Source: a virus | Strand: one strand, 5' to 3' | Virus record (IMG/VR): IMGVR_UViG_3300044729_000707 | Coordinates: 1 to 34,355 of that record | Length of the DNA stretch: 34,355 bases | Part shown: piece after piece, positions 1 through 34,355 of the stretch | Layout of the letters: each line of letters begins with the position of its first letter | Numbering within the stretch: position 1 is the stretch's first letter | Notes under the pieces: generated by a model | Databases searched by the model: none | What the model was told of the DNA's origin: nothing | What the model saw: the letters and a program-made list of their open reading frames with translations, nothing else | Program-made: the position numbers and the translations under genes

Positions 1-127
1 GTATTGAAATGTAAACCTGTTCTTTCTTTTATCGTGTCAACCGAAATAAATAATATGTTCCTGCTCATCTTTTATTTTTTAATAACTACTACTGCATTCC
101 AAGTGTGCCTACATTTAGGGGAGTGTA
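1..127. repeat. Terminal direct repeat, left copy (circular overlap)
   Basis: These 127 bases are identical to 34229-34355. A repeat of exactly 127 bp is what a k=127 de Bruijn assembler leaves on a circular contig, so I read it as assembly overlap rather than a biological long terminal repeat. It holds the 3' intergenic end of the portal gene and the start of the connector gene whose full copy lies at the right end. Confidence 0.9.
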
Positions 128-2054
128 TCCCTGTATTTGGGATTGTCCACCATCCACCCGCGCGGGCAAAAACATCGTAACCCAAGCGTGCTGAAATCTG
201 CTCAATCTCGCCACGTGTGTAAACTCTATTCAACGACATCAATCTTTGACAAAAAGGTCGTGAAGTGTTGGTATTTCTATCTTTTGCATCGGTTCTTAAA
301 TAATCCCAATTATATTCGTAACGAACTAAAAAGGTTGTTTTTACAGGCTCGGCAAGTATTTTGTTCAACGGCTTCAACAACTTACTAATTCTTGTTTCGG
401 CATCGTATTCCAAAATATCAAGCGCAGCCAGTTTGTTTATTCGGTTTATGACTTCCGCTTCTTCAACCTCTAAAGCCTTGGCAATATCTTCGGGTGGGAT
501 ACGCTTGTTTTTAGCGATTGTATCAATGATTTTCTTATCAAGGGTATCATCTACCAACTCGTCACGGAAAGCCAATTCTTGCGCCTCTAAATCGCCTTTA
601 AAAACATTCTTACGCGCGATTACTTTGTAGTTATCGGATTGCTCGCCAAATTGAGTAAAAACGCTCAATGTGCTTTCAATATCGTCAAATCTTTGTTCGT
701 AGGTTTCATCCCCAAGCCAAGTCGTGATAGCTTCATCGTCTAATCCGTACCCTTGTTTGAGCATCGAAATAGCTTGCTCACGGCTTATCTTCCCTTTATT
801 AAACTCACGGATAATACGTTGAAAGTTCTGCCATTCGCGCCCTTTCATACCTTTCAAATGCTCGTTTACGAGTGCTTGCGTAGGCTCGGGAGTAACCACA
901 TTCTCATATTGTGATGGGTCAATGCCAATCTTTTCAAGTATCCATTCTTTAGGTGCGTTAGCAGCGATAATTGCTTCGCTGAACTCAAAGCTAATCGGCT
1001 CAACGGGTTTAATATACAGGTCGCTTGTTACACCATTTATCTTAGCTAACTTATTAAAAATGCTTTCTAAAAATTGTTGCTTGTCGTTTACATAAGTATT
1101 CTTGAATACCTCGTAACCATCCCGAATTTCGGAACGTGTGCCAAGCGAACCCTCAACCAAAACACCAAACAATGATGGCGTAGTAATTTGATGCCCAGCA
1201 AAGATATTTTGTTGTATCATTTTATCGACTTGGTTAAAATCTTCCTTAGTTAAATCGGAAGCACCCAAATCGTCAATAACAGGTTTTTTTGCAGCGTCTT
1301 GAACGAATGAAAGAATAAACTTCTTACCATCCGAACCCGAAAACCTATCGGTAAATCTTCTTTCGATATTACGCTTTTCATCGGGCGACGGCTCGCCATT
1401 TGGTAGAGTAATTAACTTACTTGCACTAAACCCTGTTTGTGCGTTACCTAAAACGTGGCGAGAAACCTCAACGTCGCTTTCAATGTAATTAAGCGCACCC
1501 ATATAAGCAGGTAGCGCATACGTATCAAGTCCGGGTCTATATTCTTTAATGTAAAGTATTTGTTTGCCTACTTTGTTTCCTGTATTGTAAGCAGCAATAA
1601 CTTCAAGTTCTTCTTTTCTATCTTGCCAGTTATTCTTGTACCAAAACTGCGTGTTATCTTTATTAGAACGAATTTTAGTATAATCAATATGTGATAGGCT
1701 CGCAATCCTTTCGCCTACTTTACTCCAAATAACTTCTAAATACGCGCCACCGAAAAGTTCAATATCAATCGACACCTTGCGGGTTAAATCGGTAAGCGTT
1801 TCGTACTTATTTGGTTTTTGAATAAAGGCTTCAGCATTCGCGTCGGGTTCTTTTGTCGCCCATCCGTTGCCTGTTATGTAGTTTACCTTACCGCGCACAA
1901 TTGCGTTATGCTTTGCGCTCTTATTGTATAAACTTAACAGGTAGTTAGGATAATCGTTCCTTTCGCCGAACTCAATATATCCCTGTCCTTTCTTTTCCCG
2001 ATATTCGGGTTGCTTTGCTTCTGCAAAACTTAATATTACTAAATTATCCATCAT
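72..2054 (-). CDS. Portal protein fused to MuF-like head morphogenesis domain
   Basis: This 660-residue protein is the likely dodecameric portal at the DNA-entry vertex. The first 400 or so residues look like a portal, with a conserved N-terminal region ending in VNYITGNGW and a central region resembling the portal stem. Residues 513-552 look like a small winged-helix motif. Residues 573-660 resemble the C-terminal domain of MuF/SPP1 gp7 minor head proteins, with FCQRL near 601 and a closing CRHTW at 648-652. The start codon overlaps the previous stop (ATGA at 2051-2054), so translation is probably coupled. Portal and MuF are usually separate genes, so this fusion is notable. The portal role is fairly sure; the MuF assignment is by motif only. 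Confidence 0.72.
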   Translation of the reverse strand: MMDNLVILSFAEAKQPEYREKKGQGYIEFGERNDYPNYLLSLYNKSAKHNAIVRGKVNYITGNGWATKEPDANAEAFIQKPNKYETLTDLTRKVSIDIELFGGAYLEVIWSKVGERIASLSHIDYTKIRSNKDNTQFWYKNNWQDRKEELEVIAAYNTGNKVGKQILYIKEYRPGLDTYALPAYMGALNYIESDVEVSRHVLGNAQTGFSASKLITLPNGEPSPDEKRNIERRFTDRFSGSDGKKFILSFVQDAAKKPVIDDLGASDLTKEDFNQVDKMIQQNIFAGHQITTPSLFGVLVEGSLGTRSEIRDGYEVFKNTYVNDKQQFLESIFNKLAKINGVTSDLYIKPVEPISFEFSEAIIAANAPKEWILEKIGIDPSQYENVVTPEPTQALVNEHLKGMKGREWQNFQRIIREFNKGKISREQAISMLKQGYGLDDEAITTWLGDETYEQRFDDIESTLSVFTQFGEQSDNYKVIARKNVFKGDLEAQELAFRDELVDDTLDKKIIDTIAKNKRIPPEDIAKALEVEEAEVINRINKLAALDILEYDAETRISKLLKPLNKILAEPVKTTFLVRYEYNWDYLRTDAKDRNTNTSRPFCQRLMSLNRVYTRGEIEQISARLGYDVFARAGGWWTIPNTGIHSPKCRHTWNAVVVIKK

Positions 2055-2428
2055 CGTACTATAAATGTATTATTTGGTTCGTAAGTCGTAAAGTTAAAAG
2101 CCGTAGCTTCATCCAATCGCATAATGCCAGTTTCTAATTTGCTGGTAGCTAACGCAGGATTCGTGTTACTTGTTGACGTTTGCTCGTAAATCTCGTATTC
2201 CCATTCGCCACTATCATAAGTTTGAAAATACGTATTGGTAACTATCGAAAATTCATCGTAACGCTCCTTGTGTGTCGAAATATTAGCCGCTTGCAATAAA
2301 ACAAAACTTCTTATGATATTGCTACCCCTATGCGTGAATACGAAAAGATAATTAGGGTTCGTTAAGGTTTGCTTTTCCTTTAACGTCAATATGATAGTGT
2401 TAGTTTGCCCTTTTGTGAGATATATCAT
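2051..2428 (-). CDS. Hypothetical structural protein upstream of portal
   Basis: This 125-residue protein has no motif I can name. It is rich in Thr, Asn and aromatic residues and is predicted mostly beta, as expected for a virion protein. It lies between the probable tail tube gene and the portal and overlaps the portal start by 4 nt. An intrinsic terminator at 2461-2489 lies just upstream, so it and the portal probably rely on readthrough or on a separate promoter in 2429-2460. A neck or head-completion role is inferred from position only. Confidence 0.6.
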   Translation of the reverse strand: MIYLTKGQTNTIILTLKEKQTLTNPNYLFVFTHRGSNIIRSFVLLQAANISTHKERYDEFSIVTNTYFQTYDSGEWEYEIYEQTSTSNTNPALATSKLETGIMRLDEATAFNFTTYEPNNTFIVR

Positions 2429-2460
2429 ACCACTAAATAGAATTAGCGTGAGATTTTACC

Positions 2461-2489
2461 AAAAAAAAGCCACCCCGAAAGGGATGGCT
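2461..2489 (-). terminator. Intrinsic terminator after the probable tail tube gene
   Basis: Read on the minus strand, there is a 9-bp stem (2489-2481 with 2476-2468, one G-T pair), a TTTC loop and a run of eight T. This is a textbook rho-independent terminator. It lies 36 nt beyond the stop of the 170-residue gene and before the 125-residue gene. Confidence 0.85.
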
Positions 2490-2524
2490 CTAATCTACCT
2501 ACCTATTACGAACTACGAAAGCAA

Positions 2525-3037
2525 TTAGGAAACAAGACCTGCAATGATACCGCTGTTCACTTCGGGAGCAAGTTCTTTCTCGCCACCTGTAAATGTAAGC
2601 GTGTAACCATTTCTGTCGCCTTGTGCAGTTCCTGTCGCAGACGTTCCGCCTGTTACATCGAGACCTGTAAATCGACCTAACAACCAATATTTGTCGTTAG
2701 CATCTTGAACGACTGCCATCAATGTATTTTTAGCCAACAACAAGATTTCATTTCTTGTATTGGCTTGCAGTTTGTTAAGAACAATCGAAAGTTCCTGAGC
2801 GTAAAATACAGTACCATTCTCAACTGAACTTGTGATAGTTTCAGTCAAAGCACCTGTGTTTTTTACTAACTCGTATTTGTAGAATACCTTACCCGCGCCC
2901 TTGGTAATAGCTGAAACGATACCAGAAGCCTCGGTAACTGAAGCCACGTTAGCGTGAGCAATCAGCCACACGGCTTTGATACCGCCTAAACTTTCCCGAC
3001 AATCGAGTGTGTATCCTTGTGTTAAAGCACAAGCCAT
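2525..3037 (-). CDS. Probable major tail tube protein
   Basis: This 170-residue protein begins ACALTQGYTLDCRESLGGIK and ends with a beta-rich segment containing NGYTLTFTGGEKELAP, a pattern I associate with tail tube subunits. It follows the major capsid gene. It is bounded by a hairpin on its upstream side (3066-3091) and a strong terminator on its downstream side (2461-2489), so it sits on its own transcriptional step, as expected for a highly abundant virion protein. It could instead be a head decoration protein. The start has an A/T-rich leader (AAATTTAACAA) and no Shine-Dalgarno. Confidence 0.55.
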   Translation of the reverse strand: MACALTQGYTLDCRESLGGIKAVWLIAHANVASVTEASGIVSAITKGAGKVFYKYELVKNTGALTETITSSVENGTVFYAQELSIVLNKLQANTRNEILLLAKNTLMAVVQDANDKYWLLGRFTGLDVTGGTSATGTAQGDRNGYTLTFTGGEKELAPEVNSGIIAGLVS

Positions 3038-3065
3038 TTGTTAAATTTTATTAAGTTATTAAAGA

Positions 3066-3091
3066 GTGGGTAACCCCGAAAGATTACCCAC
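3066..3091 (-). terminator. Hairpin between capsid and tail tube genes, possible partial terminator
   Basis: The arms GTGGGTAA (3066-3073) and TTACCCAC (3084-3091) form a perfect 8-bp stem with a 10-nt loop. On the minus strand it is followed by TCTTTAATAACTT, a poor U-tract. It lies 8 nt past the capsid stop. It may be a weak terminator or an mRNA 3'-end stabiliser. Confidence 0.5.
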
Positions 3092-3098
3092 CTTATTA

Positions 3099-4046
3099 TT
3101 ACAGAGTGAACTTCACTACTTCATCAGGGAACGCAAAGTTTACGCCCATCTTGAACTCGCTTACGAAACGAACTTGGTCAGCTTCTTTAGCGTAGAACAA
3201 TTCGAATCTTTCTTCTTCATTCAAAAGGTCTGTACCGATGAACAAATTAGAAAGGCGCATAGCGTACAACTTGTTAGTTCCGTTCAGTCCTTGTACGGCA
3301 ACAACCTTAATAGTTGTAGCAGGCAGAACGAACTCGGTGTCAGCCTTAACATCAATTGAATAATTGAAGCTATTAGCAGCACGCAGAGCAATCAAATAAG
3401 TACGGAAAACGTCCATACCGCAGAAGATTGTCATATCTTCTTTAGAAACAACAGTAGCGGGGATAGCTTGATAAACAGCATCGAATACGGCAATCACATT
3501 TGAAGTAGTGATTGAAGTAGCTACTGAAGCAATGTAAGGGTTAGCGTTAGCTTGAACAGGACCTGAAGCAGCGTTAACCAGCTTAATCAAACCATCAAAC
3601 TTATTGAGGTTTACGTTACCGCTGGTAGTATCGCCCTGCCACAAAGCAGTTTCAAGTTGTGAAGCGATTTTGTCAGCTTTACGAGTGGTGTAATCTTCAG
3701 CGAATACGATGCTATCGTAACGACTTCCCGCGGGAAGTGCCTTTTGAAGATACTTTGCTTCCAAATCTTTGGGGCAAAGGCTCTCGTTAATCTTAATCTT
3801 ACCTACGGTTACAGTACGCTGAGTGAAAGTAGTTGTACCTGAAGCGTTGAAGCCGCAAGATGAACCACTTTGAAAAATAGCGTCAGTATCCATAATGTTA
3901 ATGGTTTCGGCTGATTTTACGCCTACCATTACGTTACCTTGGTCTTTAATCAAACCAGCGGTTTTGCTTCCAAGAACGGAAGAAGATACCAACAGAGCTT
4001 CATTCTCTTTGGTATAGTTAGCTAATGCATCTACATTAAAAGCCAT
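3099..4046 (-). CDS. Major capsid protein
   Basis: This 315-residue protein is the likely major shell subunit, probably with the HK97 fold. It follows the protease and scaffold genes in the classic order and has a capsid-like composition: rich in Ala, Thr, Val and Asn, low in Cys. It ends in a conserved-looking VRFVSEFKMGVNFAFPDEVV. The length suits an HK97-type capsid protein without a large N-terminal delta domain, consistent with a separate scaffold gene. It has its own A/T-rich leader and is followed by a hairpin. The role is firm by context; the fold is inferred. Confidence 0.82.
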   Translation of the reverse strand: MAFNVDALANYTKENEALLVSSSVLGSKTAGLIKDQGNVMVGVKSAETINIMDTDAIFQSGSSCGFNASGTTTFTQRTVTVGKIKINESLCPKDLEAKYLQKALPAGSRYDSIVFAEDYTTRKADKIASQLETALWQGDTTSGNVNLNKFDGLIKLVNAASGPVQANANPYIASVATSITTSNVIAVFDAVYQAIPATVVSKEDMTIFCGMDVFRTYLIALRAANSFNYSIDVKADTEFVLPATTIKVVAVQGLNGTNKLYAMRLSNLFIGTDLLNEEERFELFYAKEADQVRFVSEFKMGVNFAFPDEVVKFTL

Positions 4047-4074
4047 TGTTATTAAATTTTAATTGTTTGAAAAA

Positions 4075-4623
4075 TTATTTTTTTGCGTACAAATTGAGAA
4101 AACGTGATACTTTGTCGTTCTTGCTTTCGTAATGTTTTTCAAAAACTTCTTTAGGTTGTGTAGGCTCGGCTGAAGGAGTTTTAGTCAGTTCGATAACTAC
4201 ATCGGTCAGTTCTTGAATAGCTTGTGAAAACTTAGCAGATTGCTCAGCCATCATAGCCTTTTCATCTTCTTTCTTCTTTCCGTACTCGGCAAGTTGTGCT
4301 TCCATTTCGGATACTTTCTTTTTCAAAAGTTCAACTTCGCTTACGGGTTCTTCAACAGGAACTTCGGGGCTTTCAATTTCAATGATTGTTGACGCTTCAT
4401 CAAGGGTAATCATAGTACCATCGGCAAGTTTATGCTCACCAGCAGGGGCAGGCATTTCGTTACCAGCTTCGTCAACAATAGAAACCTTACCACCAAGTTC
4501 AAGTTTGTCAATCATTACTTTTGCTCCTCCCTCGAGTACATACTCGGCAAGAGCAACGGCAACAGGTGCTTGCGCTTCCGCAAACATTGCCTTGATTTTC
4601 AAAAGTGCTTCTTGTGCAGTCAT
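4075..4623 (-). CDS. Capsid scaffolding protein
   Basis: I place the start at 4623 (MTAQEALLKIK), giving 182 residues. A longer frame opens at 4713, but it would run through the terminator at 4672-4698 and adds an unconvincing hydrophobic leader. The protein is Glu/Lys/Ala-rich. It has a beta-like N-terminal third, an acidic Pro/Glu linker, and a coiled coil (VSEVELLKKKVSEMEAQLAE) in the second half. The C-terminus is basic (KVSRFLNLYAKK), the part that binds capsid in many scaffolds. It sits between the protease and capsid genes, and the XkdF-like protease would remove it during maturation. Confidence 0.7.
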   Translation of the reverse strand: MTAQEALLKIKAMFAEAQAPVAVALAEYVLEGGAKVMIDKLELGGKVSIVDEAGNEMPAPAGEHKLADGTMITLDEASTIIEIESPEVPVEEPVSEVELLKKKVSEMEAQLAEYGKKKEDEKAMMAEQSAKFSQAIQELTDVVIELTKTPSAEPTQPKEVFEKHYESKNDKVSRFLNLYAKK

Positions 4624-4671
4624 AAAATTTATTGATAAATAGTTACACACATCGTTGATTACCATATAGAC

Positions 4672-4698
4672 AAAAAAAGGGAGTGTAGAAACACCCCC
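4672..4698 (-). terminator. Intrinsic terminator between protease and scaffold genes
   Basis: On the minus strand an 8-bp stem (GGGGGTGT with ACACTCCC, one G-T pair) has a TTCT loop and a following run of seven T. It sits 27 nt beyond the protease stop and about 50 nt before the scaffold start, so the scaffold-capsid pair probably has its own promoter or depends on readthrough. Confidence 0.85.
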
Positions 4699-4724
4699 TT
4701 GTATTAAAACCAAACTATGAAAAC

Positions 4725-5612
4725 TTATTCTACTTGCTTTAATATATCAATGATTTCATCCATCATTTTTTCTTCCTTACTGATTGGTTTTGAATAATTA
4801 AAGATACCCTCAACGCTAAACCCTTTTACTTTTCCGTCTTTAATCATATTCCAAACTTCTTCATTCTCAACCTTAAACGAGCCGAACCAAGAGCCTTCTT
4901 TTACATCTTCGAATCCTTTCATTGGCTTTACACCGCGCTTTTCATCTACTATCCAGCTTTCAAACATCGTAACACCATCCATCACTTGCCCGCTATCGTG
5001 CATCAAATTTACGTTATTTTGGTAACCTTTCTTGAAATATTTTTGCGCAATCTTTTTTATTGTGTCTTTCCCGAACACAACGTAATACTCGCCATTGCCA
5101 TCGTTTCTATAAATAGGCGTATCGGCAAGCATCAAAGCACCTGTAATAATCCTTTCTTCTTCGTCTTGAATAGAGAAACTCTGCTTGTCAATCTGCCTTA
5201 ACTTGCTTTCTGCCCAACTTAGCGCACTTGCACCACCCCACGCATCGTACATCAATTGTCCGCAGCCATCTCCATACCCTTTAGAGGTTTCCGCGTTTTC
5301 TTTATGTCTGCTTAAAAAAGAGTACATTCTGCGTATGGTTTCAACGCTTATAGGCTCGCCATTGGCTAATTGGTTGGCTCTCTGCTTACCTACTAAAGTG
5401 CCACAAGAACCCCATCCGTTTTCTTCTGCCCAATCCAATGCGTTTTGTGCATTGTTCTTTACGGCATCGGGATAATCGGAGTAGCTATCTTGAAACGCTA
5501 AAAAGGCTTTTTCAATAGCGGGTCTGTCAACTAACGCAACGAAATCTACTTCCACGTTGCTTTCTAAATCTTCAACTATGTCTAAACGATATATCGGTAA
5601 TTCTTTTTCCAT
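4725..5612 (-). CDS. Prohead maturation protease, XkdF-like, with inserted domain
   Basis: This 295-residue serine protease would cleave scaffold and capsid during maturation. The N-terminus (YRLDIVEDLESNVEVDFVALVDRP) and residues 155-280 match the XkdF/Peptidase_S78_2 pattern. Candidate catalytic residues are His205 in NLMHDSG and Ser266 in KGFSVEG. Between these parts, residues about 49-140 form a separate module (ALDWAEENGWGSCGTLVG to GCGQLMYDAWGG) that recurs in phage head proteins but has no proven role. It lies after the tape measure gene and before scaffold and capsid. The family call is good; catalytic residues are inferred by motif. Confidence 0.78.
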   Translation of the reverse strand: MEKELPIYRLDIVEDLESNVEVDFVALVDRPAIEKAFLAFQDSYSDYPDAVKNNAQNALDWAEENGWGSCGTLVGKQRANQLANGEPISVETIRRMYSFLSRHKENAETSKGYGDGCGQLMYDAWGGASALSWAESKLRQIDKQSFSIQDEEERIITGALMLADTPIYRNDGNGEYYVVFGKDTIKKIAQKYFKKGYQNNVNLMHDSGQVMDGVTMFESWIVDEKRGVKPMKGFEDVKEGSWFGSFKVENEEVWNMIKDGKVKGFSVEGIFNYSKPISKEEKMMDEIIDILKQVE

Positions 5613-5628
5613 AATGTTAAATAGCGTT

Positions 5629-7395
5629 TTATCCTAATCTTGCCGCTCTGTTAATCCTACGTATTCTTTCTTGGTTGTTAGTTACGTCGCTTTCAATTAC
5701 ATACGCTCTATTAGTTGCGCTTCCTAATTGTTGAATGCTTGTTGCATCTAATTGTGTTCTTGTGTTTACTAAGGGCGGTTCGGGCGATATTGGCGCACCA
5801 GCAGAGCCACGTGGTAATGTAGAAGCACCGCCAACGCTTTGACTTGAACTTTTAATTTGTTGAATACCTTTCGTAGCTGCTGCAATGCTTGACGCAATAG
5901 AAATCGCTGCGGATGCCGTGTTTATACCTACAAATGGTTGACCAGCAGTTAAGGGGGTTGCTGCTACTGCTTTCGCGTTTGCTACTGCGGTATTTGAAAC
6001 GATACGAGCAATTGACCCAGCTTGTTCAGCTACTATCGCCGCAATTTGTAATGCCTTATTTTGACCAGCTACATTACGCAATAAGCCAGCTAAATTAGAA
6101 GATAAATCTATAAATCCATTTTGTATGTCAATGCGTCGTTGCGCCGCATCTTCTTCATTGCGTATTATTTCTGCATTTGCATTTTGTGTGCTTTGTATTT
6201 GAAATTGTAATGCTTCTAAATTATTTTGAATGCGTTGGTTGAGAAGGTCTTTTTCTTTTTCAACTCTTTCTTTTTCTTTTTCGGCTTGTATCTTTTTTCT
6301 TTCTTCATCTTTTTTATCTAAGATATCAAGTATTTTATCTGCTGCATCAATTCGTTCTTTTAACCTTTCAATTCTGCGTGCTTCAATTGCATCTTCTAAC
6401 GCTGCATCTTCTTGTTGTTTTTTTAACGCTTCATCTGCCGCTTTCTTTCTTGCTTCTTCTGCTTTTTTTGCTTGTTCTTCGGCTGATTTATCTTTTCTTT
6501 TTTGTTCTTGAATATCTAATACCTCTAATTGAGAAGCTAATTTAATACGTTGTTTTATTTCTTCGTCGTTAAGTTCTTCGCCACGTTTTAGTTTCTCGGT
6601 TGTTAAACGAAGTTCATTTTGTATTCTTTCAACACGTTTTTGATAAATTTCATCTTCTTTACCGCCTAAGGCTTCAAGTTTAGATATTTGAACATCAATA
6701 ACATCGTTTTGGTTTTCTATTTCCTTTGCTAATGCTTTTTGTGCGTCGGCAGCGGCTTTGCTACTTTCATTCCATTCAACAATCTTGTTTATCAATAAAC
6801 CAATACCAACAACAAGCGCACCAATACCTGTTGTAATAATAGCTGCGCGCAATGCTTTGAACGCTACACCTGTTGTACTTACGGCAACACCGAACGCACG
6901 TTGAATGGCAGCAGCAGCGATTGTGGCTGCGTTATATGCTTTTTGAAATATGTTTACATTCCTAATTACCGCGCCAAGTTGTTTAAAACTATCAATGCTT
7001 TCGCCAATAGTTTGCAAGCCTTGCGAAATAGCCATTGCAGATTGAACCTTTAACAAGGTCTTTTCTACTTTGTCGCTTTCTACACCCACCAATCCCAACG
7101 CACCCTGTACGGCAGCAAAACCACCAGCAACACCTGCAAGCGTTGAAGTAAACGCCCTAAATTTAGCGTCAGGGTTAAATGCATCGGTCAAACTCTTGGC
7201 ATCCCCGATAGCATCTTTTAATTCAGCGGCTTTCTTTGCTGCTTCTACGGCTTGTTGTGAAGTCGCGCCAAACTTTGCAGAAAGTTCCGTTACTTCCTTT
7301 TGTGCTTCCCTTAATTGTTGTTTAAGCGAACCTACGGATTGCGTCGCTTGACCGCCATCAATTTGTATCTTAATTCCTACTGTTTCTTGTGCCAT
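5629..7395 (-). CDS. Tail tape measure protein
   Basis: This 588-residue protein sets tail length. The N-terminus contains GGQATQSVGSLKQQLREAQKEV, a typical tape-measure opening. A hydrophobic segment lies near residues 185-205 (ITTGIGALVVGIGLLINKIV), followed by long Glu/Lys/Ala coiled coils (about 230-420) and an Ala-rich amphipathic C-terminal part. It is short for the family; at roughly 1.5 angstrom per residue it would suit a tail of about 90 nm. The start (7395) shares its last base with the end of the upstream tail gene. It lies before, not after, the head genes, which is unusual. Confidence 0.82.
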   Translation of the reverse strand: MAQETVGIKIQIDGGQATQSVGSLKQQLREAQKEVTELSAKFGATSQQAVEAAKKAAELKDAIGDAKSLTDAFNPDAKFRAFTSTLAGVAGGFAAVQGALGLVGVESDKVEKTLLKVQSAMAISQGLQTIGESIDSFKQLGAVIRNVNIFQKAYNAATIAAAAIQRAFGVAVSTTGVAFKALRAAIITTGIGALVVGIGLLINKIVEWNESSKAAADAQKALAKEIENQNDVIDVQISKLEALGGKEDEIYQKRVERIQNELRLTTEKLKRGEELNDEEIKQRIKLASQLEVLDIQEQKRKDKSAEEQAKKAEEARKKAADEALKKQQEDAALEDAIEARRIERLKERIDAADKILDILDKKDEERKKIQAEKEKERVEKEKDLLNQRIQNNLEALQFQIQSTQNANAEIIRNEEDAAQRRIDIQNGFIDLSSNLAGLLRNVAGQNKALQIAAIVAEQAGSIARIVSNTAVANAKAVAATPLTAGQPFVGINTASAAISIASSIAAATKGIQQIKSSSQSVGGASTLPRGSAGAPISPEPPLVNTRTQLDATSIQQLGSATNRAYVIESDVTNNQERIRRINRAARLG

Positions 7396-9527
7396 TATTC
7401 GTATATTAACTCAATTACTTTAATAAATTCGCATTTCGTAGAAGCAGGCACGGATGGATTGTAGTCAATCACTTTATTTAATCGCCAAAGTGCGCCATCA
7501 ATATAAATATGTTTAGAGAAATCTAAGGAATAAATATCCGATAGTTTCAAATAAACATAACACGTTAATAGCTTACTATCCTTGTCGGTTATTTCGGCTA
7601 CATAAGAACTCCAGAATACGTTATACATATTCGCGGTAGGATACTGATTAGTAAGCGTATAATAAAGTTCTTTTGGTACACCAAAGTTCAAATCGCTTGT
7701 AGGGGTTACAGGATTATCTAAGTGACCACCCCAGCCGTATGTTGTAAGCGCAGCACCAACATTACCACCGCCATTTCTAATATGCCAACTTGTAACTTCT
7801 GTAATCTTGCGTACTTGGAAAATACGAATGTTACTTTCCATTGTATCTTCCGATTGTGTGTTTTGTGTGTTGGTTAATTTGAATATAGTTGAAAATCTTT
7901 TATCTTCACCTTGGTAACTTACAATCGGTGTCGGACTGAAAATCACTTCTGCGGTTTGTTTTTCAGTAGCAAATTCAAAGCCTGTATCCTCTATGTAATC
8001 CCCATACGTTTGATTATATCTTTTGGTATAATCTTCGTTGTAAAAGTCGTTATCGGGTTTATATTTATACTCAAAATATCTTCCGTTCAATTCGCCCATC
8101 GGTGTCAGCTTAATTGCTTTTGCTCGGTCAATTTTTAATGACCAATCCAAATTAGTTGTTGCTTCATCATCCAATAGTAAGAAGTTTTGAGTATCAATCA
8201 GCAACTTATCATTTAAGTCGTTTATTTCTAAAAAGCTGAAATCAAGTTTATAGAAATCAACAAACGGTTCTATCTTCAAATGCTTTTCCTTAATGTTATC
8301 TTCAATGATATAAAGGTTCATCATTTTAATAACAGAAGCAACGAAATCTTTTTGAAATATACCTTGAGGCAATGTATCATTTATTGCAATAGTATCATTA
8401 TAGCCCAAGTTTACATATTGCGGTGTAGTAGAAGAAAAATCAATTGAACCAATAAATACTTCATAATCGGTATCGGTGGTTACTTCAACACGCAACGTAT
8501 CATTCAGCGTAAAAGTCGTATTCGGTATAGAAGCAGCAAAGTTAAATTCACTATTGGCAACCGCATCCCCTATATAGTTGTAAAGTACATCGGAGTTTTT
8601 AATAACGGCAATTGAAAATATTGTACCAGAGGTTAATATTTCCCCGAATATCGAAAAGTTAATTGTGCCTGTAAAATTGGTAGCTGAATTGTAAGTAAAT
8701 GTTTTTGTGGTTGTGCTATATGTAAAATTTCCTAATACTTCGGGAGTAAACCCTAATGTATCTGTTCCGCTATATGTAGCTACGTTTGCCGCTGCTTTAA
8801 GTGCTAACGATGAATATTTTTTTAATACCTTTTGGTTATTTGGAATAACTAACCTTTTGAAAAAAGCAGTATTAAAAAAGTCACTTTCCCACGTGTAGCC
8901 AGCATTGGTAATTATTTTATCCATATACTCACGAACAAACAATGCAGGACGAAAGGCTGAAAAGTGCCAGTTCTTTTTATTAGAATGTGATACTTGCCCA
9001 TAATCGACTAACGGATAAAAATATCCCATACCGCTTGCCGTAGTGCCAGACGCTTGTTGCCACGAATTAACAATGTTATTGTAACTCCAAGCGTGGTCGT
9101 ATTGCGAAAAATCTAAATTTTCAAGCTTCTTAATTCCTAACGCGTTGACAAACCCACCTAACTCGCCAAATACCACGCATTCGTATTCGATTGTACCGCG
9201 GTCAATTGTAATCTCTAATAAACGAATAACACCTTTGAAGATTTGTATCTTATCTACATAGATAACACAACTCGCTGATTTGAACGCGTTAAAGTTGTAA
9301 CCCACATTATCTTCGAGAGAGTTATAGAAATTGGCATTACTAAATTCGAATATGTGACCGAATAGTTTGTTGTTAACTGCATTTCCGGGTAGTATAATAG
9401 TTTTTGAAAAGTTAGTGTTTCGTGCAGCAAAATCTGTAACATCGTCAATTGTGTATGTAAACTCGGAAGATAAATCTTCGCTTAAATCTAACCTGTTATT
9501 CTCTATGAAAATTTCGGTATTTATCAT
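7395..9527 (-). CDS. Large tail or tail-tip structural protein
   Basis: This 710-residue protein begins MINTEIFIENNRLDLSEDLSSEFTY and continues with ITDFAARNTNFSKTIILPG-like text (residues about 28-48). That opening is familiar from tail or baseplate proteins of Bacteroidetes phages. It is beta-rich with many Thr, Asn and aromatic residues and no transmembrane segment. It overlaps the upstream 400-residue gene by 4 nt and abuts the tape measure gene. A distal-tail or tail-tip role is inferred from position; I cannot name the homologous protein in model phages. Confidence 0.62.
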   Translation of the reverse strand: MINTEIFIENNRLDLSEDLSSEFTYTIDDVTDFAARNTNFSKTIILPGNAVNNKLFGHIFEFSNANFYNSLEDNVGYNFNAFKSASCVIYVDKIQIFKGVIRLLEITIDRGTIEYECVVFGELGGFVNALGIKKLENLDFSQYDHAWSYNNIVNSWQQASGTTASGMGYFYPLVDYGQVSHSNKKNWHFSAFRPALFVREYMDKIITNAGYTWESDFFNTAFFKRLVIPNNQKVLKKYSSLALKAAANVATYSGTDTLGFTPEVLGNFTYSTTTKTFTYNSATNFTGTINFSIFGEILTSGTIFSIAVIKNSDVLYNYIGDAVANSEFNFAASIPNTTFTLNDTLRVEVTTDTDYEVFIGSIDFSSTTPQYVNLGYNDTIAINDTLPQGIFQKDFVASVIKMMNLYIIEDNIKEKHLKIEPFVDFYKLDFSFLEINDLNDKLLIDTQNFLLLDDEATTNLDWSLKIDRAKAIKLTPMGELNGRYFEYKYKPDNDFYNEDYTKRYNQTYGDYIEDTGFEFATEKQTAEVIFSPTPIVSYQGEDKRFSTIFKLTNTQNTQSEDTMESNIRIFQVRKITEVTSWHIRNGGGNVGAALTTYGWGGHLDNPVTPTSDLNFGVPKELYYTLTNQYPTANMYNVFWSSYVAEITDKDSKLLTCYVYLKLSDIYSLDFSKHIYIDGALWRLNKVIDYNPSVPASTKCEFIKVIELIYE

Positions 9528-10726
9528 CTGTATTGCGAATTGATTTGATATGCTACGTCGATATCTAATTCTAAATTAAAGGTCTTATCAGCAAAGCGTT
9601 TCTTTTCTTGCCAGCTTGTTGTTGAAATATTTACAGGCACAAATTGACTACCTCTTTGTAAATAAACTTCGGATGAAGCAATTAACTCTTTTAGCCAGTT
9701 GTAATCGGTAAAATTTACCCAATCGCTGATTAACTTATAGGTTAACTTCTGTTTTGTTGTAAAAGGAATTGTACCACCATATAAACGACCATACGCATCG
9801 ACCATATCCATTGCCGTTGTCGCGCTTTCATATTCGTATTGTAAACGCTCGAAAGATTGACGCTCTATGCTTCGGCTTTGCCTATTCACTAAGGTAAAGT
9901 GGAATGTTTCATACCCACCTACGGAATTAAGAAAATGCAAAGGGATAACATCGTATTGCGTACACGAAAGATTAACACGGATAACGTCGGTTTGCACACC
10001 TGCAATCTTTGCTTTTACATCATAATAGTTTGTAGCTTCGCCAATGACTTCAGCACCCAAATATGTATTTATCCCCAAAGGCGAAATGTCAATCAATGCA
10101 TAATCTTTCCAAGATTGTGTTGCGCCTGTATAGTTTGTCGAAGTTGTTCCGTTTACGCGTGTGATATCTAAGGAAATATTCTTGGTTGTGTTTTCCGCGT
10201 CACTCAAAAATGAAGTGTAAAGTTTTCCTGTACCTAAAAGGCTTTTAGGAAACTGAACTTGCGTTTTATCTCTGTTAGTTAAATAAAAGCCAGCGTAAGC
10301 GGTATCGTATTTTGTAGGAGTTAAAAATGCATCGGAATTTGGATTGTATAAATAATCCTGTACGTAATTGTAAGCGGTTGCGGATTGTGTTTGTAGATTA
10401 GTGTAGGTTGTGCCGCCATAATCTTCGCCAAACTTAACTTGATAAGAAACGTAAATATCCGAACCAGTATAAGCAAACGCGGTTGAACCTGTTGGCTTGA
10501 AATAAGAGTTCCAATAATTACGCACAATCGGTGCTACATTGAATATCCCTTTTTCGCTCGCTGGTTGTGGGAATGATTTTAACCTTGCTACCAAATTATT
10601 GTTAACGTAAATATCGCATACGTATTTGAAGTTTTCTACTGCCCTATTTGTTGAAGTTACTACAAAGTATAATGCTCCGTGAAGTGAACTATACGATGCG
10701 GGCGAACTATCGATTGTTATTGCCAT
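9524..10726 (-). CDS. Tail structural protein (distal tail candidate)
   Basis: This 400-residue beta-rich protein starts MAITIDSSPASYSSLHGALYF. It has repeated short beta segments such as TKNISLDITRV and VIRVNLSCTQYDVIPLHFLN, and ends FNLELDIDVAYQINSQYR. It overlaps its neighbours on both sides (20 nt with the 223-residue gene, 4 nt with the 710-residue gene), so these genes are translated as a unit. The pair resembles the two consecutive large tail proteins that recur in Bacteroidetes siphophages. A distal tail role is inferred. Confidence 0.6.
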   Translation of the reverse strand: MAITIDSSPASYSSLHGALYFVVTSTNRAVENFKYVCDIYVNNNLVARLKSFPQPASEKGIFNVAPIVRNYWNSYFKPTGSTAFAYTGSDIYVSYQVKFGEDYGGTTYTNLQTQSATAYNYVQDYLYNPNSDAFLTPTKYDTAYAGFYLTNRDKTQVQFPKSLLGTGKLYTSFLSDAENTTKNISLDITRVNGTTSTNYTGATQSWKDYALIDISPLGINTYLGAEVIGEATNYYDVKAKIAGVQTDVIRVNLSCTQYDVIPLHFLNSVGGYETFHFTLVNRQSRSIERQSFERLQYEYESATTAMDMVDAYGRLYGGTIPFTTKQKLTYKLISDWVNFTDYNWLKELIASSEVYLQRGSQFVPVNISTTSWQEKKRFADKTFNLELDIDVAYQINSQYR

Positions 10727-11378
10727 CTTGTCTAATTAAAATTCTTATATCTTGTCCTAATATTTTACTTACTGCCGATGTGAAGTCGCCACCAAAGATT
10801 GAATTTACCGCGTTGTCGAAATACCCTGTTTTTCTCAATCCTTTCTTTTTTATCCCTCTCGCTACCGCGTAAGCTAAACTTTTTTGATTTTTAGATTGAC
10901 TTACCATAGTAGATAGCGATTGTCGTTTGGCTTGTCTTTTGGTTAATGCTACGTCGCCGCGTATATTGTTTCTTCTTATCCAAGAAAGAATATTGGCTTG
11001 CATACCTTGGCTAACGCCTAATGTCTTAAACGAATACGGCGAATTTGGTGTACCTGATTTAACACCTTTAACCCCTTTGTTTACGAAGTCGTAGTATTTA
11101 GCAGCCTTAGAGCCAGCGGGATAACCCACCGAAATTGAATACGTTCCGCCTTGTTTGATTAAATCGCCTGAACTAATATCGTCGCTTAAAGCACCTGTAT
11201 CACTTATGCCTAAAACCTCAATATTCTCTTTTACTTTAAGGACAAAGTTAGCGGCTGAAGCAATTAACAATCTTTCCAAAAAGGGCAACTCATTCAAATC
11301 GGTTTTCGTTGCACCTAATCGATTAAGCAATCCCTCGTCTAAAAGTTCGGCTTGTAATTGTTTAATACTTTTTGCCAT
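10707..11378 (-). CDS. HK97 gp10-like neck or tail completion protein
   Basis: This 223-residue basic protein resembles the HK97 gp10 family in layout. It has an N-terminal helix, a segment with LGISDTGALSDDISSGD followed by a beta hairpin (YSISVGYPAGSKAAKYYDFVNKG), and a Lys/Arg-rich helical tail. That family sits at the head-tail interface. The start at 11378 overlaps the end of the chaperone frameshift product (11362) by 17 nt and lies 10 nt past the stop of the 0-frame product, so both chaperone forms feed into it. The call rests on pattern and context. Confidence 0.58.
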   Translation of the reverse strand: MAKSIKQLQAELLDEGLLNRLGATKTDLNELPFLERLLIASAANFVLKVKENIEVLGISDTGALSDDISSGDLIKQGGTYSISVGYPAGSKAAKYYDFVNKGVKGVKSGTPNSPYSFKTLGVSQGMQANILSWIRRNNIRGDVALTKRQAKRQSLSTMVSQSKNQKSLAYAVARGIKKKGLRKTGYFDNAVNSIFGGDFTSAVSKILGQDIRILIRQDGNNNR

Positions 11379-11643
11379 ACGCTTTTCTTAGTTGTTCGGC
11401 TTCGTATTCGCCTTTCGCTTTAAGGTAAGCAAGGTCATTAAGGTATTGAAGTGTAGGGATTTCATATGCTTGTTCCAGCGTGACTTTTTCGAATGCAGCA
11501 ACCAACTCGGTTTGGTATATCCATCCATAGTATCGCATAAAGTTTGATACACTACTTCTGCCTGATAGCGTGTCATCTTCTTCGCCATCTCTGCTATCAA
11601 ATAATCCCGCGAACTCTTTATCCAGTTTTTGTAAACTTGATAA
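11362..11643 (-). CDS. Tail assembly chaperone, -1 frameshift extension (gpGT-like)
   Basis: This is the part read after a -1 slip on the nine-T run. It gives 93 residues joined to residues 1-160 of the 12122 start, for a 253-residue fusion. The extension reads LSSLQKLDKEFAGLFDSRDG and continues through FMRYYGWIYQTELVAAFEKV to a TAA at 11362-11364, with no stop. Its balanced charge and its RYYGWIY...LNDLAYLKAKGE pattern resemble second-frame extensions of tail chaperones in other phages of this kind. It ends 17 nt inside the next gene. The alternative is a homopolymer sequencing error, which would leave only one true frame. Confidence 0.68.
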   Translation of the reverse strand, partial: LSSLQKLDKEFAGLFDSRDGEEDDTLSGRSSVSNFMRYYGWIYQTELVAAFEKVTLEQAYEIPTLQYLNDLAYLKAKGEYEAEQLRKAYGKKY

Positions 11644-12122
11644 AAAAAAACCACGCTTCCCAAAATAGCGGTTATCGGTGCTTCAAGCATATCTTGCGCG
11701 TATTGCTCGTGCTTGCTTGCGTCGTACTTGTCTAATTTCCACCCCCACAATGTTTTCTTCATCGGCATAACCATACACGCTGCAATCTTGTGTAAGTTGC
11801 CGTTTACGTCTTGCCCGAAATGCTTTGTTTCAATATATCGTGCTGCGGGTATCTTACGCACGTCATAAATGCATTGATACTTCCTGCCGTTTATCTTTAT
11901 GTACTTTTGTGGCTCGGGTTTAATTTCGTCGTGGATAAAGCTAATCGACTTTAACAAAGGGTTCAAATCTTCAATCGGTAAGCTATCGATTTCATTTTCA
12001 GTCATACGCGTACAAATCGCGGCTGATTGAATTGCGATATCTAATTCGTTCAACTCCTTTGTTTTTAAAAACAAATCGTTAAGTTGCTGCCATTGAAATA
12101 CGGATATGTCTTTCCACGTCAT
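11388..12122 (-). CDS. Tail assembly chaperone, 0-frame product (gpG-like)
   Basis: This 244-residue product starts MTWKDISVFQWQQLNDL. Its first 160 residues are an alpha-rich domain ending ITAILGSVVFF, like the N-terminal part of phage tail assembly chaperones. At 11642-11650 the coding strand has nine T, containing T TTT TTT in frame. The 0 frame continues for 84 residues but its last 40 become basic and poorly protein-like (HSKKSRWNKHMKSLHFNTL). The -1 frame over the same bases encodes a much better sequence to 11362. The gene lies upstream of the tape measure, as chaperone genes do, though four genes away instead of adjacent. Confidence 0.7.
   Translation of the reverse strand: MTWKDISVFQWQQLNDLFLKTKELNELDIAIQSAAICTRMTENEIDSLPIEDLNPLLKSISFIHDEIKPEPQKYIKINGRKYQCIYDVRKIPAARYIETKHFGQDVNGNLHKIAACMVMPMKKTLWGWKLDKYDASKHEQYAQDMLEAPITAILGSVVFFYQVYKNWIKSSRDYLIAEMAKKMTRYQAEVVYQTLCDTMDGYTKPSWLLHSKKSRWNKHMKSLHFNTLMTLLTLKRKANTKPNN
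11642..11650 (-). other. Slippery nine-T run for programmed -1 frameshift
   Basis: The coding strand reads GTG GTT TTT TTT TAT. The heptamer T TTT TTT (11649-11643) fits the X XXY YYZ rule, so both tRNAs could re-pair after a -1 slip and the ribosome would continue TTA TCA AGT. I did not find an obvious strong pseudoknot just downstream. Confidence 0.65.
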
Positions 12123-12222
12123 ACTTATAAATAGATTTTGTTTTGAAATTGTCTTTGAATTGTATGAAAAGGAAATAAGTCAAAATATCCCCTTTTTGAA
12201 TTGTAAGGTAATCCTTGACAAC
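12123..12222 (-). other. Non-coding gap between terminase and chaperone genes
   Basis: This 100-nt gap has no open frame on the coding strand. It contains an imperfect hairpin near 12196-12216 (arms AAGG/CCTT extended by TTGT/ACAA with one bulge), not followed by a T-run. It may hold an mRNA processing signal or the promoter of the tail gene group. I see no clear promoter motif. Confidence 0.4.
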
Positions 12223-13374
12223 TTACATAAAAGAGTATTTGCCTTGCCCTGTATTTCGCGTGTAATGCTGCCACGCTAACGCTAACGCCATCACGCAGTC
12301 GTCGTGAAACCCTTGCGGTGCTGAATACTTAACCCCTGTTGCGGTGTACTGATATTCAAATATTTCAAGTTCTTCCGTTATATGCCCTTGCGGAAAGGTT
12401 ATCTTTCTTTGCTGAATAGCCGATGCCAAGCCTTCCATCAATTGCTGCTTTGAACTCGAAGTAAATTTAAACCCTGTTACAGGTAAACCATCACGTTGCA
12501 AATCTTCGAAGATAGGGTCGCCCGCGCCTGTACTATCAATCAGCGTAGGTACTTTGGGTAGCTGGTTTATGACTTGCTTGGTTTGTCGCCAATCCTTTTG
12601 AAAACGCTCAAAATGACACACCGAGCCGTTCCTATCCAATCCGATAATCACGGTATAGTCAACCGACTTCGCCAAATCGATACCAAACGCAATAGGAGCT
12701 TCATTAGTCGCCTCAAATGTGCATTGCTTGATATAAGTACTTCCGAAAGGATTAGCCGCGTTTTCGGCAGGATTAGCCATATACTCTTGCTCGAATACAA
12801 CCTCGGGTAGTTGGGTTCGGGCATCGTCAATCTCGTTCTTATCCAAATGCGGGTTATCGTACGTTGTGAACTTGAACCCTTGCCAATCGGGTTCGCCGTT
12901 CTTTAAGAATAAAGAATAAAAGAAGTTCTTGCCCTTGGGTGTTGAAATGAATAGCGCGCGCCCTTTGTAATCGGTTAAGGTAGGGCGAATAGAATTTAAC
13001 CAGCCGTTTTCTAAGTCGGGTATAAAAGACGCTTCATCAATCACTCCGAAGTGAAACTTCCTGCCACGTAAGTTATCCAAGCGTTCGCCTGTAAAAAAGT
13101 AAACCGCTCCGCCGTTAGGGAACTTGATTGATAACTCCGATTTGTTGGCTTCGAAAGGAACGGCTTTCGCTAATTGGTCGAAAAACACCCGCGCCAAATT
13201 ATAGGTAGGTGTAACGTAGAATACTTGTTGCCCTTGTAAGGCATTGATAATGATTTCTATTTGCGATAATTCCGATTTCCCAAAACGTCTGCCAGCCATC
13301 ACAACACGAAACCTTGCCTTGCTATCAAGGATTACTTGTTGGTTCTTATGTGGCGTTGGCAGTTCAATTCTCAT
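12223..13374 (-). CDS. terL: Terminase large subunit
   Basis: This 383-residue DNA-packaging motor ATPase and nuclease has Walker A AGRRFGKS at 27-34 and Walker B VIDE at 111-114. A coupling-like STPKG segment lies at about 144-148. The RNase H-like nuclease domain has acidic residues Asp233 (GIDLAKSVDYT), Asp280 (IDSTGAGDP) and Asp358/359 (FHDDCVMALALA). It is compact for the family but has all the main motifs. It overlaps the probable small terminase gene by 4 nt. This is the best gene for placing the phage in a tree. Confidence 0.93.
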   Translation of the reverse strand: MRIELPTPHKNQQVILDSKARFRVVMAGRRFGKSELSQIEIIINALQGQQVFYVTPTYNLARVFFDQLAKAVPFEANKSELSIKFPNGGAVYFFTGERLDNLRGRKFHFGVIDEASFIPDLENGWLNSIRPTLTDYKGRALFISTPKGKNFFYSLFLKNGEPDWQGFKFTTYDNPHLDKNEIDDARTQLPEVVFEQEYMANPAENAANPFGSTYIKQCTFEATNEAPIAFGIDLAKSVDYTVIIGLDRNGSVCHFERFQKDWRQTKQVINQLPKVPTLIDSTGAGDPIFEDLQRDGLPVTGFKFTSSSKQQLMEGLASAIQQRKITFPQGHITEELEIFEYQYTATGVKYSAPQGFHDDCVMALALAWQHYTRNTGQGKYSFM

Positions 13375-13733
13375 AGGATTGTTTTCCCATTTACAAACAC
13401 AACCTCAATACGGCTATCGCTGCTAACTTGTTGCGTTTCTTTTGGCTTTCCGTAAACCCTTGTCAATAAGGTTTCTACCGAATACAAACTACCTTTCTCT
13501 AAACTCTTACGCATTGCGTTGGCGATTGTCTTTTCTAAGATTGTAGCCTTAGGATTATCCCAAACTTCTTTCAATTCATCTACACCCATTTGCAGCATTA
13601 CTTGAATAGTATCGTTTATCTCACTTAGCTTATACCCTTGCTCTCTAAGTAGCGTTACGTACTTCTTAGGTCTGCCGTTAGGGTTTCTTACTTCGCCCTT
13701 TTTGGCTGGTATTAAATTGTGTTCGTTTGCCAT
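13371..13733 (-). CDS. terS: Probable terminase small subunit
   Basis: This 120-residue protein starts with a GEVRNPNGRPKK segment (residues 14-25), as in DUF5681-type phage DNA-binding proteins. A helical region that could form a helix-turn-helix follows, then a C-terminal beta strand (RIEVVFVNGKTIL). It lies directly upstream of the large terminase with a 4-nt overlap, the usual place for the DNA-recognition subunit. The call is by context and length. Confidence 0.65.
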   Translation of the reverse strand: MANEHNLIPAKKGEVRNPNGRPKKYVTLLREQGYKLSEINDTIQVMLQMGVDELKEVWDNPKATILEKTIANAMRKSLEKGSLYSVETLLTRVYGKPKETQQVSSDSRIEVVFVNGKTIL

Positions 13734-13755
13734 TTCTCTAATCTCCCTCTAATTT

Positions 13756-14856
13756 TTAACCGATAAATTCAAAATGAAATGTTTTAACACCCATTTCTCT
13801 AAAACCATTTTTTCTTGTCATATTACCACCTGTTTTCATTTTCCCTAATAATCTTTTTTCTCCTAAAAACACCCATTGTTTTTGTTTTATCATTGATTTG
13901 AATACTGGTATTGCGCTAAATTTTGCCATAATTCTAAAATCATATGTTTCTTTCATATATTTAGAAGTAAGGTTAATCAATTTTATACCCAATCCAAAAC
14001 CTTGATAATCTGGGTGTATTACCGTTCTATTGCTATGAAATATTTTTTTTTGTCCTTTTTTGAATGGAACATAATTTGAAAAACATTGAAAACCAATTTG
14101 ATTATCGCCTAAAAACAAACCAAACATATAATTTTTGCCACCCGGCAATTTATCACTTAAATAATGATATTTGCTATAATATTTCCACGATTGTCCGCTG
14201 ATTGGTTTAATTGTAAATTCAATTTGTTCTCTTTTGTTAAAAAAAAAATCGGCATTTTGCCTTTCAATAAATTCTTGTTTATTACAATCTATTATCCAAT
14301 CAGGTTCTAACCATTCCACAACGTCATAATGACAAGAACATAATATAATTTTTTTATTGTTTTTTTTGGCATATTTCTGCAATGTATAACTCATTGCTTT
14401 TGCAACATTCCTATCTACAACACTTGTCCATTCATCTATAACAATTATTTCATTTTCTTGTGTCATTAACAATGCAGCTTCCGCTCTTGCTTTTTGACCA
14501 TTAGATAAAGTATAAACAGGTCTTACCCAACACGGAACTGAATTTAACCCAATTCCAGATAATATTGCAGCGCATTGTTCATAACTTAAATGTTCTGGTA
14601 ATTGATTGATTATTGGAATATCTTCTTGTAATGGCGATTTGAAAATATTTTGCCCAAATATTTTTTTTGCTAATGTTGTTTTACCGCTTCCGCTTGAACC
14701 TAAAATAATTCCTATATTAAATTTTTCTGGAATTTTAGCATTAATAACCAAATGGTGTTTTGATTTTTTGGATATATCAATATCTAAACTATCGCAAGCT
14801 AATTTACATCTAAAATTATTGCTAATTGGGCTTTCCAATAATACTTCGTATTTCAT
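13756..14856 (-). CDS. ABC-type ATPase fused to GNAT acetyltransferase-like domain (COG2401-like)
   Basis: This 366-residue protein has two domains. Residues 1-200 are an ABC ATPase with Walker A GSSGSGKT (53-60), signature LSNGQ (117-121), Walker B IIVIDE (137-142) and an H-loop His at 176. It has no membrane segment, so it is not a transporter. Residues about 211-366 are GNAT-like, with RTVIHPDYQGFGLGIKL (277-293) matching the acetyl-CoA-binding QxxGxG motif. The layout matches COG2401. GNAT-related Mom of phage Mu modifies DNA, so base modification is a reasonable guess. The stop-to-start junction with the ParB-like gene is a 1-nt overlap. The gene is more AT-rich than its neighbours, which suggests recent transfer. 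Confidence 0.8.
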   Translation of the reverse strand: MKYEVLLESPISNNFRCKLACDSLDIDISKKSKHHLVINAKIPEKFNIGIILGSSGSGKTTLAKKIFGQNIFKSPLQEDIPIINQLPEHLSYEQCAAILSGIGLNSVPCWVRPVYTLSNGQKARAEAALLMTQENEIIVIDEWTSVVDRNVAKAMSYTLQKYAKKNNKKIILCSCHYDVVEWLEPDWIIDCNKQEFIERQNADFFFNKREQIEFTIKPISGQSWKYYSKYHYLSDKLPGGKNYMFGLFLGDNQIGFQCFSNYVPFKKGQKKIFHSNRTVIHPDYQGFGLGIKLINLTSKYMKETYDFRIMAKFSAIPVFKSMIKQKQWVFLGEKRLLGKMKTGGNMTRKNGFREMGVKTFHFEFIG

Positions 14857-15380
14857 TAATTTACTATTTTAACGTCTAAACCATCTAAAATAAATTTTTC
14901 ATACAACTTTTGTGCGTGTGCTTCATTATCACATTTTATATTTAATAACCAAGCTAATTCAGTATCATACCCGCTTGGTTCTATTGGTTCTTGTTCTAAG
15001 AATTCTTGTTTATCAAACCCCGGTATATCCAATCCCCATTCTTGTAATTGTTCACTATCCCAATTATTGGCTAAATCGTTCCAATCCCATTCCCCGAAAC
15101 CTACGTTGTCTTTAATGATAAATTCTTTTTGTTGTTCTTCGGTAAGGTTTGAGGCTTTTATGATAGGTATTTCTTTCAATCCCGCCTCTAAACACGCTTT
15201 AAGGCGCATATTGCCACCCAAAACAATCATATCGTCATTGACTACGATAGGGCGTATTTCAAGCATCTGCGGGAACTCTTGTATTGACTTAACAAGTTTG
15301 GCAAACTTTTCATCCTTGATAATTCTCGGATTGTTGGGGTTTGTTCGAACCTTGTTTATGTTTACTAATTCTGCTTTCAT
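14856..15380 (-). CDS. ParB/Srx-like nuclease-domain protein
   Basis: This 174-residue protein has a ParB N-terminal-like domain at residues 10-75. It shows NPNNPRIIKDEKFAKLVKSI, then IRPIVVNDDMIVLGGNMRLKA, equivalent to the ENRR-type nucleotide-binding loop. A segment with KDNVGFGEWDWNDLANNWD follows (about 111-129), as seen in ParB-methyltransferase proteins of phages. Here no methyltransferase domain is attached. It lies immediately before the ABC-GNAT gene, so it may guide that enzyme to DNA. Partitioning is unlikely because no ParA is present. Confidence 0.75.
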   Translation of the reverse strand: MKAELVNINKVRTNPNNPRIIKDEKFAKLVKSIQEFPQMLEIRPIVVNDDMIVLGGNMRLKACLEAGLKEIPIIKASNLTEEQQKEFIIKDNVGFGEWDWNDLANNWDSEQLQEWGLDIPGFDKQEFLEQEPIEPSGYDTELAWLLNIKCDNEAHAQKLYEKFILDGLDVKIVN

Positions 15381-16000
15381 AATATTACATAATTATTTGT
15401 AGATTGATATTTTCCTGTTTCTTGCGCCCACAATTTATCGCACTTCATTAACCCCTCGTCTTTCATTTTTCTATATGGGGTATCTTGTCCTACGTCGTGA
15501 CCGATATGCTCTGCCGTTAATCCGCTTAAATAGTAATTCAAATGCCCTGTCTGTTGTAATCTAAAAGAATAATCCCTATCCTGCATTCCGTAAGGGTCGT
15601 ACACCTCATTGAACTTGCCTATTGTTTCAATTGCTTTCATTGGTATCAATACGTTACCAAATACGGCATCGGCTTTATGAATAGGAATATCGTTCACGTA
15701 GGTTCTTTCGCCCAAACCCTCTACACAATGTATGCCACACATTCCAGTATTAGGAATGGCGTAGGCAGCTTCTACCATTCTCGCCAACCAGTCGTCGGGC
15801 ATTAGGATATCGTTTGCCATTGTTACAATAGCATCGTATTGATAGCTTCTACTTATGCCGTAATTGATGGCACGAGAGATTCCTTTCATTTCAACTTCAA
15901 TAAAGTCAAAATGAAACCCCGCATTAGCAAAGTTTCTGCTCTTTACTCTTTGCGTGTGTTCTTTACGTTCGTAGTTTAATAAGATTACATTAACGAGCAT
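15377..16000 (-). CDS. GT-A fold (family 2-like) glycosyltransferase
   Basis: This 207-residue protein starts LVNVILLNYERKEHTQRV, a GT2-like first strand. The acidic motif MANDILMPDDW (61-71) stands in for the metal- and sugar-nucleotide-binding DxD. YGMQDRDYSFRLQQTG near 157-172 resembles the catalytic ED/R region. It is short for a GT2 enzyme but looks whole. It overlaps the hexapeptide gene by 11 nt and the ParB-like gene by 4 nt, so it is co-translated with both. The acceptor could be virion protein, DNA or a host surface glycan. Confidence 0.72.
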   Translation of the reverse strand: MLVNVILLNYERKEHTQRVKSRNFANAGFHFDFIEVEMKGISRAINYGISRSYQYDAIVTMANDILMPDDWLARMVEAAYAIPNTGMCGIHCVEGLGERTYVNDIPIHKADAVFGNVLIPMKAIETIGKFNEVYDPYGMQDRDYSFRLQQTGHLNYYLSGLTAEHIGHDVGQDTPYRKMKDEGLMKCDKLWAQETGKYQSTNNYVIL

Positions 16001-16466
16001 TGCTTCCGATTTCTTTTACTGGCACGCCAGCGTATTTGTGATTAGGTTGTAATATCGATTTTTTTCCTACGAATGCCGAAGCACCAATCATACAACCCTC
16101 GGGTATTCTTATCTTTTGGTGCAGTACCGCATTTAAACCTATGTTGCAATTCTTTTCTATTATAGTATGCCCCCCGACCTTTGCGCCACAACTCAATGTA
16201 ACGTTCTCGGCTAATATAGCGTCATGGCCGACGTGCGCGCCTTTCATAAGATAGCAACCTTTTCCAATAATCGTTCTATGTTGCGTTCCGCTATCCACCG
16301 TGACTGCGCCTGTTAATCTCGAGCCACTCATTATCGTAACTAAACCCTCGCAATGCTCATAGCCTTTCCACTCTGCGGGTGCGCCAATAATACAATAAGG
16401 ACCGATATAAACATCGGGTTCGATAATTACATTCGGGTAAATGATTGCAGTAGGGTGTATATACAT
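15990..16466 (-). CDS. LpxA-like left-handed beta-helix acyltransferase
   Basis: This 158-residue protein has hexapeptide repeats throughout, for example IYPNVIIEPDVYIGPYCIIG at the start, later HVGHDAILAENVTLSCGAKVGG. It ends with the usual AGVPVKEIG cap. The GAHVGHDA segment holds the His expected at the LpxA/LpxD active site. It resembles UDP-GlcNAc O-acyltransferases but lacks their helical C-terminal domain, so a sugar-nucleotide acetyltransferase is as likely. It lies between two glycosyltransferase genes and may make or decorate a sugar donor. Confidence 0.78.
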   Translation of the reverse strand: MYIHPTAIIYPNVIIEPDVYIGPYCIIGAPAEWKGYEHCEGLVTIMSGSRLTGAVTVDSGTQHRTIIGKGCYLMKGAHVGHDAILAENVTLSCGAKVGGHTIIEKNCNIGLNAVLHQKIRIPEGCMIGASAFVGKKSILQPNHKYAGVPVKEIGSNAR

Positions 16467-16630
16467 TAGTTCATCAATTTAAGATAGTCAATTTCAACAC
16501 TTTCCTTGTCCTCGATAGTTTCTTTCCTTTCGATTGTGTTTATTATACTTCTTATGAGCCTTTCCTTTTCTTCGCTTCCCAAATGTTTGCTTTCCAATAG
16601 TTCCAAGTTTAGCCATAACTCAACGACCAT
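16466..16630 (-). CDS. Small hypothetical protein in the glycosylation cluster
   Basis: This protein has 54 residues from ATG at 16630 (MVVELWLNLELLESK). The frame opens at 16663, but that longer start would cut into the well-formed 47-residue gene upstream. The chosen start overlaps that gene's stop by 11 nt. It is charged and helical (EEKERLIRSIINTIERKE), with no known motif. The 1-nt overlap with the hexapeptide gene indicates translational coupling. Confidence 0.55.
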   Translation of the reverse strand: MVVELWLNLELLESKHLGSEEKERLIRSIINTIERKETIEDKESVEIDYLKLMN

Positions 16631-16763
16631 TTTTTTTCTTCTTTGAATACTTGCCGCTTGCAAGAATAGCTTTCCACACTTTTTCCGCTTTCTCTTTTGT
16701 ATCGTAAATACATTGACCGCTACCGATGCGGTATTTACCGTTACTACATTTTAATACTGGCAT
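16620..16763 (-). CDS. Small conserved-looking protein, 47 residues
   Basis: ATG at 16763 opens a 47-residue frame that stops at 16620. It begins MPVLKCSNGKYRIGSG and continues with a helix YDTKEKAEKVWKAILASGKY and a basic tail KKKKNGR. Small phage proteins of this type (Cys-Ser-Asn-Gly-Lys-Tyr opening, then a helix and Lys tail) are common, but their function is unknown. It fills the otherwise empty space between two genes and overlaps the upstream glycosyltransferase stop (16744) by 20 nt. Confidence 0.65.
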   Translation of the reverse strand: MPVLKCSNGKYRIGSGQCIYDTKEKAEKVWKAILASGKYSKKKKNGR

Positions 16764-17736
16764 ACAATTGTTTTCTTTTCTCGTTTACCTTAATTAAGTC
16801 AAAGTTTTGTATTGCCCACTCGTGCAACTCCAAACCCTTTTCCTGTCTATAAATAGCATCTTGCGTGACTTTTTTAATCTGCTTAAACCAATCTGTCTGT
16901 TTATCAACGGCTAAGATTGGCGCGCCCTTATATGGATGCACGTTGCTAACAATAGCGGGTATCTTTTTGCAAGCGGCTTCTAATAGTTTAAGATTAGATT
17001 TCATCGAATTAAAGGTTGTTTCCATCAAAGGAACTATCGTACAATCGGCATCATTGTAAAAATTCATATACTCGGTAACTGGCAACGCTGCGCGAATATG
17101 TCCTAACTTAAACCCACAAGTAAACGTTTGTATCATATTGTGCCATACGTTCGCGTAATACTTTTCTTCTGGATTGTAGCCGCAAAAACAAAACTCAACT
17201 TGGTTCTTTAATTCTAAAACTCTTTTGAGTGGGTTGCGTAGGATGGCAACGTCTTTCTCGTGTGTGATACTTCCAGCGTAAACAAACCTTACCTTGTCGC
17301 TTTCCGTTCTTACATCGGTAAATTGGTCTTTGCCATACGGCAACGCGTTGGGTAAAATCTCTACGTTCTTATTAAAAGGCAATACCCTATCTCTTAATCT
17401 TTCGTGTGTCGTTGTAACTAAGTCGGCAGCCTTTATATGCTCAATGATTGTTTCCGTAGGGTAGTTCTTGATTATATGGTGGCTATCCAATACCCAATAA
17501 TCGTCTATGTCAACTATTAACTTAAAGCCGTACTTTTCTTTATAGGCTAAAATTGTTTCTAATTCTACCCCTGATATAAAGCGATTGATTAAAAGAATAT
17601 CGTAATTGTCTTTTAAGTTTTCTTCGCTGAGTACGTCGGTAAATAAAGCATACGTTTTTGGTAGGTAGTAAATAGGTAACATTAACCTATGATACCCAAC
17701 ACCGCTATTCTGTTGTGTTACGACAAGTATTCTCAT
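16744..17736 (-). CDS. GT-B fold glycosyltransferase (GT4-like)
   Basis: This 330-residue protein has a Rossmann-like N-terminus (MRILVVTQQNSGVGYHRLMLP, a GT4-type opening). The second domain starts near 145 (VRFVYAGSITHEKD). FNSMKSNLKLLEAACKKIPAIVS (about 246-268) carries the Lys/Glu donor-binding motif of GT4 enzymes, with Glu in LLEAA. It looks complete. It is the first of three sugar- or acyl-related genes in the run, and overlaps the AT-hook protein gene by 4 nt. It may modify the virion, host glycans or DNA. Confidence 0.75.
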   Translation of the reverse strand: MRILVVTQQNSGVGYHRLMLPIYYLPKTYALFTDVLSEENLKDNYDILLINRFISGVELETILAYKEKYGFKLIVDIDDYWVLDSHHIIKNYPTETIIEHIKAADLVTTTHERLRDRVLPFNKNVEILPNALPYGKDQFTDVRTESDKVRFVYAGSITHEKDVAILRNPLKRVLELKNQVEFCFCGYNPEEKYYANVWHNMIQTFTCGFKLGHIRAALPVTEYMNFYNDADCTIVPLMETTFNSMKSNLKLLEAACKKIPAIVSNVHPYKGAPILAVDKQTDWFKQIKKVTQDAIYRQEKGLELHEWAIQNFDLIKVNEKRKQLYASIKM

Positions 17737-18029
17737 TTCTTGGGTCGCCCTCTTTTTTTAGGTTGTACATTTACTTGTACATCAGGTTGTACATCACTTT
17801 GCACATTCGATTGTGCAAACGGCTCGTAATAATGAATAAGCCTTTTAAGCATATCAAATACACATTCGCCGCACCAATACGTAAGATGAAATTGCGGGTC
17901 TAAGTATTCGCGATACATTTGCTCGTATCTACCTAACACATCAAAAGATATGTTACGTGTAAAGCCGTGCTTGACCGCTTCAAAATTGATAATGTGTTGC
18001 TTGCAAAAATCAATGTCGTTTTGCTTCAT
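17733..18029 (-). CDS. Small protein with VQ repeats and AT-hook-like C-terminus
   Basis: In this 98-residue protein, residues 1-70 are helical with Cys and Trp (HLTYWCGECVFDML). The C-terminus has four-residue VQ repeats (NVQSDVQPDVQVNVQP) and ends KKRGRPKK, an AT-hook core that would grip the minor groove of AT-rich DNA. In the DNA the repeats give three TTGTACAT at a 12-nt period and one 8-bp inverted repeat. It overlaps the upstream membrane-protein gene by 20 nt. Function unknown; DNA binding inferred. Confidence 0.6.
   Translation of the reverse strand: MKQNDIDFCKQHIINFEAVKHGFTRNISFDVLGRYEQMYREYLDPQFHLTYWCGECVFDMLKRLIHYYEPFAQSNVQSDVQPDVQVNVQPKKRGRPKK
17763..17819. repeat. Three TTGTACAT repeats plus inverted repeat inside a coding region
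   Basis: TTGTACAT occurs at 17763, 17775 and 17787, each 12 nt apart. TTTGCACA (17798-17805) and TGTGCAAA (17812-17819) then form a perfect 8-bp inverted repeat with a 6-nt loop. The pattern encodes the VQ repeats, so protein selection alone could explain it, but the palindromic core TGTACA is also a plausible protein-binding site. Confidence 0.55.
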
Positions 18030-18267
18030 ATAAATTGTTTAAGAAGTTTCTAAAAAATGGTGCTATCACCCCTGCACCAAACATACACAACGTAGCTTCG
18101 GTTACTTGAAACGGCAATAGGTAAAAAATTAAACCTACCCACGCAGTAAGACAAAGCGTACAATTAAACGGCTTAAAGTTTAACTTCCACTTTTGCGGAA
18201 AATTGTTTTGTACGATAAAATAAAAGCTAAAGAAATTAGCTGCTAAAATTATTTCAAATATTTTCAT
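18010..18267 (-). CDS. Small membrane protein
   Basis: This 85-residue protein has two or three hydrophobic segments: about 4-19 (FEIILAANFFSFYFIV), about 37-53 (CLTAWVGLIFYLLPF) and about 56-70 (TEATLCMFGAGVIAPFF), so it is likely an inner-membrane protein. The CTLC motif at its centre could bind metal or form a disulfide. It follows the sigma-like gene (14-nt overlap) and precedes the AT-hook gene. Its function is unknown. It lies far from the lysis genes, so a holin role is less likely. Confidence 0.6.
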   Translation of the reverse strand: MKIFEIILAANFFSFYFIVQNNFPQKWKLNFKPFNCTLCLTAWVGLIFYLLPFQVTEATLCMFGAGVIAPFFRNFLNNLYEAKRH

Positions 18268-18757
18268 TGTTTCTAATTTTATACTTCATTAAAATTTTTG
18301 CTTTGCGGATTGTTTTTATTAACGAGCGATAAGGTATTTTTGTTTCGCGGCTTATTGCTAATAGATTTTTTCCGTTGCTGGCATATAACTTCAACAATTC
18401 AGCTTCGTACCAATGCAGGATGCCTAATCCGTTTTCAAGTTTGTTCAAAAGTTCTTCGTTGTAATCTTCTTTTGGTATGTCGTAAGTTAACGGAATTTCC
18501 TGATATAATTGACGAAATTTCTTGTAAAAATTACTGCGGTCGCTTTTTGCCATATTCAAGATAGTACGAACGATAAAATACCTTAAATATCCGCCATCGT
18601 ACATTTCAAATAACTTAGCTTCATCCATTTCACAAAGCACTAAAAATACTTCTTGCCGTAAATCGTCTTGCAAATCGTACGGCTGCATTTTACCGATAGC
18701 GTCCTTTATGTCGCTACTCAGGTACATTTCTTGTATGATAAAATCGCGTTTATTCAT
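18254..18757 (-). CDS. Sigma factor-like transcription regulator
   Basis: This protein has 167 residues from ATG at 18757 (MNKRDFIIQEMYL). An in-frame ATG at 18784 with a purine-rich leader would add nine residues and cannot be excluded. Residues about 30-80 resemble sigma region 2 (QDDLRQEVFLVLCEMDEAKL, then RYFIVRTILNMAKSD). Residues about 118-160 resemble the region 4 helix-turn-helix (LLKLYASNGKNLLAISRETK, then SLIKTIRKAKI). It is the first gene of the leftward block, so it may direct host RNA polymerase to late promoters. It is weakly conserved at key positions, and a terminase-like or other helix-turn-helix protein is possible. Confidence 0.55.
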   Translation of the reverse strand: MNKRDFIIQEMYLSSDIKDAIGKMQPYDLQDDLRQEVFLVLCEMDEAKLFEMYDGGYLRYFIVRTILNMAKSDRSNFYKKFRQLYQEIPLTYDIPKEDYNEELLNKLENGLGILHWYEAELLKLYASNGKNLLAISRETKIPYRSLIKTIRKAKILMKYKIRNNENI

Positions 18758-18829
18758 TGATAAACATACTCTAATATAATACATATTCTTTTTCTTATTA
18801 TTCTTATACCTCTTCTTCTTCTTATTATT

Positions 18830-18884
18830 ATAGGGTATCTGGTAGAGTATGTCATACCTATTGCATAGGTATTAAATACCCTAT
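18830..18884. repeat. Nested inverted repeats in the divergent control region
   Basis: Outer arms are ATAGGGTAT (18830-18838) and ATACCCTAT (18876-18884). Inside lies a second palindrome, ATACCTAT-TGC-ATAGGTAT (18854-18872), with perfect 8-bp arms. The two levels share the same TA-CC/GG-TA theme, so they may be related binding sites for one dimeric regulator, or a cruciform at an origin. Confidence 0.7.
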
Positions 18885-18889
18885 AAATC

Positions 18890-18925
18890 ATTGATTTTCA
18901 ATATACTATCTTATTGATTTTCAAT
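18890..18925. repeat. Duplicated palindromic 13-mer ATTGATTTTCAAT
   Basis: ATTGATTTTCAAT occurs at 18890-18902 and again, identical, at 18913-18925, 23 nt start to start (about two helical turns). Each copy is itself a palindrome (ATTGA-TTT-TCAAT). This layout fits a pair of operators bound cooperatively on one face of the helix. Confidence 0.65.
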
Positions 18926-18969
18926 GAGTTACAAAAAACACGAAAAAAAATCAAAGAAATATTTTTTTA

Positions 18970-18978
18970 TGTGCATAA
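18970..18978 (-). promoter_or_regulatory. DnaA-box-like 9-mer
   Basis: The minus strand reads TTATGCACA, an exact match to the TTATNCACA consensus. There is one copy, in the only large intergenic region, beside the start of the early block. The genome also encodes a DnaA domain IV-like protein (22520-22960) that could recognise it. A single copy may be chance. Confidence 0.4.
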
Positions 18979-18985
18979 CAAGTTC

Positions 18986-18993
18986 GATATTTG
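18986..18993 (+). promoter_or_regulatory. Candidate Bacteroidetes-type promoter for the early block
   Basis: GATATTTG differs from the Bacteroidetes -7 consensus TAnnTTTG at one base and lies about 50 nt before the first early start codon. The expected -33 TTTG is only a T-run here. This is a weak call. Confidence 0.3.
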
Positions 18994-19045
18994 TACTGGA
19001 TAACGGGAACAAAAAACCTGATTACTAAACAAAAAAATCAAATTT

Positions 19046-19417
19046 ATGACAACGACCAACCTTGCAGAATTCGGAAACAGAGAATTAAAAATTGCTGCTA
19101 AACTTTTAACTGCTTATGCTGATGGAAATTTTGAATGCCCTTATTTTATGAATGATGGTGTTCAAGTTATGATGAACACAAATAGTGGAAATGTTTTTCT
19201 AACGAACGATGATTGCCAAGTTTTAATGATGAATGGAAATATTTTACAAGGTTATTACAGCTCACCTTATGAAGGTCACGAAGGTTTTATTGATGAACTA
19301 ATAGATATGTGGGATGAAGATTGGCACGCAGAAGATACGGAATGGCTTTATATTTTAGCTAAAGATTTTGGAATTAAAAATGAATTGCCTGTAAAATTAT
19401 TAGAAACACAAGAATAA
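19046..19417 (+). CDS. Hypothetical acidic early protein
   Basis: This 123-residue acidic protein is the first gene of the rightward block. It contains FMNDGVQVMMNTNSGNVFLT and, later, GFIDELIDMWDEDWHAEDTEWLYILAKD, so the C-terminal half is strongly acidic and helical. I recognise no catalytic motif. The start has a Bacteroidetes-like leader (AAATTT before ATG). As the first early gene it could act on a host protein, and the acidity might suggest DNA mimicry, but that is a guess. Confidence 0.65.
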   Translation: MTTTNLAEFGNRELKIAAKLLTAYADGNFECPYFMNDGVQVMMNTNSGNVFLTNDDCQVLMMNGNILQGYYSSPYEGHEGFIDELIDMWDEDWHAEDTEWLYILAKDFGIKNELPVKLLETQE

Positions 19418-19422
19418 AAACT

Positions 19423-19506
19423 ATGAAACCACAAACAAAATTATTCATCGCTCTTTTGGTTATTTGCTACATTGTTGGTAAATTACAAGACCAAATTTCT
19501 CTTTAA
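19423..19506 (+). CDS. Micro-protein with one membrane segment, 27 residues
   Basis: The frame from ATG 19423 encodes MKPQTKLFIALLVICYIVGK and seven more residues. A basic N-terminus is followed by a hydrophobic stretch, a single-span membrane peptide. It starts 5 nt after the preceding stop and ends 18 nt before the next gene, with an AATAAAAACT leader. It is likely expressed, but no function can be given. Confidence 0.4.
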   Translation: MKPQTKLFIALLVICYIVGKLQDQISL

Positions 19507-19524
19507 TCTTTAAAACTAAACATC

Positions 19525-19755
19525 ATGAAAGTACAATTATCATTTTCCGCCGAAACCGCAACCTTTTTGTTAGAACACAACAAGGGATTGTTTAAGACAA
19601 CATTTGTAAGTGCTGATTCTAAAACAGGAGCAGTAACTTTGGAATTAGAAGCAATCAATCCAGAATGCTTAACAATGGGATTGTTCCTTGCTGGGCAAAC
19701 GTACACAATGAAGCAAATTAAAACTATCTTCAATGCGAACAGTGTACCCGCCTAA
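19525..19755 (+). CDS. Hypothetical early protein
   Basis: This 76-residue protein begins with a probable beta hairpin (MKVQLSFSAETATFLLEHN), has a middle TGAVTLELEAINPECLT and ends in a helix TYTMKQIKTIFNANS. It has no recognised motif. Preceded by AAACATC at an A-rich leader, it is in operon with its neighbours. Confidence 0.6.
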   Translation: MKVQLSFSAETATFLLEHNKGLFKTTFVSADSKTGAVTLELEAINPECLTMGLFLAGQTYTMKQIKTIFNANSVPA

Positions 19756-19822
19756 CCCGCCAAAAGATTTCAATGAGTGGATAAAATACATTTACTCATT
19801 ACTGAATACTCCGTGTCGTTAA
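19742..19822 (+). CDS. Possible micro-protein, GTG start, 26 residues
   Basis: A GTG at 19742 opens a 26-residue frame overlapping the end of the previous gene by 14 nt. It reads YPPNPPKDFNEWIKYIYSLL, then NTPCR. The sequence looks like a real small protein, but there is no independent support. Confidence 0.25.
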   Translation: MYPPNPPKDFNEWIKYIYSLLNTPCR

Positions 19823-19851
19823 GGAGTTTAATCTGCAACGAATTAGATAAG

Positions 19852-19885
19852 GGGGGTGGTATAAAGGGTTATGGTCGCCACCCCC
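19852..19885 (+). other. Strong GC-rich hairpin before the ERF gene group
   Basis: GGGGGTGG (19852-19859) pairs with CCACCCCC (19878-19885) across an 18-nt loop. It is a striking GC island in AT-rich DNA. No T-run follows, so it is not a standard terminator. It may be an mRNA stability or translation-control element. Confidence 0.5.
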
Positions 19886-19904
19886 TAACGCTAAAATAAA
19901 TTTT

Positions 19905-19985
19905 ATGATATCGCTTTTTATTATTAGCTTACTAATTATTGCCTGCTTATTTATGCTGGCTATTCTTTACGCATTAAAAAACTAA
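19905..19985 (+). CDS. Micro-protein with one membrane segment, 26 residues
   Basis: ATG at 19905 gives MISLFIISLLIIACLFMLAI plus six residues (LYALKN). It is almost wholly hydrophobic, a single-span membrane peptide. The leader AAATAAATTTT fits Bacteroidetes starts, and the stop is 3 nt before the ERF start, so it is probably translated. No function is known. Confidence 0.42.
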   Translation: MISLFIISLLIIACLFMLAILYALKN

Positions 19986-19988
19986 ACT

Positions 19989-20594
19989 ATGTTAGCAAAA
20001 ATTCAATCGCTTGTAAAAGCACCCAAAGGTCAATTTAATAAATTCGGTAACTACAAATACCGCAGTTGCGAAGATATCGTTGAAGCGGTTAAAGTAGTTA
20101 TCAACCCGCTTGGTTTTTATCTGACTTTGATGGATGAAATTGTTTTAATAGGTACACGCGTTTATGTTAAAGCAACGGCTACGCTTTCAAATGGCGAGCA
20201 GACTTACACGGCTACGGCATACGCAAGGGAAGAAGAAACCAAGAAAGGTATGGATGGCGCACAAGTAACAGGCGCAGCTTCTTCATACGCACGCAAATAT
20301 GCTCTTAATGGATTGTTCGCTATTGATGATACCAAAGACGCTGATGCAACGAACACCCACGATAAAGACACGCCAACAAAAGAAGAAAAGGATATGCTTG
20401 AAAGATTGGTATTTTCTTCGAACTTAGAAGAATACGAAGTTGACAAAGCGTTAATAGCAATTAGAGAATGCCGCGATTACGAAACGTACCAGAAAATTCA
20501 ACACCGCTTGGAAAATCGACAAATAACAATAAACGAAATTCCGAACCCAACGCAAAAGGATATTACCAAGCACCTAAAAAAATCAGTAAAATGA
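19989..20594 (+). CDS. erf: ERF-family single-strand annealing recombinase
   Basis: This 201-residue protein has the ERF hallmark at residues about 10-40 (GQFNKFGNYKYRSCEDIVEA, then VNPLGF-like text). It continues with YTATAYAREEETKKGMDGAQVTGAASSYARKYAL, which is the conserved ERF core. The C-terminal 70 residues are charged and variable, as usual. It pairs homologous single strands during recombination and replication restart. It overlaps the next gene by 4 nt (ATGA). Confidence 0.88.
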   Translation: MLAKIQSLVKAPKGQFNKFGNYKYRSCEDIVEAVKVVINPLGFYLTLMDEIVLIGTRVYVKATATLSNGEQTYTATAYAREEETKKGMDGAQVTGAASSYARKYALNGLFAIDDTKDADATNTHDKDTPTKEEKDMLERLVFSSNLEEYEVDKALIAIRECRDYETYQKIQHRLENRQITINEIPNPTQKDITKHLKKSVK

Positions 20595-21064
20595 ACCAGC
20601 TAACGCTTTCGAACCTTTCGTTATTTGAAACCACGAAAGAGCAACGGCAGCAATTCTGCGCCAACGTAATTGACGTTCTAAGCGAGGGGATGGCAGACCC
20701 TTTGAAAATTCACTTGCAAGTTAAGTGCTTGGAAGATATCATAAAACAATTAACCTCGAATGCAGCGTACAAAGATTTTCTACTGACCGAAGCGAGCAAG
20801 TACGGCAAGACCTTTGAACACCACAACGCGAAATTTGAGATTAAAGAAATGGGCGTTAAATATGATTTTACGGCTTGTGGCGACCCGATAATGAACGACC
20901 TACTATCCCAGCAAGCTGAATTGGATAAAGCCATTAAAGAGCGACAATCGTTTTTAAAAGGGATACCAGCGCAAGGGATGGAAACTTTGTTCGAAGATGA
21001 ACTTGTTACCCTTTACCCGCCAACAAAAACCTCTACCACCTCAATAAGCGTTAATCTAAAATGA
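20591..21064 (+). CDS. Hypothetical protein linked to the ERF recombinase
   Basis: This protein has 157 residues from ATG at 20591, which overlaps the ERF stop. A longer frame from 20468 lies out of frame within ERF and is not supported. The middle is helical (IDVLSEGMADPLKIHLQVKC, EDIIKQL), then a segment KYDFTACGDPIMNDLLSQQAELDKAIKERQ ends in a coiled coil. This pattern is common beside phage recombinases, but its role is unknown. It overlaps the next start by 4 nt. Confidence 0.6.
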   Translation: MNQLTLSNLSLFETTKEQRQQFCANVIDVLSEGMADPLKIHLQVKCLEDIIKQLTSNAAYKDFLLTEASKYGKTFEHHNAKFEIKEMGVKYDFTACGDPIMNDLLSQQAELDKAIKERQSFLKGIPAQGMETLFEDELVTLYPPTKTSTTSISVNLK

Positions 21065-21300
21065 AAAAAGGTAAATCGGAACTGCCCATCCTAATTGATG
21101 GCTTGACAATCTTGGTCTTAATTCGTTGGTGGTACACGCCCGAGTTGCGCCCTACCTTTGACAATCCGTATGGCGAACCCTACGACTTTACTTACGAGAT
21201 TATTTGGCACAACGCGCCCGAACAAATAAAAGAAGAACAATTGATGGACGAGATTGATAAGATTAGTATATTTGAGATAATGGAATTTTTTAACCCTTAA
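21061..21300 (+). CDS. Hypothetical protein
   Basis: This 79-residue protein has a hydrophobic, Trp-rich N-terminal third (LIDGLTILVLIRWWYTPELR) and an acidic C-terminal helix (EEQLMDEIDKISIFEIMEFF). No motif is recognised. It starts within ATGA of the preceding gene, so translation is coupled. Confidence 0.55.
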   Translation: MKKGKSELPILIDGLTILVLIRWWYTPELRPTFDNPYGEPYDFTYEIIWHNAPEQIKEEQLMDEIDKISIFEIMEFFNP

Positions 21301-21311
21301 AATCGAAAGCA

Positions 21312-21440
21312 ATGTTAGCCAACATTCAAAAGGTAGGCAACTCGTACAGAGTGCGGGTGCAGAAAAACGGCAAGCGTGTAAGCAGAAACTTCACGAGCCG
21401 TAAACAGGCATTGGAGTTCCGTAAGAAACTCGGTGTTTAG
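21312..21440 (+). CDS. AP2-like / integrase arm-type DNA-binding domain protein, 42 residues
   Basis: ATG at 21312 opens a 42-residue frame. After MLANIQKVGN comes SYRVRVQKNGKRVSRNF and then TSRKQALEFRKKLG. Three short strands followed by one helix, with basic residues, is the pattern of the arm-binding or AP2-like domain at the N-terminus of tyrosine integrases. Here it stands alone, with no integrase in the genome. It could be a small DNA-binding regulator or an excisionase-like protein. It lies just before the tRNA-like element. Confidence 0.6.
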   Translation: MLANIQKVGNSYRVRVQKNGKRVSRNFTSRKQALEFRKKLGV

Positions 21441-21448
21441 TAATGGTA

Positions 21449-21514
21449 AGCTGGTTGGTGTAATTGGTAGCACCTTTCTTGGAAAACGCGCAGGTTCGAA
21501 CCCTGCACCAGCTT
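21449..21514 (+). tRNA. tRNA-like element with shrunken anticodon arm
   Basis: The acceptor stem AGCTGGT (21449-21455) pairs fully with ACCAGCT (21507-21513). The D arm has a 4-bp stem GTGT/GCAC and loop AATTGGTA, with the conserved GG. The T arm is perfect, GCAGG-TTCGAAC-CCTGC. Between D and T arms only 16 nt remain instead of about 23, so a normal anticodon arm cannot form. The best fold is a 2-3 bp stem with loop CTTGGA(A), where TGG (Pro) would be the anticodon. It may be a degenerate tRNA, a tRNA mimic, or a processed RNA structure. It is not safely a decoding tRNA. Confidence 0.5.
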
Positions 21515-21541
21515 CTTTTCTTAACTTAAAATCAAAAACAA

Positions 21542-21790
21542 ATGGAAAAGAAAATCTACTGCGGAAGCGGTAAAAAACGAAACGAAAATTGGATTAGTGC
21601 TTCAATCAATCTTGACAAGATTAAAGAACACATTCAAGAGTACAATGGCTCAAAGTTTATCAAAGTCAACATAAACGTAAAGGCAGAGCCTGACCAATAC
21701 GGCAAAGACGTCAGCATATCCATTGACACTTGGAAACCCGAACAAAAGGCAACAAACGATAATACACCGCCTAACGACTTACCCTTTTAA
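21542..21790 (+). CDS. Small SSB-like protein with acidic C-terminal tip
   Basis: This 82-residue protein has a beta-rich body (SASINLDKIKEHI, then GSKFIKVNINVKAEPD and VSISIDTW), a low-complexity linker and the end PPNDLPF. Bacterial SSB proteins end in an acidic DDIPF-like tip that recruits repair and replication proteins, and NDLPF resembles that. The body is too short for a standard OB fold of about 110 residues. It lies between recombination genes and abuts the NinG-like gene. Either it binds single strands or it copies the SSB tip to recruit host proteins. Confidence 0.5.
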   Translation: MEKKIYCGSGKKRNENWISASINLDKIKEHIQEYNGSKFIKVNINVKAEPDQYGKDVSISIDTWKPEQKATNDNTPPNDLPF

Positions 21791-22170
21791 TGGCAAAGAA
21801 ACTAACTCCACTACCCAAGCTACTCAAAAAGGCACAAACGATTTACAACGCTCACATTAGAGAACGAGACGAAAAGTTAGGTTGTATTTCGTGTGGCGCT
21901 GAAGTTCAGCAAGCGGGTCACTACTTTTCGCAAGGGCAACATTCTTCTTTACGATTCGGGTTACCACACACCTTAGCTTACCATAACACCAATGGGCAAT
22001 GTATTCGCTGCAATATGTTTCTACACGGCAATTTGATTAAATACAGGCAAGGATTGGTTAATAGGTTTGGCGAAGAATTTGTTAAAGAGTTAGAGGCTGA
22101 AGCAGAAAACAATCGCTTAAAAAAGTGGAGTAGGGAAGAACTTGAATTAATAATTGAAACTTACAAATGA
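21790..22170 (+). CDS. ninG: NinG/Rap-like Holliday-junction nuclease
   Basis: This 126-residue protein matches the NinG family. It has zinc-binding CISCG (Cys32, Cys35), QAGHYFSQG (His44), and NGQCIRCNMFLHGN (Cys71, Cys74), followed by a helical C-terminus. It is shorter than lambda NinG, lacking some of the N-terminal helices, but the metal core is intact. NinG proteins cleave recombination intermediates and would act with the ERF protein. It overlaps the next gene by 4 nt. Confidence 0.82.
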   Translation: MAKKLTPLPKLLKKAQTIYNAHIRERDEKLGCISCGAEVQQAGHYFSQGQHSSLRFGLPHTLAYHNTNGQCIRCNMFLHGNLIKYRQGLVNRFGEEFVKELEAEAENNRLKKWSREELELIIETYK

Positions 22171-22523
22171 AACACTCGAGCAGTTTTTATTACGACCTTG
22201 ATTTTGGCGAAAAGGGCGAAGATTGGCTTAATGAACTTTTTAAGGATGGCAAAAAAGTTGAAGTCAAGACCGACCGCGCAGCACATTATACAGGCAATGT
22301 TTATGTGGAAGTTTACTCAAGAGGCAAGGCATCAGGAATATCGACCACACAAGCAAGCTATTGGATATTCATAATAGATAAAAAAGATTATTCTTTGTTT
22401 GTTAGTGTGCAAAAGTTGAAGGATATTTGTAAAGTTATGCATCAAATTAACGGATTGACCAAAGGTGGGGATGAAGATACCTCGCGCGGAATTTTAATAC
22501 CAATTAAATTAATAATCGAATGA
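22167..22523 (+). CDS. PD-(D/E)XK nuclease-like protein
   Basis: This 118-residue protein has an acidic N-terminal strand and helix (YYDLDFGEKGEDWLNELF), then KKVEVKTDRAAHYTGNVYVEV with the Glu32-Val-Lys34 pair. ISTTQASYWIFII follows. The order matches small PD-(D/E)XK endonuclease folds, with EVK as the second motif. It may resolve branched DNA with the NinG-like protein, or restrict DNA. The motif is short, so the nuclease call is moderate. Confidence 0.55.
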   Translation: MKHSSSFYYDLDFGEKGEDWLNELFKDGKKVEVKTDRAAHYTGNVYVEVYSRGKASGISTTQASYWIFIIDKKDYSLFVSVQKLKDICKVMHQINGLTKGGDEDTSRGILIPIKLIIE

Positions 22524-22960
22524 ACACACCAAATCAAGCAAAAGAATTAGTAGAAAAGTATTGTGAACTTTATGGCATTCAGCCAAAGAACCTAAAACGA
22601 AAATCAGCCTACCCTTTTAAGGTCTTAATCAAGAACGGCAATTATATAAACATCGCTTCAATGCGAATGGCATTAGGATATTTTTTGTTTATGCATTTTC
22701 CTTTACGGATTAAAGAAGTAGCTACTTTAGTGGGGTATGCCGACCACTCAACACTCAGTTCGCAACGCAAACAAATAACTTCATACATTCAAAATAACGA
22801 TAGTTACTTTATGCCATATTATTCGAGATTGTATAATTTAGCTACGGAACTTGGTGTATCAACAGAATATAGGCGAGCCTGCACGCAAGCTATTCCTTTT
22901 ATGCGCTACGAATCCGAAGCTTCTTTTTTAGAAAATATAAAATACTATGAAAATGCCTAA
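22520..22960 (+). CDS. DnaA domain IV-like DNA-binding protein
   Basis: This 146-residue protein has a helical core with SMRMALGYFLFMHFPLRIKE (48-67) followed by VATLVGYADHSTLSSQRKQI (68-87). The latter matches the DnaA signature in which (A/G)-x-x-(D/N)-HST precedes a basic helix that reads the DnaA box. The AAA+ ATPase part of DnaA is absent. It probably binds the phage origin or competes with host DnaA. It lies in the replication run, with 4-nt overlap to the previous gene and 14-nt overlap to the next. Confidence 0.68.
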   Translation: MNTPNQAKELVEKYCELYGIQPKNLKRKSAYPFKVLIKNGNYINIASMRMALGYFLFMHFPLRIKEVATLVGYADHSTLSSQRKQITSYIQNNDSYFMPYYSRLYNLATELGVSTEYRRACTQAIPFMRYESEASFLENIKYYENA

Positions 22961-23567
22961 GAGATTTACTGACACCGATATTTGGGAAAAGGAGTGGTTT
23001 ATGAGTTTACCGCCAACCGATAAATGTTTAGTAAAATATGTTCGTGATAAATGCGACCTTGCTGGAGTTTGGAAACCCAATTACACGCTTGCTTCTTATG
23101 TAATAGGCGATAAAGTCGATGAAAAGCGATTGCTTAATATTGATAATGGAAAACAATTTGAAGCATTGCACGATGGTAAAATACTTTGCATTGACTTCGT
23201 ACGTTTTCAATATGGCACGGAACTAAACCCAAGCAGTCCGATACACCGAAAAGTTATTGATATTCTTTCGCGTTATCAAATAGAACACGAAACTAAAAAC
23301 GTAACGGCACGCGGTTTTGTTAAACCTACGATTGAAGATATAAAACTTGAAATGATGAACAAGTGGGATGAAAAGAACGCAACGTATCAAGCAAATCGAT
23401 TCTATGATTACTACGAAAGCAACGGATGGTTCGTAGGTAAAAACAAAATGAAATCGTGGCGACACGCAGTAAGCGGATGGATGGCGCGCACTAAAATAGA
23501 ACCCACACAAGAAAGCATTGCACACAAACTTGAACTATTAGGAAACAAAAAATTTAGCGAACTATGA
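22947..23567 (+). CDS. Replisome-organiser-like replication protein
   Basis: This 206-residue protein starts FTDTDIWEKEWFMSLPPTDK (after MKMPKR), typical of phage replication initiators with a winged-helix N-terminus (DnaD or replisome-organiser type). It ends with NRFYDYYESNGWFVGKNKMK (149-168), then SWRHAVSGWMAR, also typical of these proteins. It probably recruits the host helicase to the phage origin. The start at 22947 overlaps the DnaA-like gene by 14 nt; an in-frame ATG at 22953 is an alternative. I saw no phage helicase or polymerase. Confidence 0.68.
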   Translation: MKMPKRFTDTDIWEKEWFMSLPPTDKCLVKYVRDKCDLAGVWKPNYTLASYVIGDKVDEKRLLNIDNGKQFEALHDGKILCIDFVRFQYGTELNPSSPIHRKVIDILSRYQIEHETKNVTARGFVKPTIEDIKLEMMNKWDEKNATYQANRFYDYYESNGWFVGKNKMKSWRHAVSGWMARTKIEPTQESIAHKLELLGNKKFSEL

Positions 23568-24100
23568 ATAACCCAGCATTTGAATACTTAAGGCAATTCA
23601 AAAAGATAAGCGACGATACTGAAGCATTGGTAACGAAATTTATTAAAAAGAAATATCCGGAACTTGGTATGAAAGAGTTGGTGCAGATATTTGAAAACGG
23701 CATTGCGGGCGAGTATGGTAAAATTTATTCCGCAGACCCCGAAACAATATTGGATTGGATACGCAAGCACATTAACAACAAAGGGCAACAAAGGAGTTAT
23801 TATGAAACGCCTTTACTTACCGCAGATGTTTCTATCTATGATAACCGATATCCTGAAAAGCACGAAGATTGGAATAAAGAAGTAAACAAAGCCTATACTG
23901 CTTTTTTGAATGGAGTAAGCACAAACCAAATGCACCCGCATATTTACGATAGATTGATGGTTGATAATAAGATTCAGTTGAACGCATATATGCAGCACTA
24001 CACAACCGATATCACAATCGCCAAACAAAGGGTATTGCAGGATTATTTTACAGGTTGCAAATCAAAAGGCTTCACTTACATTTATTATATTAAACAATGA
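23564..24100 (+). CDS. Hypothetical replication-linked protein
   Basis: This 178-residue protein begins with a helix-rich domain (VTKFIKKKYPELGMKELVQI) that includes GEYGKIYSADPETILDWIRKHIN. The C-terminal half is HPHIYDRLMVDNKIQLNAYM with a tail DYFTGCKSKGFTYIYYI. It is not recognised. It follows the replisome-organiser-like gene with a 4-nt overlap and may act with it in helicase loading or in early regulation. Confidence 0.58.
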   Translation: MNNPAFEYLRQFKKISDDTEALVTKFIKKKYPELGMKELVQIFENGIAGEYGKIYSADPETILDWIRKHINNKGQQRSYYETPLLTADVSIYDNRYPEKHEDWNKEVNKAYTAFLNGVSTNQMHPHIYDRLMVDNKIQLNAYMQHYTTDITIAKQRVLQDYFTGCKSKGFTYIYYIKQ

Positions 24101-24408
24101 ACGCAGGGCAACGATACGAAGTATTTAAAGAGATTACTAATAACTCTTTTGTGGAATTAAGTTTGACTTATGCAAGAGCCTACGAACGTAACCCAAAGGC
24201 ATTTATTAGCACGTATAAAAAGAATCTGTCTATTAGGTTGGTTTGTAACTGGATTGTCTTTACTTACAAATACATCGGTGCGTTTGATGAATGCAAAACT
24301 CTTGGAAAGGATTTTACCGATTGGGCAAACCGACAAGAAGTGGATGAAAAATATAAAAAGAATTTAGCCGAAGTGATGCTAATAATCTACTCAATACTTA
24401 AGAAATGA
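24097..24408 (+). CDS. Hypothetical helical protein
   Basis: This 103-residue helical protein contains ELSLTYARAYERNPKAFIST and RLVCNWIVFTYKYIGAFDE. It carries no known motif. It lies between the previous gene and the zinc-finger gene, with ATGA overlaps on both sides, so the three are co-translated. Confidence 0.55.
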   Translation: MNAGQRYEVFKEITNNSFVELSLTYARAYERNPKAFISTYKKNLSIRLVCNWIVFTYKYIGAFDECKTLGKDFTDWANRQEVDEKYKKNLAEVMLIIYSILKK

Positions 24409-24608
24409 AATGTAAAAAATGCAAGCAAGTTAAAACCATTGACGAATATGCCGTATTCAAAGGCTATCGCAATAAAGAATGTAGAGCCTGCGCCAAAGGT
24501 TCAAGTACGTTTTTCTTACACCCCGAGAGTTTCTATAACCTATTCGTAGGCAAGGAAGAATGGAGACATATGTATTTTGAAAAAACAATCACAAGTCGAA
24601 ACAAATAA
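24405..24608 (+). CDS. Small zinc-finger protein
   Basis: This 67-residue protein starts MKCKKCKQVKTIDEYAVFKG and has CRACAKG at about 32-38. The pair CxxC...CxxC makes a four-Cys zinc ribbon of the HNH-like or treble-clef type. There is no HNH catalytic His pair. It is the last gene of the rightward block and its stop directly abuts the stop of the converging gene. Confidence 0.62.
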   Translation: MKCKKCKQVKTIDEYAVFKGYRNKECRACAKGSSTFFLHPESFYNLFVGKEEWRHMYFEKTITSRNK

Positions 24609-24860
24609 TTACTTCAATTCAACGAAGCGGAAACCCATCTGCCACATAAACCGAGCGGTCTTACTTGATTCCTTGCTGACTTTTGTTTCTGACCAATCGG
24701 GATGCTTCAAATGAAAATGCTCGTGCAAAAGATATAACATATAACGATAGCCGTGCAATCTGCTATCAATCTCTAATTTGTTGTCATCAGTATAGGCGAT
24801 GCCGTAAGCACGCTCTTTGCCTAACTTACGATGTACTACTTGGTGTATCTTCTTCGCCAT
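24609..24860 (-). CDS. Small HExxH metalloprotease-like protein
   Basis: This 83-residue protein has LLHEHFHLKHPDWSE at 44-58. HEHFH (His46, Glu47, His50) is an HExxH zinc-binding motif, with candidate third ligands nearby. It resembles the minimal core of SprT or ImmA-type metallopeptidases. It is the last leftward gene and overlaps the 76-residue gene by 35 nt. It may cut a host repressor or a virion protein, but it could also be an inactive relic. Confidence 0.5.
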   Translation of the reverse strand: MAKKIHQVVHRKLGKERAYGIAYTDDNKLEIDSRLHGYRYMLYLLHEHFHLKHPDWSETKVSKESSKTARFMWQMGFRFVELK

Positions 24861-25056
24861 AAAAATTTGATGTGTATATTTCTTGAATCCCGATGTGAAT
24901 AATATAAAGAGCCATCTTACGAATCATCATTACCAAATCTTTTTCTTCTTCGTCAAGCATTGCATAATCATACTCCCCAATAGCATTTAACGCATTTGTG
25001 CAAGCAGCAATATCTTCGTGCGGTGTAATGTTTAGCGGCTCAATAACTTCTTCCAT
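24826..25056 (-). CDS. Hypothetical acidic protein
   Basis: This 76-residue acidic helical protein contains EYDYAMLDEEEKDLVMMIRK and LYIIHIGIQEIY. It is not recognised. It starts in a 1-nt overlap with the 64-residue gene stop. It sits in the small-gene cluster at the end of the leftward block. Confidence 0.5.
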   Translation of the reverse strand: MEEVIEPLNITPHEDIAACTNALNAIGEYDYAMLDEEEKDLVMMIRKMALYIIHIGIQEIYTSNFYGEEDTPSSTS

Positions 25057-25250
25057 CAGTAATCGGTTTTTATTCTCGGTATCCCTTTTCTGCGAGAAAA
25101 TTCAATAATATCTTTTTCTACTTCGGCTCGCGATTGCTTTCGGTATTTATCACAAAGAGGCTCGAGGATGGTCAACTTCTCTATCGGTGTTAATATTTTC
25201 ATCATTTCTTGAATCTGCTTTTTGATAATCGGTAAATCTTTGTGCGTCAT
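25056..25250 (-). CDS. Hypothetical basic helical protein
   Basis: This protein has 64 residues from ATG at 25250 (MTHKDLPIIKKQIQEMMKIL), chosen because it has an A-rich leader (GAAAAAATACAAACTATTT). The frame opens earlier at 25289, but that part reads in conflict with the MazG-like gene. It is basic and helical, ending IEFSRRKGIPRIKTDY. It overlaps the MazG-like frame by 101 nt. The overlapped bases look more protein-like in this frame than in the MazG-like frame. Confidence 0.48.
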   Translation of the reverse strand: MTHKDLPIIKKQIQEMMKILTPIEKLTILEPLCDKYRKQSRAEVEKDIIEFSRRKGIPRIKTDY

Positions 25251-25425
25251 AAATAGTTTGTATTTTTTCAAGATATAAAATTGCGTCAAGTAATTCTTCT
25301 TTCAAATGCTGAATCCACTCACTCAAAGATAGGTCATTCCTATCCATAGTTGTTCCGTATTTCTTAAAACCGCGTTCTTCGCGTTCAATAAATTCGGCAA
25401 AAACTTTCGCTAATAGTTGGCTCAT
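25150..25425 (-). CDS. MazG / dUTPase-like NTP pyrophosphohydrolase
   Basis: In this 91-residue protein, residues 1-55 match small all-alpha NTP pyrophosphohydrolases. It has FAEFIEREERGFKKYGTTMD followed by LSEWIQHLKEELLDAILYLE, where EELLD carries the metal-binding acidic residues. This enzyme would clean the nucleotide pool. The C-terminal 30 residues (TDYQKADSRNDENINTDRE) overlap the next gene and look like a chance tail; the real enzyme may be shorter. Confidence 0.62.
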   Translation of the reverse strand: MSQLLAKVFAEFIEREERGFKKYGTTMDRNDLSLSEWIQHLKEELLDAILYLEKIQTIYDAQRFTDYQKADSRNDENINTDREVDHPRASL

Positions 25426-26138
25426 TTTGAATGATATTTTCCGCAGTCGTTACATTGATATTGAATGTGCTTTGTTCCAAGCGCAGTTATTCGTGTTTTG
25501 CTAATCTTTACATTGTTCGAGCCACACTCAGGACAAGCTCTTTTATCGCCTGTTTCCTTTACTCCATAATTAAATTTAGGCGTATCGTGTAACCTTAATT
25601 CCTTGTGTACTTGTTCTAATAACTTAACGTCTTGCTTGCAATAGTCAATCATTCGCGACATTGACTTTTCGCACTTATGCAACACGATATCTTTCCACAA
25701 GTTGAAATCGGTTTTAATCTTTTTGCCTATCCCCAAGAAAGAAGCAATATAATCCAATCTGTTTGAGTTAAACCGAAATTGCCTACGCGATAGCTTCAAC
25801 GTATCAATCGTGATGTATTTAGGGAATAAATCTATTCTATGAAACAAACAACGCGTGCGCACCCACGGCAAATCGAACTTGTCGCCATTATGCCCGACTA
25901 ATTCATCGGCTTCATTTGCGACTTTAATAAACTCCTGTAATAGTTTTTTATCGCATTGGTGTTTATCCCAACTTAACGAGTGTACTTGCTTTTCATCTTC
26001 CCATTTGTAACAAATACAAATGATGGCTCTTTCTTTGATTATGTTTTGATAATCAATTTTTTGTTTGTAGCCAGCCGACCAGAACAAACCAATGTTGGGC
26101 GACGTTTCTAAGTCGAAGTAAAGGCGCTTTCGTTTCAT
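25422..26138 (-). CDS. DEDD-family 3'-5' exonuclease with zinc ribbon
   Basis: In this 238-residue protein, the N-terminal RNase H-like exonuclease domain has Asp9/Glu11 (YFDLETSPN), Asp86 (VGHNGDKFDLPW) and Tyr166/Asp170 (DYCKQDV), the DEDDy pattern. It is close to the YprB/DUF-type phage exonucleases. Residues 202-232 form a zinc ribbon (CPEC, then CNDC). It could proofread or degrade host DNA or RNA. It sits in the leftward block, just past the endolysin, away from the other DNA genes. Confidence 0.76.
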   Translation of the reverse strand: MKRKRLYFDLETSPNIGLFWSAGYKQKIDYQNIIKERAIICICYKWEDEKQVHSLSWDKHQCDKKLLQEFIKVANEADELVGHNGDKFDLPWVRTRCLFHRIDLFPKYITIDTLKLSRRQFRFNSNRLDYIASFLGIGKKIKTDFNLWKDIVLHKCEKSMSRMIDYCKQDVKLLEQVHKELRLHDTPKFNYGVKETGDKRACPECGSNNVKISKTRITALGTKHIQYQCNDCGKYHSK

Positions 26139-26160
26139 ATAGGTAAATAGGTTTAATTCT

Positions 26161-26631
26161 CTACTTTACCAATTCGAAGTGCATTGCGTCAAATCCTTTT
26201 ACTTTTCCGTAATTTAAAAATCCGTTTTGCTCAAAAATTGTATGCATTGCTTCGTATTGTGGTAAGGCAAATTGTGATTGATGCCATTTTAATTTCAATC
26301 CGTTGCGCGCTGGGTCAAGGTCTATCGCTATCCCCCACGCGTGCCTGCTCCATTTCGTTTTAGAGCTTCTCATTGTTCTTACATTCACACAACCGCCAAA
26401 AAGGTCAATTCCTAATCGTTGCAGTTCGGGTAAGCCGTAATGCTTTAATAGCTGATTAAATACGTTCGTAAAGTTATCAGCAGCAAGTTCATGGCATTGC
26501 ATCTTTTGAACCCTTGTCTTAGTATCCCAAGCTATGCGCATCGGGTAAGGCAAAGCAATGATTGTAAAGTTATCGGGATTGCCAGCCGTTCCGTATTTGC
26601 TAATTATTTGAGCATCGGTCAAGAGTGCCAC
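26161..26631 (-). CDS. M15-family peptidase endolysin
   Basis: In this 156-residue enzyme, SRHAWGIAIDLDP carries His97 and Asp104, and AMHFE carries His151, together the three zinc ligands of M15 peptidases (D-Ala-D-Ala carboxypeptidase/L-Ala-D-Glu endopeptidase type). It has no signal peptide or binding domain, so it must be released by a holin. Length suits the single-domain M15 lysins. It overlaps the spanin-like gene by 13 nt, within a lysis cassette. Confidence 0.86.
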   Translation of the reverse strand: MALLTDAQIISKYGTAGNPDNFTIIALPYPMRIAWDTKTRVQKMQCHELAADNFTNVFNQLLKHYGLPELQRLGIDLFGGCVNVRTMRSSKTKWSRHAWGIAIDLDPARNGLKLKWHQSQFALPQYEAMHTIFEQNGFLNYGKVKGFDAMHFELVK

Positions 26632-27080
26632 GCTATAAATTTTAGTAAAGGTTTATACAAAAGCCAAAGTACAATAAACACCAAAAGCAAAATAAGCCAA
26701 TTTAAGCGGCTATTTGCTTTATCCTTATATTCTTGCGTCTTTTCAATTTGAGCGGCTAATTTAGCTTCTAATAGCTTTATACGTGCATTATCCACAACGA
26801 CCGACTTAATCGTATCGCGTATTCTAATAGTTTTTACTATCTTTTTTGTAAGTGGCAGCCTAAGTGTGTCGGTGTGATAATGGAAGATATCCGCGCCCTT
26901 TTCAAATAGCGTGTCGTATGTAACTAACGTATCGCTCTTTGTTTGAATGATGGTATCGTTTGCGCAATACCCCGAGGCAACCACATATTTGGCTACTTCG
27001 TCTAATTTTTCCCTATCCCTTAAAACTTGCTTTACAGGGTTACAGGAAAGAAAGAATAAACTAATTATTAGTATCCGCAT
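26619..27080 (-). CDS. u-spanin-like lipoprotein
   Basis: This protein has 153 residues from ATG at 27080. It starts MRILIISLFFLSCNP, a lipobox with Cys13 as the lipidated residue, so it is a predicted outer-membrane lipoprotein. The middle is periplasmic-like (beta, then coiled coil LLEAKLAAQIEKTQEYKD). It ends in a strong membrane segment (LNWLILLLVFIVLWLLYK, about 126-143). One protein tethered at both membranes is the layout of a u-spanin, which disrupts the outer membrane. The longer start at 27155 would bury the lipobox and is rejected. It lies between holin and endolysin. Confidence 0.72.
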   Translation of the reverse strand: MRILIISLFFLSCNPVKQVLRDREKLDEVAKYVVASGYCANDTIIQTKSDTLVTYDTLFEKGADIFHYHTDTLRLPLTKKIVKTIRIRDTIKSVVVDNARIKLLEAKLAAQIEKTQEYKDKANSRLNWLILLLVFIVLWLLYKPLLKFIAWHS

Positions 27081-27264
27081 CGCTGAAAAAGTTTGAAATA
27101 AACTTACCAACAACCGCAATAACCATGATAATCGTACCCGCCAAAGGGTGACCATTCAAAATAACAATAGACGCACCAAACGTACCCGAAGCAGCTAAAC
27201 TATCGCCAAAGATTCTTATTCTTTTGGGCGTAGGCTTAAAATATTCTTTTAATCCTATTTTCAT
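27061..27264 (-). CDS. Holin candidate
   Basis: This 67-residue protein has a basic N-terminus (KIGLKEYFKPTPKRIRIFG). A weak hydrophobic segment follows at about 22-38 (SLAASGTFGASIVILNG), then a strong one at about 40-58 (PLAGTIIMVIAVVGKFISNF), and the end is acidic. Two short membrane segments next to the spanin and endolysin fit a small class II-like holin. It overlaps the spanin start by 20 nt and the neighbour upstream by 4 nt. Confidence 0.6.
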   Translation of the reverse strand: MKIGLKEYFKPTPKRIRIFGDSLAASGTFGASIVILNGHPLAGTIIMVIAVVGKFISNFFSDADTNN

Positions 27265-27479
27265 TCTCTGTCTTGTTTGTTTTGCAATTGAATAGAAAGA
27301 GCGTTCAATTGGTTAGCAATTGTGTCTAACTTTCTTGAAATTTGGTCGTCTTGCTTTTCAACTACGTGTACCCGAATTTCTAATTCCTTTAATTTTAAGG
27401 AAACCTTTACATAGATGCCAATCAAGCCACCTATAATTAAGATGGCTTGACCAGCAATAAAAATCATTACCTGTGTCAT
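27261..27479 (-). CDS. Holin-accessory (XhlA-like) membrane protein
   Basis: This 72-residue protein has one N-terminal membrane segment (MIFIAGQAILIIGGLIGIYV) followed by a long coiled coil (LKLKELEIRVHVVEKQDDQI onwards). This is the XhlA/hemolysin-like layout seen beside holins. It sits directly upstream of the holin candidate and overlaps by 4 nt. It could also be the holin itself. Confidence 0.55.
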   Translation of the reverse strand: MTQVMIFIAGQAILIIGGLIGIYVKVSLKLKELEIRVHVVEKQDDQISRKLDTIANQLNALSIQLQNKQDRE

Positions 27480-27886
27480 TTGTTATCTATCAAACTGAAT
27501 AATGCAGGGTAATATTCATCTGTTTCAACGCTTTCTAAATGCTCCAATTTGAGGTCTGCACCCCAAAGTTCACTCACGTTAATATCCTTTTCAGCCGTGA
27601 GTAAATCTAAATGCTCTTTGTTAAAGTCAGCGATTTTTTCTCTTGGTACTTCAATCATACCATCTTTTTCTTCGCCATGCTTCTTGAAAAGTTCACTCTT
27701 GGCTTCTTCGTAAAGTTTCAGTTCTTCACTTACTACTTTGTTTAGACGCTGCAAATAAACCTTAGTTTTCAAAGACATTTTTTGTTTGAGCATTCCTTGC
27801 GTCAAAACTTCTGTCGTTTCCCCTTGTTTTGTTACTCCGTTAAGTTCGTAATACAGGGCGATTACTTCGTGCAATTTCAAATTCAT
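27476..27886 (-). CDS. Hypothetical helical protein upstream of lysis genes
   Basis: This 136-residue acidic and helical protein starts MNLKLHEVIALYYELNGVTK. It has a basic stretch QKMSLKTKVYLQRLNKVVSE and ends EYYPALFSLIDNK. Such proteins occur between tail fibre and holin genes of other Bacteroidetes phages, but have no assigned role. A fibre-assembly or lysis-timing role is possible. It overlaps the accessory gene by 4 nt. Confidence 0.58.
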   Translation of the reverse strand: MNLKLHEVIALYYELNGVTKQGETTEVLTQGMLKQKMSLKTKVYLQRLNKVVSEELKLYEEAKSELFKKHGEEKDGMIEVPREKIADFNKEHLDLLTAEKDINVSELWGADLKLEHLESVETDEYYPALFSLIDNK

Positions 27887-27911
27887 AATATAGGATTTTT
27901 TAGTAAATAGA

Positions 27912-28202
27912 TTATTCTTCGATTATTTCCACATTTAGCTTGCTGGCAATCCAATCCCAAGCTACGTCATCGGTTGTCCAAGCAGCGTAATCGTCGCCTG
28001 ACATATCGAGATTTCCCGAAGTTAATAGTTCGCCAACTTGGCTAACCATTTCGCCATCTACTTCAACTTCGTTTGAAGCGTAAAGTTGGTAGTTAAATAC
28101 GGCAGAAGTACCCAATTGAAGATTGATACAAACTGCATTAAGGTACTCGGCTGACTTTGTTTCGCCATTTACCCAAATCGAAAGAGGACTGATTTTTTTC
28201 AT
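27912..28202 (-). CDS. Hypothetical tail-fibre-linked protein
   Basis: This 96-residue acidic beta-like protein contains LSIWVNGETKSAEYLNAVCI and DMSGDDYAAWTTDDVAWDWI. It follows the fibre gene by 19 nt. Proteins of this kind commonly follow the fibre gene in these phages; a fibre assembly role is inferred from place alone. Confidence 0.55.
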   Translation of the reverse strand: MKKISPLSIWVNGETKSAEYLNAVCINLQLGTSAVFNYQLYASNEVEVDGEMVSQVGELLTSGNLDMSGDDYAAWTTDDVAWDWIASKLNVEIIEE

Positions 28203-28221
28203 TTTTATTTTATTTTAATTG

Positions 28222-31200
28222 TTAAGCAGGAAAACATAATGCAACATAATAAGTTGTACCACCAACTTCTACCTCTAAATAACCACTATCATCAAAAGCC
28301 ATTGTATTTGATATTTTGCTACCCAATTTCCAAGTCGCGGCTGTTCCACCAGTAGGAGCACCTGTCTTTACTGAACCTGTCATTATTGTATTGCCTGACT
28401 TGTCAACTGTAAATTGGCTTGTACCACCAACTTGAAGTTCCATAAGGTCTGCCGTAGCACCCGAAGCGGTGTTTGTAATGTTTAACTTTATAGCCGTAGG
28501 ATTGCCAGTTGTGTTCCAAGTTCCAGCAAGGTCTAATAAAGATGATGCATTTGAGCCAGTAAGGGAATATCCAGTTTGAGCGATAGCACTAACATTTGAA
28601 CCAGTTAATAAATTTAATTGCCCATCTTTTGTAACTCTCATTCTATTGCCCCATGTACTTCCATTAAATGTATAAAAATCAATTCCAGTACCATTTAATG
28701 TAGCTGCACCAGCGATAATTCCTGTATTATCAGTTGCATCATAACCAAATTGTAAACCATTATCATTCGCTCCAGAATTTCTTATAGACATTGTTCTTCT
28801 GCCATTAGTAGAACCAAATGCAAAATTACTCACCACTTCTATATTTACCGCAAAAGTTGAAGCCAATGTTCCAGCATTAACACAAAAGAAATCATTAGCC
28901 GTTGTTGTTCCAATTCTTGTAGAGCCTGCTACTTGCAACCCATTCGTAGGTGCTGCTGTACTTGCACTATATCCTATGGCTGCGTTTCCGTTGACTTGAA
29001 GGCGGGAGCCTATTGTTGTAGTGCCTATCCCAAGATTTCCCGAAGCATTTAACGTCATTGCTTGGGTAAAGGTTATATTATTACCTGCTGTGCCTGAGGG
29101 GGCTGAATACCATCTGTGTTCACCGCTTTGTTGTCCATATATTAATGAAAAATCACTATTAATATACTTGTTATTAGTGCCATCATCATAATAGTTTGCT
29201 CCAAAGAAGGCATCATTTCCTGAATTTGTAGAAACCGATGTTACACCTATTTGAGCGGCTGTACGACCCGCACCTGCTACCCACGCACTTGGTGTTACTC
29301 CTAAACCTAAGTTGCCCCCACTTGTTATTCTCATTCGCTCCGAATTATTAGTAGCGAATATCATAGCACTATTTGCTCTTTGATATATATAAGCAGTAGC
29401 GTCTGAAGTACCGCCTAATAGTCCTATTTCAAATCCAGAGGTATTTGCTGTATTTGTCATTAATAAATTAGCAGAACCATTTAAATGTAATTGTCCGCTT
29501 GGGGAAGTTGTACCTATACCTACGTTGCCTCCACTTGTTATTCTCATTCGCTCAATGTCGTTGGTAGTAAATTTTAATGGAGTAGAACTTGATGTTCCAA
29601 GTGTAGTTTCTGTTACGTTAGATGATATTGTAAAATGTCTTGTACCTCCTTGGCCCATATAAATCTGTGCACCTCTACCGCCAGTTCCACCAGCATTCAA
29701 TGCCAATGCTAAATTATCTGAAGCTCCAGAAGCTCCAATACCAACCATTCTTGCATCACCTCGAGCGAATATATCTGGGTCTGTTACACCTATACCTACG
29801 TTGCCACTAACAGCCAACCCATTCGTAGGTGCTGCTGTACTTGCACTATATCCTATGGCTGCGTTTCCGTTGACTTGTAAGCGGCTACCTACTGTTGTAG
29901 TGTTTATTCCAATATTACCACTCCCCTGCATAATAAATCTACCTGCCCCTGTTATTGGTGCTATTAGTAAATGCCCTGCACCTTCTGTATTAGATTGACC
30001 TGTTGAGAATATTCTAAAAATATCGCCCCCTGTTGATGTATTAACAAGATATATTTGAGTACCGCCTGTATTGTTTGAAGTTATTGTTTGTACATGACTA
30101 GCCGTAGAACTTACTAATAATGGCACAGTTGAACTATTTGTTCCTATTGCCACATTGCCACTCACCGCCAACCCATTCGTAGGTGCTGCCGTACTTGCAC
30201 TATATCCTATAGCAGCATTGCCGTTGACTTGTAAAGTACTACCAACCGTATTAGTAGCAATACCAACATTTCCACTATTATTAATAACCATTCTTTGAGT
30301 GGTACTTGCAAGTCCACCTGCCGTTCCTGACGCTGCAGTAAAAAATACGTGTTGACCTGCACTTTGTAAATATGCAGTAGCAGCAGCAGTAGTAATATAT
30401 CTATCTTCTCCTGATGAATTTATAAATAAATTATTCATCAATCTTAGAACGCCTGTTGATGTACCGGCAAGTGAAGCAGTTGCATTTAATTGTAAAGCAC
30501 TATAAGCAGAACTCCACGCACTTGGAGATACTCCAACCCCAACGTTTCCTGCTACTTGTAATCCATTTGTAGGTGCAGCAGTAGAGGCTGAGTAGCCGAT
30601 AGCTGCGTTTCCGTTAACTTGTAATGTAGAGCCGATTGTGGTTGTGCCAATCCCTATATTCCCCCCACTTGTTATTCTCATTCGCTCAGACTCATTAGTA
30701 CGGAAAATCATTGCTCTAACAGAAGAAGTATTATCATAATCAATAAATCCTCTACTGTTTCCTGATGTAGTACCAAAAATTAATCTTGATAATGCTGTAC
30801 TTCCCGCTGTAATGTTTATTTGTGTATTTCCTGATGTAGATACATCTAAATTACCAAGAGGTGATGTTGTATTTATACCTACGTTTCCAGCATTATTAAT
30901 TCTCATTCTCTCAGTAGCCGCATTTACTGCTGAGCCAGTTGTTCCAGCAGCAGAAGTATAAAAAGTAATCGGACCGCCTACACCTGTTCCTGTTCCCGCT
31001 CCACCTCGTATTCTAAATTCAGCACCAGCGATATTCGTTCCCGAACCACCTGTACCGCTTAAAATAGCCGTAGAGGGGGATGCATTTACATCGCCATTGC
31101 CCAAGAAAGTAATTGTACCATCATCAAAAAATCTACTATCGCCTACCGCGGTTGAACTTGTAAACTTAGGTATGTAGTTTGTAGTGCCTGTTCCAGTAAC

Positions 31201-33180
31201 AGGATTGGTTAAAGCATTTTGTTTATTATTAAAAGTTGTCCAATCCGTAGAAGATAATAAACCTTGTTGTGAACCAGAAGCCGTCGCAATATCTAAAGTT
31301 ATCGTACCACTTGTAGTAATAGGTGTTGAACCAATTGTAATTCCACTTGTAGTAGAAGATAACCCTACTGAAGTAACTGTACCTGTACCGCCACCACCCG
31401 AAGCAGCGATTGTAAAGTTAGGATACGTTCCTGTGATAGTAATATTTGAACCAGCAGTTAAAGAAACTGTTTGGTCGGGTGCGCTATTTGTGATTGTGAA
31501 ATTAGGATACGTTCCCGAAGTAGATATGCCTGTTCCCGCAGTTAAAGCGACAACTTGGTCGGGTGCAGTATTTGTAATCGTTAACGTACCGCTGCTTGTA
31601 ATTGGCGAACCTGATATTGAAATTCCTGTTCCTGCCGTAGCCGCTACGCTGGTAACTGTACCAACCGACCAACTTCTGTCAACGCTTAAATCTAAAGCCG
31701 TTCCGTTAATTGTTAAAGTTCTTGTTGTGGGTACACCGCCTAAACCCGACAAAGTATAATTCGGAATATTTAAGGTATTAGAAATTAAAGTCGCTGCACC
31801 ACTTGAACCTGTTGTGGTTAAACTTGTAATTCTGTTTGTATAAGCCGTATCCCAATTTGTTTGTGAAGCGGTTGTAGAAATACTATACCCACTTGCAAAA
31901 GTAACCGCTAACGTACCACTCGAAGTGATAGGACTTCCGCTAACACTTAATCCAGTCGGTACTGATAATGCAACCGAAGTTACTGTACCTGTATTTGCGT
32001 CTGTATCATTTATCCAAGTTGTGCCGTTATATTTTAATACTTGACCATTCGTTGGTGTTGTAATTGTAACGTCACTTAATTGGGTAAGTGAATAATCGCC
32101 CTCTGTTGCTACTACTGCACCTGTACGACCGAAAACCGAAGTAACGGCATCGGTATTATCATCAGTCCAAGAAGTGCTTAAAGTGCCACCATCTTGTTGC
32201 GTTAAAGTCAGCGTTTTTGTAGTTGTTCCCGATACGGAAACGCTATTTATTTTATCGTTGTAAGCAGCATCCCAGTTTACTTGCGAAGCCGTAGTTGGTA
32301 AAGAATATCCAGTCGCAAAAGTCAATCCTAACGTGCCACTCGTAGTTACAGGCGAACCCGTTACGCTAAAGCCTGTTGGTGCACTTAATGCTACGGAAGT
32401 TACTGTACCACCTAAAGATGGCGAAATATTTGTTATTGTGAAGTTAGGATATGTACCCGAGATTGAAATACCTGTACCAGCGGTCAACGCCACCACTTGG
32501 TCGGGTGCGGTGTTTGTGATTGTTAAAGTTCCGCTTGAAGTGATAGGCGAACCCGAAATTGAAATACCTGTACCCGCAGTAGCAGCAACAGAAGTCACTG
32601 TACCTACATTATAGGTTCTATTAGCACTTAAATCTTGTGAAACACCATTTATCGTAATTGTACGTGAAGTAGGAACATAACCGCTTAAATCAGGCGCATA
32701 GTTAGGAATGTTCAATGTATTGCCGACTAACGTAGCAGCACCGCTTGTTCCTGTTGTGGTTAAGGTTAAAGCACCTTGGTATTGCGGGATATTTAAGGTA
32801 TTCGATGAAAAGGTAGCCGCTCCCGAAGTTCCTGTTGTAGTTAATGTGATTGTGCCTTGTGCGCCAATATCGCTTAACACTTCGCTGCCTGTTCTAAAAG
32901 TAACAACATTTAACGCGCTTAAAACCAAAAATTTATCAGTATCTACCGAAGCATTGGTAACGCTTGTTAAAGTAAGATTATTAGAAAAAGTTTTAACACC
33001 GCTAATTGTTTGGGTAGTTGTTAAAGTAACGTAAGCATCCCCAATATCAGTTTCAATAATATTAGCAATATCGGTAACAGTACACTTGAACGAATAACCC
33101 GAAGATGGGTCGCCAACCAACATAAGGTCGCTTAAACTCGGTACTCGGGATTGTAGTTCGTTTATTTTCTTATTCGCCAT
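28222..33180 (-). CDS. Large repeat-rich tail fibre protein
   Basis: This 1652-residue protein is the longest gene. The N-terminal 70 residues (ANKKINELQSRVPSLSDLML onwards) probably anchor it to the tail. A Thr/Ser/Gly-rich region has tandem motifs such as GTVTSVAATAGTGISISG and TYPNFTITN. The second half has NVGIGTT and ERMRITSGGN motifs and four copies of a unit QVNGNAAIGYSASTAAPTNG. It ends in a short cap (SGYLEVEVGGTTYYVALCF) with no S74 chaperone domain. It is likely a trimeric fibre that binds the host. Very high Thr, Ser and Gly, with almost no Cys, fit a beta-helical shaft. Confidence 0.85.
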   Translation of the reverse strand: MANKKINELQSRVPSLSDLMLVGDPSSGYSFKCTVTDIANIIETDIGDAYVTLTTTQTISGVKTFSNNLTLTSVTNASVDTDKFLVLSALNVVTFRTGSEVLSDIGAQGTITLTTTGTSGAATFSSNTLNIPQYQGALTLTTTGTSGAATLVGNTLNIPNYAPDLSGYVPTSRTITINGVSQDLSANRTYNVGTVTSVAATAGTGISISGSPITSSGTLTITNTAPDQVVALTAGTGISISGTYPNFTITNISPSLGGTVTSVALSAPTGFSVTGSPVTTSGTLGLTFATGYSLPTTASQVNWDAAYNDKINSVSVSGTTTKTLTLTQQDGGTLSTSWTDDNTDAVTSVFGRTGAVVATEGDYSLTQLSDVTITTPTNGQVLKYNGTTWINDTDANTGTVTSVALSVPTGLSVSGSPITSSGTLAVTFASGYSISTTASQTNWDTAYTNRITSLTTTGSSGAATLISNTLNIPNYTLSGLGGVPTTRTLTINGTALDLSVDRSWSVGTVTSVAATAGTGISISGSPITSSGTLTITNTAPDQVVALTAGTGISTSGTYPNFTITNSAPDQTVSLTAGSNITITGTYPNFTIAASGGGGTGTVTSVGLSSTTSGITIGSTPITTSGTITLDIATASGSQQGLLSSTDWTTFNNKQNALTNPVTGTGTTNYIPKFTSSTAVGDSRFFDDGTITFLGNGDVNASPSTAILSGTGGSGTNIAGAEFRIRGGAGTGTGVGGPITFYTSAAGTTGSAVNAATERMRINNAGNVGINTTSPLGNLDVSTSGNTQINITAGSTALSRLIFGTTSGNSRGFIDYDNTSSVRAMIFRTNESERMRITSGGNIGIGTTTIGSTLQVNGNAAIGYSASTAAPTNGLQVAGNVGVGVSPSAWSSAYSALQLNATASLAGTSTGVLRLMNNLFINSSGEDRYITTAAATAYLQSAGQHVFFTAASGTAGGLASTTQRMVINNSGNVGIATNTVGSTLQVNGNAAIGYSASTAAPTNGLAVSGNVAIGTNSSTVPLLVSSTASHVQTITSNNTGGTQIYLVNTSTGGDIFRIFSTGQSNTEGAGHLLIAPITGAGRFIMQGSGNIGINTTTVGSRLQVNGNAAIGYSASTAAPTNGLAVSGNVGIGVTDPDIFARGDARMVGIGASGASDNLALALNAGGTGGRGAQIYMGQGGTRHFTISSNVTETTLGTSSSTPLKFTTNDIERMRITSGGNVGIGTTSPSGQLHLNGSANLLMTNTANTSGFEIGLLGGTSDATAYIYQRANSAMIFATNNSERMRITSGGNLGLGVTPSAWVAGAGRTAAQIGVTSVSTNSGNDAFFGANYYDDGTNNKYINSDFSLIYGQQSGEHRWYSAPSGTAGNNITFTQAMTLNASGNLGIGTTTIGSRLQVNGNAAIGYSASTAAPTNGLQVAGSTRIGTTTANDFFCVNAGTLASTFAVNIEVVSNFAFGSTNGRRTMSIRNSGANDNGLQFGYDATDNTGIIAGAATLNGTGIDFYTFNGSTWGNRMRVTKDGQLNLLTGSNVSAIAQTGYSLTGSNASSLLDLAGTWNTTGNPTAIKLNITNTASGATADLMELQVGGTSQFTVDKSGNTIMTGSVKTGAPTGGTAATWKLGSKISNTMAFDDSGYLEVEVGGTTYYVALCFPA
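28937..28998 (-). repeat. 62-bp repeat in fibre gene, copy 1
   Basis: This copy encodes QVNGNAAIGYSASTAAPTNG. Its DNA is identical to copy 2 (29816-29877). Confidence 0.85.
29816..29877 (-). repeat. 62-bp repeat in fibre gene, copy 2
   Basis: The DNA is identical to copy 1, 879 nt away. Such a match in a gene with much synonymous drift elsewhere suggests recent duplication or gene conversion. Confidence 0.85.
30170..30231 (-). repeat. 62-bp repeat in fibre gene, copy 3
   Basis: This copy gives the same encoded unit with a few synonymous base changes relative to copies 1 and 2. Confidence 0.8.
30560..30621 (-). repeat. 62-bp repeat in fibre gene, copy 4
   Basis: This copy encodes the same peptide unit as copies 1-3 but with many synonymous changes, so the peptide is kept while the DNA has drifted. 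Confidence 0.8.
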
Positions 33181-33202
33181 ACTTTTTTATTAAATAGCAA
33201 TA

Positions 33203-33649
33203 TTAACTTGGATATGCATACGTTGTAGGGATTACACAACGATTTGCGGTATAGGGTAAATCAATCGTAATATCAGCCTTTACACCCGCCAACAAATCGG
33301 GGGTATCTTCGGTAAAAAACGTCAATGTAGCATTCAACCCCTCGTCGAACTCAAAATTATTATATCTAAGTTGCGCAATGATATCTTGACAGATTTGTAA
33401 TTGGTCGCTTAACACCTCGGTTTCGTTAGTATCTTCGGGAAGCATCCTATCAAAAAAATACAACGAAAAGTTCAATACAACGCTTTTTTCTTGTATGTTG
33501 CCACCTGTTAAATCAAAAAACAACGATGGGTAGATATTTTCCGTACCTCTACTTAAATAATCACTTAGGTCGCCGAAGTACACGCTTTTTATCTGCTCGT
33601 GCGCATTCGCTAAGTTGGTTATTGTTGTTACTAAATTGTTTAACGTCAT
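33203..33649 (-). CDS. Probable tail terminator / tail completion protein
   Basis: This 148-residue protein is alpha/beta and starts TLNNLVTTITNLANAHEQIK. It has alternating strands (SVVLNFSLYFFDRML, ATLTFFTEDT, VKADITIDLPY) with a central helix (LSDQLQICQDIIAQL), the layout of tail terminator proteins of the gpU/gp10 class. It lies after the connector gene and before the fibre. The call is by fold pattern and context. Confidence 0.55.
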   Translation of the reverse strand: MTLNNLVTTITNLANAHEQIKSVYFGDLSDYLSRGTENIYPSLFFDLTGGNIQEKSVVLNFSLYFFDRMLPEDTNETEVLSDQLQICQDIIAQLRYNNFEFDEGLNATLTFFTEDTPDLLAGVKADITIDLPYTANRCVIPTTYAYPS

Positions 33650-33705
33650 TTTCCTGTTTTTGCAAGAAGATTTTCAGCTTCTTTTGATTTTTAAGGGAAT
33701 AGGTT

Positions 33706-34296
33706 TTATTCGCCACAACAACGATTTATGTTACCTTGATATTTTTCTTCAAACGTCATTCCTTTACAATTATCCTCATCACCCAACCATATTGAAGTAG
33801 TGTAGGCTTGACGCTCAGGTATAATTGTATCGTATGCCGTTCCGGGATTATTGTATTCAGGAAACGTACCAAAACCGCTTCTGTCTAATAAATACTTAAC
33901 CAATCTTTGTTTGTAGAACTCGGCACGCACCTTGTATCTATCGGCAACGTCGATTAACTCGGCAGCACTTGGGTTTTCTTGACCCTCGCCCGATTTTCTT
34001 ATCAACCCTTTATTGTAAAATTGATAACTCAATCCCATAGGAAGTTCGCTCATTACATAATAAACTAACGTAGGCGCAATGTAAGTATCTAATAAATTGC
34101 TTTCTACTTGCGTAAGGTTATTTGCAGCAATGCCATCTTGCAACCGATTGTATAAAGCCGTTCCGAGTGCTGGCAAAATATACATATCTTGCGCAGTCAA
34201 AATTTCGGGGTTAACCAACTTTTCATCGGTATTGAAATGTAAACCTGTTCTTTCTTTTATCGTGTCAACCGAAATAAATAATATGTTCCTGCTCAT
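33706..34296 (-). CDS. Head-tail connector / adaptor protein
   Basis: This 196-residue protein resembles Bacteroidetes-phage head-tail connectors of the DUF6712 type. It has an N-terminal helical part (LFISVDTIKERTGLHFNTDE), then a central helical region ending LVYYVMSELPMGL, and further helices with KVRAEFYKQRLVKYLLDR. The start lies 3 nt past the portal stop on the circle, so the head-tail joining genes portal, connector and terminator follow one another. The full gene is at the right end; 1-68 repeats only its start. Confidence 0.6.
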   Translation of the reverse strand: MSRNILFISVDTIKERTGLHFNTDEKLVNPEILTAQDMYILPALGTALYNRLQDGIAANNLTQVESNLLDTYIAPTLVYYVMSELPMGLSYQFYNKGLIRKSGEGQENPSAAELIDVADRYKVRAEFYKQRLVKYLLDRSGFGTFPEYNNPGTAYDTIIPERQAYTTSIWLGDEDNCKGMTFEEKYQGNINRCCGE

Positions 34297-34355
34297 CTTT
34301 TATTTTTTAATAACTACTACTGCATTCCAAGTGTGCCTACATTTAGGGGAGTGTA
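34229..34355. repeat. Terminal direct repeat, right copy (circular overlap)
   Basis: This is the exact copy of bases 1-127. It contains the start codon of the 196-residue connector gene (34294-34296) and the last codons of the portal gene. Closing the circle puts the connector start 3 nt after the portal stop, which is normal operon spacing and supports joining the ends. Confidence 0.9.

Follow-up and report, generated by a model that had tools for sequence, protein, structure and literature searches.

A probable tail assembly chaperone gene in the window (the whole stretch of DNA analyzed here, from a freshwater virus, 34,355 nt, IMG/VR record IMGVR_UViG_3300044729_000707) is likely made as two proteins by a ribosomal -1 slip on a U9 run. 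Sequence comparison strongly supports programmed -1 recoding at this T-run, rather than an indel. The following features of the window are used throughout.

11388..12122, minus strand: 0-frame ORF of 244 aa, the G-like product (ATG at 12122, TAA at 11390-11388)
11642..11650, minus strand: slip site, a T9 run with the in-phase heptamer T_TTT_TTT at 11649-11643
11362..11643, minus strand: -1 frame extension of 93 codons plus stop, the T-like part of the fusion
11391..11642, minus strand: 0-frame tail past the slip, 84 codons, of which the first ~40 are conserved and predicted helical and the remainder open and variable
12223..13374, minus strand: terminase large subunit, directly upstream of the recoded gene
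10707..11378, minus strand: HK97-gp10-like tail component, the next gene downstream (PF04883, E 1e-4)
5629..7395, minus strand: probable tape measure protein, 588 aa (phrog_339, E 5e-8)

The codon phasing at the T-run of the window is GTG GTT TTT TTT TAT, with exactly nine T, and the slip position is codon 160 of 244. The -1 frame ends with a stop at 11364-11362, which results in a fusion of 253 aa, and the 0-frame and the -1 frame are open together over 255 nt (11642-11388). A first-pass annotation of this DNA had claimed an in-phase T_TTT_TTT, a 93-residue open -1 frame, products of 244 and 253 aa and dual coding over more than 250 nt, and all of this was borne out by our reading of the sequence. 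The length of the 0-frame product is steady in the window clade (243-245 aa). In the window, as in most or nearly all window-clade members examined, 9 nt separate the 0-frame stop from the ATG of the next gene, in which the -1 frame comes to its end. With such a spacing of the 0-frame stop and the -1 end inside the following gene, translation of the latter may be coupled or tuned.

We scanned viral contigs with the fusion as query and obtained 62 loci, 60 of which were examined. Of these 60, 58 have an intact slip site and share the -1 relation, with a T9 run in 57 and a T10 run in the remaining one; L046 ends before the slip site, and L056 was set aside (many frame errors, T5 run). Scans with three divergent members added 86 further examined loci, 82 with T9 and four with T10. 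Three of these 86 are contigs that had already been found, which brings the total to ~141 loci. The arrangement is kept in these ~141 loci (137 T9, 4 T10), and no intact locus has a run shorter than nine. The relatives form four clades with 83-85, 62-64, 61 and 25 codons of 0-frame past the slip. No prophage relatives were found in a scan of genome contigs. With these loci a large, hitherto unannotated phage family, mostly metagenomic, joins the G/GT recoding genes.

Homopolymer runs are error-prone, and a relative such as L056 could be taken as a sign that the true run is T10, due to a sequencing or assembly error, or that the gene is decayed and its frame broken. However, ~137 T9 loci from many metagenomes and from isolate genomes show the same frames, and both frames are constrained (see below). 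Based on these two observations an indel or sequencing error was ruled out, and we regard the chance of error or decay as negligible. Among the assembled sequences compared, none of the relatives carries the -1 text in one uninterrupted frame, and this text forms a protein domain that is conserved across all four clades, including the isolated phage. The claim of a probable -1 frameshift at the T-run is backed by the ~141 conserved loci together with the selection on two frames.

The Nonlabens phages P12024S and P12024L are members of the 25-codon clade and share ~25% identity with the window protein. Their slip site reads CTT TTT TTT TAT with the T9 run in the same phase. As in the window, the -1 extension is kept and carries the conserved F..W..A..L..Y residues, whereas the 0-frame tail differs from that of the window and reaches just 25 codons past the slip. 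In the annotation the gene is divided into two hypothetical genes (38+39 / 40+41), and PHROGs 32199 and 38404 each correspond to one half of this single P12024S/L fusion. Judged from the DNA sequence, the P12024S/L annotation is split at the recoding site. The P12024S homologue sits right after terL, and the portal, protease, capsid and tail genes of this phage have homologues in the window. Based on the Nonlabens relatives, the host phylum is probably Bacteroidetes.

In the P12024S record the -1 part stands as a CDS of its own, P12024S_39, which would suggest an overlapping gene that is translated from a separate start codon. Indeed, many members have an ATG ahead of the conserved YGW motif. 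However, this Met is replaced in some members (by L in L057 and by I in L116), and conservation of the -1 frame already begins ahead of it, straight from the slip (LSSLQKLDKEFEGLFD). Furthermore, an invariant T9 and an invariant frame relation would be unnecessary for such a gene. The unconserved internal Met and the conservation starting at the slip led us to reject an independent -1 gene, which we consider highly improbable. In L013-L016, L038, L044 and L045 the -1 frame is closed up to 5 nt before the T-run, and conservation of the -1 protein begins directly after the run. Since the -1 frame opens 5 nt ahead and conservation is seen from the run onward, the switch happens at the T-run.

The run itself appears to be selected. 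The Phe codons of the slip site are TTT in 214 of 214 cases (107 entries), while elsewhere in the gene TTT and TTC occur 289 and 232 times, respectively (55% TTT). The slip run was present in 21/21 representative loci (223 kb), in which just three other A/T runs of at least nine were observed, compared to 36.6 expected under a first-order model; both the TTT and the run counts come from related entries and hence are not independent events. Nevertheless, synonymous positions of the gene diverge widely (pS ~0.72).

We then compared substitutions in the two overlapping frames. For the fused frame of the window clade, pS is ~0.72 ahead of the overlap and 0.20-0.51 within it. Members of the L058 clade show ~0.26-0.36 within the overlap, and their values rise to 0.78-0.81 after the 0-frame has ended. 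Suppression of synonymous change in the -1 frame is confined to the stretch that both frames share. Within the overlap, the linker (fusion residues ~177-195) has a pN/pS of 1.3 in the -1 frame, whereas the same stretch reaches 0.23-0.27 in the 0-frame. Beyond the linker the relation is reversed, with 0.17-0.24 in the -1 frame (the conserved second half) and ~1.0 in the 0-frame. This is dual coding by turns, in which each frame is conserved where the other is loose. It had been claimed that the -1 text is clearly more protein-like than the 0-frame tail. This fits the later part of the tail, which looks unconstrained with a 0-frame pN/pS of ~1, and fails for the first ~40 tail residues, with their pN/pS of 0.23-0.27.

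Synonymous shuffling with the -1 amino acids fixed rarely preserved an open 0-frame, in no more than 0.4% of the trials for each of ten window-clade sequences. When the 0-frame amino acids were fixed in the same ten sequences, the -1 frame was open in at most 0.25%. The effect was weaker in the shorter-tailed L057 and L058. The last ~40 0-frame codons of the window clade seem unconstrained as protein, yet they are kept open (P 0.003-0.022). Translational coupling to the next gene would be a plausible reason for keeping this end open. The pattern of constraint makes the need of G for its own C-terminus a testable question.

The 244 aa product was modeled with AlphaFold2 (mean pLDDT 77). The start of the 0-frame tail (~40 residues) is predicted to be helical with fair confidence, and confidence is low past residue 200. 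Model confidence along the tail thus matches its conservation. A model of the -1 part alone had a pLDDT of 60. A fold search of solved structures with the 244 aa model yielded no PDB match at E <= 0.001 and none with Z >= 5, and only unrelated proteins were returned. Among predicted viral structures (BFVD) the neighbors were many uncharacterised phage proteins, including the Nonlabens homologue (E 2.6e-8). One neighbor named tail assembly chaperone ranked 44 with a weak E of 0.37. A further fold neighbor, from Flavobacterium phage 6H (E 6e-3), was rejected, as the 191 aa ORF fitting the length of the accession is without a comparable -1 extension.

What, then, is the recoded protein? One indication comes from PF10109 (Phage_TAC_7; E, or 41 or 14), which scores 13-20 bits in the matching members versus a curated cut-off of 25 bits. 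The match covers residues ~20-64, equivalent to just about half of the profile with its 79 positions. When 16 phage records were searched in six frames with PF10109, eight of them matched, once each, and by coordinates the match was always the recoded gene. The window's own copy gave no match to PF10109. None of the Pfam and NCBIfam models scored above cut-off for the recoded gene, and matches to phrog_166 and NCBIfam were discarded as noise-level. Since the sub-threshold PF10109 matches are confined to this gene, its neighborhood consists of tail and packaging genes and its architecture is of the G plus T type, we consider the gene a probable tail assembly chaperone. The label given in the first-pass annotation is hence kept as probable and unproven.

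The two-product recoding could be real even if the protein is a different kind of assembly factor, for the tail or the head, with alternative C-termini. That no TAC model reaches its curated cut-off, that the tape measure gene is not adjacent and that a solved-structure match is missing would all fit such a factor. The sole PF10109 matches in eight phage records, all on the recoded gene, argue against it, as do the HK97-gp10-like tail component directly downstream and the -1 G/T arrangement, which is typical of TAC genes (PMC5009743, PMC10885494). We therefore hold a non-chaperone function to be quite improbable.

Compared to the lambda gpG/gpGT system (PMC5009743), the probable chaperone gene shares a -1 slip at a heptamer that joins a common N-terminal domain to a T-like extension, and a neighborhood of tail and packaging genes. 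No significant sequence similarity to lambda G/GT was found. The usual slip is located near the 3' end, whereas here G continues for another 84 codons past it, and unlike in lambda, G has a long alternative C-terminus that is partly selected. TAC genes are usually located directly upstream of the tape measure gene, while here three ORFs separate the recoded gene from the probable tape measure gene. Consequently, calling this a classical G/GT arrangement, as the first-pass annotation did, is right with respect to the two-product -1 design and does not describe the long, partly conserved G C-terminus, the position of the slip and the distance to the tape measure gene. The recoding is of a known kind and unusual in its long dual-coding design.

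By analogy with gpG/gpGT we propose that most ribosomes would stay in the 0 frame and make the 244 aa G-like protein, a product ratio that we infer. A minority would slip one base back on the U_UUU_UUU within U9 and produce the 253 aa G-T fusion. In the fusion, residues 1-160 lead into an acidic and variable linker, and then into a conserved domain from F..YGW.Y to near fLN.lAYlKa. On the lambda model, the part common to both products would bind to the tape measure protein, while tail-tube subunits would be brought in by the T-like part. Other phage G/GT genes use ribosomal -1 shifting at slippery heptamers (PMC5009743), and reporter assays of TAC sites from other phages gave 6-7% shifting (PMC3711429). 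The in-phase U_UUU_UUU follows the slippery pattern X_XXY_YYZ and is compatible with tandem tRNA slippage.

The run may however be read by the polymerase instead. RNA polymerase would then stutter on T9, and mRNAs with one additional U (or lacking two) would yield the fusion by ordinary translation. Runs of nine, or Tn with n > 8, are reported slip sites of bacterial RNA polymerase (PMC3711429, PMC5009743), and the T9 found here falls within this published range. The run is never below nine in any intact locus, and the third frame closes within ~7-14 codons, so that off-target transcripts would give short tails. In addition, we detected no covarying RNA stimulator downstream of the run; none of the 15 predicted pairs was changed on both sides. 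The main predicted RNA stem takes in the T-run itself, and single-sequence RNA folding was unremarkable (z -1.5 to 0.3). Against a stuttering polymerase speaks that the in-phase heptamer T_TTT_TTT is always present, as tandem tRNA slippage expects, and that known G/GT genes shift on the ribosome (PMC5009743). Moreover, the flanking codons (GTT/CTT before, TAT/TGT/TTA after) demand two extra Ts, and the T9 length is therefore not independent evidence for polymerase slippage. Weighing these points by judgement, not by computed odds, we favor ribosomal slippage and infer the ribosome to be the slipping agent; transcriptional slippage is the less likely reading, although it deserves serious attention.

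Strictly conserved A/T runs of at least nine with two products are known from the A9 of Thermus dnaX and from Shigella T3SS genes (PMC5009743, PMC3711429). Unlike in those cases, the run described here doubles as an in-phase ribosomal heptamer, and its two products are predicted from the DNA sequence. A more specific version of the polymerase reading would be that the gene encodes alternative-C-terminus chaperone isoforms with an overlap of ~150-260 nt, in which both endings are functional and the choice is made by polymerase stutter on T9. We think this is unlikely; if true, the G/GT switch would here be operated by transcriptional slippage. A U9 site without a detectable stimulator provides a test case for ribosome versus polymerase.

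Several further observations were made in the window and its relatives. The copy in L039 (1649-2406) has an in-frame stop at codon 42 and is otherwise intact, pointing to either a sequencing error or a broken gene. The L082/L110 (63 kb) and L129/L138 (50 kb) contigs contain two copies of the recoded gene each, ~31-33 kb apart, which suggests concatemeric or chimeric assemblies of related phages. At 13756-14856 (minus strand) the window encodes a fusion of an ABC-type ATPase (PF00005 E 9e-9) with a GNAT acetyltransferase domain (sub-threshold), a homologue of P12024S_24 (E 1e-55). This gene holds A8, A8, T10 and A9 runs, and long A/T runs are rare in the related phage contigs. It is adjoined by a ParB_N gene (14856-15380), and a role of the two in DNA modification would be a guess. 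Genes for a family 2 glycosyltransferase, a hexapeptide transferase and a group 1 glycosyltransferase (15377-17736, minus strand) lie between the early region and terL. Finally, a 170 aa protein of the window (2525-3037), a candidate tube protein, matches both P12024S_03 (L158 2149-2694, E 4e-23) and P12024S_09 (5953-6552, E 3e-13), and on sequence grounds this suggests that P12024S has two related tail-tube-like genes.
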